Below are positions 1-64,000 of a stretch of 64,000 nt of DNA, piece after piece. The DNA lies in contig NW_001799511.1 in assembly GCF_000165425.1 (NCBI RefSeq), positions 102,096-166,095 on the forward strand, in the 5' to 3' direction. Position numbers and translations under genes: made by a program. Each line of letters starts with the position of its first letter. Position 1 is the first letter of the stretch. The notes under the pieces are model-generated. The model saw nothing but the letters and a program-made list of their open reading frames with translations. It had not been told where the DNA came from and did no database searches. Origin of the DNA: Paramecium tetraurelia (Eukaryota; Ciliophora; Oligohymenophorea; Peniculida; Parameciidae).

Positions 1-1606
1 ACGAGTACTCAAATACAATTTGAATTCGAATCCAAAGAGTGAATAGATGTAACTTAAGAAATCAAGACAACTCTTGATTTCTTCTTAGATTTGATCCATT
101 CTACAGAAGATATGTGCATCATCCTATTAGAAACGACGAACTCTGGTCAATCCACTCAAAGCACCATGTACTTCATTTCTGTGTAAGACACCAAAATCAG
201 CAAATCTAACTGGTAAATCTCTGTAACTGTGTTGGATCATATCAAACATAAGACAATGTCCTGGACAATTCATGGGTTTTAATCCATATTCTCCCTCTTC
301 ACCCATGTTGATGAAGAACAAGTTTTCCTTATACTTATCATAATGCCCACTTATCTTCCAGAGTTAAGCATTGAAGATGTTTGGTGAAATAACTTCTTAA
401 TAGCCTCTGATATAGTATTGTCTTCTTAAAAAGTTCATTAGAGTGTTGTAAATATGAGCACCACTTGGATAGAAGAAAGCTGATCCAGGAGACAATTGAT
501 GGAACAGATACAAATTCTGTTTCTTACCTACATTTCTGTGATCTCTTAAGGCTAATTCCTTTTATATTTTGACATATTCATCCAACAATTTCTTACTTGG
601 GAATGAAACACCATAAACTCTTTACAAATCATCATTGGTGTTCTTACCTAACCAATAAGCAGCTGAGTTCTTGGTCACTTAAAATGCCTTAACATAGCTA
701 GTATTAGGCAAATGTGGACCAGTACATAAGTCAATCAAATTACCACATTTGTAAGCAGTAGTCATAGCTCCTTCTGGAATCTTATTGGTTATCAATTGTC
801 TCTTGAATGGATTAGTACCAAACAATTCCAAGCTAGAATATAATAATAATCATCGATACCATTCATCTTTGGTTAAGACTGCTCTTTGAAATTCTTATTT
901 GGATGCTGCTAAATCTGAAGCAGCCTTCTCAATTTTGACGTAATCATTTTGAGTGACCTTGTAATCTCCGATGTAGCAATCATAAAAGAATCCACCATCA
1001 ATTGCTGGACCAATGCACAAATGACATCCATATACTTCTTCCAAGGCTGATCCCAAAATGTGGGAAGATGAATGCCAAAATACTTCCTTTCCATTATTAT
1101 CATCGAAACTCAACAATTCCAATTGGCAATCTCCTTCCAATGGTCTAGTCAAATCCCAAATCAAGTAATCTGGCTTCAAATTCAATGTAGATGCTTATTG
1201 TTGTTAATCCTCATGATCTACATCCACGAAATCTATAGATGTTATAATATATTTATACTTTTCTCAAATATGTTGTCGTACACAACTTTAGCAGCCACCA
1301 TGTTTTCAGCCAACTTCTTACTGATTCCTAAGGCGATCATCAATGGAGTGGTAACCCACTTTTTACCTAAAATCATAAACTATACAACAAACCTTCTATC
1401 TTCTTTCCATCCTTGAGAGTAATAGTAATTGGGGTCTTCTCTTTAGCCTCAAGTTCTGCCTTTTGACGTTGATATATTTCATTAAACAATTTCAATCTCT
1501 TTTCTTAGTAAACAGGTTTTCCAATTTTAAAGGGTCCTCCGATCTTGTTTCCAGCTTAAACAATTTAACCTTCAGTAGCTTCTTTCAATCTCTATCCTTA
1601 TTGCAT
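1..1606 (-). CDS. TARS: threonyl-tRNA synthetase (3' end outside window)
   Basis: Cytosolic-type class II aminoacyl-tRNA synthetase that charges tRNA-Thr. The minus strand reads from ATG at 1606 ([13 protein letters not shown]). In order it shows a TGS-like N-terminal region, the editing domain with the HxxxH zinc motif in [16 protein letters not shown] (about 1020-1080), and the catalytic core with MNCPGHC and the motif-2 region FGVLHRNE...RRFQQDDAHIFC. Three introns of 26-27 nt are needed, near 1369-1394, 1234-1259 and 832-858; each removes a frame break and restores family sequence. TAA and TAG are read as Gln throughout. The C-terminal anticodon-binding domain lies beyond position 1. Family assignment is firm; exact intron edges are by eye. 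Confidence 0.95.
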
Positions 1607-2378
1607 AATTAATTTAATTTATTTAAAATTTTGCTCAAATCATTGTATTCATACACTTGTAAAATTCTTTTTAATAAGTATTAAAATTAGAACTAATAAT
1701 TAAATTCCAACATCAATTAATGATAATTTATTAAATTCCTGAACGCTATTGCATTACTCTACAATCCTACACCATAAAGACTCTAAAACCATATTATAGA
1801 GTTGAATATCCTTTGATTGATTCCAAATGTTCAAAATATTCATTCAAAATTGAACCATATCATTAAAACTATTTAAATGCTTAAATCATTAATATTAAAT
1901 CTTAAATAATTATAAATGAAGCTATCTAATTTAAAAATAGAAAGTAATGATACTAGAGTGAATATCAGTTATTTAATAAATATTTTTTGATCATCATTTT
2001 GATGATGATATTAAGGATGCATTTAATTTACAATAATTATTAGCATCATTGATAGTGTTTCAAATTTGAAATCCTTAAATACTTAAATTTGTTTATAGAT
2101 TTCAGTATTTATTTATGTTAAATAAAAAATTATGTTTAGTCAGAATTATCAAATTGAATTTCGGCATATTTTAATGATTGATCACAAGTGTTGGAGAGTT
2201 TTCTCAAAATTTAGTTTAATTTGTCTTTAGAACTTAAATTTTCTCTTTTCAATATGTAAAAATTGTGACCAGTACTGAATCTATAATTGGTTTGTATTTT
2301 TTTTAAACAACCTTAATAAATATGCTGAAGTACAAATAAAGAATAAATTATTTATTATTGAAAACTTTAAAGGAATTG
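1607..2378. other. intergenic region with a possible coding remnant
   Basis: AT-rich spacer between divergent genes. On the minus strand, about 2280 down to a TGA at 2046-2048, there is a protein-like open frame with no usable start (contains RENLSSKDKLNQILRKLSN). It may be a gene fossil or chance. A short hairpin (ATCATCA / TGATGAT) lies near 1990-2010. Nothing else was recognised. Confidence 0.3.
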
Positions 2379-2912
2379 ATGTCTTTTAGAAAAACAACTT
2401 TCTCTTAATATTCTACTAATGTCTTGAAGCTTGACAATGAGCAAGATTATTCATCTGCCAAAACTGTTAAGAAATCCAATTATACCATAACAACAGACTA
2501 TAACTCTCTTTAGAGCAATCTAGATAGTCTCGACAACCTGCTAGACTAATAATCTTCTAAGAAATCACGCTTCTTTTTTAGCTAAAAAATAGATAGTGAA
2601 GAGAGTGCCCGATATATAAAGACTGATAGTGATTTGTAATAGAAGGAAGTAAAAGAAGTACGACCTTTTCGGTTTAGGAGAAAAGAGACCCAACCAAAAA
2701 TAGATTTAAATGATAAGAGTGATGTGGACGACTTTTTCACTGGGGTAGAAATACCAAGAATAAGTTAATAAGCCTAAAAATAAAATGCATATCAATTAGT
2801 GAGCTTCACTGATTATGTTGAAAATCTTTATGGAAAAGATTGGTTTTAATAAAGAGAGAGGAAATTTAAGAGATAAATCACAGTTTAAGACTTCTTTGAT
2901 ACACCCTGTTGA
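2379..2912 (+). CDS. hypothetical protein, 177 aa
   Basis: Uninterrupted frame from ATG at 2379 to TGA at 2910-2912 when TAA and TAG are read as Gln (MSFRKTTFSQYSTNV...). The protein is polar and charged, rich in Ser, Gln, Lys and Asp, with no visible membrane segment or signal peptide and no domain I recognise; it is probably largely disordered. The next gene, ATG7, starts 21 nt downstream on the same strand. The two read in the same frame with a single TGA between them, so a fusion could be imagined, but ATG7 begins naturally at its own ATG. Confidence 0.75.
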
Positions 2913-2933
2913 CTTTAATTTATTAATTAAAAA

Positions 2934-4985
2934 ATGTAATTTATTCCATTCTCACCCTTGATTGATATTGGATTTTGGTCCTAATTATCAAAAAATAAGA
3001 TTGAGATTTACAAATTGGATGACGGCGAAAGATCTTTGCTAGTGAAGACAAAGATAAATCCATACCCTGAAAAAACTTCATAATTATATTTGGATATATA
3101 TTCATTCCAAGACGAGATTACCATCAATAAATCTGGTCCTTTTGAAGTGTATTCAAGAATTTAATTCTAAAACTACAATACAATTGAGGCCTATTAAGAA
3201 TTCGATCATTTGAATTATGTGCAATAAACCTTTAAAAAGATGATTGAGTCATTTTCCAAGGAAGAGAAGCCGAATCTCTTTCCAGCAAGAATGAGCATCT
3301 TTGCTGATCTAAAGAAATATTTGTTCTATTTTAAACTGGTTGTTCCCCAATTTTAAGTTGAAAACATATAGAATATCATTTAGAAAAATCTTACTGATTA
3401 TTTAGGTGATCAAATGCCCTAATTTTAATAGTAATTATCCCTCATAATCCAACAATAACAAAAAGAGATATCAAATACTTCATTTGTCGTTCTAAGGAAG
3501 GACAATTTGTAATATGTACAATTCGAAGACTATTACAAAAATAAATCAGAGGTTGTATTCTTGTATTTCGATTCCTTCAATTAAGCACAGATAAATGGTC
3601 AATTTAATAACTTTATAGCTTTCTTGTTGACAAATAACTCTTTTAAAGATCAACTCAATAATGTTAAAATAATAGTAATAAAGGATGCTTTGACAATCAA
3701 TAAGAACCAATTTTAATTCAAGAATTCCATTTATGTTGAATTAAACTTATCTGAATCTAAAATAACTGAATTAAATGGACAGTATAAAGCTTTCAATATT
3801 GAAGGTTATCTTTAAGAAAAGAGAATAGATTTAAAATCATTTATGGATGAATAATCGTATTTAATATTTCTAATTATAATTTAGACTAGCCAAAGAGGCT
3901 GTAGATTTGAATATCAAATTAATGAAGTGGAGATTGTTGCCTGACTTGGATTTAGATAAAGTTTAGACACAGAAGGTGTTGTTAATAGGAGCAGGAACTT
4001 TGGGTTGTCAACTAGCAAGAAATCTCATTGGTTGGGGAATAAGAAAAATAACATTTGTAGATTATGGGAAGATCTCTTATAGTAATCCAGTTAGACAAAG
4101 TTTATACGATTTTGAGGATTCAACAAAGGGAGGAAGACCAAAGGCTGAGGTGGCTGCAGAAAAATTAAAGAAGATCTTTCCTGATATAGAGAGTGAAGGA
4201 TATTAACTTCAGATTCCTATGCCTGGTCATTTTGTCACAGAATTATAAGTTTAATAGACCTTGGAATCATTTTACAAGTTAAGTGAATTAGTAAGCACTC
4301 ATGATGCTGTGTTTTTGTTGACTGATTCAAGAGAATCCAGATGGTTGCCCACCGTATTGAGTAATGCATATGGAAAGATGTGTTTTTCTGTGGCTTTAGG
4401 ATTTGATTCATTTTTGATTATCAGACATGGTATTTCATTGAAAAAATACAATCCTGAAATCCATGGGGAAAGATTAGCATGCTACTTTTGCAATGATATC
4501 TCATCTCCTGGAAATTCAATGAAGGATAGAACTTTAGATCAATAATGTACAGTTACTCGTCCAGGTTTATCCTTCTTGGCTTCAGCTTATTCATCTGAAT
4601 TATTTGTCAGCTTAATCCATAGTCCATTATTGGATGGAACTCCAGCATCTGACAATCCAGACCAATTGTAATAGACTGATTTGGGGATATTGCCACATTT
4701 CTTGAGAGGTTAGTTATCAGACTTTGAAGTTAGAATATTTTATGGAAGAGCATTTAAACAGTATTGTCCATCTTGTATTTTAGTTGCGTGGCATGTTCTT
4801 AACAGATTTTAGATGCTTTGGAGAAGAATCCTTAGGCATTTTTATTGGAGGCTTTGAATAGACCTGATATTCTATAGGATATTTCAGGTATAACCGAGGA
4901 GTTGACTTAGAACAAATAAGAGATTCATGAAATCTAAGATATAGACGGAGATGACGAATGCTCTGTGTTATAGATAGTTTCATGA
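2934..4985 (+). CDS. ATG7: autophagy-related protein 7 (E1-like activating enzyme)
   Basis: E1-like enzyme that adenylates and thioester-links ATG8 and ATG12 and passes them to ATG3 and ATG10 during autophagosome formation. The start [15 protein letters not shown] matches the ATG7 N-terminal domain. The C-terminal E1 domain has the nucleotide loop [20 protein letters not shown], then [20 protein letters not shown] and the catalytic cysteine in DRTLDQQCTVTRPG. An intron of about 28 nt falls at 3869-3896. A second, about 23 nt near 4780, has a weaker GTTG donor and is needed to restore the C-terminal tail ([18 protein letters not shown]). About 665 aa, near the usual size. Confident. Confidence 0.95.
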
Positions 4986-5001
4986 AATTTAAGATATAAA
5001 T
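4922..5001 (+). repeat. short direct repeat at the 3' end of ATG7
   Basis: A unit reading TTCATGAAATCTAAGATATA (about 4925-4944) recurs with one change (C to T) at 4979-4998. The first copy is coding; the second contains the stop codon and begins the 3' flank. This looks like a small tandem duplication that may have reset the C-terminus. Confidence 0.6.
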
Positions 5002-5113
5002 ATATACATTTATGAGACAATTTTAAATAAAACTCTTTGAAAATGTTTTTGTTTTAATTCAAAAGATGTAATTATATAAATTCAGGTTCTGTTTAATTTA
5101 AACAATAAAAAAA

Positions 5114-6466
5114 ATGAGTTAAGGAATGAATAATAATTCTCTATTCCCACTAGTAAGCAGTGCTTAAGATTTGGAATTCTACCAAATGCTTATCAAGTAT
5201 GACATCAATCCTATTTATATACATGCTATATTTTACTGATATCCCTATATATTTTTGATGTGCTTATCATTATTTTAGCTTACAGCAACATCAATTGAAT
5301 AAAGGATTTTAAAATCCCGAATAATTATAGCTCTTTTCAACACCACTCCTGCCTAACCTACCTCAAAGTTTGAACTTAAACAATCCGTCGAAGGATGTCT
5401 TCCCGACTCCTAATTTGCTGAGTAAGCTATTATTTATATCCCTGCCCCTTTCATTTATATAACCTATATACTGATTGCTTTGCCATTTATTGTGTAGATA
5501 TGACCTCTCTTGCCAAAACTATGGAACTGATACAATGCTTTTCTAATCCAGCTCACTTCTCCCAATAACCCAATTTCTTAAACCCTTATCCTCTATAATA
5601 GATAAATTTCAACTAAAAATAAAAAAATAGCGCCGATAATCCAATTACAGTTGACGATGATGAACCTGTACAACAACAAAAAAAATGTCATAATCCACTT
5701 TGCAAGAATGTGGGAGACAAAAAGGCCAAGTCCAAAAAGAATGACATCTTATTCTTTTGTGACAAATGTTCCAAATTGTATAATAAAGGAAATTTTTGCG
5801 ACTTTTGTGAATAAGTACCAATTATTCAACTATCATACAGGTCTATGGATCCTATGACGATGAGGCAGTCTGGGTGTAATGTGATTCCTGTCAAAAATGG
5901 GTAACAATTATTTCATTTCATTACATTAGAATCACATCGTATGCGAATAAAAAAACAGAAATTAAAATATTCAAATAGAATTTGAAACCAGTCAATATCA
6001 CTGTTTGACTTGTTCCAAAAATGTTAAGAAACCAAAAGTTCCTAAAAAAGTTGAAGAACCTTCGGTCATCAAATAACGACCAATAATAGAATAAGAAGAT
6101 TGCAGAAACAGAGAAAAGAACATTACCTTTGTAGCAACCAAAGATAATAAAATTTAATACAGTATTCTCAAGGAATTTATATTCTAGCTTTTCGATTCAA
6201 TTTAATGGAAGATGAAATCAAACAAGATTTGGATTCATTAAGAAATTCAACTAAAAAAAAATAAAAAACTTAACAATCCTCTCCTCCGAAAATCTAACAA
6301 GTCGTTCCCACTTAATAAACTACTCAGCCTCCAAAGCAATAAACCTAACAGGAAGTATATATATATATCCTACTTTAAGACTTAGGATTCCTCATTCGCC
6401 AATAGAAACTTAAGAAGAAGAATTAATTAAAAAATAAACTATAGAGATTTGATTGGGGAGTATTGA
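5114..6466 (+). CDS. PHD-type zinc-finger protein
   Basis: Likely chromatin-associated reader. After a Gln/Asn-rich N-terminus (MSQGMNNNSLFPLVSS...) comes a cluster of Cys pairs: CHNPLC, FFCDKC, NFCDFC, VQCDSCQKWNHIVCE and YHCLTC. This is the extended PHD pattern with the conserved Trp before the His/Cys ligands. The tail is Lys- and Gln-rich. To keep one frame the gene needs two unusually long introns, 5197-5278 (82 nt) and 5422-5497 (76 nt), plus ordinary introns near 5813-5838 and 5900-5928 and probably a 32-nt one near 6131. The 3' end is uncertain: depending on the splice around 6356-6386 the stop is 6450-6452 or 6464-6466. Confidence 0.75.
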
Positions 6467-6553
6467 AATTTATAATATTCCAAGCATTATTAATATTAAT
6501 CTAATTTAAATATAAAATATTATATGCTTAAATTATAGGAGAAGCGAAAACTT

Positions 6554-7498
6554 ATGGAAATATTAAATAACCCAATTTCTTAAATTAATAGGCAATCAAA
6601 ATGCAAGACACAATCTAATCCCTAACCTATTGAACAGCTAATCTTTAATCGAAGTCTATTACGAGTCTATGGATATTAAAAATGCTAAACTTAATCGAGG
6701 AATAGGAAAAGATTCAATCTGAAATAATTATAAATGACGCAGGTTAATGAGAGCAACTAATAAGTAGGAGAAATGCTGAAAAGAGATTATTCAACCAAAT
6801 CAAATGACGAAAAATAAACCTCATTTAAAAAGGAACAGTTAGAAAAAAGATGCAATACTACTGCAAATAACAGATTCCAGTAATTGAATGTCATCATAAA
6901 AGGAAGGAGAGACACCAACATATCAAGAGTTGTTGAGGATCAGAATGATAGTCAAAAGTAAAGATATTAGATGTTACATCTTAATTTCATTAAGACTTAA
7001 AAATAATATTAGAATATATATGGAATACCTATATCTGAATTTCTATTAGAGCATAGGTTTTTGACTCTAATTCATTAATAGATATTGATCATTTTATTGA
7101 TGATCTTTTAAATAGATTGCACTAATATGTACGAGGTAATAACTTATAAATAATATAAACTCTTTAAATAAGTTATAATTTGGAAGGATCTATCTATTAT
7201 TGAATTAGTTGATAAAGTTTTATCTATTTTTGAGAATGCTTCTGGAGGTGACTTGCTTAATATTATTCATTTAATACTTTAAATATAACCCTATAAATAT
7301 CATGGTAAATAAAAATAAACCAGAGATATGCATTTATTAAATAAAACTGTTTAAGATTTAGAATTTAAATTAATAGAACATGTTTTACAATAAGGAAATT
7401 TAAATATTCAAATTGATATAACTAAATTTAAAAAACTATTTTATAATTAAATTATTAATATTAATACATTTATTGACTTATTATCTGGATTATTTTGA
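6554..7498 (+). CDS. hypothetical protein, 314 aa
   Basis: One intronless frame from ATG at 6554 to TGA at 7496-7498 (945 nt), starting MEILNNPISQINRQ. The N-terminal half is Gln/Asn/Arg-rich and polar; the C-terminal half is more hydrophobic and probably alpha-helical (for example ISEFLLEHRFLTLIHQQILI). No family was recognised. The same frame stays open beyond the stop, interrupted only by TGA codons at 7496 and 7832, so this may be the 5' part of a longer, decayed gene. Composition resembles neighbouring Paramecium-type genes, which argues for coding, but function is unknown. Confidence 0.5.
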
Positions 7499-8074
7499 TT
7501 AATATGTACATTTAAACTACTAACTACAATAGAATATTAATTATTATTACAATCTTATCAATAGAAAGTTTCATAAAAAATTTGTTAGAATTTTCATATT
7601 AATATTCGTTCTCATATATTTTTATCTAATCCTTTTATTATGAAGATTTCTAAATTAAAAGATTATAAATAGATACACTTCTAATCTAATTAGGTTGATT
7701 TATTTAATGATTTTGTTATTATATTTTTAAATGATGAATTTACCATTAAAATTAGTACATCATAGTTCTTTATGCTACCTAGACAAAAATACTCAAATTT
7801 ATTAACGATATTTTATTCTTGTCAAACATCTTGAGGAATGGTTCTTTAATCAAGCAGCATTTTAAAAAAAATAGATTTATCAAAAATTAAGTTAAATTCT
7901 GAACTACTTTATTATATTTTGTAATTCTTAATATTTCTCATGGAAATTCCTTTGTGTTTTTTCTTACTGAGTATTGTATTTATGATGCCAAAGATAATAC
8001 AGAATAAGGTCTATTTTATCCAGGATTAATAATAATCAATTAATTAATTAATTTAATCATAGGAAATGGGCTGA
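7499..8074 (+). pseudogene. same-frame continuation of the preceding ORF, broken by TGA codons
   Basis: After the TGA at 7496-7498 the same frame is open for 111 codons to TGA 7832-7834. It then reopens at ATG 7838 and runs 78 codons to TGA 8072-8074, with a strongly hydrophobic segment (FLIFLMEIPLCFFLLSIVFM). Three consecutive blocks in one frame suggest a single ancestral gene of about 500 codons with two nonsense changes. In AT-rich DNA read with only one stop codon, long open frames also arise by chance, so this is tentative. 8075-8220 holds nothing recognisable. Confidence 0.3.
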
Positions 8075-8220
8075 GTTTTTGTTTTCTTAATTTTATCATC
8101 ATCCCTGGATACATCATCTTATCAGATTGTTAGGTGAGTTGCGAAACAGTTTATATTTTTCTCAATTTTTAATATTTATTAAGAAAATAAATTTAAAGAA
8201 TATAAAAATAGATAAAGCTG

Positions 8221-9446
8221 ATGACTGATGACTTAAAGGAGACATTTGATGGGTATTTAAATTTTGATTTTTCGAATTTTCATAATATGATGGCTGAAGC
8301 CTTTGTTAATGAGAATGATGACCCGGCAGAAGAAATTCAAGCCGATTGTGTAAAGTAAAAGATTAAAGGAATTCCTGGTCCATATTTTCGAACACCTCAG
8401 ATTGAATTTGAGAGTACGAGATGTTAATGACAAAATTAGATTAGGGTGATTAGGCAGAACATATATATTACGATCAAGACTCAGAAAACATCTCCAATTA
8501 TTCGAAATTTAATTTGCTGGCAAATTTAGATTTTGAATTAGAAGAAGAGGAAGAAATATAGATGAGGAAAAGTTCGAAATGTACAAAGAAAATATCTCTA
8601 TTTTCTCCATCAATACACTTTGAAGATGATTAAAAAATTACAATGATCAATGTATAAAATATAGACATTTTAAAAGAGGATTATGATTTAGATGATTTTT
8701 ATAAGTTCTTAACCACTTTAGATTTCTTAAACGTATAAAATAATTAAAGAAACGATGAATAAGACTAATAATAATAATCAATATAAGTATTAATGTAAAT
8801 ACGATAATAATTTGAGAGTTTGATTGAAATGTTCATTAAAAAGACTCTAAAGTATCAATCTATAAGCTTTAATTCAAAATTAAATCAATATCAATCAATT
8901 TTGGAATAGTTCATCTCTAAAATAAATTGTATAATTGATTCAAGAGACAGAATCAATAATACAAATTAGATGATTACAGTAGAATTCTTTAAAGGACTTC
9001 AATTGATGGAATTATTTAAAGAATTGCTGATGTAAAAGTTCTTTGTTGAATAGTAAAAAAAGATGGCTTAGGCAAAAAAAGTACTCAAATCTCATTGGAT
9101 AACAAAATACTTTTTGCTAAAATCAAAAGGATGTTATGTAACAATGTTCAAGAGAGACAAGGAATAGAGGTAATCTATTACCATGGTTCCTCAGCAAATT
9201 GATTGGGGTAAATTAGAATTACAAGAAACCACTTATCTATGTAGGAATAAAGTATCAAACAGACCAATTTTCATAGGATTAAATGAATATTTTAAATAGG
9301 CATCGGAAAATAAGCTGACTGAAATTTGCCTACGAGATTAGAAGGTGTGCATGTTTTAAGGAGTAAAAAAGAGAACTCAACAAACTCATTAAAAATACCA
9401 TGAATTTAGATCAGAAGATGATTATTTTTACTAACAAAAGTTATGA
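8221..9446 (+). CDS. hypothetical protein, possible PH-like C-terminal domain
   Basis: Starts MTDDLKETFDGYLNFDFSNFHNMM. One 26-nt intron (8414-8439) removes an in-frame TGA; the frame then stays open to TGA at 9444-9446, giving about 399 aa. The middle is acidic and Gln/Asn-rich. The C-terminal third contains KSHWITKYFLLKSKGCYVTM followed by beta-strand-like blocks, which loosely resembles a pleckstrin-homology fold (basic strand with W and a lysine-rich turn). That is inference from pattern only. The 3' end faces the Rab6 gene, whose stop lies 41 bp away across a TA-repeat tract. Confidence 0.65.
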
Positions 9447-9487
9447 ATAGAAATATAAATATATATATATATGATGTTTTAAGGAAT

Positions 9488-10231
9488 TCAACAACATGAC
9501 TTTCTATCATTCTTTTCCTAATCTTAGCCTTAGGTATTATCTATTTTTATATTGCTTGCTTTATGAATATACGAAATGTAATACGTTAATTAGCTTGGTT
9601 AACGACAGAATTAACCATTTAGGATGTTTCAGTACCTGGAAGTGTGGCTGCTATTTATTTAAACAGTAACTCAACATTGCTTCCAGATTTTGCACTAACT
9701 TCAATAAAATGGGCATCTTGTTCCTTAGCTAAAGCAGCACCTTACTCTGTGGATACAACTCTTACCATTATTATACAAATCATTACCTATTTTCAAGATC
9801 AATTTTATTGGCCACTAAAAAGATTATTACATCATTGCCTCTTTCTAGACGCACATCTTCAATCCATTTTGCAACACTATCAAATGATTATTTCACTTTG
9901 TATTATCAGATATTACCCTCAACATCATAACAAACTACAGCGACCGCACTATCTCTAATATAGCTTGGAATTAGGGATCTGAATCTCTCTTAACCTGCAG
10001 TATCCCACAATTAAAGTCGAATGGTTCTATCCTCATAGTAGAGGGTCTTGGAAATAAAATCAATGCCGACTGTAGGCTTGAATATTCAAACTGTATTACA
10101 TGATCTTTGCCATCAAATGTGTCAAACATAAAACGATTGATTATCGAAGTTTTCCCGACAGACTAATCTCCGAGGAATACTAATTTATATTTAGATAATG
10201 GAGCCACCATTGATCCTTTAGTATCAGTCAT
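9488..10231 (-). CDS. RAB6: Rab6-like small GTPase
   Basis: Golgi-associated Rab GTPase expected to act in retrograde and intra-Golgi transport. Minus strand from ATG at 10231 ([20 protein letters not shown]). G-motifs are intact: GDQSVGKTS, the switch-I Thr in [27 protein letters not shown] (the Rab6-typical switch II), NKID and SAK. Four introns of 21-26 nt are needed. The last one, near 9560, shifts the frame so that the protein ends ...RKSCC, the double-cysteine prenylation signal. Without that splice the ORF runs on into non-Rab sequence, which supports the model. About 210 aa, normal for the family. Confidence 0.93.
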
Positions 10232-10421
10232 TCTAATATAATAATTATTTAAATTAAGTAATAACTCAAAAATTTATACAACTATATTACTATAAATCTA
10301 TTTGTTTAATTTTCCCATTTATTTAGTGATAAGGCCAGGATGATATCCCCCTTGGTTTTGATATCAAACAAATTGATTAAAAAATATAGATAATTACACA
10401 AATTGTAATAAAATAATATGT

Positions 10422-12017
10422 TCATTTCTTTTTCCAATCATGCTCCTCTTTAAAGAATATTCCCAATATGAAGGCAACACAACAAAATCCAAAGACAATC
10501 CAAAAGACTCCACCATAACCTATCTTTGGTTCTCCAAATTTGTACAATAAGTATCCTAACATATTGGACAAACCAATAACAAAGAATAATCCACCATAGA
10601 TGATGGGTCCCACCTTAAATAATATAAGTGAGTTTCATACCTTATGACCGAATATCTTTGCACTTACAGCAGGATAACAAGAGAATAATCCTCCTTCACA
10701 ACACATTGTGATACATAAAATAATGAAATAGCCAGCATAACTACCGTCGATATATCCAATAGCAGCAGTACAAATTAAGTTGATCACTGCGATGATCAAA
10801 TACACCTTTTTGAAACCAATTTTATCAAACAACACTGCCCATCCGAATCTTGAACCTCCATTACAGACTGATTAGACTGAACCAAGTACTGTTAATGATG
10901 CATCATCAATTCCGAGCTAATAAAATATAATCGATTAATACTGTTTATCCAAATACTTTATAACAATTAGCCATTAACATTCCAAAAATGATAGAACACA
11001 AAACCATCACTATCAAAAACAAAAATGGCCTTGATTTCATACCTTATCCTAGAGTTTCACATTCGGCATGCATAACTGTTGGGTGATAATCAACGGATTT
11101 TTCATGATTGATACCACTCGGCTTCTTACTTCCTTCGCCTAATACTTGTTAATATTCCAAATTCAAATCTCTGGGATATTTCACCAATAAAGTTGCAATG
11201 ATGGTTAGAAGGAAATATGATCTAATATGTATGAATAATTTATTTACAAAGCCAACATCTAGAACATAAAAGGAACATTTTAAAAAACATCCTTTGAAAA
11301 ATATTTTTTCACTTTCCCATCTTCTTCAAAAGGAATATCTGGTTCCTCGTTATTGGGATTGCAAATAGCCTTGCATATGAAGTTGAAAGTAAATGCTCCG
11401 AATCCATAGCCAGCAATAATTAGACCTGAAACCATTCCTCTATTGAAGGGGAAGTATTTCCATCCACAAACTAATTTATATTATATAATATATTACTGAT
11501 TGGCAACATGTAAACCAATCCTGAGGGTATGCCTATCATAAAACAATATATCAAGATGAATCCATAAATGTTATTGATGAAGGACAGTATTAAAAATGCT
11601 AGGGAAATCAGGAATCCAGCTCCTGCTATCATAGTTTTAAATCCTATTCTTTGTGCCAACTTAACTCCAAAGGAGAGAACAGAATTTGTGGCAATTCCTA
11701 AAATTGGAAACACTATCTAAAGAGTCGATTATGTGACATCTGGATCCTTATCCTTCATGTAGGCACCAACGTAAGGACCTAGACATTAGTACAAATGAAT
11801 TACTTATGCCTCCCCATAGATAAAATGTACCAAGGACAAAGTGGAGAGCAATCCCACCAAGTAAGCAAACAACACCTTGGATTTTTATACTTCGGAGCTC
11901 CTTAGGTGAATACTCTTTGAAGTGATGTTCGTCTCCGTGTTCATCTGCTTAACTTTCATGATGATGTTTGTCCAATTCATGATCGCTTTACGCTACTGAT
12001 TAAGCAACAGGCTTCAT
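10422..12017 (-). CDS. MFS transporter, oxalate/formate-antiporter-like
   Basis: Multipass membrane transporter of the major facilitator superfamily, closest in pattern to the OFA subgroup (LHFVLGTFYLWGGIS...YVGAYMKD...). The N-terminus (MKPVAQSVAQSDHELDKHHH) is His- and acid-rich and cytosolic. About 12 hydrophobic segments follow, with a long acidic loop after the sixth (EEPDIPFEEDGKVKKYF). The signature-like GGSRFGWAVLFDKIGFKK lies between later helices. Five introns of 25-27 nt, near 11787-11811, 11474-11499, 11222-11247, 10918-10942 and 10613-10639, restore the frame. It ends EEHDWKKK. Substrate cannot be told from sequence; oxalate or monocarboxylate is only a family guess. Confidence 0.88.
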
Positions 12018-12074
12018 TTATGAAGATATATTTATTATTTAATGTTCAAATCATTCATTAAGTATAAATATCTC

Positions 12075-12248
12075 TCAATTTCTCTCATTTAATTTTTGTA
12101 CATATCTTTATTTCCATTCCTAATTATTTTGTTCTTTTTCATATTCAACTCTTTTTTCAGTCTCCTCTTTAATTAAATACCACAACAACATAAATAAATT
12201 TAAACATCTGAATTCTAATGTGGAATTTTCATATCCAATCTTTCTCAT
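12075..12248 (-). CDS. small hypothetical ORF, 57 aa
   Basis: Minus-strand frame MRKIGYENSTLEFRCLNLFM... ending in the charged tail VQKLNERN. Composition is protein-like, and the frame is open upstream to an AG acceptor at about 12262, so an upstream exon is possible. No family recognised. It may be a tiny gene or the 3' exon of a larger one. Confidence 0.35.
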
Positions 12249-14174
12249 TTCATTTTCAGAAAATTTCTGTTAATATTCAATTGATAACCCCTATTATTTC
12301 TTATATTATTAATAAATATATTAAAATATAAAAGAAAAGGAAATTGTAAGATCATATTGATATGATGCAAATATTCAGCTCTTAGGATATTATCAAAAAT
12401 CATAAGGATTGATAATTTAAAAGTAATTCTACTTTGTACTAGTAAAATAATAGGATAATGAGAAGATGATTAATTATCAATTGGGGAGTCTGCAAAATCA
12501 AAATTCCTGTACAATTTAAATATCTTTACATAGACCTAATAAAAATATCCTCAAAGGAGTTGTAATTACAAATAAAATACTTAACGTATGAAGATAATAT
12601 AAATATTAAAAATATTAATAAAGAATAATTTATTAAATATTATTAGTATTATGAAATTAAATCTTTGTTTAAGAGAAACTAAAAAAGGATGATTAAAAAC
12701 AGAAATATTTAATAAATGGAAAAATCAATAATCAATAATAGTTAATTTATTCAGAATAGGTAAATCATAATTGAATTGCTTCAAAATAAAAATTCACATA
12801 ATTTAAATTATATTATTAATCATATAAAATAATATATAATAAGAACTGCAAGTTTTTACTACTTTTAGAATATCTAATTTGCCATCAAGATATGTGGCTA
12901 ATTAATCTTATGTCTAATTTAGGTATTTATAAAATAGAAGGATCTTCAATTTCATTGGTAATCAAAAATTATAATGAAACTGATGTGTATTAATGTTTTA
13001 TTTAAGAAATATGTAAGACATCTTTATTCAATTTGCTATTTTACTATCCTATCGATCAAATTTGAGTTCTAGTAGGTATAATTCCTTTCATAATTTATTT
13101 CTCTGCTTAGAATCAGTATAGTAAATTTTTTTATTTCCAGTATTTATATGAAATCGATTAATAAGGAGTACTCAATTTTACTAAAGTAAAACGATGTAAT
13201 CCTAGTTATTATTAATGGACAAAGTTGTATAGAAATTCAAATATTAATTTTTAATAGATATCAACTTGATTATAAGCATGCATTTTTTTATCAATATTCG
13301 AATATTTTATGATACTTTAAGATTACTCATAAAGAACACGTGTGGAATAAGTCTTTAGAGTTCAGAGATATCCATTCAAAATATGTGTAATTGTCTACAT
13401 TAAAATATATAATCTATCTATAGAAATTTATTATATATAAAATAAATCCTTTATATAATTTTTAATGAAATAGCAATGAATATTTATCGTGTTTTTAAAC
13501 AAATCTTTTATGTCTAGATGATCAGAATATTAAAATTGATTCATCACCTTATGAAAGGTGGTCTATTCTAAATATTGTTGAAATTGCTGGAACATAATTT
13601 AACATAAGGATATCATTTTTATTAAAAATAATTATTGCATTTATATAAGAACTTTTTTTTTCTGAAATTGATATGACAATGAAATATACAAAAGCGGAGA
13701 GGAAATTAAGACTTATCAAGTGCCTTACCACCTTTATTGTCTTAACCTCAAGTATACATGCAGTTTAAAATTATTAAATTTGATTGCAACTCGTTAATTA
13801 ATTCAATGTAATCATTGTTGTAGGTATCAACTGTGGCAATAAAATGATATAACAACACTTTCTTTTCTCTAGGAGAGACTTTAAATTTTGTCAGTGTTTA
13901 ATAAGTATATACTTATTGAGTAAATTTGATAATTTAAAAAAAGGAGAAGTTTTAGAATGGATGATTTGGAATAAATGGTAAAATATATTTATGAGCTATT
14001 GTAATCGCTTGAGGAAGGATTTCCTTGTAATAAATGAGTTAATTAATGAGATTCTTAGAATATAAAGATACAGATATTTTCAAATTATATTATTGATGAT
14101 AATTAATGTATAACTGTTTCATATTCTTATGATTCGAAATAAAAAGATTATTATAATAATAATAATAATAATCA
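12249..14174. other. 1.9 kb poorly resolved region, probable decayed gene(s)
   Basis: No clean gene model could be built. Protein-like stretches occur on the plus strand in more than one frame: around 12475-12600 (EDDQLSIGESAKSKFLYNL), a TGA-free frame from ATG 12700 to TGA about 13308, an overlapping alternative frame about 12845-13065 with hydrophobic helices ending FYYPIDQI, and blocks near 13510-13790 and 13843-14170. The frames need shifts that no GT-AG pair supplies, which suggests an old pseudogene. A chance effect of one-stop-codon AT-rich DNA cannot be excluded. Confidence 0.35.
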
Positions 14175-17100
14175 ATGGCTGAAGAAGACCCGATGACGCA
14201 ACAGGAACAAATGAAAGACGATGGGTGTGAACCATATGGAAAATTTCGAATAGCTAAGCAAACCTTGTGTTCGATTGCTTACATGTGCTAAGAAAGAGTG
14301 TTTGCTGAGGAAGTAGACAAATTGGAGGAATTAGGAGAGAAGTTAATAGAGGTATAGGATGTATGTATTGTGAAAGGAAGGACTTTGTACTGATTTCAAA
14401 AGTGGTTTGACGATGCAAGACCAACTGGAGAGGGAGAAGGCATTTGGACACAACAGGAAACCTAAAATTGAGCCGAAAGGGTATTGTGAGTTGTGGTTGG
14501 GTGCATTGAATGACTTTACTATGAAGGTTTTATGCATAGCAGCCATTGTCAGTATTATAGTTGATGTTTCAACTGCTGACGAGAGTTACAGGAAATTGGC
14601 TTGGATTGAAGGTATTCAATAATTTTTATTATAAAATAGGATTTGCAATATTGGTGGCAGTGATTATATCTACAAATGCAAATGCTGTGAATGATTATTA
14701 AAAGGAACGACAATTTTAAAAATTGAATGAAGTTGCCGATGAAAGAAAGAGAGTGACAGTTGTAAGAAATGGAAAGAAATGTGATATTCACATGAGCGAA
14801 GTGCTGGTTGGAGATGTTGTACAAATATTCGAAGGAATGGAAATCCCTGCAGATGGTTTTGTACTGGAAGCATCAGATTTGACAGCTGATGAGAGTGCTA
14901 TGACAGGAGAAACTGATCCAATCAAAAAGAATGTGTTGATTGAATGTATTAACAAGAGGAACTAATTAAAAGAAGAAGGAGGACAAGTAAATATTAATAT
15001 CATTAAAATATAAGAATACAGCAGGTCATCATGATGTTCCATCTCCAATAATGATGAGTGGAACAAGAGTACTAAGTGGTGAAGGCAGGATGCTCATTCT
15101 TGTTGTAGGAGACTCATCTTGTGCTGGTAAGATTGCAGCATTATTGAGATAAGATGAACCAGAAGGTAAAAATAATTATTAGATTTAATAGCTACTCCTT
15201 TGTAAATGAAGTTAACTGCAATAGCTGAAGATATTGGTAAATTTGGATTGATATCAGCAATTTTGATTGTTTGTGTGATGTGTTTGAGATTTGGTATTGA
15301 GAGAGGAATGAATGATGATTGGGAGAATTATATGGTTGTTACTATCATCGGATATTTTATTATTGGAATCACAGTGGTCGTCGTTGCTATTCCAGAAGGA
15401 TTACCATTGGCTGTTACACTATCATTGGCTTATTCAACCAAATAGATGCTTCAAGATTAGAATCTAGTCAGAAAAATGGCAGCATGTGAAACTATGGGAG
15501 GAGCCTCTATGATTTGTTCAGACAAAACAGGAACATTGACTCAAAATAAAATGTCACTTGTTAATGTGTGGAATGATGATATCATTTGAAAATAGATTCT
15601 CCTATTCTGAAAAACAATAATTGACATCCTATTTCCCATAAAACTTCTCAGAATTCTTCATCTAATGCGCAGTTGTCAATGGATCAGCTATGCTTAGACC
15701 TGAACCTAAAGGATCTAAGACAGAAATTGCATTACTGGAATTTATCGAAAGATGTTCTATGAATTATGAGGAATAAAGAGAGAAGTATCCTGCTAGTACT
15801 AAATTCCCCTTCAGCAGTTAAAGAAAAAGAATGTCTATGGTATTAGAATTAGATGGAGGCAGACGTAGATTGGTCTGCAAAGGAGCATCAGAAATGGTTT
15901 TGGCTGCATGTTCATAATATCATTCTAAGGGAAATGGATCTATTGTTCCTATGAATCAAGATTTGAAATAGAAGGTAGAAAAGGCTATTGAAACTATGGC
16001 TGGCAGAGCATTGAGGACTATTTGTTTAGCATACAAGGAAATCAGTGCAAGGGAAGATTTGACAACTAAAGATCCAAAAGGTGTATATGCTGTGGAATAA
16101 AGTGACTTAACCTTGGTTGCAGTATTGGGAATCAAAGATATTCTAAGATAAGAAGTGCCAAGAGCTATTTAATTATGCAGAAGAGCAGGAATTAAAGTAA
16201 GAATGGTTACTGGAGATAATAAAATGACTGCTAGAGCTATTGCTAAAGAATGTGGTATCATTACACCAGGAGATGATTAATCTATTGTTATGGAAGGACC
16301 TGACTTTATAGCAAAAATTGGAGGTGTTGTCTGCCAGAAGTGTAGAACAGCTATCTGCCCTTGTGCAAGAGATAGTACAACAGCAAAGAAGGAAAATAAA
16401 GATGTTAGAGTTGATACAATTGCAAATCCTTAAGAGTTCGATAAAATCTATCCTCATTTAGATGTATTGGCTCGTAGTAGACCTGAAGATAAGTATGCTT
16501 TAGTGACAGGTTTGATTGAAAGAGGTCATGTAGTTGCTGTCACAGGTGATGGTACTAATGATGCTCCAGCTTTGAAAAAGGCAGATGTTGGATTTGCTAT
16601 GGGTATTGCAGGAACTGAAGTTGCTAGAGAGGCTGCTGCTATTATTCTATTGGATGATAACTTTAATTCCATTGTTACAGGCTGTTATGTGGGGTAGAAA
16701 TGTCTATGATAACATCAAAAAGTTTTTAAGATTTTAATTGACTGCTAACTTAGTTAGTGTTGGATTGACATTAATCGGAGCTGCTGTTTTGAGTTAGGAA
16801 ATTTTGAAACCTATTTAATTGTTGTGGGTTAACTTGATTATGGATACTCTAGGTTCTCTTGCCTTAGCCACAGAGCCACCCACTGAAAAATTACTGTATC
16901 GTAAACCACATGATAGAAATGAGTACATTATTTCTAAAAAGATGTTTAAATTCATAGTTGGAACTGCTCTGATACAGATAGCTGTAGTTTTGCTGATAGT
17001 GTTTGCAGGAGATTCCTTTTTGCCAGAATATGCTGACGAGTATGATCTTACGGCATTTAGAGGAATAAAAAAACGATACAAATACAGTGATCATTTGTGC

Positions 17101-17903
17101 AAAACTTCTTATGAAGATCTCAAGAAATATTCAGAGGAAAGTGGTAGACCAATGACTTTGATTGAAGATGTTACTGAATCGAAGGAAGTTAAAATGAGTG
17201 GTGCTTGTTTATCATCTGAATGTGTATGCCACGAAAATAAATGTTATGATATCATGTGTGAGGAATGCGATTTCGAAACTAGTTGCACATTAATAGCCAG
17301 CGGTAGATTGAATACTCCTGAAGGAAAGAGAGACTATGCTGTATTCTATGAAGACACTCATGAACCTTCTCGTCATGTATCAATTAATTCATTACCAATT
17401 AGTTTACTTATGTCTTTAATGTTTTCATCATGCTTCAATTATTCAATTTTCTCAATAGCAGAAGATTCAATGATGAAATCAATGTGTTTGAAGGATTAAC
17501 CAAACATACTGCCTTCATGATGATTGTACCTATCATTTTCTGCATCCAAATCCTCATGGTTACATTTGGATCCAAAGCCATTGGTCTTTATGGTAATTTC
17601 GGACTCAAAATATAATAATGGTAATTCTTGAATATATGTGTAGGTTGATTGGTATTGGATTTGGATGTATATCAATTATAGGATGCTTCTTCCTTAAGTT
17701 CATAAAGGAAGACATGTGTTTTGAATGTGGAAGTAAAGAAATCAACCCAATGGAAACTGAACACAAGATTATAGCTTTGAAGGGAGACCATTCCTCAGGT
17801 GGCTTAGCAAGACGTTATTCATCTCTTGTAAACTAATTCACTTATATTTTAGAGACACGATTAAAATCCTTTTGGTGCTCCTCATCAATAACATTAGCAT
17901 TGA
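14175..17903 (+). CDS. PMCA: plasma-membrane-type Ca2+-transporting P-type ATPase (frame break near 16680)
   Basis: P2B-type calcium pump that exports or sequesters Ca2+ using an aspartyl-phosphate intermediate. From [16 protein letters not shown] the product shows the actuator loop ([12 protein letters not shown]), the membrane motif [20 protein letters not shown], the phosphorylation motif [14 protein letters not shown], the nucleotide-domain block [13 protein letters not shown], the hinge [20 protein letters not shown], and the C-terminal helices ([20 protein letters not shown]). Introns of 23-28 nt are needed, including one with a GTGG donor near 15573-15600 and the last near 17833. At 16680-16681 an extra G breaks the frame between DDNFNSIVT and [15 protein letters not shown]. 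No intron fixes it, so the copy is either a recent pseudogene or carries a sequence error. Confidence 0.9.
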
Positions 17904-17941
17904 ATAATAATTATAAATAATCATATATATTAACTATATAA

Positions 17942-19261
17942 ATGAAAATCAATAAGAGAGCCACTATGGAGAGTGAGTATGACTAAAAAGATATCGTTGT
18001 CATTGATAATGGTACTGATACTATCAAAGTGGGAATCTCAGGAGAGGATTATTCCTAGAGTAATTATCACTCTATTGTATTTATAGTTAATCTACGACAA
18101 TAAATGCGGATCACACTCGGTTTTAAAATGACAATGACAATCCAAACAATAAACCTTAACTCTTATTTGGCTAAGATTTGAAGAAAGTCGTCAAGGAGAA
18201 AAAGTTGAATGTACAGTTATCGAATCCAATCAAAGATGGAGTACAAATTATAATTATTGTATTTACTTAGAAAATTGACAATGTGGAATCTATGAAAGAA
18301 TTCTGGCAATATATTCTTGAGGATGGATTACAAATATCTGAATTACAATAAGTTAATTTATTAATCATTGATCAAGTAAAGAATAGTAAGGAATACAAAT
18401 CGAAACTTGCTGAAGTTTTTTTTGATTATCTCAAAGTTTAATCAGTTTTATTCATGAACTCAGCAAGTTTGTCATTGTTTTCGACTGGATTAGTTAGGTA
18501 ATTATTTTCATAACTTTTTCAAGCGGATTATCCATTGAATTAGGACATGCTGTGAATACCATTGTTCCAATTTATCAAGGATTTCCAATTATGCATGCCT
18601 TAGAATTTTCTCATATCTCTGGTGCTGAAATCACGCAATGTTTGGAAAATGATTTGAGATGCTACGAAACATTAATCGATAAATTTTCTGAGGAAGAGAA
18701 ACAATGGATTATTAAGGATATTAAAGAAAATATGTGCTACATTGCTAGTGATTATGAAATGCAAATGCAAGTAATCAATATACATTACAAATTAAGTCAG
18801 AAGACAATTTTACAGAAGAAGAGAGAAGCTATGAATTACCAGATGAATAAGTCATTCAAATTACTCCATAGATTAGATATCATTGTTCTGAAGCTTTATT
18901 CAATTCTGCTATTATAAATAAGAATAGTTCTTCGCTGCCTTAAATGATTGTTAATTCTATCTAGAGATGTGATAAGGAATTGAGATAAGAATTGCTGGCT
19001 AACATGGTGCTTGGAGGAGGTACTTCTATGTTTTAAGGACTAATATCCAGATTGCAAGATGATATTTGTTAGATCTATCCAGGAGGGGCTATGAGATCAG
19101 AATTCAATTTCGTTGCTGATTTCCAAAGGAAATATAGTGCTTGGATAGGTGGTTCTATGCTTGGATCACTTAAGACATTTTAATCTTTAGCTATCAATAA
19201 ACAGGAGTATGAAGAAAATCCTGAAGGCAAAATGTCACTTATTCATAAAAGAACATTTTGA
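17942..19261 (+). CDS. divergent actin-related protein
   Basis: Actin-fold ATP-binding protein. The phosphate-1 loop reads VVIDNGTDTIKVGISGEDY; later blocks are HAVNTIVPIYQGFPIMHALE, LANMVLGGGTSMFQGL, FQRKYSAWIGGSMLGSL and the end MSLIHKRTF. The order matches actin and ARPs, but identity to canonical actin looks low, and there is an Asn/Asp-rich insert near residue 50, so it is not conventional actin. Introns of 26 nt lie near 18498-18523 and 18770-18795. Around 18060-18090 the frame cannot be joined cleanly: a 27-nt GTA...TAG candidate gives the wrong phase, leaving either a one-base frameshift or an unusual splice. ATG at 17942 or 17966 could be the start. Confidence 0.8.
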
Positions 19262-19606
19262 AACATATTATATTAGTAATTATTTTAATCAAATTTTATA
19301 TCATAAACTGCAATATATGAATTTCTGAATTTCTAAGTTTCATTTATATTTACCAATAAACACACAGAATTTATTACTTATTTTCTATTCATTTTAAATA
19401 TTGATTGTTGTTAAGTAGTCTAGAATTTAATCTCATTTCTACCAATGGTGTATAGATAATACAAAATTGACTATATATTGATTAATTATTTGATAAAATG
19501 AATGAAAATCAAAAGGGAATTAAGATTTATACTAAAATATGATTGAATGATAAGTTACAGAAAAATTGCAATAATTATTATTATTTATTTCAACCCCATA
19601 AATTAT
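19262..19606. other. intergenic, nothing recognised
   Basis: AT-rich spacer (345 nt) between two plus-strand genes. No open frame of note and no repeat seen. Confidence 0.6.
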
Positions 19607-22211
19607 ATGAAAATCCGCAAAAAGGCCAATATAACAAGGTCTCTACCTAAGCTTCCATTCTAAAATAAGAGTCGTTTTATTACTTAAAAGAATGAGGATG
19701 AGGAACTTGATTTCAGTATTGATTTCTTTCCTGAAACTACAACAAGTACGAAAAAGGAGTTTTATCGATTTCACAAAACAATCGAAAGAATTTAAGAATA
19801 AAACCAATTTTATAATAGAAATGATAACCTAATGAGTAGTTTGTCTTCTCCGCAAATTCCTCCTGGGAGTTTTGGATTATTTAATCGACAAAAGAATGAT
19901 GTTTTGCACTTAAAGTATAATTGATCTCTTAATAGCCATATGAAGTATGGGGACAAGTATATGGTGATTTTGGCAAGGGGATTGCAGAAGCAAAATGACA
20001 TCAAGGAGTTTCACCTAAATAACAATCGAATGACATAGTTGAGTTCATCTGAGATTATAAGAAGTACTAGAGGAGCATATAAGTTGAGTTTATCAAAAAA
20101 CAAGATTGGCAGTGGATGTTTGGAAATCGGAAATTCTTTGGTGAGTCGAGATTGCAAAATATAATTATTGAATTTAGAAGACAATAAACTAAAAGAAAGC
20201 TAAATAATTGAAATCTTGGAAAGGGTTGCTGATAATAGATCATTGAAGATTTTGAATTTGAGTAAGAATAATATATCGAATAATTGTTGTACTGCACTTT
20301 GTAATATGATTTAAAATAATGAAGACATATCGGAATTATATTTGCATTTTAATAGATTGAATGGAAATGGAGCAATCATGATTTTTAATAGTTTGCAAAA
20401 ATCTAATTTAAAAGTATTAGATTTATCCTAAAATTCAATAGGAATTGGTTTGGATTGGTCAAATAGTTTTAATCAAATGGTGAGCACCAATACAGAATTA
20501 ATTCATTTCGATTTGTCTTTTAATAGAATCCCATATAAAATCACATGTAACATAGCTGAAGGATTGAAAAAAAATAAAACAATCATAGGATTTCATTACA
20601 CAGGTAATTCTGGCTATGTAGATACAAAAGGATTTTTGATACCTATTGAATCTGGAGAAACGGAATAGACTCAACATTAAATTGCTCAAAGAATACAAGG
20701 ATGCTAGTACATCAAGTAGAAACGATTAAGATCTTATCGAGATACCAACATAAAAGATTGTTGTTGGATTTGTGAAGGTTGGCGCTAAGTAGATTTCTAA
20801 TGGAATCCCCAAGAATCTGGTCCAGCAAACGATCCAATGTTCTTGCATCTATCTTATTTGAATTATGACGATTTATATATGGGAAAGGTTGAAGAAGGTT
20901 TGAAAGTGCAGAGGATGGTTCCTCCAGGTTTGTGTTATTACTTTTTTACAAATGACGATATCCAATGCGTGGCTTAGGATTAACTTCATAAGAGATGGCC
21001 ATTACCATTAAACAAAGTGCGAATCTTAGACAAAAAAGTGGATGTAAAATTGAATCAATTAAATTACTTAAATGTTTAAGGAACATAAATCATAGATAAA
21101 TATTATATGCCAATTATAAATGTTTAGCCAAGATAGGAGGACTTGATTTACGTACCTGATGTAATTGAGAATAAGAGAATTTGGTCATTTCCTATATCTC
21201 TGTTTAAGGATTGGAAAAAAGATACTGATGAGCTGTTGGATAAATGTTTTTAAAATGATTGGAATTTAAGTAGAATTACCAAATTGATTAAGGATGAAAA
21301 TGATCGAAATGGTTGCTATGAATTTTTGAGATCAAACTATCAATAAATAAAGGATACTTATAAGTAATTGATAATCTGAATTTAGACACTTTGCATGCCT
21401 ATCACCCATTGGAGATATTTGGGCCATCTCTTCCTTAATCAACTTATAACTGTTAAGTTAGATCAAGTTGACTGAAATAAATGAGAAAGGAGTCATCAAA
21501 TAATAGGATATGGAATTGAAGTACTTGGCCACAATATCTGGAACAGAAAAGGGAAATTACAGGAAACCAGAGAGAGGAATGGTCAGATTCTAATTTCTTG
21601 AAATGTGGATCAGAATAGCTGAAGACAAATATATTCGAAACGGGATTGCGAAATCCTTTGAAGAAGCTTTGAGATGGTTATGGGAGGATCATCTTAAGGA
21701 GGAATTCAATAAATATAATAGTTAGATCTTTAGGGACTCTAGGTATTGGAATGAACAATGTGACATGTGCATGAAGCATTATAAGACTATATTGGATAGT
21801 GTTTATATCAGATATAGTGTGAAGAAGGTGAAGCCAGGATAGAAGCCATTTATGAGTTTGTAGGAATTGTAGGATATGTGTTCTCATATTGGTTTGAATC
21901 AATTGGATACATATGGGCCGAACACTTCATTGTTCGCATTCAACAAGGCTATGATGACATAGATTGACGAGGTCAATTCAGACAGAATATTTTAAATGAG
22001 CTTTGTCGAGTTCTTGGAGGCCTTTGCTAGAATTGCTGAAGATATTGATAACAGGTCAATTGGATTGCATCTTAAAATTGAATAGCTCATTTGGAGATGT
22101 TACAATTTATTTCCAGATATATATGCTTCACCAAATCAGAGTTACTTCTAAGATGAGTGGGATTAAATAAACAAATAACAAAGTGATGAAGACATTGATA
22201 ATTATTATTGA
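19607..22211 (+). CDS. leucine-rich-repeat protein, 853 aa
   Basis: ATG at 19607 (MKIRKKANITRSLPKLPF) to TGA at 22209-22211, with two short introns (19915-19935, 21 nt; 21364-21385, 22 nt). Residues of about 90-370 contain LRR-like repeats of the L..N.L..L type (KILNLSKNNISNNC, LKVLDLSQNSIG, LIHFDLSFNRIP). After them comes WCWICEGW-like sequence and a long C-terminal region (KHFACLSPIGDIWAISSLIN ... FVEFLEAFARIAEDIDNRS) that is well ordered but not recognised. LRR proteins of this layout are common in cilia and basal bodies, but that role here is a guess. Coding length is an exact multiple of three after intron removal. Confidence 0.85.
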
Positions 22212-22346
22212 TAATAATTTTATAAACAATTAATAAAGATGAGATTATCCTATCTTATATATATATAATTTAATTAAATCATAAATTTATATTATATTAT
22301 TTAATAGTATGAAATCGGGAATTTCACAATTATTTATTATTTATTT

Positions 22347-23327
22347 ATGCAATCTCAAATTAACAAGACTTAAATCCTAGCCAAAGTGAAGAAATGTCAC
22401 AAGAACATTTCTAAACTTAATGACAAATTGTATCTACTACAAACACTCATTAAAAAACATAATTTCAACATTGAAAAAAACACAGACATGATCAAATCCA
22501 AGGCAAGCGATAACCCAGTAGTCATTATAAATGATGAAACTAGCGTTGAAGTGATTATTAATGCAGAAGATCCAAAACAAGAATAAGCCATTGATCTTAA
22601 ATAGACTGCTCGCAAATTAATATCACGATTTTATTATCATATCGAATAAAAGATGAAGCAAAGTTCCATTAACCAAATAGAAGCATTAAAGTAATTTAGT
22701 GATAAAGAATACAAAAATGATCTCTTTGAAAAGCTTCATAAAGGATTTTTTAAGTTGTATTTTGAACAGGATTAAAAATGCAAAGAATGCCAACAAATCA
22801 TAAAGGACCAATAAAATTGTCTGAATCATATCAGATATGAACATTTGGCTGATCTAGAAATCTATATCTGTATCAAATGCAAGTTGTCCTTCTCCAAAGG
22901 GGACACCTTGGAAAAACACATCTCCCAAGCACATCATTTTGGGTAATTGACTCAAGTGGAAACAAAGGTTAATGCTTAAAAATTATAAATCAAACCATCA
23001 AGTATATTAAATGGAGTACAGCAAAAGTTCCATCAGAAATTAGATTTAAACAACATTATGGATATTTTACAACCTCAACAAACTCTGAAGAAGGTTTTAA
23101 TTCCGTAACAAAACAATAATAACAGTTTGAAATCATCATAGGATGAGGCAAAAGAATGTGGATCTCTATTTAATTAGGTTTATATTCCTGTGGAATTAAA
23201 TGCAGAAAATGCAGAAAAGAAAGATGAAGAATAAAAAGAATTCCAATCTTATTCTACCAAAAAACCGACCAAACTTAAAATTAATTTCATATCAGTATAA
23301 AAAAATGATAATACATAAAATATGTGA
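22347..23327 (+). CDS. C2H2 zinc-finger protein, 326 aa
   Basis: Single intronless frame (MQSQINKTQILAKVKKCHKN...). A helical, Lys-rich N-terminal half is followed by two adjacent C2H2-like fingers: CKECQQ with NHIRYEH, and YICIKCKLSFSKGDTLEKHI with QAHH. The second has the C-x2-C-x12-H-x4-H spacing typical of nucleic-acid-binding fingers. The C-terminal third is Gln/Asn-rich and disordered. A DNA- or RNA-binding role is likely from the family; the target is unknown. Ends at TGA 23325-23327. Confidence 0.82.
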
Positions 23328-23870
23328 ATTAATTATTTATTCTAAAATGATTAAAGAGTCTTAACTAAATCTCATTAAATAATTATGGTATGTTGTTACA
23401 TTTTCTAAAATCCAGAGAGAGTTCTTTTAAAACAGGATTAATTTTGATTCGTTATTTATCTAAATATTCTACCAAAAACTTAGTTTAAAATATTTATTTA
23501 ATAATAATTGTATAATACAATTACACTATATTAAAATGTATTTTATGATAGAAATCTATAATTATCTAGTTTAACCTCTTAAAACCAAAATTATTTCTAA
23601 TATTTCTAAAACTGTTTTCAGATACATCATTTTCAACATTATTTATGGTTTCTAATTAATAAGTAAATTCTATGACAATCAGTCGAGAGTTATTAAGATG
23701 ATCAGTATAAAAATAATAATAAAATGATTTACATTAATTACTTTGTTAATAAGAATACCTAGGTGATAAATTTTGAATTGGTTATATAATTTAGATAATA
23801 AAGAATTAGACAAATTAAGTTTATATAAATAGTTTATATTTATTAAATAACTTATTTAGAATTATCTGCG
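23328..23870. other. intergenic, nothing recognised
   Basis: 543 nt of AT-rich sequence with poly-T/TAAT runs. I see no supported gene on either strand. Confidence 0.6.
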
Positions 23871-24715
23871 ATGAATAAGGACGATATCATTGCATTTTAT
23901 GAAAAAAGAGATGTGAAAGAAACATATAATTATGATATTTTGGCAGATGATAGGGTTTCGTTATTTTCTTCAATGAGAGAAACGAAGCAGGAGAATTAAA
24001 AGACTTTAATTTTGAGTAATTAACCAACGATATATTGCTGCCTGAGTATATGTAGTTTTTTGATTGCTCTATCGAATTTGCCAGAAGAGGATAGGATTTA
24101 TTTTTTTTATGATGATCCATTATCATACAATGTTGGGCTGATTGTAAGTTATTGATTTAAGTAAGAGGTTTGTATGTGTTTTCTTTGTATACTTGGTATA
24201 GTGATCTCAGAAATAATAAAGAAATCATTTACAAACAAACAAATAGGAACTTTGCCGTTTTTGACAAAGAAGCAACATAAAATGAATTTTAATCCCACTA
24301 TCTGTTTGGCAGGACAGATTGCTCATTTACTTTTACTTATTGAAATAATTCTCTAGTCGATGCCAACTTAATTATTTTAACACGAAACACTTATGGATTT
24401 ATCATTTTTATTAAATATGGTCTATTTTGCTTATGCGAATAGTTTTTTGGAGAAGAAGAAGGCTGCTCAGATGCATTACATACCATTCATCTTATATATT
24501 TGTGTGACTCTTGCATGTAATGATTAATATAATTTAGAGTGTTATGTTAAAATAATTCCATGAAGCTAAGATATACTCATATTTGGAAGGTGCAGACAGA
24601 GAGAGTGATTCTAACATACATGGGAATCATGTTGCAAGGGATATAATTTTAGTTGTTTAGACCAGCAATATAATAGATGGAGAGAAATCAAAATATCTTG
24701 GCAGAAGTTCTTTGA
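23871..24715 (+). CDS. multipass membrane protein of unknown function
   Basis: Starts MNKDDIIAFYEKRDVKETYN; the cytosolic N-terminus is followed by about five or six hydrophobic segments (CCLSICSFLIALS, MCFLCILGIVISEI, ICLAGQIAHLLLLIEIIL, FLLNMVYFAYA, IPFILYICVTLAC, VILTYMGIMLQG). Two tiny introns are needed: 18 nt near 24146-24163, and a 20- or 32-nt one ending at about 24564-24570. Either version of the second leads to the tail QQMERNQNILAEVL and TGA 24713-24715. The spacing recalls FRAG1/DRAM-like proteins, but I could not confirm that. The RB-like gene ends 20 nt away on the opposite strand. Confidence 0.65.
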
Positions 24716-24735
24716 TTGCTTTATTAAATATAAAA

Positions 24736-26882
24736 TCAATCTTGGAAAGGTTGAATGTCTTATTATTTTTATTATGGTTATTATTATGGTTTTATCTTTT
24801 GCATCAATGAGCGCATGAAGTTTTTTTGAGGGGAAGGTGGTTCTGGAGTAGCAATATAGGATAGTTTCTAATTAGGAGATACAGGAATAGGTTTTATTAT
24901 CAATGGACTTTGACATTCAAAATTCTTAGGAATATGCAAAGGTTGAGCATTGGATATTGATTTAACGATGTCTCGGAATTCATTCAAAAATCTGTCGTTG
25001 TAATACTCAACGATTCTTGTGAAGACTTGCTTTTGTTACGAGTAATATTTAGTGTATAGCTATTGAGATTTAAAATGTTCTTACTTTATTGAAAGAATTA
25101 AAGGAAGGACTTTGTTTGTGATGTTTTTGTATCACATAAAATGTGCAAACTATCACAGTGTCAAAAATCACATCTTTAAGGACTTCTAATTTTGGATTCT
25201 TCATAAATTCACATATTGCTGAATAAGCAAAATCATGAATTTCTAATTGTAGTATTTTACAAAGTTCTTTCACTCTCAAGGCTAAATGGTTCTAGAATCT
25301 TCTCACCAATTCCTATTCAAAATATTTTGGGGAATCTACATGACATTATTATATATTCAATACTATCTCTGAAGATTTCAACTAGTTTCTTAGCATCTGT
25401 TTGCCACATCAAATTGAATAGGATGTGTTTCTCTAATTCAAATAGTTATGAAGTAATAGTAGAGGGCATCTGTCGATTGAAATGAGCAAAATTAGCAATC
25501 ACTCTAAATAAATCAAGTGGGCTTATCTCAAAGATTGTGCATAATTATTTCATGTTATACAATAGGTTAGGTTTTTAGTTTATGATCTAATGCGTGTACA
25601 AGGACAAACCCAAAATAGAAAATTGGAAACAATCATTTTGAAGTAATTTCAAATCAAATTAACCTTCATTCTATTTAATTAATGAGTCAATGACAGCTAG
25701 AGATAATGTGAATATAGTTTATTCTTGTTCATTTTATTTTTAAGTTTTCATTGCTTCTGTGACTTCGAAATACTTTCTAATTTTATGGATTGCCCTATCA
25801 TAAAACTCTTTTTCATCATAATCCTCAAAACATTTATAATTTTGCATAGTGATTTTCTTCATCCATTAATATAATTCCATACATTTACTTATTGGAGTTT
25901 GAGGAATAGCATTTTTTTTAATATCAAAATAAGTTTGTTCTAAGGTGTTAGAGAACTTGTTGTCTTTTAAAGGTGTCTGCATAAAAGGAGGGTCACTTTT
26001 TATTTTGGTTTTCTTTTGCAAAGTTTCGAATTCTGAATAATCAGTTTATTTGTTGATGTCTTTTTTAGGAGTAAATACAACTCTTTATCTTAAAAAGCAT
26101 TCTTCATCTAAATCAGAATGTTTTCTGGTCTTTTCATAATATTTATGTAGTCTTTTATATGTCTAATCGATTGTATTCTCTTCAAATAAAATATGAACTT
26201 GGTTTTCTTGAGTCTCTAATTACAAATCTAAAACTTTGGCTTTATGTTGCATTATATTTGCTATTTGATTTATGCATTTAAAACACAAATTTTAATAATA
26301 TTTTAATTCCTCATCACATTCATCTAAATCATTACAAAAATAGGTCAACATTTTTTATGAAAGATCTGCTACATTTTATGTAAATGTATTTGGTAAATTT
26401 TTAAATACTATCGATAAAGATCCAACAAGAATCAAAATAACTTTACTATTTGGATCATAGATATTGTATTCATTCTTTTCTAACTACTCTTCATATTGTA
26501 AAATGTTTTATCGAACCATTATGCATAGAATCCATGCTACCTTCTTTAAGTCCTAGATATATGGATCGCTATCATCTTCTTTTCTGAATTAAGGGGTTGA
26601 ACTTGGATTCTAGAATGGCCTAAGAAATACTCAATTTATTGATTATACTGAATGAGGCTAAAGCATTTGTCAAACTTTTTGTATAATCTGAAGCTGAAAT
26701 TGGCTTATCTGACAACACTATCAAATTCACTTGAATGTTACTTCAAAAGAGAAGGAAGCTCTTACAAAACCAATAAGAACTACTCAATATCAGTTTGGGG
26801 ATCCAAATTGCGAATTACCTACAATCTTATTACTATTATACTTATGTAAGTGTTATTCCATTGCCTTATTTTGTTTATCCAT
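24736..26882 (-). CDS. retinoblastoma-like pocket protein
   Basis: Cell-cycle transcription repressor family that binds E2F/DP through the A and B pocket domains. Minus strand, probable start ATG at 26882 (MDKQNKAMEQHLHKYNSNK). Seen in order: an N-terminal cyclin-like region (LKKVAWILCIMVRQNILQYE), pocket A (FSILGLSLYTHQIINQKPN, FEISPLDLFRVIANFAHF), and pocket B (RVKELCKILQLEIHDFAYSA, FDTVIVCTFYVIQKHHKQSP, VFTRIVEYYNDRFLNEF). A tail with RB-like Ser-Pro sites (SPLIIKPIPVSPNQK, TPEPPSPQK) follows. Ordinary introns lie near 25065-25089, 25298-25324 and 26612-26640. Two parts are shaky: a 43-nt N-terminal intron (26780-26822), and the A/B linker, where a 19-nt intron (25389-25407) or a frameshift is needed. 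Confidence 0.78.
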
Positions 26883-27101
26883 CTATTTATTGTATTTGAC
26901 AGCTTTGACTACACAAATAAACTACAGCTGGAACGTAAATCTAAATACCTTGGAATGAAATATACTTTTTCTTCTTATTCTGAAAATTACTGCATAGCTA
27001 TTTTCACTTTATCTAAGGTTTCTTGATCCAAATTTAGTTAATTAGAAAATTCTTCTATATACATTCTTCCCGGGTAATTTTATTATATTTATTAACTATT
27101 A

Positions 27102-28949
27102 ATGAATATTTTTGAAAAATCAAAATGTTGTGTATGTTCAAAGACTCTTCAAATATTGTAATTAATTCTAATCATAATTTTAGCCTTATGCGTTTATCTA
27201 GCCAGTGTAAAAGGTGTCATTAAGATGTGTGTCTCCCTTGTAGCAGCAATCAAATCAAGGTAATTCCATTTCATCTACAAAGTTATATGCTATTCCGAAT
27301 GAATTGGTTAGAGAGTTTGAAAAACCATAAAGAGTTTGTGATAATTGTTACAGAGATTACCTGTATTATCAGGATTTGATCAAAGTATACAAAATAAAAT
27401 GGAATACTAAATCACTTCTCATGAGCAAAATATTGGGTGACAAAAAGAGAAAGATTAAGTTTAAACAGCCTCTAGAGTTGTTTGATAAACAGAACATTGA
27501 AAAGGATATACTGACTGGAAGATCAGATGCTCATCTATTAAATTACAGCATAAGAGAATTCGTAACCCAGAGTTAATAAGGACTGTAACAAGAAGAAATT
27601 AGGAAATCGATTATTCGTGTTTTGGAACTATTCGTAGCTCATAATCCAACTATTGGGTATTGTTAGGGGATGAATTATATTGCAATTATTTGTTTATGCA
27701 TAGCAGATGAGGAAGGGGCCTTTCTTCTAATGAATCAACTCTTTAATGAGATTATACCTCCAAGATTCTTCTCAAATTCGTAAGGAGCATCTTTAATTGG
27801 CTATCAGGCTGAACTTAACTTTCTTCAAGAGATGATTGGTGTTAATGGTTTCTAAAATAGAGAATCCTTATCTCAATTTATCGAACTTTTCGGACCATAA
27901 CTCCTATTAACTTTGATGATTTAAGTGCTTAATACCAGTTCATTGTTAGTCACTTGGATTGAAATGTTCAAACTCAAATCCTTTATTCCTATTGACAATG
28001 TTATACTGTACACTCTAAATACTGCGACTAAAGGTTAAAATCTAATGCATCCTAAAATTCTAAATAACATAGGAAAATGTATTTATATGTTCCTATTAAA
28101 TACAAGTTGTTCATTATCCCAATTTAATTGAAATGTTTAAAAAGGAGAAAGCTTACTTTACAAAATTTGAAAGGACAATCTACATAGAGTAATATTACTC
28201 AAAAACAAGTCGATCATGGGTGAAAAATGATCCTATCATCTTGAATAAATTAAAAAAAATATCAAATCTTGATATTGATGAAATTACAACGCTGCAAACA
28301 GAATTCAAAAAGTATTGTTTAGAGAAAAGAACCATTTAAGTTGATTAATAGTAAAGAAAAAGTATGAAATAATTAGCATAATTGACTGATTCATCTGATG
28401 AAGATGGAGATGATCGATATAGAGAGTCTTTAATAATATAATAATTTAAACTCTAAAAATATGGCATCAATATAAATACATTTCTTACATTTATGGTAAT
28501 ATCATCAGTTATTTATATATAAATAGGAGATATTTTTACGAAAAGAGTCCGAACATTATACTTTAGATTAAGAAAAATTGTAGTTAATTTTTAACTTATT
28601 TGATGAAAATAAATCAGAACTCTTAGATTTTAGAGAATTTCTCATTTGTTTAAGCATTTTGCTGAGAGGATCTTTTGCCGATAAGTTTAAGATGCTCTTC
28701 ACTGCTCATACCTAGAACGTCTTGAAATTTTAAGATTTTGAAACACTTCTCTCCCTACTTATACCCTATGATATATAATAAACAAAGGAGTATACTGAAT
28801 TCTAATAGAGAATCGTTCAGCCTTATTTCACATACTTTGATATGTTGAGAGTATTAAAAGATCCCTTGATTGTTCAATTAGAAGTGAACAAAGAGATGAC
28901 TGCGTCTCAGATTAAGAAATTAAATTCATATAAAGGAATAATAGATTGA
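27102..28949 (+). CDS. FYVE-type zinc finger, TBC and EF-hand protein (putative Rab GAP)
   Basis: Predicted Rab GTPase-activating protein. The N-terminus has a treble-clef zinc finger (CCVCSKTL, CKRCHQDVCLPCSSNQ, VCDNCYRDY) like FYVE fingers. The TBC domain contains FVAHNPTIGYCQGMNYIAII with the catalytic glutamine finger YCQ. The arginine-finger block reads IEKDILTGRSDAH, not the usual IxxDxxR spacing. The C-terminal part carries an EF-hand-like region (NLFDENKSELLDFREFLICL). Introns lie near 27155-27180, 27261-27283, 28079-28106 and a 31-nt one near 28498-28528. The domain order resembles the TBC1D8/9 group with the GRAM domain replaced by a zinc finger. It ends 8 nt from the next gene's stop. 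Confidence 0.85.
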
Positions 28950-28957
28950 TGAGATTA

Positions 28958-29691
28958 TCACATATTTGATTATTTATTTATTCTTTCACGGCATTGCTTA
29001 GGTAGATCTTCATCATCAAAGTTAGTTTCTCTCTTTTCGTTAAAAGAAAGTTTATCCCTCTATTCTTCTAAAGGGATGTTTTCTGATAATTTTTGCAATT
29101 CATCCAAAAATAACATTGGATCATTTTCTTCTAAATTATCATCTTTTGTATTTTCATTGGAAGATTTTAAGGCATCAATGACCTCTCCTTTATCCTTCAA
29201 TTTGGCCAATATTCTTGTGCCTATATTTCCTGGATCATTTGATTAAGCAAGTTCGTAATCCTCATCGTTCTCCTAATAGTATTCCATTTTCAGGTTAAGT
29301 TAAGTTGCATCACTTTTAGCACTGCATTTCTTTTAATGAATTTATAAGTTATCTATAACACCTTTCCATTTACAACCATAGTTTCTATTTAAACAATAAA
29401 CAGCCAGTTCACTTATAATTCCTGCAGCAATACGATCAGCTTTGATAAATTTCAAATATACATTAGAAGTCCTTTTATTTTGTATTTGCTCTGCATTGAG
29501 GACAATTAGGATGATCCTTCAACCAGAAAACAATGCATGGTTTACAAAAAGTATGGCTTCATAATATTAAATTAATACCCGCATTTTAATCTAGTGGGTT
29601 CATCAAAAACAGCCGAACAAATAGTACACTTTAAGTATTTTGATATAGAATGTTCATTTACAAAATTTCGCTCCTATTTTATACTTTCCAT
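28958..29691 (-). CDS. RING-finger protein with TRAF-type zinc finger (E3 ligase-like)
   Basis: Minus strand from MESIKQERNFVNEHSISKYL. A RING finger is seen as CTICSAVFDEPTRLKCGHTF, CKPC and CPQC, with the Cys/His order C3HC4. It is followed by a TRAF-type finger (YCLNRNYGCKWKGVIDNLQI then HQKKC) and a long acidic C-terminal tail. Two 22-nt introns are needed: one inside the RING right after KCG, and one near 29434-29455 joining KDFQ to SDRIAAGIIS. E3 ubiquitin ligase activity is inferred from the RING family. The tail (ELQKLSENIPLEEQRDKLSF) is helical. About 228 aa. Confidence 0.85.
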
Positions 29692-30022
29692 TATTTAATT
29701 AATAATTAATAATTAATTATAATTCTATTAATTATATATAAATAACTAAAACTCTTTAATTGAATAGAAAATCTGAAATTTTGATAATTATTTATTCAAT
29801 CAAATCTCAATATAAATTTGATATTATTAATATATTAAAAAGATACTCATGATTAAATATAGAGATTATTGATAAATTAGAATCTTGAAATATACCATTT
29901 TATATAAGTTCACTTGAGTACACCAAGAAATACGTTTTAATTCTTCTTAAACATTTTATTTTAAATATATATATTAAATACTTGGAATTAAATTTTTATT
30001 TATAATTAAAATAAATTTTAAC
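29692..30022. other. intergenic, nothing recognised
   Basis: 331 nt of extreme AT-rich DNA (TAATTAATAATTAATT runs near 29695-29715) between divergent genes; it presumably holds both promoters. No gene seen. Confidence 0.6.
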
Positions 30023-31428
30023 ATGTCTGAAATTGAGCAGTTAACTTAGTAGAAGTAGGAGATTGAGAAAAGTCAAGCAATTTCAAATTAATGGGTTCAA
30101 TTAAAGAAGAATCTATCATCTAAATTCAAAAATCCTGCAGATGCCTTTAAATCATTATGCAAGGAAGGGAAAGATGTTTTAGCTATAGAAGATTTTGGAG
30201 ATTATGCTAAAGGATTGGATTTGTAAGATTATTGAAATATAATAAATAGAACCTAAGTATTTAAAGACATTACATTAAATGAAGAAAACTTTTCCAAAGC
30301 TTGGGAATAATGGGAGTACAAATACAAATAAAATGATCACAAATTACAAATCATTAATGAGAAACTATAACTTTTGACTATGTTGGATAATGGTGAAATG
30401 CCTAAAGAAGCTTCAAGAGGATTAGATACAGCACCAAATAAAAGAGTATAATCAATAGCAAATAATTGTGAAACATTAGAAAAACTACAAGAGAAACTGG
30501 ATAGTCTAGTCAATGAGGGATAAAAATAGAAAGAAAAATAAGATGTAGTTCAAAATGAACAAGATTGTTTTGCATAATTCTTAGCTAAGAAATCGGAAGT
30601 CAAATAACCAGAACTTCATGTTACCAAACTTCAATAAAAAAATAACGAAGAAGAAGAAGGCAGTAATCCATCTAAGGCTAAACGAAGTTATATTGATTCT
30701 ACCTATTCATATTCTAGGAATAAGGGTGCTTATGGAAGTACAGGTAATTTACTTCAAAGTAGTCTCTAAAATAAAGGTTCTTTAGGAAATAGTCAAATAT
30801 CCCTTAAATCCTCCTTTATCATTGAATCTTAAATTTAGATATCTCCTCAAAAGGCAGCATAAAACTTGAAAAATTATGTTCCAAATCCATAATAATAATT
30901 AAAGTCACCTTATGAAGAAAGACAGGTACTAGAAGAAAGAAAGTCTCAAAAAGCAAACAGAATGAAAGGGGATCTTCAAAACTATATATCAGATTTATTT
31001 TAGAATGAGAGAGAACAAAGGTAATAAATAAGAACATTTGAAAAACCATCATCCCAAGGTTTAGCTGGTTTTGTTACATCAAAAAGATTATATTAGAATG
31101 CATCCAATAAATAATCATTCGTGGATAATGATTCTTAGAATGTGTCTAAGAGAGTGCAAACTATTAGGTATTATTGAAATATGATAGTAGATATAAATTG
31201 GATGACTTTTAATCATAAAAGTTAGCGTAATATAGTTATGTTCCAAGAACAGTGCCAGATTGGACTCCTGATAGACCAGTGAGATTGTCAAATCCTAAAC
31301 CGAAATAGCCAAGTCCTAAATATACTTCTGGAAATACTCATAGATTAAATCTAAATTATTTGAAGCAAGAAAAGGAAAAGGAGTCACATGAACAAAAATA
31401 GGAGGAGTAGCCATAAGCAAATTGTTGA
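30023..31428 (+). CDS. hypothetical protein, about 450 aa
   Basis: Starts MSEIEQLTQQKQEIEKSQAI and ends QPQANC. The N-terminal 190 residues are helical and charged (EKLQEKLDSLVNEGQKQKEK, a likely coiled coil). The rest is Ser/Gln/Asn-rich and disordered, with basic patches (RTVPDWTPDRPVRLSNPKPK). Two introns are needed, 27 nt near 30225-30251 and 20 nt near 31170-31189; each removes an in-frame TGA. No family was recognised, although the short N-terminal globular part followed by a disordered tail is seen in cytoskeletal adaptor proteins. Confidence 0.75.
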
Positions 31429-31499
31429 TTTATTATTTATTAATAATATAAATACATATTGATTTTTATTTTGGTTATATAATTCATTTTATCTTCATT

Positions 31500-32478
31500 T
31501 CATTTATTAAATATGTAACTTATCAAATTAGCCAACCAAGATTAATTTTACTATTTTAACTTCAATTTTTATTTCTCTTTTTGTATATAATCGTTATAAA
31601 GGAAATCTGTTAATTTAATCAATTCTAAACAGTAATGGCCAATTAAGGATTTATATAAGATTATCAAATCAGAATGTTGAGGATTAAAGATATCACAGAT
31701 TCCCCGAGGAAACTTTCTATATTTAATATTTTCATTTATTACCTTCCATAGATGAGGAAATTTCCTACTTGAAATTATTCTACTGATCTTATGATCACAT
31801 AAGAAGGTGTAGGTCCAAATTGACTTTTCTCTTGGAAGTTGTTATTGCATTAGAATTTGAACAAATCAATATGATAATGGTTAATCAAATCATTAAATTG
31901 TTATTTAAGCTAGTTAATCTCCCTTTGCTAGGATGGGAATAACATTCACCAATTCACTTATTTGTTTGAGTGCTTACAAATCTTCAGTTTAAATTCTAGG
32001 GCCAGAGAAAAAGTAAAAACATACATGCACTCTTTCATCCAAATCTTATTAAGACAATTACTAAAATTTCTCTTTTTTTTCATATTATTGATTTTATCTT
32101 TGTTGATAAGACTTAAATTAAATCTCAATGTATCCACACAGTAGCTTAAGCCAAGATCTGAGACTGTGTTGACGTTTGAAACCAGGAGTGTCAATAAATT
32201 TGATATTCAAAGTTAAATCATTTTGGTTGAGGATACCTTTGTTTTTGAATGAATGAAGTAACCTTATATTTCTTGGATTTGTAGAGTCGAATCTCGTATG
32301 ATTTGACCATTGCCTAACATCTTTTTGAGTAAGATATCAATGAAAGTGGATTCCCCAATCCTGACTAACCAGCAACCATAATGTTCAGATAAATCTAGAT
32401 GTAAAAGATACTCAATAAGGGCTATAATCTCAGATCCAGGATATGAATCCCCCAAAGATTCGACTATTTGCGATTCAT
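31500..32478 (-). pseudogene. septin-like GTPase with broken reading frame
   Basis: Septins are filament-forming GTPases at cortical and cytokinetic structures. On the minus strand I read NIMVAGQSGLG (G1), then in another frame KSTFIDILLKKMLGNGQI, then FIDTPGF (G3), ILAKGDQL (G4, with AKGD as in septins), FGPTPSYVIIRS, and the septin-unique C-terminal block RKFPRGICDIFNPQHSDLII. Two normal 26-nt introns (about 32217-32242 and 31715-31740) join parts of it. Inside the P-loop, at about 32350-32356, one base is missing (GGG-AA-TCC where GGG-AAA-TCC is expected), and near 31905-31925 one base is extra. The N-terminus is unresolved. Pseudogene or two sequence errors. Confidence 0.72.
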
Positions 32479-32891
32479 ACTATGACTTTTCTATGTCCAA
32501 TTGAATTTTTGGTTAGGGTTATTTTAGAGAAGAGGAATTACAAGATGAAGGAGTACATTTTACTTCTATTAGTATTCCTAGGTTTGACTAGCTTATTCAT
32601 CAAATTTATGATCACTTTACTTGATTGTATCAGTTAATCCATTGATGATTGAGAAATCCTCTGTTCTTTATGTATTATCTAATTAAATTGGCTTTAAATT
32701 TGATTACAAGAAGTCTCACGTTTAGTTCTTTTGAAATCTTGCATTATAAAATTATATATTAATTAAACCAAAATCAGATTAAGGAGGTTTATTATTAGTT
32801 GATGGTAAATTATGGATTTTTGTTAAGAATAATAGAGACAAATGAAAAAGAAATAATAATCTTTTTAAGGCGAATATAATTTATTTATATA
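32479..32891. other. spacer upstream of the septin-like gene, possible lost N-terminal exons
   Basis: On the minus strand, about 32550-32690, a frame reading EDFSINGL-like and Gln-rich sequence (EQASQTQEYQQKQN) looks coding. It could be an N-terminal exon of the septin, but no GT-AG pair connects it. The rest is featureless AT-rich DNA. Confidence 0.3.
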
Positions 32892-34652
32892 ATGATTATT
32901 AAGTCTAAAGCTACAGTAACTAAGATTAAGTTGCCACAAATAGCAATGAATCACGTTCGTGAACGATCAACTCACCATTCAAAGGCAAGATCCTTGAACC
33001 CATCTCAGTCTCCGACATCTAAAATGCTATAGCCAACAACTCCTTTGCATTCAACTCATCATAAAAACTCCTCATATTATCACTATTCCAGCATTATGAA
33101 AATAGATTAGGTTCCTCTCAACGAAGTGGAAATGTTTAATTGCTTATATAAGCCACTCGATGCCACAACGACAACTAAAAACAAAGAAAGTCCTATGAAG
33201 CGTATTCGCAACAATAGCAATGAAAACTTTTAGAATCACTTCATGATATCTCGAGATCCACGTAGAAGTGCCCCTGATTTAGACATGTATCCAAACTATT
33301 TGAAAAAGCCTCAGTAATAAAATCAAACAAAAAGTATTGAAATAAGGGAGAAGATCATGGAAATATACAATTAGGTAGTGAAGTTACTGCAAAATCACAA
33401 AGGATATGTAAGATAAGTGGAAAAGAAGCAGGCTGTGATTACATTAGTAAAGTTAAGAAAAGAGTTCATGCTTTTGAATTAGGATTATAATGAATATTAT
33501 GTATTACCAGTAGCTGAGCCTGATCTTGATTTTAAGAATAGAATGGAAATGCTTATTAACTGGTTTCAACCTCATAAATTACAAAAGAGCAATAGAATCA
33601 ATCTATTATTCAATTTTGATGAATCATTTAATACTGCTGAACAAAGTTAGATAATGCAATTATTGTCTGATTAATTTAGTGATCAAGATTAGAATTATTC
33701 AACCTCTCAGTAATCTTGTGAGAACCTATCAGAAGTCTCTGGAGCAATCAGTCAATCGAAAAGAAATGCCTAATAGAACAGAACTACTAAAGGGTCAGTT
33801 TCAAGATAATCAAAACTCATAAATCCAATTGAGTAATTATAAATTTAACAAATCCAAGTTGACTAATAAAAATAGAAACACAAAAATAGTAAATAAGATT
33901 TAAAGGATTCTAAAACTTAAATACCTCGAAAATATACTAAATTAAGTATTGAAGATATCATAGATCAATAGGAAAAGAATGCTAATATAAATTATTTTGA
34001 TGATGATGAAGAACCAAGTGAAAATGGGACGGGTGATAAAGGTACAGATACAAGGAGAAGAGCAAAGAGGGATGCAAAAATGATAAGCAGGAAAAATGCT
34101 ATTCTTGGAGCTAATGGTTAACCGGTTGATAAGAAGAACTACAGAATCAATACGGATGGGTAGATGGTCAGTGATCAAATGTCTGATTAGGATAAATCTA
34201 GTGAGAATAGAAGGTAATCTGAAGAGACAAATCGAAATGGGTTGGAAAATAGAGAAGATCTATTATCCAATCAGGAATAGATTGATGAGATACTAAATCA
34301 AGTTGAAAATGATTTAATTACTTATTAGAAGATTGATGAAAACGATAATAGAAGAAAAACAAGTAAAGCTATGGAATTCAATATGGACAATAACTAACAA
34401 GGTTAAAGTAGATTTTAGAGATAGTAAACTAAATATGACCAAAATCTAATAATTAAATAAAGTCAGATTTATAAAACAGAGGCAGAGTTTTTAAATTAAA
34501 CAATTGATTAAACTGGTTTGATTGAAGCCTTGTATAATTGTTAATATATCTATGATTCTCGAATTCTGGATTTATATAGAATAGACAAATAATATACAAC
34601 TTGGGATGATGATATAGATTATATTTACTGTGGAGAATATTAATTCAGATGA
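32892..34652 (+). CDS. hypothetical, largely disordered protein, 586 aa
   Basis: One intronless frame from MIIKSKATVTKIKLPQIAMN to TGA 34650-34652. The N-terminal 100 residues are Ser/His/Pro-rich with several SP/TP sites (SQSPTSKMLQPTTPLHSTHH), suggesting phosphorylation. The middle has a helical segment (IREKIMEIYNQVVKLLQNHK). The C-terminal half is Gln/Asn/Asp-rich with a basic cluster RRRAKRDAKMISRKNAILGA that could be a nuclear signal or microtubule-binding patch. No domain recognised. Base composition matches neighbours. Confidence 0.78.
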
Positions 34653-34683
34653 TTTATTATATATATATAATGTTTATTAATGA

Positions 34684-36827
34684 TCATTATTAACTTTTTT
34701 CCTGTGCTTTTTACAATAAATCAAAGAAATTGATTGAGGAACTTCCTGTTGGTAGATTGAGAAAGCCCATAGCTGTAAAAGCTTGAAGATGTAACTTAAA
34801 TCCATCTATATTATCATAATTGGAAAATGTTGGACATAAAAATATTAAGTGTTTGCTTATTAACAAATTGAATCCCATTTTCAGAGCGGCAGCTAAAGAT
34901 TAAGAATAAGAATACTATGATCATAATCCATAATTATTGACAATATCTTCAATATTATATCCATCACAGATTCTGCTGTTAGAATCTAAGGAGGGAATGC
35001 AAAATAATGATGGATATCCAAAGATTTAACTATATTATAATTATGTTAATTTTACGTTTAAACACTTCTCTTTGAATTTCATAACATTGACTTCTTTGAT
35101 CAAGAATAAATTCTTCAATTGGCATTAGTTGTTTATAATTAACTTATACTTTCTTCTCATTCAGAAACTTAAACAGTTTCTTATTGGCTTTATTCAATTC
35201 AGCATGTTATCTAAGAATAACTGAATAGTGACCATTAGATAAGGGTAAAAAGGATTCTAAATCTTATGGAAGGATATTCAAAACAACCAAAGCGTCACAT
35301 TTGTTAATGACTTTTGTGGCAATCTCACAATCTTAGATGGTAATTGATTTGAATATATCTATTTAGTGCTCAAACAATCCTTCACAATTTGTTTATGCAC
35401 TGCTTTTCTTGTATGAATTTATTCTCCCTCTTTTAATACAACTATAATCGTCGATATAGTTATCAACAGGTTTGCATAACAACATTTAACCATCCATTAG
35501 TGGGAATGGATGTAAAATTAAGGCATAGTCATTTCTAAATTTATGGACTAACAATTCAGAGACATCAATTTTATCAGGCTTTTCTTAATTATTGTTGAGG
35601 ATAGTTTCAATATCCTCCTGTAAATCCAAAACTGGTCCCCCTCCAATTGATTATACTTAATCTAATTCTTGTTGTTCATTAGTAGGATTGATTTATTCTT
35701 GTTATTAATCTGCGCCTTATTGATCAGTCTATAAAGGTTCTTCAACCTAATCATTTTTTATGGCATCTAGTTCTCCCTCTTCATTCGGTTACTCAACAAT
35801 GGGTTGAGTTTGAATTGTCGCCTTTGGAGATGAGTTGGTATCATTTAATTCATTAGTGTCTCTTCTGATATCAGGTGAGATCATGCCTGAATAAGATTAG
35901 ATAATATATTACTATTCTTATGAGATTGTTCCCTCTCTCTCTGTTATGCCAATTCTTGTAGTTGTTATTAGAGTTATTCTTATTCCAAAGTAAGGAACCT
36001 GGCTGTTTCACTAAACCATAAGATTTGTTTGATTACTAATTTACCATCCTCTTTGACTTCAACATCTACATAATTAGATTCTTGAATAGCTTCTTTGTTT
36101 TCTTCGAAATAGTGAGATTCTTGTAATTTTTTGATTGGTCTCAATCTATCATCGAACTTATAGAGAAACTAGAATAAAAGAGAGGAATCACCTTCATTCC
36201 ATTTCTAAAACTAGATGAGTAGATACTGTCAGTTGACAAGTTTCGTTTTACATCTGTTCGTATTAGATTATTAAGTGAATCATACCAAGTCTTCAATTTT
36301 TCCTTGACTCCACTTTTGAATGACTATTTGAATACACCATCTGTAGGCTGAACAATATTATTAGAATAGATGATGAGCATCTGTTATTCTATTTTCTCTA
36401 TCAAAGTTTTCTTGCCCCTCTGCAATTTTAACTTTTGATCCAATTCTTGTTTGGCTATTTTCTTATTGACATCTGGAGTGATGGGACCTTGTCTTAACTT
36501 GGGATCTGAGAAACCGAATCTACTCTCTGCCAATGCAATAAATGCCTAGATGATTTGCATGGTTGTACATTTCTATCTCCAATTAGACAACCATCCATCG
36601 TATATATGATGGGATTGCTCTTTTATTTAAATCCATAGATTCTGCAGATCTCATCAGCATATTATTCCCATTAAGTTAGATCTTTCAATACAATCTTGAA
36701 TGAGATTTCTGGGTAGTATTGTCTAATCAGATTGGCCATGTTCTCACACTATTATGTTAACATCAAGATAGAGTACTTCGGCTGTATCGACTTTATCGGA
36801 ACTGCCTGCTATTATATACGAACTCAT
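34684..36827 (-). CDS. hypothetical protein with an MDH1B-like N-terminal domain
   Basis: Minus strand from MSSYIIAGSSDKVDTAEVLY. The first 100 residues (QYYPEISFKIVLKDLTQW, then FKQKSNPIIYTMDGCLIGD) resemble the unusual N-terminal domain of MDH1B-type proteins by position of W, C and the NPII turn. That is my inference. The malate dehydrogenase core is absent. The rest contains a helical basic segment, an acidic low-complexity stretch (about 35640-35850) and a well-ordered C-terminal region (YALILHPFPLMDGQMLLCKP ... HLQAFTAMGFLNLPTGSSS). Five introns are needed (19, 23, 26, 26 and 23 nt). About 660 aa. Function unknown. Confidence 0.72.
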
Positions 36828-36876
36828 TTTAATTAATTATCTTTATTTGTATTGTACTATAATTAATGAATCTAAA

Positions 36877-37547
36877 TCAACGATTGGTTTTGGCAACTTT
36901 CTCTAATTCGTCTCTCTTTTTAATAGTGTATGACTTTTATCCGTCTTCATTGGATGCTGCAATCAATTCATCAGCTAAGGCTTCAGCGATTGTTTTCATC
37001 TTCTTAAATACAGAATCTCTAACACCTTTGGCCAAATTGTGAACAGCCTTTCATTATGATTGATATCCTTACCTCATTAACTCTTCTAATTGGAGCAACA
37101 TCAACAGCTTATTATTTGGCAACACCACCAGTTCCTACTTTTGTGAAATCTTCTCTTGCTCCACCTCTTTAGACTGCAAGTGACAACACTGCAAGTGGAT
37201 TCTTGCCTGTCAACAAATGAACAATTTCAAATGCATGTCTGATTATTGCCACAGCCTTTACTTTCTTACCTGTATTTCTGCCATGAAACATAAGTGCTCC
37301 AGCCAATCTCTCAACTATTGGGCATTAAGCCTTTCTAAACTTCTTTCTTTGATATCTATAACGATAATATTCAATCTCTATACCTTCCAGCAGTGTGAGG
37401 AACAAACACTCGTGATTTTGATGTTTGAACTGCAATATAATCTTTGAAGCATTAATCTGTTACTTGAACTTCATCGTAATCCCATTTTCCGAATAATTTA
37501 GGTTGATTTGCAAATTTGACTGTAGCTACAGATTCTTATTCAGCCAT
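36877..37547 (-). CDS. RPS5: 40S ribosomal protein S5 (uS7)
   Basis: Small-subunit ribosomal protein near the mRNA exit/E site. Minus strand from [20 protein letters not shown]. Family blocks are plain: [80 protein letters not shown], and the end [11 protein letters not shown]. Two introns (about 28 nt near 37349-37376 and about 25 nt near 37047-37071) are needed. A third GTA...AAG stretch near 37446 is coding because it preserves the conserved sequence. About 205 aa, normal length. Neighbouring minus-strand gene ends 50 nt away. Confidence 0.96.
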
Positions 37548-38552
37548 AATATTTTTTTTTAAAAGGATATTTTATTTATTTAAAATTTGATATATTTTGC
37601 ATGATTAAACATATCATTCAAAGTGACTAAAATCTTATCATACTCTAGCACTAATATATTGAACAATAATATCAATAATAACATCCAGCAATAGAATCAA
37701 AGTCCTTTGGTATACTTATTAAAATAGAAATTTATAATTAGAATAAGAATAAGAAATTTAGTTTATGAATTCAATACATAAAGTATTTAGAAATATCAAG
37801 ACATAAAAATCAATAATAGAATTCATGTAATGTTATCTTTAGAATATTTTCTCTTTCAAATAATAAATTGATAAATAATAATGCAATTCAATGTCAAAAA
37901 TATAAAAGGGTTTATAAATGGGATATTTTGATTTAGAAATTAAACTCTTCATTTCTAAATTCATCAGAGATTGTCGAATAACTTTCTGTGACCTTTACTT
38001 TTAATAGTTAAAATTAAGAATGATCAAAAACTTTCTAATTATCTATCACTCTAATTTTAATTATACATGATATTGTGAAATTTGTAGATGTATTTTGGAA
38101 CACTTAATTGTGTTTTTGCATCTCAAAAATAGAATATATGATACACTATCTAACACATCTATGCAGGATTTATAAATTCATCATTGAAATTTTGTAATTC
38201 TAATTACCATAGAAGTAGTTTAATGTGCCAATAGACTGGATAAATTATAGGAACCAATAAGAAATGATTAAAAGAAAAGTATTTTCTCTTAAAAATAAAA
38301 TTCAAAGTATTTAACCTTGTAATACAGAATAGTACTTGAAAAATCGAATTCACTGGGAATAACATTAAAAAGGATATTCTATAGAAATTAGTTATCGATT
38401 CCTGAAAAATGAGACTAATTGATTCAGTCAAAGTTGAACTTTTAAAATACATATGTGAACAGTATGAAACCGAAAAAAATTTTGAAGTATGATTAAAAAG
38501 AGATATAACAAATGCAAACAATGATGAAAAAATAATTATTTATATAATAATA
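37548..38552. pseudogene. intergenic region with a probable decayed gene (37918-38492)
   Basis: 37548-37917 shows nothing. From ATG 37918 a plus-strand frame (MGYFDLEIKLFISKFIRDCR) is cut by TGA at 38068-38070 and again at 38185-38187. An overlapping frame from ATG 38138 (MIHYLTHLCRIYKFIIEILQ ... HQKGYSIEISYRFLKNETN) runs to TGA 38420. A third block (VKVELLKYICEQYETEKNF) ends at 38492. The pieces look like one protein gene broken by frameshifts. The minus strand over the same interval is also open (38521 to about 38126, hydrophobic), but its composition looks like a shadow. Family unknown. Confidence 0.35.
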
Positions 38553-39237
38553 ATGGATTTACATCATTCTAAATCTTATGGAGTTTTCAATGAGTTGAAC
38601 TGTCAGCTTTTTAAACCAAAACCTCATTCTTTCAGACTTTAAATTGGTAATTAATCTCTTTAAGTTCTGAGGTTCATTACCTACTGAGATACCACAAGTT
38701 CTAAAATAGGCCCTAGTCACTCCTTCTACAAATGACAATGATTCAAAGTATTATAATCCGTAACTTAGTCACTCTCCTTCTCCATAATTAAGGGCTTTCA
38801 AATCTTACAGAGTCTCCACTGAAATGTTAAATGGATCTCCGATTGATTAGATATAATTAATTATGAGAGAAAATGAGAACTTGAAAAAATCATTGAACCA
38901 AAAACAGAAGATTATTGATACTTTGACTCGATCACATAAAACCAAAATTAGATTAGATTTCAACGATTTGAAAAAGAATTCAAGATCTCATATTTAACTT
39001 CAAAGTTAATAGGATGCCAATAAGCCAAAGTTAATTGAAGTAAAGTAGTCTGTCTCTCAAAATTATAATAAACGAACCAAATTGCCAAGAATTGAAGATC
39101 CTGTTCCAAAGGATGATGATCGTAATTTCACTTTCGCCAATAATTTTTTCAATGACAATGCCACTTCTCAACGTCAAAAGTTTAATTTTAAATAAGTGTT
39201 TGCCTAATCTCATTTGAAGAAGAAATTTTTCACTTGA
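38553..39237 (+). CDS. hypothetical protein, about 219 aa
   Basis: Starts MDLHHSKSYGVFNELNCQLF. One 25-nt intron near 38648-38672 removes a TGA and joins RLQIG to SLPTEIPQ. The middle is Ser/Pro-rich (LSHSPSPQLRAFKSYRVS), followed by a helical segment (MRENENLKKSLNQKQKIIDT, probable coiled coil) and a basic tail ending FAQSHLKKKFFT. No known domain. The sorting nexin gene starts 22 nt downstream on the same strand. Confidence 0.75.
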
Positions 39238-39259
39238 TAATTAATTCTATAAAAAATAA

Positions 39260-40557
39260 ATGAAAGACAATTATGATCTAATCACAACTTCTCAAGCCAT
39301 TTTCGATGTAGTCAAAAGAGGAAATTTGATTGAAGAAACTCGCGTTCAATACGAAATTAAATGTGTTGGAACTGAAATAGAAACTTCTTAAATGTAAAAA
39401 TTCCATATTGAATCTTCTAAGAGGATATGACACTGTTAAATATAAGTTTACAATAACTAAAATTGATTTGTTAACAGATAAAAAAAAGTCACACGATTTT
39501 GTTAGAAGGTATTAAAAAAATAATCTTAAACCAATAGATATACACATTTCCTATGGTTATAAAATGAATTGCAAAATAAATTAATAGGCAGAATTATTCC
39601 CAGTCTTCCTGAAAAATAGACTGGTTACGATAAAGATAAAAGGTAATCAATTATAAATATAATCAAATAGAAAATTAGAATTTGTCTACTTTATGTAAAA
39701 AATATTAAGTCATAAAAAATTCTAATCAGTTGATTGCATAGAACGATTTTTTAGCGAAGAATTAAAAGTAATTAATCAATTTATTTTTATTCTATAGGAA
39801 TATGAGGCATTTTAATAATATATTGACAATATGAGAGAGTCTTAATCAGTTATTAATAAGGTTATCAATACAGGATTATCATTTATGAACATGTTCTAAA
39901 GAGTTTACAATTATAACAATGTTCAAATATTCCCAAGAATTCCTGATGATCTTGATAAATAATTTGATGAATGTAAATTACTCATGATATTGTTTGAGAT
40001 AGGAAAGAATTCGAATTAAATAAGCTTAATACTGAAATCATAACTTTGGATCTTTAGAAAATAGTTTAGAAATTACAAACTTAAACAAGATCGTTATCAA
40101 GTAGTTTTGATATATTTAGTAAATGATATAAGTAATTTTAGTGAATGAGTGTTAGGGAACTGAAGAATTTAATATGCTAAAAATTATCATAAAGATCTAC
40201 GAGAGCTATGAAATTAAATTAAGATAAAAGTATATTTACAGGATGGAAGCGAGCATTAAAGATTATGATCAAGCGATCAAGTTGATAAATCTTTACAAGG
40301 ACTTAAAGGATTAGATCAACAAAGATTCTCAATTAATCAATAATCAAAATTACAAATCATAAATAGACGAACTGTAATAGCAAATTAGAATTAACAAAGA
40401 AAAGGTAGATTAATTGAATTTGAACTTTAATGATGATATTAAAATCTTTAGATAACAATAAAGTTGGTGTTTAAACGATGTGCAATAATATTTTTAAATT
40501 GATTTGAAAGAGTGTTATGATTCAATTAAATCATAGAAAACTGCTGAGCATGTTTGA
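39260..40557 (+). CDS. sorting nexin (PX and BAR domains)
   Basis: Endosomal membrane coat protein that binds phosphoinositides via PX and tubulates membranes via BAR. From MKDNYDLITTSQAIFDVVKR, the PX core appears once introns are removed: FVRRYTHFLWLQNELQNKL then GRIIPSLPEKQTGYDKDKRK, i.e. the RRYSDF-type motif plus the PSLPEK proline loop. The C-terminal 230 residues form a long helical region (EFELNKLNTEIITLDLQKIV ... INLYKDLKDQINKDSQLINN) as expected for BAR. Introns of 28, 29, 28, probably 30, 35 and 23 nt are needed; the 35-nt one near 39981-40015 is the least certain. SNX1/2/4-like overall. Confidence 0.85.
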
Positions 40558-40632
40558 AATCTATATAAATTAAATTATTTGGTATTAGACAAAACATTTA
40601 TAATTTATTTCAATTATTGATTATTTGAATTA

Positions 40633-42774
40633 ATGTCAATTAAAAATTTATAAGAATACGAACAAGAAGACAAGTAATTAGAAAATGAACCAGTGGAAGA
40701 CATTGAATAAAATGGATTAAAAGAATTATTTGAAAACTAAGGTATCTTTATAAACTCCTGCTTAATTAGAATAGTATATGAAACAAATCAATTAACTTAA
40801 TGAATAAGGGGTTTTCAAAATCAAACTTTAAAAATATTAGGAAGCCCTATTATTACTGTAATAATCTGAAAAGATGTTGGAAGTACGATCAGTAGATAAT
40901 ATAATAGTACGCAGCAAATTGTGGCAAATAAATAGATAGAGATCTGATTATTGTCATACTCTACAATTAGGCTAGCATCTATCATTGGTAAGGATTAGAA
41001 TTTATTAAAATAGTTAATGGATTTTATCTAAATGCTCATTTTATTTGACTGGAGTTATATACAATTTGAATGAGAGTGTGAAAGATAAAGATGTAATTTC
41101 AATTAATGTGACGAATTAATAAGAAAATGATTCAACTTTAGTAAAAAAAAAATCATTTCTAGCAAGAGCTTCATTATAACATACTGCTATATTGAGTCAA
41201 TTGGGAAAGTAATACCTAATTAAATAATTAGACATAAATAGGCTTTATAATCAGCAAGAAAAGCAGCAGAAATCATGAGGGAAGTGTTTTAAAAGACATG
41301 GAAATTTTGCAAAGATTGGATTAACAACAATTAATTTTCAGAATCAGTAACTACCAATACTTCTTATTTGAACAATAAATCGAAGCAAAAATAAAATAAA
41401 TTTTAAATGAAAGATGAAGTTGAATTTAGTAGATTAGTAATTAATTCAGGAAAGGATATATTATTAGACATGTTGAATTACTAGGATTTAGATAATATGT
41501 CAAATGATGAATAGATGATTTTGAGAGAAGCTAAAAAGCAATTGTATTTTTGGAAGAATAATCCAAAAAACAACGAAAAACATATCCGAAAAGAATTAAA
41601 TTTAAACACCAAAGAGGATGATTATCGCTCAATCTTAGGAGTTCAAAATGTTGAAGAGTGGATCTAATCATTTAATATTAGTTATATTATGCATATGGCT
41701 CCATTAATTTATAGTGAAATAACATAATAAGGTGAAATGTTATATGAGATATCCAAAAGATTGTTATTGGAAAAAATAATATATTTATCAATCTCATACT
41801 TCACTATTGCAACCGAATTAAGATTTATAGAGTTAGAAAAAGCAAAGCAATAAGGAATCAAAGAAATCAATACTGAAGAATTTAAATTAAGTGAGTTATA
41901 TCATCTAAAAGCTATTGAAATTGCATGTAAACATATTGCTTGTTCCTCTCAATATATTAATCATCTCATTACTACTTATCATAAACATTATAATTCTAAT
42001 TTAGATACTATTCAAGAAGAATCAATTACTTCGATGATATCAGATTTTAATTATAAAGAGTTAAAATTGAAATAGTTTAAATAATTGCAAATTCAAACCT
42101 AACGAGAAAATTAGTTATTGCTATAGAATATAGCTTAATAAAAACTTAAAGATTCTTCTCATAATGAAAGACTAGTTAACTCATTTTAGGGTTAGTTATC
42201 TCCACTTAAAAATAACAGTAATATAAGTGATAATATTAAGACTTAAGCCAATATGATGGATTAGATGATTTACAAAAGAAAATACTAGATACCATTTGGT
42301 ATCACTTCAAAATAAAAATTTAAATTTATGAATGCATCAACTAATAATAGTTGCGAAAGAGTCAATGAAAAAATGTTAAAACTTTAAGATGGTCTTCCTA
42401 TTCAATTATAACCATTTAAATCAGCTAGAACTATCTTAAACCATTTAATTCAATAAGTACCTCTCTCTCAATTCAATAATACTGGATTTTAAAAGTTCTC
42501 CTTACTTGAAAACTCCAGATTTGATCGACAAAACTTTAGATAAAATAACTCCCCTAAAATTGAAGGAAGAACCCCAAACAAGTCTCCAGATAAATCTTTT
42601 CTGAATTATGGGCCCAAAACATCTTTCCTTATCAACAAAACTCCTCCGCGTATTACTAGGTTGGAAAGTGAACTAAGTAATAATTAAACTTTGAATAAAG
42701 AATTTTCAATAAAGCTGGACATTTTGCAATAACAATAGATTGGAAAATCATATTATAAATAAAAAAGAAAATGA
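40633..42774 (+). CDS. hypothetical protein with a TPR-like N-terminus
   Basis: Starts MSIKNLQEYEQEDKQLENEP. Residues of about 45-100 (LNEQGVFKIKLQKYQEALLL, then YNQASIYH) look like tetratricopeptide helices. A second helical pair follows at about residues 160-230 (ARASLQHTAILSQLGK, QALQSARKAAEIMREVF). The long middle is alpha-helical (YHLKAIEIACKHIACSSQYI), and the C-terminal 230 residues are Ser/Asn/Pro-rich with phosphorylation-type sites (KIEGRTPNKSPDKSFLNYGP). Introns of about 24-28 nt lie near 40742-40769, 40891-40915, 40989-41014 and 41209-41231. Scaffold role inferred from TPR; partners unknown. Confidence 0.72.
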
Positions 42775-42841
42775 AAAAAAACTTATCATTCTGTTTAGTG
42801 TTTTTGCTTATAATTATTTATATTGAATTATATAGTAATCT

Positions 42842-43365
42842 TCATAATAATAAAAACCCCTTGGAACTCTTATTGAATCTATCATCAGTTAATTCTAAAG
42901 TACTTCCCATGTAGGATTGTTAATGGATCAATTATTGCTACTATTAACTATTACTTCTTATAGTGTTTAATAAGTTTATAACTCTGTTTTGGTATTCATT
43001 GATATTTTTGTTTCTATAAGATCTATCGTTAGAGTTTAATGGTAATAATGAAGCATCTGATTTTGTTTATTTCTGGGCAATAATCTACTCTAAAATACCA
43101 GAATATTTCATCATTCTCTCGTTTAAATCTAATTCCTTTTTAACTAATAAGTCCTCCTTTTATGATAATTAATTCTCTTTTTCTTTCAACTTCTTTTCCT
43201 TTTATATTAACTATACTTAAGTATTATGATATAAGATACTTATTATTCTTTTTGCAATAATTTCTATTCCCATTAATTTAAAACTTCAGCGTTTGAGTTA
43301 TTCTCTAATAGTTAAGATTTCTTATTAGTTAAAGATAGCTTCAGCAAATTATCGACTTAATTCAT
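42842..43365 (-). CDS. coiled-coil protein, about 164 aa
   Basis: Minus strand from MNQVDNLLKLSLTNKKSQLL. One 29-nt intron near 43212-43240 joins QKEQQ to LIQKEKKLKEKE. The central part is a textbook heptad helix (LVKKELDLNERMMKYSGILE). The C-terminus is Asn/Gln-rich, and the last residues are GFLLL before TGA 42842-42844. No family recognised. Converges on the preceding plus-strand gene with a 67-nt gap. Confidence 0.7.
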
Positions 43366-43835
43366 AACTGAAAAAATTAATAATTAATCATCAAAACATA
43401 AATTAAAAAGTCTAAGAAATTACTATCCTTATAAAAAGTGTTTAAAGTATTGAACAAACACTTTCCATTTATTGTTTTGATACCTTTTACTAATCATAAA
43501 AAATTTCTTCTAACTACAATTACACTTGTATTTTCACAATTTATTGTTTTAGAAATCTAGAAACTATTTAACAAATATTGATATATTTATTTAAAAGCTC
43601 TTAAGAAGAAGACATTACAATAGAATGCTTAAGATTATTAAGTAATTTATGCTTCATACCAAGATCTTCTAACCGTCTTTAATGTTTTTTTCATTCGAAT
43701 TTCTAATATCGATAGCCTAATGTAGATATCTATTCGGTATCATCTTTATAATGAATCAATAAGATTAAGAAAATTTAACCTGAACTCTCTATTTATTAAG
43801 GATTATAATTAAATAAATTTTTATTTTCTATTTTT
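43366..43835. other. intergenic, nothing recognised
   Basis: 470 nt of AT-rich DNA between divergent genes. Contains imperfect A/T tracts and no supported ORF. Confidence 0.55.
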
Positions 43836-45119
43836 ATGCAAACAAAAAAAGAGCCATTATTTTTGAAACCTTAACTAAGTGCAGGGACCTTAAATAAGGA
43901 ACCTTTAACAATTAGATTTCTGAGACACTAAGCAAAATCTTAAGATGTATTTATTTCCTTCTAAAATTAACAGCTTTACACCAATTTCTTGTAACATAAA
44001 GAACCAAAAATAGTCAAGCAACCAAAGAAATGGACTTTGAAATAATTATTAAATATTGTTGATAAGTAATCATCAGCAATATCAACAACTCGTTTTTTCA
44101 ACATCAAAAGTTCAAACAAGAGAAGTCAAGAATAAAGTAAAGAGAAGGATAAATCAGAAGTCGTTCCGATAGTAGAAGAGAAATTCGTTGAAGAATAAGT
44201 TGGTGAATCAGCAAGAATACGATTAGTTAAATTTCTATCCTTTCACAAAGTGAATTCGAATGGATAGGTTGATAAAACCAAGTAAGGCTTTAATTTAAAT
44301 TTATCTTAAATAAAACCAGAGAATCAAAGCTAAAGTAATATAAAGAAAACTCTCATCAAAATAAATACTTCAAGATTTAAATAGGATCTCAATAATAGTA
44401 CATCTGATTAAAGAAATCAATTGAAGACAATAAAATAGAAAATTCAGAATGCTATTATCTCTACTGATAGAAAGATTTTAATTTCGTATGCTAATACAGC
44501 TTAATAACTATAATTAACCTCTGGCAGAAAAAGAAATAGCAGAATCGTAAAAAAGTTTTAGAGAATTATTAAAGAAATAATTTAGGTTGTAAAATACATG
44601 TTGAAATACAAATTATGGTTTTGTTATCCGATTACATATAATCGAACATTTTTGTAGAAAGTCGTAGACAAATAGTTCGAATAAATCAAAAATGAGTTGC
44701 ATCAAGATCCTTAATTAGTGCATATTCGAAACTAAGTATTTTAAATAAAGTAAACAAGAGCATGGATAAACCCCCTTGCATTTAGCGTGCATCTAAAGTA
44801 ATTTTGCTATGACCAAATTATTTATTTAAAACAGAAGTTATCTAAATAGTTTGGATTGCAATGAATTAACTCCCTTATCATATGCAATTTTGTCAAATTC
44901 TACCATATGTCTTAAGGTATTAATTAACATAAATTAAAGCTACTACTTGATTCGCTTGCATCTCCTTGGTCACCTCCTGGATAAATGATTGATTTAAGTA
45001 AGGTTACTACCTTGATGAAAGAAATGATACTTAAATCAAGGATGTATGATGTATTACGTATTTGGAAGAGAGAAGTAAAGATTAAGCAATTGGTTAAATA
45101 ATTTAGTAAAAATAAATGA
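43836..45119 (+). CDS. ankyrin-repeat protein
   Basis: Starts MQTKKEPLFLKPQLSAGTLN. The N-terminal 280 residues are basic and disordered. After a 25-nt intron near 44734-44758 the frame enters ankyrin repeats: NQHGQTPLHLACIQSNFA, then NSLDCNELTPLSYAILSN, each with the TPLHLA or TPLSYA turn. A 23-nt intron near 44914-44936 follows, and a helical tail (MIDLSKVTTLMKEMILKSRM) leads to TGA 45117-45119. Only two to three repeats are present. Protein-protein interaction role from family; the partner is unknown. Confidence 0.78.
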
Positions 45120-45291
45120 TTTCTTTGTGTTTTTTCTTTATAAATTAATTTTATAATAACCAATAATTCATTAAATATTATTAATCGGATTGACTAACTT
45201 TTAATACTCCATTGTAATTTTAATTTTGAAACTTACAATAATTAAAGCAATATAATAGCAGATTTTAATATAAATTTATATATAAGTAAAA

Positions 45292-45720
45292 ATGTAAGAC
45301 GCTTAATTTTTAAATTACCAAGTTGAAGCAGAGCCAAATATTTAACCAATTAGATCAATAAAAATTCAATAGAAGAAAGGTTTAATGATGATTTTTTCAT
45401 CCGATTCAGAAAATTTAGAAAATGATTTGAGAGTTGATAACTCCTAATATTATAGAAAATAATGTTAGGAGAGTTATTCTCTGTTCACCACTAAGAATTC
45501 ACTATCAGGGAAATTGAAAACTTTGACTCAGCCAAGCAATTCTATAACTTCCAAGGCAAAACTAGCATCAATTAGAAAAATTAAATCGTTCAGACTTGAT
45601 GAAGACGCATAGAGTCAGGATGAAGAAGAAAGTCTGCCTAAGGATTTTATGAAAGTTAATTTTCAGTTTAAACAAGACCTGATAATTAATGTTTAAAAAA
45701 TCCTTTAATAAAAGAAATGA
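45292..45720 (+). CDS. hypothetical protein, 142 aa
   Basis: Single frame ATG 45292 to TGA 45718-45720 (MQDAQFLNYQVEAEPNIQPI). Polar, with a basic Ser/Thr-rich centre (TKNSLSGKLKTLTQPSNSIT) and an acidic patch (DEDAQSQDEEESLPKD). No domain or membrane segment. Composition and exact length support a real gene; function unknown. Confidence 0.7.
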
Positions 45721-45833
45721 TTACACTAAGAATATTATCACTAAATTACTCTTATTTAAATTTATTAAGAAAATATACTATTTAATTATTTTATATTTTA
45801 TCGATTTATAATTTATATAAACTTCATTATTTG

Positions 45834-47006
45834 AGTTGATCTGTGTAGTCTAGAGATTCAGCTTAGACGAGCAATTAATCTGGTAATTGACATGGCTATT
45901 TAGCACTCTAACTATAGACTGATAAAGATTTTTATAAAGTTGGATTGACAACATTTTAAATAAATCCTAAGGTAAATTTATCATATTCGTTAATGTTTTT
46001 GATTGAAGAGATTTCTTAAGCAATTTATACAATTTGATTAGCGATTTTATGACACTCAGCAGTTAAAATGGTATAGCTTTTGTTTTTAGTTCTATCAAAT
46101 AGGATATCACTCTCATTTTTTAATAAGATACTCCAAATACCATAAACTTTAAAATATTTCTATCCACTCAAACAATATTCAAGTATTTCTGGATGTATTT
46201 CATCTTTAATTTGAGATAATCTATTGTGAGCATCAATTAGTTTAGTATAGCTTGACTTACAAACTCTGACCATGCTTTCATATTATTTTTGAAGTCTGAA
46301 GGTTTCTAAATAAAAGAAATTCATGTTGCATTCTATTAACAATTTAAAAGAAAAAATGGTTGTCATTTTTAGTTCAGGAATCAGTTACTGTTGCTTTGTG
46401 ACAAGGAAATGCAATAAATCATCCATGACGTTGCATAATCTTTAAAAAGGCATCCATCCAGTTGATACAACTTTTAGACCTTCTTATATATCATTTAAAT
46501 CGATATTATTTGGAGTAGATAACATTGAATACCTTAGTCTTAAGACATGTGGGGTTGCAGAGTTATTGAATCCCAATAAATACATATATCTGACCATCAC
46601 AATTTCACATCCGCATGCTTCTTCAGCAGCTATAATATTAATATATTCTATTTATACTATTTATTGATTCGGTTTTGTATTGCTATTATTTCTTATTTAT
46701 TGTAAGCTTGTAACTGAATTTTGGGTGTTCCTTAATTTTGATTAAGTACAATCTCATCTACAAAATATTGTATTATCATACCATATCAACATTAGTCTTG
46801 AGATAATTATCAAGAGCATCTTTCTTTGTCAATAATGATACTCGATTTTCAACTAAAGTCTTTATGTTTTAATGAGTTAATATGTATTTAACTTCACTCC
46901 TTGATCTAACAAATAGATTAGGATTATTACTTTTCCAAATCTTATAAGAACTACTGATCTTCTTATGCAAGACCTTCTTTGTTTTTTAATTTGATGAATT
47001 GAACAT
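45834..47006 (-). CDS. hypothetical helical protein, about 373 aa
   Basis: Minus strand. The start is chosen at 47006 (MFNSSNQKTKKVLHKKISSS) because the other nearby ATG frame ends quickly. Introns of 24 nt near 46757-46780 and 28 nt near 46636-46663 join the exons. The C-terminal part is cysteine-containing and helical (ACGCEIVMVRYMYLLGF, FQRLCNVMDDLLHFLVTKQQ, FDRTKNKSYTILTAECHKIA). No domain was recognised. Fold looks globular, so a conserved protein of unknown function is likely. Confidence 0.7.
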
Positions 47007-47128
47007 TATCAATAATCTCTGGTGTTTCATGGACAAAAAACATTGTGCAAATTTATTTTAAATTAAATATAATTTCCAAAATTTTACAAAAGTGCATATA
47101 CATTATTAAATTCATAATATAGAGTGAT

Positions 47129-47706
47129 TCATTTTTATTTAAGGCTTTTCTTAAAATTCTAGATCATTTACTTTTTTTGTAATTATTGGAAGAAAGCTTT
47201 AAATATCTAAAGCTGTCTATGTTCATCAGCAATTTGTATGTTCTTTCTTTCAGCATGCTTTTCTAAAGCATTGTACGCTTTCATCAAAAGTTTACGTTAA
47301 TAGAAGATTTAAGCTAATTGATCTAAATCATCATCAATCTTAGATATTTATTTTATAATTGTTTCTGATTTTCTATTAGGAATGGCAAAATTATTGGGTA
47401 AAGTTGGTTTAAAATGCTGGACTGATGGACGATTTACAATGATTGGCACTCTCTCTTATTTGACTGATTTAGTGAATAATTCAGTCTAATATTGATGAAC
47501 ATCATCTTATTCATTGAGAATTTGCTTTTAAAGTTAAAGATTTCTTTAAAAGGCTTTATATTATGAATCTTCGGTTATTGGTTTCTATTGAGTCTAGTTA
47601 AAATAATTATTTAGTATACAAGGTAATCAGCTATTGGAACATTTAAAAAGTTAAGAGATTTCTCTCTTAAAACACTTCTATGATTTATAAGATTGGCAGA
47701 CAACAT
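47129..47706 (-). CDS. hypothetical coiled-coil protein, about 183 aa
   Basis: Minus strand from MLSANLINHRSVLREKSLNF, with one 26-nt intron near 47613-47638. The body is Gln-rich and helical; a Pro-containing segment (VPIIVNRPSVQHFKPTLPNN) separates two helical parts, and the end is a charged helix (FFQQLQKKQMIQNFKKSLKQ). No known domain. Confidence 0.7.
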
Positions 47707-47775
47707 TAAATTAACAGATAATATAATAAATTTTATCTGTTATAAAATTTTATTTGATAAATATGTATTAGACTA

Positions 47776-48736
47776 TCAAAATGGCTATTAATTAGCTTCG
47801 TCATCTGGCTAATCCTGTTTTGAATTTGGTTGAGGGGGTATTTATGATTGTTATAATTGTGATTATTATTATGATTATTATTAAACTTGGGAATTTTGAA
47901 CTTGCTTTCCAAAGACTCTGCGACCAGTGTTCTTCTTTTGAAATATTGTGGAAGGTTACTAATCCACTGGCTATTGTGGCTATCTAATTTCACTCTAATT
48001 TTAATTCTGAAAAGGCTTATCCTATTATTTTTCTTAGTTTTCTTCGTCATCCTATTTTGGTTATTATACTTAATCAACCATTCCTTCTCTATAAATTAAA
48101 GCTGATTTCATGAGTGGTCTAGATGAGAAAGGAGGTCTCCAATTTTAAGGCATAATTGTTTAGTAATTAAATAGTAATCCGAAAAGTATTATAAACACAA
48201 ACCCATAAATAAAATGATAAATGCTTATTAGTATCAGATTTCTCTTATTCTCATCTAATAAATTATTTGATGAACTATCATAATATTATTACTTTCTCCA
48301 TTAAGTCATTTTATTCCAGCCTTCTTGGATATCACTTGTAGTAAGACTGTATGATTAAATTATTGAAACAACTCCTATTATAATAGCAGCTAAGGAATAA
48401 AGCAATAGAGGCCATCTAACAAAAACAACTATTGAATGTTTCACATTTTCCAATGCGTAATATATTGTGTAGAGAAACAATAAAGTAAAAAAGTAATATG
48501 CAATAATACTTTGCTAAAAAGGCACAGGAGCTTCTATTCCATTCATTGAACATACTTAAACTCCTGGTATCATACTTATTAATTTAAATTCAAATTTACC
48601 ATAATGCTTATAAATATATTGTGCAGAACAAGAAACAAAAACACAATAACCATAAAATACAGTTTTTTTGCCTTATTAGATTTTAATCTAAAACATTCCC
48701 ACCACCTTAAGCATTTTGATCATTTAATGGCTCCAT
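47776..48736 (-). CDS. multipass membrane protein with Gln-rich cytosolic tail
   Basis: Minus strand from MEPLNDQNAQGGGNVLDQNL. Four hydrophobic segments are seen: CILWLLCFCFLFCTIYL, IIAYYFFTLLFLYTIYYAL, LLLYSLAAIIIGVVSII and LILISIYHFIYGFVFIILFG. An extracytosolic Cys-containing loop lies after the first, and a long Gln/Asn/Pro-rich C-terminal tail follows. One 25-nt intron near 48575-48599 removes a TGA. The four-helix layout recalls tetraspan proteins, but no signature motif was seen. Function unknown. Confidence 0.72.
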
Positions 48737-48959
48737 ACTTCCGTGTCTTTAAAATTATTATTACATAAATATTTATCTTTTATTTCAATTATAATTATAT
48801 ACAGACAATTCTCATACTGTAAATAAACCACTATATGATAGTTTGTAATTTTTTCCATCTCCATTTTATTCAATGATTGAAAATAGATTCATAATCAATT
48901 ACTCAAATAATTTATTAACTTAATCCGCATTAAATACTGATTAATCTTATTATTATAAA

Positions 48960-50734
48960 ATGAAAAATAAAGATTAATTGAATTCGTGCTTCCGATTAGT
49001 CTAATATTGCCTTCCTAATTTAAGACTACGAAATTAATTCATTTTAATAGTGGCAGTATTTGTTTTGCTCATTGTTACAATAATCGCTTTATGGAATTTA
49101 GCACATTAGTCTATTTTAAATAACCTATTTTTAGGCGAGTCTGATCTATTATATGATACTTAATCAAAAATAAGACTATCATTTATGCTGAATAAGTATA
49201 AATCCTATTTCTATTAAATATTTGCTTTAAGTAATGATTTATTTGAATTCTAGACGGAAATGCTCTCATTTCATTTCATAGATTGTATTTAAGAACCAAA
49301 AAGGAAGTCATGAAGGGCTCGCTTGAAATTAATAAAAACTATTAAATGGAATATGAAGGAATGATTTAAATACCTGATCCTTTGAGAATACTAAATGAAT
49401 ATGGTTCAAACATCTCAAATTCTTTTATGTGTTACTCTAACACTTCGGCCTACAGTCTTCCATTGACTGAAGAGGAAAGAATAGGAATTAAATTATAAGA
49501 ATAAATCTAAGCCTATGGATAAATATTATATTAAGGTTCATTAATAATGCAATCCAATATTTACTCTTATATTGACCTATAAAAAATAAATAACTTATAT
49601 CCATGTGTCAATAGAGGCTAAGGTATTTTTACTTATGCCCCTGAAAAGAGAGATTGGTATAAAACGCTAAAATCCACATATTTCAATGCCACAAAATATA
49701 ATTCCTATTCCTTTAAATTTACAGCTCCATATTTATGTGATTATTCATTTATTATTAGAAAGTGTTTACATACTAAACAATAGGGTTGTCTATGACACTA
49801 CCTATAGTGGATGAAAATGTCAAATTTGTAGGAGGAGTTTCATCAACATTTTTAGGTTCAAAATTAGTGTAATATCTATCAAACAACGAAACAGGATTTC
49901 AATTAACTTATTTGGTTTCAGAGGATGGTACATTAATTATGCATCCTTTTACAGTTAAAGCTGATTAGTTGCCACTTTATATTTATAATGAAACTTTTAC
50001 TGGATTCAATTTGACTGATTGGTATGAAATAAAGAAGACTGATGGAATATCTTCATGTTAATAATTTAATCTTCGAACTACTTTAAAATGTCGATATAAT
50101 TCGGTTACTCAATAGGAAATGATAGTCACTATTGAAAATCTAATCGAGTATAAAATGTATTTAATTATGTAATAAAATATTGAAGACAATAAATAGGTTG
50201 TTGAGTAGTAGTGAATACGTGTCATTTACAAACACGTTTCATAAAACATTAGAGAAAAAGTTAATTGATGAAACAATTGTCTAAATCATATCTTTGGTAA
50301 TTTTGTTTTTAGTTTTGTGTTTATTAATGATAGTGGCTACATAAATTTTGTTTTCGCCTATTGAAATAATTGTCAAGACAACATAATTATGGCTCCATAA
50401 AAAGTAATAACATGTTTAACTAACATTACCCAAAATATCTTAAGTTTTTATAAGTAATGAAATACAAATGCTTGAAAAGGCATGTTAATTCATGTATAGA
50501 ACATTAGAGATGAATTCATTTCATAAAACAGAGTAATGTGAAGCAATAGAGAATATATAATATCCAATTCATTTTATAGAAATCACACCCTATCTAGAAT
50601 ACTATAGATGGTTAGATTATTTTAATGGATACAATTAAAATACAATAAAAAATAATGTTAAAGATAAAGCAAAAATATAATATATATTCACTTACATCTT
50701 AAAACTTCAAAGAAATATGAAACCCTAAATTTGA
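48960..50734 (+). CDS. Cache-domain-like membrane receptor
   Basis: Predicted sensor: a short N-terminus, a transmembrane helix (FILIVAVFVLLIVTIIALWN), about 400 extracytosolic residues, a second helix (IISLVILFLVLCLLMIVATQ), and a short cytosolic region. The outer part has Cache-like features: CYSNTSAYSLPLTEEE, FTYAPEKRDWYKTLKSTYFN and LSMTLPIVDENVKFVGGVSS, the typical ...R.WY.......P......T...P.... order seen in ligand-binding Cache domains. Introns of about 23, 20 and 28 nt (49234-49256, 49770-49789, 50169-50196) are needed; each corrects phase. No enzymatic output domain is present, so signalling would depend on partners. Confidence 0.75.
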
Positions 50735-50868
50735 AAACTACATATGAGTTTTTTGTTTTTAATAAATAGAATTATAATCTAATAAATTCTGAGTCTCGTC
50801 CAATAATTTTATTTAAAACATTCATATATAAGTTGATATTAAATTAATCTACTTGCATTATTTTATTT

Positions 50869-51897
50869 ATGCAAAATTCTGATACAGACGAGGTATAAAA
50901 TAACATTCTACATTTAGGAATGTCTGTGTTTGTTTGATCCCAATACCTATCAAGAAGGTTAAGGACCAAGGTTTGGAAATTGTTACTAGCCACCGACGTA
51001 CGACGAATTAACAGCAGCATCCACTGAAAATGGATTAAAGCTATTACCAAACAATAGAGAAAAGTTTTTTGAATTTATTCTGAAAGAACAGGTATATAAA
51101 TAATGAATTTTTAGTAAGTAAGATTGAATCCAAAAGTCTAATAATTATATAAAGATATGAATCATTCAAGTGCTGTAGAGCATGCTATACATTCCGAATT
51201 ATTTAAGTCATTTGGATATGATGATTGCCCTCTTAATCATAAATTATATTTTGCCTTAACAAGGAAATATTCAAATGATCCTGAACTTAAGCCTTAAGTA
51301 TTTTTTTGGAGGAATAATGTTATGCATGGAAGCAGAGTGAAGTTACACTAAACACCTCCTCCTATACCATTATTGACACTTGAAAATAAAGAACTTCAAT
51401 TAGAATAATTATTGTAATCTGCCCATGAAGAACAAAAGTTGTGTGTTATTTTTGCTGGCAGTTACACATGACCTCCTTATAGAGATTCTATGCCAGATTA
51501 CATTGAATTTGCCTAAAAATAGAAAGATACATGCAAATGCCAATTTATATATATAAAAGAGGCTCACTTTCTTGAAACAGATGATAAAGGCAAATTCGTT
51601 GATGGATGGCCAAGAGGATATTTCGGCTTTGAATATCCTTAACATAAAAGCCAGGAATAACGATTTTAAATGGCATAAACACTCAAAACTAAGTATAACA
51701 TTCCAGATGAATTTCCTATATATCAAGATGTCTACCCTTAAAATCTATTTGATGAATCATTTGGTATATGGCCAGATAACTTATGTGTTTTTAAAGATAG
51801 TAAATTAATTTATCGAGGTATAATAAATTTGGATGGAACAAGAAATGCAAGTTATTCTAAGGAATTAGAAGAATTGCTTGATCACTTTAAATATTGA
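50869..51897 (+). CDS. iodothyronine-deiodinase-like selenoprotein, 326 aa with internal Sec
   Basis: Thioredoxin-fold redox enzyme of the deiodinase family. Start MQNSDTDEECLCLFDPNTYQ. Introns 50893-50917 (25 nt) and 51092-51114 (23 nt) leave exactly 327 codons. At residue 185 the frame meets TGA in the context FAGSYT-TGA-PPYRDSMPDY, the exact place of selenocysteine in the deiodinase motif (G-S-C-T-Sec-P-P-F). Downstream family blocks follow in the same frame: CQFIYIKEAH, DGW, and a final LIYRGIINLDG and LEELLDHF. The TGA cannot be a normal stop, because 142 well-conserved codons follow and a SECIS-type hairpin lies just after the terminal TGA 51895-51897. No membrane anchor is seen. The substrate is unknown; thyroid-hormone use is not implied. 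Confidence 0.88.
51469..51471 (+). other. TGA selenocysteine codon
   Basis: In-frame TGA at the catalytic Sec position of the deiodinase-like gene, followed directly by two Pro codons as in the family. UGA is otherwise the only stop codon used in the window. Confidence 0.85.
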
Positions 51898-51921
51898 TAT
51901 TTTTCTTATTAAAGAAAATGC

Positions 51922-51986
51922 ATTTAAAAATGATTTTCTACATTGTAAAAAGTTCAACAGATGTAGAAATGAAGTTGAAATTAAAT
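51922..51986 (+). promoter_or_regulatory. SECIS element (selenocysteine insertion sequence)
   Basis: Starts 24 nt after the stop codon. Helix I pairs 51922-51927 (ATTTAA) with 51981-51986 (TTAAAT). The SECIS core is ATGA (51930-51933) opposite TGAA (51970-51973), giving the tandem G-A/A-G quartet. Helix II pairs 51935-51943 (TTTCTACAT) with 51961-51969 (ATGTAGAAA) and extends by TGT/ACA past one bulged G. The apical loop begins AAAAAG, supplying the unpaired adenines. All parts of the eukaryotic consensus are present, with the usual helix II length of about 12 bp. Confidence 0.85.
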
Positions 51987-52459
51987 ATATTTTCTTTATT
52001 TACAATTTTACATTATAATTAATTAAATTTTTTTCAATCCCGTCAATAACCCTGTATTTTAGCAATGTTCCAGATAAATTAGTGTGGTTACTAATTTTCT
52101 ATACGCAATTCTGTAGTAATTGTAATAAAAATAAAATTAAACTAATATTAATCAGAATCACAATTCTAATTAAAGTTCCCAAAATTAGATTTTAGCTTCA
52201 ATGCCAATTATTTTATTGCAGTCTTTTTACTTTTTAATCTAATTTAATATTGTAATTTATAATTTTAATGATGAATTAAAAATTAAAACAATTAATAGAT
52301 GTCAAGTTAAAGGCTAATTACTAATTAATAATACTAGGAATCAATATCACAGATGATTTAATAGTTTGTATAACTTGATAATTAAAATATCATATATTAA
52401 TTTAAGACAAGAATATAAATTGTAATATAATAATGTTTTGATTTGTTTATATATTTGAA
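51987..52459. other. intergenic, nothing recognised
   Basis: 473 nt of AT-rich DNA between the selenoprotein gene and the convergent trichocyst gene. No supported ORF or repeat. Confidence 0.55.
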
Positions 52460-53626
52460 TCATATTTCTAGTTTTTGAATGTAACTCTTAATTCCATCGT
52501 TGAATCTGCTTGTGAAAATTTCAATGCATTCGTTGATGATTCCAAGCTCAGTGTTTCTAATGATAAAATAGAATTATTTACTTTTATTATCTCATATTTT
52601 AGTGACCTTTCAATTCATCATCACAAGTCTTTTACCAGTCAGCTTTTTCTTAGCTTTTAACATCTAATAATTATCCTTTAGATTCAATGTCATTTTTTAA
52701 TTCTAGCAAGTTTTATCTCAATTTTTCAGCATCTGCATTCAAATCAGCCAAACTTGTTTCAAGAGTCTTACTCTCTAATTCATATCTTGCTTTTTATAAG
52801 AGATAAAGTTCTTCTTTGGCTTTTTCTCCTTGATGTCCAACCTTTTATAAATGTTCCAAAGACTTTAAAAATTGAATAGAATGATTACTTCAATTAATTC
52901 ATCAATAATTTAAACAACTTTAGAAACATTTTCATCTCCTGATGCTGCTACTAACATCTTGACGAGTCCATTATAAGGTGTTTGTTTATTATGTAAGGAT
53001 TCCAAATGTTTATGTAATTTAGCCTTAACATCAGCAACTTAGATAAAAGAACTATTGAGTTATGAAACAATTGATTTGGCTTTCTTCAATCCTTAAATAA
53101 ATTCAACAGATTCTGTTTATTTAGCTTCAAATGCTTTCTATAGTAATTTATTGTAAAATAGATACTTTATCTTCTTCTCTTGTCTTATCCAAAGTAGATA
53201 ATCTGTCTTTGATTTTTTAATCTTATCCTACTTTATCTTTAAGTTATTAATTCTTGGCAATCAATTCTTCTTGTCTAAGTGGGAATGATTGTTCATCTGA
53301 TGCCTTTTTTGCTGAAGCAGAATCAATAACACCTTAAATTTCATCAAAACGAAGATTGCAGAGTTCTTGTTAATGTCTCAAATTCTATGTATTTTCTTCT
53401 AAGTCACCTTATGCATTAGTTTACATGGATTTCAATTGATGTACGATTCCATCGATATTTGAGCTATGGAATTATTATTATATGGTATATACTCTTCACT
53501 TGAAAGGGAGATTTGCATTGTTGCTATGATTGTTTTTCCAAATTCATATTGGGATAATTCAGAAAGTAATTCATAGTCATTTGCTGTGACTATCAAAGCA
53601 AGGCATACTAAGACTATAAACTTCAT
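52460..53626 (-). CDS. trichocyst matrix protein (copy 1)
   Basis: Secretory-granule protein stored in trichocysts, the defensive extrusomes of Paramecium. Starts with a signal peptide (MKFIVLVCLALIVTANDYEL). The rest is acidic, Gln-rich and almost wholly coiled coil (LRQEELIAKNQQLKDKVGQD, LADLNADAEKLRQNLLELKN), as expected of the processed crystalline-core proteins. Four introns of 25-29 nt, including 53462-53490 (which removes an in-frame TGA), 53148-53175 and about 52876-52901, restore the frame; the last reveals the tail ELGIINECIEIFTSRFNDGI. It sits head-to-tail with a second family member 107 nt upstream. Confidence 0.85.
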
Positions 53627-53732
53627 ATTTTTAATATTATTAAAAACGATAATTTGTGATAGGATTAAAAAAAGAAAAAAATTGAAAAATATTTGTGCTT
53701 GATTAAGAAGAAACCTAAATAATTCATTCCTT

Positions 53733-54859
53733 TCAAACTTAGATGTTTGAGAAATCAGCACTTTGGACAACAGATAAAGCTTATTCACTGATTCCAAGTT
53801 CTCTTGTGAATTCATTCTTTAAGTTGGTGTAGGTATCGGTTTCTTCAGCATAGGTGTTATTTTCTAATTCAAGTTCAGCAGTGTATTATTTTCTGTCGGC
53901 CTCTCTTTAATCTCTGAATTCAGTCAATTAGTCGATCTTTTCTATAAATTATCAAAATTGACTCATACCATTGGTGGCTGTCAAATCAACATTGACTCTA
54001 TTGATTTATCTTTAGAATTCAGCATATTCCTCATCCAATTATTCAAGGTATTCCTCGTGATCAGCTTAAGCTTAAGCTTCAGCAGCTGTTTAAGCATTAA
54101 TTGAATCAACAACAGCATTTCTGAATTCGTTAAGAGCATCAACGATTTTACCAATAATTCCTTGATCAGAGAAGTTTTAGTTTGAAGCTAATGAAATAAG
54201 GGCCTTAATCATAGGAGCCATCTTGGATCTTGACTTGATCTTTTATTCGATGTTCTTCAAGGAATTTTAGAATCTCTTGACTTACAACAATGATGGGTTG
54301 GTGAGTGTCTAAAGAAGAGCAAGAGCATCATCGACTGCAGCAGTTGCATCATTTAATTCAGCAATTTAGAGTTCGAAATCATCATGTTCTTATTCTCTTA
54401 CAAGAATTGCTTCATCATAATTCTTTCTGTTGCCCTCTTAGTTTTCTTAGATTTATTCAATTCTAACTTAGAGTTACTCTCTTCTTGGGAATAGTAAATT
54501 ATCTAATGTGTCTTGTGTGTTATTGACATCTAGTTTAATAAATGGATATTATTACCAATGACAGCGTCTTAGATGTCTTATTCAAGACTAACCACTAATG
54601 CATTGTGTTCGTTGGTTCTGACTTAGAAATTGAATTCTAATTCTTCCAATTCTTCTTCAAGATCGTTGATAAGCTCTTCAATAGCATCAATCAACTCTTA
54701 GACTGGTCCTCCGGCCATAGAGTGGAGTTCTACTAAGTGGAGTAATGCACTTCCGTATGTGCTCTTCTTAAGGTCTGTTGTGACTTTTGCAAGATTTCTT
54801 TCTTGCACTCTAGCTGTGAAAGCTACTGCAATCAAGGCTATCAGCAATATTGATTTCAT
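53733..54859 (-). CDS. trichocyst matrix protein (copy 2)
   Basis: Same family and orientation as the next gene downstream. Signal peptide MKSILLIALIAVAFTARVQE is followed by coiled-coil sequence rich in Glu, Leu and Gln (ELINDLEEELEELEFNFQVR, ADHEEYLEQLDEEYAEFQRQ) with no Cys-rich or membrane segment. Two introns (about 54534-54559 and 53942-53968, 26-27 nt) keep the frame to TGA 53733-53735. The protein is probably cleaved after export to give the mature matrix polypeptides. Codon choice is strongly biased (GCT, CTT, GTC and AGA frequent), typical of a highly expressed gene and unlike most neighbours. Confidence 0.9.
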
Positions 54860-55508
54860 AAGAAAATTATTGCAAATAATCAATACAAAAAACACATAGT
54901 TAAACAACAAAAACGACTAGTCTTCATTAATTTAATAAACAAATTAAAAACGCTATTCATTTCTTGATAATAATATAAAATTATAGTTTTTCATTTTATT
55001 CTCTCATTGATTACTATAGTAAAATATTAGAATAATTAAATCTCTATATGTTAATTTATACCAAATATTCAACCAGACAATCTTCATAGAAATATCTTTA
55101 TCTATTGATTTCTATTTTTAAATTAATTCTAAATCTAAAATTAGTATAAAATTAATATTATGACTTTATTATTCTTACATTTATCTTCATACTTATTTTT
55201 TACATTCACTCTGATGTACTTAGTTGAATTATCAAAGATTCTAGACTTTCAGTAATATGGAACATGAATTTTGATTGCACTTTGAGAATGCCATGTAGCA
55301 TTAATAACATATCAAATTTATTTATATAAAATTAATACCAATAAGCTATTTAATTTTAAATAAGATTATGTAATGTATAAAACACAAAATTGAAATATAA
55401 TACTGATTTCATAATTATTGATGTTGCAAAATAAAATAATTCGATTATATAACATAAGCAAGAAAAATACAATTGATTTATTAGTATAATAAAGTTCTTT
55501 AATGTAAT
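54860..55508. other. intergenic, faint coding remnant
   Basis: 649 nt, AT-rich. On the minus strand near 55190-55310 a stretch reads like protein (SAIKIHVPYY, TGA, then KSRIFDNSTKYIRVNVKNKY) but has a stop and no start; it may be a fossil. Otherwise nothing recognised. Confidence 0.4.
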
Positions 55509-56584
55509 TCAATCTGTTTTTTGCATAACTGACTTTTTAGGGATTATGCTCTATTTGATTTCCCTCAACTTCTTAATTTCTTAATATTATTGTTTAATTT
55601 TATTTTATCCATATGGATCAAAGAATACAAAACTTATAGTTACAAAAGATACAGTCAAAAATCCAACCAAGAGAACTGCACCTAATGGTGTTTTAATCAA
55701 AATAAACAACAATTGAAATGAGAATTAAGGCCATTCCATCTATTTTTTCGGTTATTTAACTTCTTCTATTTCGATTTCATGTCCAAATCCATCTCTTATT
55801 TTGAGAATACTTTATTTCTCTTCTATTTCTTTTTCAATATTTTTTACCCTTTCTTAATTTTACTTTTTCATCTCCTCATTAGTCCTAGGAGTATTTCTCT
55901 AAATCCATCTTTCTTAAAACCTTTCCTTGTCTTCAAAATCTGTATCTTTCAAAGGACCTTTGAATAAAAACAGAGCTGCAATCGTTGCTTAATCTTGACT
56001 TGCACTAAATCCAACAATTAATTCATTTCTGCTATTTAAAGCTCCAATACAGATTTCTCCCTAATAATAGACTGTTCCCTCATCAATAATAAATTCTATA
56101 TACTCTGTATGAGCAGTAAATGTTCCTACTAATTGAAAGATGTCTATATTTTATAGAATCATCATCTTCCCCAACATTACATTAAAGATTCTGGAATTGC
56201 TTTCTTCATAAAATAACTAGATATTCAGAGCCTAATACCTCTGCAAATTTCAAAACTAAAACATAGGTTTGGTTCTCGGGAATATCATTCCCTATAGGAA
56301 TGGTATAGGCAAAACTTTACCCTTACCTCTAGGTAAGATAAAGGGATTGATCGTCTGTAAATTTTATTTTTCTTCTCTAAGCTCTTTCATAGTAATCTAC
56401 TATTTCTGACTATCCTATATAATGATGATCCTTAAGGTGTTAAGTGTTAAATTACCCTCTTATACTTAATGCCAGCAGATGATCTCGTATCTAAGAAATT
56501 TCCACAATCAATAGCATAAGTGACTCTTCTTGGCGCGATTAACTTACTTAAAGATATCTGAAATAGAAACAAGAAAATAATCAT
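55509..56584 (-). CDS. malectin-like ER membrane protein
   Basis: Malectin family, ER lectins binding glucosylated N-glycans. Minus strand from a signal peptide (MIIFLFLFQISLSKLIAPRR). The malectin fold is seen in RVTYAIDCGNFLDTRSSAGI, QSLYLTQR, FAYTIPIGNDIPENQTYVLV, LKFAEV (shared almost exactly with animal malectin) and EICIGALNSRNELIVGF. Then come a charged helical linker and a single transmembrane helix near the C-terminus (GAVLLVGFLTVSFVTISFVF) with a short Lys-rich tail. Introns near 56429-56454, 56315-56336 and others of 22-30 nt are needed. The Cys after Asp in the first block is unlike the Gly-Gly of animal malectin. Sugar binding is inferred, not proven. Confidence 0.78.
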
Positions 56585-57055
56585 ATAAACTTTTGCGTTA
56601 TTTATTATTAAATATTTTTCCAATTTTTTCTATTTCTTTATAAGAATTATCAAAGTCTCTTTTGTATAATATTGATAATGAACTCTAAAATTTAGAACCA
56701 TATAATTTGATTTTAAATATACAAATATATTAAAAGCTATATATCCTGATTGGCCTATAAAAAATCAATTATAGAATAACCTTCCAATGTTATAAAAATC
56801 TTTGAGTACATATTATTATATTAAATCGATACAAGAAAGCTAGATCTTACTTTAATTTCATCAATATCATTTATTCAAACTAAAGCCATACAATTAAACC
56901 AATCAATGTTGATAAAACTATACAATAACAATAATTATCACAATAAGATCCTTCTGAACTGAAGAGTTTAATGGATTAATTACTCGAATTTAAATTATAT
57001 ATATAAAAACCAATTGAAAATTTGATTAAATATTTTTTTAAGTATTTAATTGGAT
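56585..57055. other. intergenic, nothing recognised
   Basis: 471 nt of AT-rich DNA between divergent genes (malectin-like and RPS16); presumably holds both promoters. No ORF supported. Confidence 0.55.
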
Positions 57056-57550
57056 ATGTCAACACCAAGTGTGAAATCAAAACTTGTTTAAACTTTTGGA
57101 AGAAAGAAGAATGCAGTTGCCAGTGCTAGCGTTAGAGAAGGAAAAGGTATAATTAAACAATAAATGACAAGGCATTGTCAAAGTTAATGGTGCTCCTATT
57201 GAATTAGTCAACCCTGCCCCATTGAGATAAAAAGCTCTTGAGCCACTCTTGTTGTTAGGCTAAGTCAGAACAGGCAGAATCGATATCAGAGTCACTGTTA
57301 GAGGTGGTGGTACAACTGCTTAGATCTATGCCATTAGATAGGTAGCACTTTATAATTAATGACAAAGGCAATCAGCAAGGGTATTGTAGCATACTATCAA
57401 AAATACATTGATGAAACATAAAAGAGAGAAATCAAGGATCTTCTTTTACAATATGACAGAACTCTTTTGGTTGCTGATCCAAGAAGATGTGAACCACGTA
57501 AATATGGTGGTAAGGGTGCTCGTGCCAGAAGATAAAAGAGTTATAGATGA
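57056..57550 (+). CDS. RPS16: 40S ribosomal protein S16 (uS9)
   Basis: Small-subunit ribosomal protein whose C-terminal tail reaches the P-site t[23 protein letters not shown] begins the frame. Family blocks [53 protein letters not shown], and the diagnostic end [20 protein letters not shown] then KSYR are intact. Two introns (about 57147-57171 and 57341-57366, 25-26 nt) are needed. Length of about 147 aa is normal. Codon use is biased toward the set seen in the other ribosomal and trichocyst genes. Confidence 0.97.
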
Positions 57551-57604
57551 CTTAAAATAAAATCAATTTATATAAATGTACATTAAGCAAACAATTCTAA
57601 TTAA

Positions 57605-58026
57605 ATGAGCTAACCCACTCACTTCAATCTAGAGAACATTCAAATTTCACAAATTTTAAATCAAATTTCTTTAAATTTTTTTAATTTCAAATTACTAAAT
57701 AAGGTAACATCCAAGATAATCAGAGCCTCTTTAAAATTAGAGTTAATCCAAATAGCAAGTTGATAAATTCAATTTTTTAAGGGTTATTTTGGGAAATATA
57801 ATTTATTCATCTACGTCTAAAGTTGTTTATTATGATTATAATACTGCTGACGAAATAATACTCAATTAATTAATCAGCAATTGTTATTGGTATAATTACA
57901 CCACTATAATGCTTTATATTTAAGTAATTTAAAGAAATATTTAAGTCCAAATTATGCTTTGATTTAATTATAAAATTGTAATACCAAACTTTTCTACATT
58001 CAATAAATATTTTGAATAAGTAATGA
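57605..58026 (+). CDS. putative small protein, 133 aa
   Basis: ATG at 57605 (MSQPTHFNLENIQISQILNQ). Removing a 20-nt GTAACA...TCAG intron joins a frame (SLFKIRVNPNSKLINSIFQG) open to TGA 58024-58026; total 134 codons, an exact multiple of three. The N-terminus looks real. The C-terminal half is AT-rich and hydrophobic and may be chance or hide further introns. No family seen. Confidence 0.4.
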
Positions 58027-58111
58027 AGAAATACTATGGTTGATTTTTAGATTAAAGATCAATTAGAGAATATATTTAAATATTTTTAGAATATCATTTC
58101 TTAATAATTCA

Positions 58112-59317
58112 TCACAAAGTTACTTCTGGGATTTCTCCAATAATTACTGTTTTATCATTACTAGCTGAGGCTATCAATTTATCTTTTGGACTAAAGGCTG
58201 TTTCATTAACCTAATGTAAATTTAATTAGTAATTACAGTTCCTTAATGGCCTCCTAATTTATGGATTACTTTCTTTGAATTAAAATCCCAAATATACACA
58301 CTCTTATCAGCAGATCCTGCAGATACATATGAATCATCGTGACTCCATGCACATCTTAATAGATTCTTTTCTGCTGTATTTGCCGTCGCTCCTGTAAATA
58401 CCCTTACTTATCTATTTTTTCCTTAGACATAAGGTCTTTACATAATATTAACATTATACCTGATATCAAAAGTTCTAACTGTCATATCCATTGAATTACT
58501 CAATAAATAGGAACCGTCATTACTAATAGCTAAACCTGTAACAGTATCCGTATGGTTATCTAAGGTGTATTCAATCTCCTATTTTCTGACATCATAACAT
58601 CTAATGACATTGTCTAAACAACCTGTGTATAGTCTCTCTCCATTTTCAGTGAAACAAACACTAGTAATAGGATACTGTGGTTTATTAATAATAATATTTA
58701 CCTTGCCTTGAATTTCAAATGCTAACTTTCTTGTTCTTAAATCCCACACTTTAGTATAGCCTTCGTCACCTCCAGTTGCTAATAGATCTTATCCTCTTTT
58801 TGAGGGAAAACAACAATTAACATAACTTTAATGTCCTTTTAACTTTTTTAAGGGTAAATATGTTTCCATATCCCATATTTAAACAGTCTTGTCAGCTGAT
58901 GCTGTGAATAATCTCACCCCATCATATTACCAAGCAATATCAAGAATTGCATTTTTATGACTACCCAAAATCCCTATATTAGTGCAATTATTATAAATAT
59001 CCCAAATTAAAATTTTCTTATCAAATCCAGCTGTTATCAGATATTCACCATTCGGAGAGTATTTCACACAATACACCTCACTCTGATGTCCTATAATATA
59101 CATCCAATTTACCTGTTAATTGCAAATGAGCAGATTATAATGTATACTTTTTGGAGGGTTCTACTTCCATTGAATAATCAGATGATAAGACTAGATCTTA
59201 TTTATGCGATTTCTATAATAAATGGGGAGTATGCATTTGCAAAACTTGACTAGAAGTGTAATCTTTGAACTCTGTAAATTTCGGAACACTTGGTATTATT
59301 TTATTTCCGTAAGACAT
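58112..59317 (-). CDS. SNRNP40: U5 snRNP 40 kDa WD-repeat protein
   Basis: WD40 beta-propeller of the U5 snRNP/spliceosome. Minus strand from MSYGNKIIPSVPKFTEFKDY. After a 50-residue leader come seven WD repeats: GHQSEVYCVKYSPNGEYLIT, AGFDKKILIWDIYNNCTNIG, SASADKTVQIWDME, KLKGHQSYVNCCFPSKRGQD, then GCLDNVIRCYDVR, SYLLSNSMDMTVRTFDIRPY, LLRCAWSHDDSYVSAGSADK and the last repeat ending SNDKTVIIGEIPEVTL. LSNSMDMTVR and LLRCAWS are close to the human protein. Introns near 59092-59113 (22 nt), 58678-58702, 58436-58462 and 58205-58230 are needed. Typical length. It may serve this genome's tiny introns, but that is only context. Confidence 0.93.
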
Positions 59318-60261
59318 AATTTAATTATTCTATTTTTTATAAATATTATTGTTTATGCAACATATTCACATCAATTGCCTTATCATTCAACACTCATTTT
59401 ACAATAATACGGATTTAGAATGCATTAGATTACTAAGTAGCTAAGTTGGCGTTGTTTAATTATTTCTTTTACATTAAACTTAGAGCATCTTTTATTATCA
59501 CGCTTCTAATTTATCAAGATGAATAATTTGAAATTAAGTTTCATAGCAAATAATTGTTTCTCATTGTATCAATTATATAAAATTTCTGTTTGGACAACTT
59601 TTTTTCGAATTATTCTGAAATTATATTATAAGCCTTATCATTATTGTTCTTCTAATTCAATTCAATATTATTGTAGGCAACATAGAGATTAGTGATTTGA
59701 ATTAACTATATACTAAAGTATTAGAGGATTAAATATTTGTGGATTAGCATTTAAATTGATTGCTTTCAGAAAAAATATGTCTAATTTTAATCTGAATGAA
59801 CATATGCATGGATTAGTATGATAAAATTGAGATTATCTCATCAGAAATATTAATATTAGAATTTTGTAATAGAAATAGAATTAAAATAAATTCCCTTTGT
59901 TTACAAAGAATAAATTTTCTGATTTCAATATTATTTATATAAAATATATTAATTTCTTTTATAAAATTAAAATCTTAATTAGCTTATTATTAGTAATGAA
60001 TTTTAAGACTAAATCTGGAGACAAATTCTCACATCACCCTTTTCAGATCCAAAAAAGTAATTATTTGTAAAATATTAATGTTTATAATTTAATTGATTTT
60101 TTGTTTTAATTATTTAATATCTATGGTGATAGCATTTATGATTTTGTCAAATTAAAGTGAATAAATTGATCAGAATTAGCATTTAATAGGTTCATTAATA
60201 ATTGTAATCAATTCAATTAAAAATCTATCAAAAAAACATAAAGCGCGATGTATTTGCCTGT
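59318..60261. other. intergenic, nothing recognised
   Basis: 944 nt of very AT-rich DNA. Short open frames occur in all six frames, but none has coding-like composition or splice-consistent extension that I could support. Confidence 0.5.
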
Positions 60262-60561
60262 TCAATTATATAAATTTTCTATCCCAATAATATATAAAAT
60301 GTAGAATACCTTTTATTAGAATTCATACTTGATTTAGCATTAATACATTAATATTCTATTGCAATTTTTATACTTATTATCTAAATTATTCAGATCATAA
60401 GTAATTTAAGGAGAAGCATATCCATCTTTAAGACCTTGTGTATTTGTAAAAATTATTTCATATTTTTCTTAATCTCTAATTACTTCTTCTGAAATTGACC
60501 TTTATTCCAAGTAATAGAGTCTAATACTAAGTGAATTTTTAATTACAACGATCGCTTGCAT
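60262..60561 (-). CDS. putative small protein, 99 aa
   Basis: Minus-strand frame from MQAIVVIKNSLSIRLYYLEQ to TGA 60262-60264, 100 codons exactly. The middle (EKYEIIFTNTQGLKDGYASP) has protein-like composition, and QITYDLNNLDNKYKNC continues it. A possible 31-nt intron near the 3' end would extend it instead. No family recognised; it could be a real short gene in the otherwise empty stretch. Confidence 0.4.
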
Positions 60562-60695
60562 AATCTAGTAAATTGAAATTAGATTATCTTCAAAGGTCGA
60601 TATTTTATTGAAGATATTAATTTACATTAAATATTAGATTAGGTTTTCGCTCAATATAATAAAATTATTGCAAAGTATTAATTTATTAATAATAA

Positions 60696-61859
60696 ATGTC
60701 GTTACTCTAAAAATTTACAAGTCTGTTTAAATCAAAAGATGATGTTTAATCCACTCTTTAAAAGCTCTTGAAACCTACAACAACGAATGAGCTCCAGGTG
60801 GCTATCAAAGGTTTCAATTAACTACTGTGTAATCAACCAGTGGCAATTTTTACAATGTTAAGATAGCGGGAAGCACTTGTGACTATGGATCCAAAACCAG
60901 AACACTTATTAAATTTATTGTTAGTAATTCATTCAAACATTTCAAATGATGACATTTGTGACTAGTTAAGATAAGTTCCAATTTATTGGTTAGATAGGTT
61001 GATGACCGAAAATAGAGAAAGTTTCATTTAAATTGAGAGGATGATTACTGAACAATCCACAAATAGTTATATCCCTTAATAATAATAATCATAGTATATT
61101 TAATAACAATAAAATTAAACTAAAGGAGAAAAAATAGAAGATAAAAGAAAAGCAAGAATAGAAATGAATCAAAAATTGTAAAATCCAATTATAAATACTG
61201 AGGCTGCAAATAATGCAGATTCTCATAATTTAAAACCAAAAATGTTTTGTATTATTTATTATTCATTCCTCTAAAAGTTATCAATCAATTAATAGATTTA
61301 TTAAAGCAGTAGAAAATTACAATATCCAGAAGATGAATAGGATTTCATTTGGATATATAAGATATAGAATGTAATGTAAATGGGATTAAAATTATTATAA
61401 TGCCCATAAAAATTATATAGACCTTATTAATTATTGATTTATTAGGATCTCTTTTATTTCTAATCATTTTTAAAATAAGAATTAGAGGCCCTTATATTAA
61501 AAGAGAATAACTTACATATCTACGAAGCCTTTTGTGAGTATTAGAGAGCAAAATCAATTATGGAGACCTTTGAACCTAGATATGAATTTAAATTGAAAAT
61601 CAATAGTTCAGTTATAGATGAATATCAAAGAAATGCAATAAAACAGAAAGTGAAATCTCAATTTGAAGAAGATTAAAAAAGAAAGAAATAGTTAATAAAG
61701 GAGAATTAAGAGAATATTGATTAATTAAATTTCTAAGATTTTGATTGTAATCACGATTTCGAAAGAGAAATAATAATGAGAAAATTCTTCGATAAAGGAT
61801 AATCAAATCAGATGAGTTTGGATGAAATCTCATTATAGCTAAAAATCATAAACTTATGA
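60696..61859 (+). CDS. hypothetical protein, 387 aa
   Basis: One intronless frame ATG 60696 to TGA 61857-61859, starting MSLLQKFTSLFKSKDDVQST. The first 110 residues are helical (LLNLLLVIHSNISNDDICDQ) and could form an alpha-solenoid. A Gln-rich linker follows, then a region with possible hidden introns (about 61240-61440), and a charged helical C-terminus (DEYQRNAIKQKVKSQFEEDQ). No domain was recognised. The LRR gene starts 25 nt downstream. Confidence 0.65.
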
Positions 61860-61884
61860 AAATATAATAAATAATATTTATATA

Positions 61885-64000
61885 ATGATATTTGAGATAG
61901 GTGAAATATTTACAGTCTAAGAATCATTGAAAGACGAGAAAATAGCAAAAAATTTAGATTTAGATGTTGGTTCTTTGAATGATTTTCTTGATTTGAGATC
62001 CACTGATCCAAATCCTCGTTTACCTAATAGGAGATTGGATCGTAAAGCATAAAAGAGATAAGATCAAATTCCTAAGAAATTTGAATAAGCAAAGGAGGAG
62101 AAGGAAACAGTCAAAGCCTCAGAAATAATCTCCAACATTATTAAAGATGTATTTAAGATGGACATAAATGAATTTGAGCAAATGAATTCACCTGAAAAAC
62201 TGAATAAAGAATATAAATTTTAAGAAATTGATCCAGAAAAAAGGAAATATTTAAGAATGAAAATACCTCTCAATAAAAGGTAGGAATAATTCGAGTAGGA
62301 GTTATTAAATGTGAAATCTGACTTAAAATTAAAAATATAAGAGATTCGTATGCCTTAATTAAAAAATGCTGGTAATAATTCTTAAAAGGATGACAATACC
62401 TTCAGTAGACCTAATTCTTAGAAGATTAAATAGAATTCAAGTTCAAATAAATTGTTTTTTAATTCAAGTAATGAAGTAGATGCAATTGATTCTCACATTT
62501 GGTTATAAAGTAGATTGGAAAGAATATTAAAATTGAATTCACACAATCTAGACACATAGAAGGCATGGAAAGAATATTGGAGCAACGTAAATTGTACTGA
62601 TTTTAAAACATTCTAAGAATATCAACAATAACATAAGAAACCACATCTTGCATCAGACTTAGTCACTATCAATTATGGTGGAGAGAAATCTGCTAAATAT
62701 TAAAAGAATGATAATGAGATTTCTGTAAATATCAAGAATTCATCATCACTCACAATAAAGAATAAGTAGATTACTAGTGAACATATTATTTATTTATCAA
62801 TGATTTAACCTCCTTTGATAAGTCTATTAAGAGTAGAATTGATAAAAACTTAATTAAATGAAACTGCATTCAAATTATTAACTACTTTATTGAGTGAATG
62901 TAAAAGATTAGAATATATAAATATATCCAGTAATACATATCCTAGAAATCAATCGATTAAAATATTATTACTAGATTTGTAGAATCTCAAAATCTTGAAA
63001 ATGTCAGACATGATGATATCAACCAAGTATTTCTTAGATCTCTGTGAAGTTTTGGTCTAAACTAATATTTAAGAGATCGATCTGAGTAACAATCTATTAG
63101 ATCATCACGCTTATGATGCATTAATTACTTTAATTAAATATTTACCATCATTAACATAAATGGATTTCCAATACAATGATATTTTATAGAGTGCAAATTT
63201 GCCACTTTAGAAGAAATAATAATCATGGGAGTACTTAGAAAAAGTGAAATTGAGTTATTAAAGGAGAGTCAATATTGTATTATGATAATTAATATTAAAT
63301 TTTATGTTCTTCACATAAACTAAATTTCATAAACTGAGTTCTTAGAAAGAATTATTGGCTAAGATTTAAGAATTTGAAATCCACACCAATTTTGATTCTC
63401 CGAGAACCTAAAAGGCTTTGCTAAAAATGAATAAGACTAAATATGACTTTAGAAGGAAGTATAATATATTATTGATATTTAAGAAATAAGTTTGAAAAGC
63501 ATAATGAGTTAGAATATAGAAATAAAAGGAATAATAAATCTTTGGATTAATAATCAATTGATTTTGAATATGAGACTTATTTAGAGCAATTATTAAGTAT
63601 TCTCATAAATGACAATTAGATGATTACATGGAACTGAAAGAACAAAGAAAACAAATAAAAGAATGGTTTTAAAAAAAATAGTAAGAAGAAGATGAATTAC
63701 GGGGTTATGAATACATACCATTTAATAGTATAAATTCAGCAACTCCATTTCAATGTCAAACTATAACCATAGATGATAAAATTGGCAAAATCAATTAAGA
63801 AAGATAGAGACAATTAAGTTTGAATAATGCTGAAGTGAAAGATGCATTGCTGCTTGAATTAGATAGAAGATAGTGGGAATAAGCAACCTTGGAAAGAAGA
63901 CAAAAAAATGTGTAAATAAGATCGGCCAAAATTATGGAGATTAAAATGAAAGCTTAGGAATAAAATAAGAGAGCTAAAAAGAAATGTGAAACCTAGAAAA
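61885..64000 (+). CDS. leucine-rich-repeat protein with in-frame TGA (3' end outside window)
   Basis: Starts MIFEIGEIFTVQESLKDEKI. The N-terminal 250 residues are polar and Lys-rich. LRR-like repeats follow at about residues 300-440 (LLLDLQNLKILKMSDMM, EIDLSNNLLDHHAYDALITL, LTQMDFQYNDILQ). After 466 codons the frame hits TGA 63283-63285 but continues at once with coherent sequence (LILNFMFFTQTKFHKLSSQK) and, after two normal introns (25 nt near 63449-63473; 23 nt near 63599-63621), with a long charged helix to the window end (LLLELDRRQWEQATLERRQK). One A-to-G change of TAA to TGA would explain it. Either a nonsense mutation, a sequence error, or a shorter gene. Confidence 0.72.

Follow-up and report, generated by a model that had tools for sequence, protein, structure and literature searches.

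The genetic code of Paramecium tetraurelia leaves TGA as the only stop codon, and a deiodinase-like gene in the stretch of DNA analysed here (64,000 nucleotides, hereafter the window) raises the question of whether the same codon can also be read as selenocysteine (Sec) within one mRNA. The initial annotation of this gene proposed that its frame passes through a first TGA at the Sec position of deiodinases, ends at a second TGA and is followed by a SECIS-type stem. We addressed this question by rebuilding the gene model, by comparing the predicted protein and stem with known families, and by searching the genome (69.07 Mb, 231 contigs, designated below by C and a number).

Ciliate-code translation of positions 50869-51897 yielded 326 codons and a stop, with a single in-frame TGA at codon 185. 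The rebuilt model (Table 1) bore out the earlier claim that two introns leave 327 codons, including the stop; the frame continued past the first TGA for 141 codons and a stop, in agreement with the 142 codons counted previously. Sixteen in-frame TAA or TAG codons were read as sense in the window gene, and 16 in a second gene located on contig C40 and described below. Of these 32 codons, 12 were opposite each other (6 columns), one was opposite CAA/CAG, and the remaining 19 were opposite other codons, mostly those for Lys, Asp and Glu.

Table 1. Positions of the window gene, its 3' stem, the third deiodinase copy and the hairpins found in thioredoxin reductase (TrxR)-type genes; positions are those of the window unless a locus (L) is given.
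Feature	Position	Strand	Basis or detail
Exon 1, 8 codons	50869..50892	+	gene model; exon length identical in C40 copy
Intron 1, 25 nt, GTA...TAG	50893..50917	+	C40 counterpart at equal position, 22 nt
Exon 2	50918..51091	+	gene model
Intron 2, 23 nt, GTA...TAG	51092..51114	+	C40 counterpart at equal position, 26 nt
Exon 3, remaining N-terminal domain and deiodinase (thioredoxin-fold) domain, to stop	51115..51897	+	gene model and domain matches
In-frame TGA, read as selenocysteine, residue 185 (GSYT-U-PPY)	51469..51471	+	aligned with Dio3 catalytic Sec
Stop TGA, codon 327	51895-51897	+	gene model
SECIS-type stem in the 3' UTR (lower stem, core, helix II, apical loop)	51910..51998	+	scanner and predicted fold
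5' core ATGAT	51930..51934	+	scanner, stem comparison
3' core TGAA	51970..51973	+	scanner, stem comparison
Deiodinase remnant on C21	L014, about 4286-4575	-	coding remnant and SECIS-type stem
Post-stop TrxR hairpin	L022, 1384-1435	-	fold -15.1 kcal/mol, z -2.3
Post-stop TrxR hairpin	L024, 2739-2790	+	fold -22.7 kcal/mol, z -3.9
Post-stop TrxR hairpin	L025, 2745-2796	+	fold -26.1 kcal/mol, z -4.8

The predicted protein matched the Pfam family PF00837 (T4_deiodinase) with 46.1 bits, against a curated cut-off of 27 (E 4.9e-12), and the NCBIfam family deiodinase_rel with an E value of 6.1e-9, under the cut-off of that family. Among proteins of known structure, similarity to mammalian Dio2 (PDB 9h48; E 1.8e-9) and Dio3 (PDB 4tr3; E 8.7e-6) extended across the thioredoxin-fold domain, and a two-sequence profile gave E values of 2.7e-10 and 2.6e-8, respectively. 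The first TGA does occupy the deiodinase Sec position, as had been proposed, within an S-x-T-U-P-P motif present as GSYT-TGA-PPY in the window gene and GSIT-TGA-PPY in the C40 gene. Compared with Dio3, the window protein has 9 extra residues in the omega loop and an additional N-terminal domain. For the first 158 residues, no match was obtained in NCBIfam (E up to 1) or, over the family cut-off, in Pfam (best E 0.043), and a genome search with the first 153 residues retrieved the window gene and the C40 gene alone (4 matches, E up to 10).

We mapped 22 residues of Dio3 onto the two proteins, and 13 were identical in both: Ser167, Thr169, Sec170, Pro171, Pro172, Tyr197, Glu200, His202, Trp207, Gln218, His219, Arg225 and Asp278. 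The nine changed residues were Cys168, Arg176, Asp211, Cys239, Tyr257, Phe258, Glu259 (replaced by Asp), Arg260 and Arg275. Within the network formed by the active-site motif and the loop anchor (Ser167, Cys168, Thr169, Sec170, Tyr197, Glu200, His202, Trp207, Gln218, His219 and Arg225), 10 of the 11 residues were kept in both copies, Cys168 being the exception and Trp207 being counted as kept depending on how the loop insertion is aligned. According to the available text of PMC7506546 and PMC9141512, the kept set belongs mostly to the active-site motif, the loop anchor and a proposed proton relay, and the lost residues include those of the hormone pocket and cysteines discussed as resolving.

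None of the four hormone-pocket residues Arg275, Tyr257, Arg260 and Arg176 was kept in either copy, and a Cys-x-Cys (residues 206 and 208) was conserved in the ciliate proteins. With the thyroid-hormone clamp and both resolving cysteines lost, the substrate is probably other than an iodothyronine. These losses are only suggestive, since the position of Cys168 is Ala in the Dio2 PDB chain as well, and since Arg275, like Arg176, varies among mammalian Dio1-3 (PMC7506546); because of this variability, the loss of pocket residues alone leaves deiodinase activity unsettled. As the Dio3 residues that bind the hormone have not been kept, "deiodinase" would here designate a family rather than an activity.

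A PF00837 profile search of the genome reported the C40 gene and missed the window gene. When the window protein was used as the query, we retrieved the window gene itself, C40:20543-21115 and a piece on C21. The C40 gene has the same three-exon form as the window gene and 326 codons, with a TGA likewise at codon 185, and the two proteins were identical at 200 of their 326 residues. Before the TGA (184 codons), pN was 0.29 and pS 0.63, with 58.7% amino-acid identity; after the TGA (141 codons), pN was 0.20 and pS 0.75 (saturated), with 64.5% identity. The pN/pS comparison indicates that the sequence past the TGA is under protein-level selection. Two objections that the initial annotation had named against itself thus lost their force: conservation did not weaken past the TGA, and a read error, with TGC or TGT as the true codon, is very unlikely given that the C40 copy carries an identical TGA.

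The same comparison bears on the possibility that the TGA simply terminates translation, leaving a 184-residue N-terminal protein followed by a decaying remnant. This code does use TGA as its stop, and the third copy, on C21, has decayed; but amino-acid change was selected against at least as strongly past the TGA as upstream of it, both the window and C40 copies have retained the 141 codons and the same stop, and a SECIS-type stem lies 3' of the stop in each, so that we consider termination at codon 185 highly improbable.

A second possibility is that a small intron removes the TGA, giving a shorter protein without Sec. In the window copy, two short candidates span the TGA, a 22-nt GT...TAG (51461-51482) and a 24-nt GT...AG (51461-51484), and the introns in the models of both deiodinase genes measure 22-26 nt. 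Removal of the 22-nt candidate would shift the frame, however, and the 24-nt candidate, although in frame, would delete the conserved active site. Moreover, both begin with GTT, whereas all four introns of the two genes begin with GTA, and the C40 copy has no TGA-spanning candidate of 35 nt or less. Overall, GT...AG stretches of 18-120 nt across the TGA numbered 38 in the window copy (14 in frame) and 10 in the C40 copy (7 in frame, 42-114 nt); the longer ones, found in both copies, correspond to chance expectation and lie far above 22-26 nt. Splicing of the TGA therefore seems very unlikely, and Sec at codon 185 is the reading retained below.

Only about the last 45-70 codons of the C21 copy are left, and these are broken. 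Identity between C21 and C40 amounted to 37/41 in the stem core, 155/205 aligned positions in the coding remnant, 21/26 in the spacer and 34/38 on the 3' side of the stem. Most simply, C21 would be a decayed copy with a fossil SECIS; possibly, its stem has been retained for its own sake. No neighbouring genes common to the three copies were found by tblastn of window positions 44000-60000 against about 9 kb around each of the others, so an origin by whole-genome duplication receives no support from gene neighbourhood. Relatives were not found in viral contigs, nor in bacterial and archaeal genomes searched with two peptide patterns.

Downstream of the window stop codon, we observed the claimed SECIS form, with an ATGA/TGAA core and a 12-bp helix II interrupted by one bulged G, topped by the apical loop AAAAAGTTCA. 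Two details of the earlier description had to be amended according to the predicted fold: the stem does not start 24 nt past the stop, as its first paired base is the 13th and the ATGA core lies at 33 bases, and the lower stem is longer than a 6-bp helix I, with 11 + 6 + 3 pairs. The fold of 51909-52000 reached -18.9 kcal/mol (z -3.49, none of 200 shuffles as good), and helix II alone with short flanks gave a z of -2.22 (5/200 shuffles as good). With their flanks, the stems of C40 (z -1.96, 5/200) and C21 (z -2.07, 7/200) folded less well than the window stem. Three pairs of helix II differed between C40 and C21, and pairing was retained at each. Between the window and C40, 8 of the 11 pairs counted from the core differed (6 of 11 with a one-pair shift), and the window helix was paired throughout, apart from the bulge. 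In its core, helix length, apical-loop AA and predicted fold, as assessed with the custom scanner described next, the stem matches the SECIS elements of eukaryotic selenoproteins.

We also used a custom scanner, which looks for [AG]TGA, a helix, a loop containing AA, and NGAN. It was written after inspection of the three deiodinase stems, which scored 25.0 (window), 20.6 (C40) and 21.8 (C21); independent tests are therefore limited to the TrxR genes and to the SECIS elements published for Tetrahymena. The scanner recovered four of the six published Tetrahymena SECIS elements. Within the 64-kb window (both strands), the window stem was the best of 13 matches. The second-best, which starts at 44985 (score 22), was set aside since it lies inside a long open frame; a third match starts at 61582 (score 18.6). 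In 411,758 strand-bases of other genome DNA, in which some loci overlap, 43 matches scored at least 14, four at least 19 and none 25, and 512,000 bases of Markov sequence yielded 51 matches of at least 14 and three of at least 20.

The covariance-model check suggested by the initial annotation did not lend support, as no Rfam SECIS match was found at the window stem, nor at any of six Sec-gene or remnant loci. Of 1685 candidates over the whole genome, 132 were scored with the Rfam model SECIS_1 (RF00031), and none of these matched at E up to 10; given that this model matched nothing in this genome, the TrxR stems included, its silence on the window stem says little. A covariance model built from the C40 and C21 stems (R1) recognized its own sequences (E 1.5e-12 and 5.9e-14) and nothing else better than E 0.23 over 12 sources, missing the window and TrxR stems; it was too near its two training sequences to be of use. 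MAFFT provided no structure-based alignment of the stems.

If the stem acts in Sec insertion, the corresponding machinery should be encoded in the genome, and, of the four components that the initial annotation proposed to look for, tRNA-Sec, EFsec and SepSecS were found. A tRNA-Sec with the anticodon TCA was detected on C88 (64.3 bits), the only one of 16 matches over the cut-off. Eight 80-bp matches to the same model, with 45.4 bits each, fell under the cut-off of 47 (L006-L012, contig C108) and are possibly serine tRNA genes. SepSecS was found on C200 (E 4.7e-107), in a match holding 15 TAA/TAG codons and no TGA. EFsec domain III was detected in two places, C55 and C34, each surrounded by long open frames; a single TGA inside the C55 match looks like part of a short intron. 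Selenophosphate synthetase (SPS) is encoded on C162 in a Cys form (GCGCKV), as two pieces that are each separately under the curated cut-off. This SPS locus (L017/L018, C162 near 409,580-410,120) contains a stretch of N, and the middle of the gene recurs there as a blurred second copy, probably owing to an assembly fault. The PSTK profile gave one weak match (24.2 bits versus a cut-off of 382). No SBP2 was recognized among 30 L7Ae matches, which, judged by eye, we take to be ribosomal or snoRNP proteins. This is unsurprising, since Tetrahymena SBP2 reportedly shares no more than about 22-25% identity with other SBP2 proteins (PMC7409322).

Other putative Sec genes were found in the TrxR family. 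There were 25 TrxR-profile matches in the genome, and C-terminal ends were read for nine genes, a count that leaves aside matches on C223 and C208 and further pieces on C24. Four genes (C24, C200, C14 and C56) exhibited a TrxR-type end, GC-TGA-G-TGA or GC-TGA-A-TGA, which in C24, C200 and C14 appears to be preceded by a short intron; five paralogues (C221, C192, C215, C187 and C134) had no GC-TGA ending. The scanner found one match in each of the first four, located 112, 126, 126 and 57 nt past the stop, with scores of 21.8, 19.0, 21.6 and 19.5, respectively, versus none in four of the paralogues without this ending (C134 being left out). Compared with 200 shuffles, the C24 (z -3.67, one as good), C14 (z -3.30, one as good) and C56 (z -2.08, five as good) stems stood out more than the C200 stem (z -1.18, 22 as good), and the minimum-energy fold of the C24 stem was not of SECIS form. 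Among the six GPx genes read, four encoded Cys (VACSC) and two had no site.

In three TrxR-type genes, we also observed a strong GC-rich hairpin directly past the stop, no more than about 10 nt from the Sec TGA (Table 1). In the fourth gene (L029), no such post-stop hairpin was found. These hairpins are reminiscent of a Sec redefinition element. Immediately 3' of the deiodinase TGA, no hairpin was found (fold z -0.77 and -0.93, the C40 piece starting one base inside the TGA). The TrxR-type end of L029 (2994-3008) reads Gly-Cys-Sec-Ala instead of Gly-Cys-Sec-Gly.

These data also bear on whether read-through or an additional tRNA might place another amino acid, such as Cys or Trp, at UGA. In Euplotes, another ciliate, UGA encodes Cys. 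In Condylostoma and Parduczia, it serves as Trp, stop and Sec (PMC4967479), and TGA also occurs inside some other family matches of the present genome (e.g., C24, C55 and C167), where it is taken as part of short introns. Against such decoding, two Sec families of this genome, deiodinase and TrxR, have TGA exactly where Sec is expected, and a SECIS-type stem accompanies each; a second TGA serves as the stop in all six deiodinase and TrxR Sec genes; and a Sec tRNA(UCA) gene is present. Decoding as Cys or Trp thus appears extremely unlikely, and Sec is by far the best reading of UGA 185 in view of the tRNA-Sec, the stems and the two families involved.

Overall, the window gene very probably encodes a 326-residue deiodinase-family selenoprotein, with SECIS-driven Sec insertion at UGA 185 and UGA 327 as the stop. 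The gene model, its conservation, the domain, the stem and most of the machinery genes were seen in the sequence, and Sec insertion, enzyme activity and substrate are predicted from them. In the proposed mechanism, the 3'-UTR stem would rely on an SBP2-like protein to recruit EFsec and its Sec-tRNA(UCA), so that UGA 185 is passed, and translation would end at an identical codon of that mRNA, UGA 327. In the product, an N-terminal domain private to two genes of this genome would precede a thioredoxin-fold domain whose active site reads Ser-x-Thr-Sec and in which the deiodinase network (Tyr/Glu/His/Trp/Gln/His/Arg) is present. Such a protein probably uses its selenol to reduce or dehalogenate a substrate that is not thyroid hormone. 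It is also conceivable, albeit doubtful, that the ciliate proteins form a distinct class of deiodinase-family enzymes acting on another halogenated or redox substrate of unicellular organisms, perhaps near the ancestral role of deiodinases; this idea is based on the nearly whole selenol network, the replacement of the hormone clamp and both resolving cysteines, the Cys-x-Cys and the private N-terminal domain.

The central proposal of the initial annotation, that one codon is both Sec and sole terminator within one mRNA, is supported by the TGA in both copies, the stems, the tRNA-Sec and EFsec. Dictyostelium discoideum, another protist with a deiodinase homologue, uses the standard code. As described in the available text of PMC2375036, this homologue is likewise a SECIS-bearing selenoprotein of an organism not known to have thyroid hormone, and its SECIS is of type II with a very long mini-stem, unlike the window stem, which by our own reading looks like type I without a mini-stem. 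The dual use of UGA is not new: Tetrahymena, likewise a ciliate with SECIS elements in 3' UTRs, has already been described as using UGA both as Sec and as its sole stop (PMC2612030, PMC7409322). The selenoproteins reported for Tetrahymena thermophila are two GPx, three TrxR and SPS2, with no deiodinase in the available text of that report (PMC2612030); in the present genome, by comparison, Cys is encoded by SPS and by four of the six GPx genes read, the remaining two GPx genes being devoid of the site. Sec-containing members of the deiodinase family are also found in other unicellular eukaryotes, namely algae, in which 80% of DIO members carry Sec (PMC7539508); that survey covers algae, and the word "ciliate" is absent from its main text. 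No deiodinase selenoprotein of Paramecium or another ciliate was found among the titles and abstract openings listed in the literature searched, a scope outside which subscription journals and sequence databases lie. Thus, the kind of gene is already known, both for UGA as Sec and stop in Tetrahymena and for Sec deiodinases in protists, and its ciliate member appears to be undescribed.

The window gene adds a deiodinase-type selenoprotein to the ciliates, one that would presumably end at residue 184 in an annotation made with code 6. The presence of two divergent genes in one genome offers a comparison for the role of the deiodinase family in organisms without known thyroid hormone. Moreover, with one codon used as Sec and as the only stop in one mRNA, the gene is a compact test case for a question already posed in ciliates.
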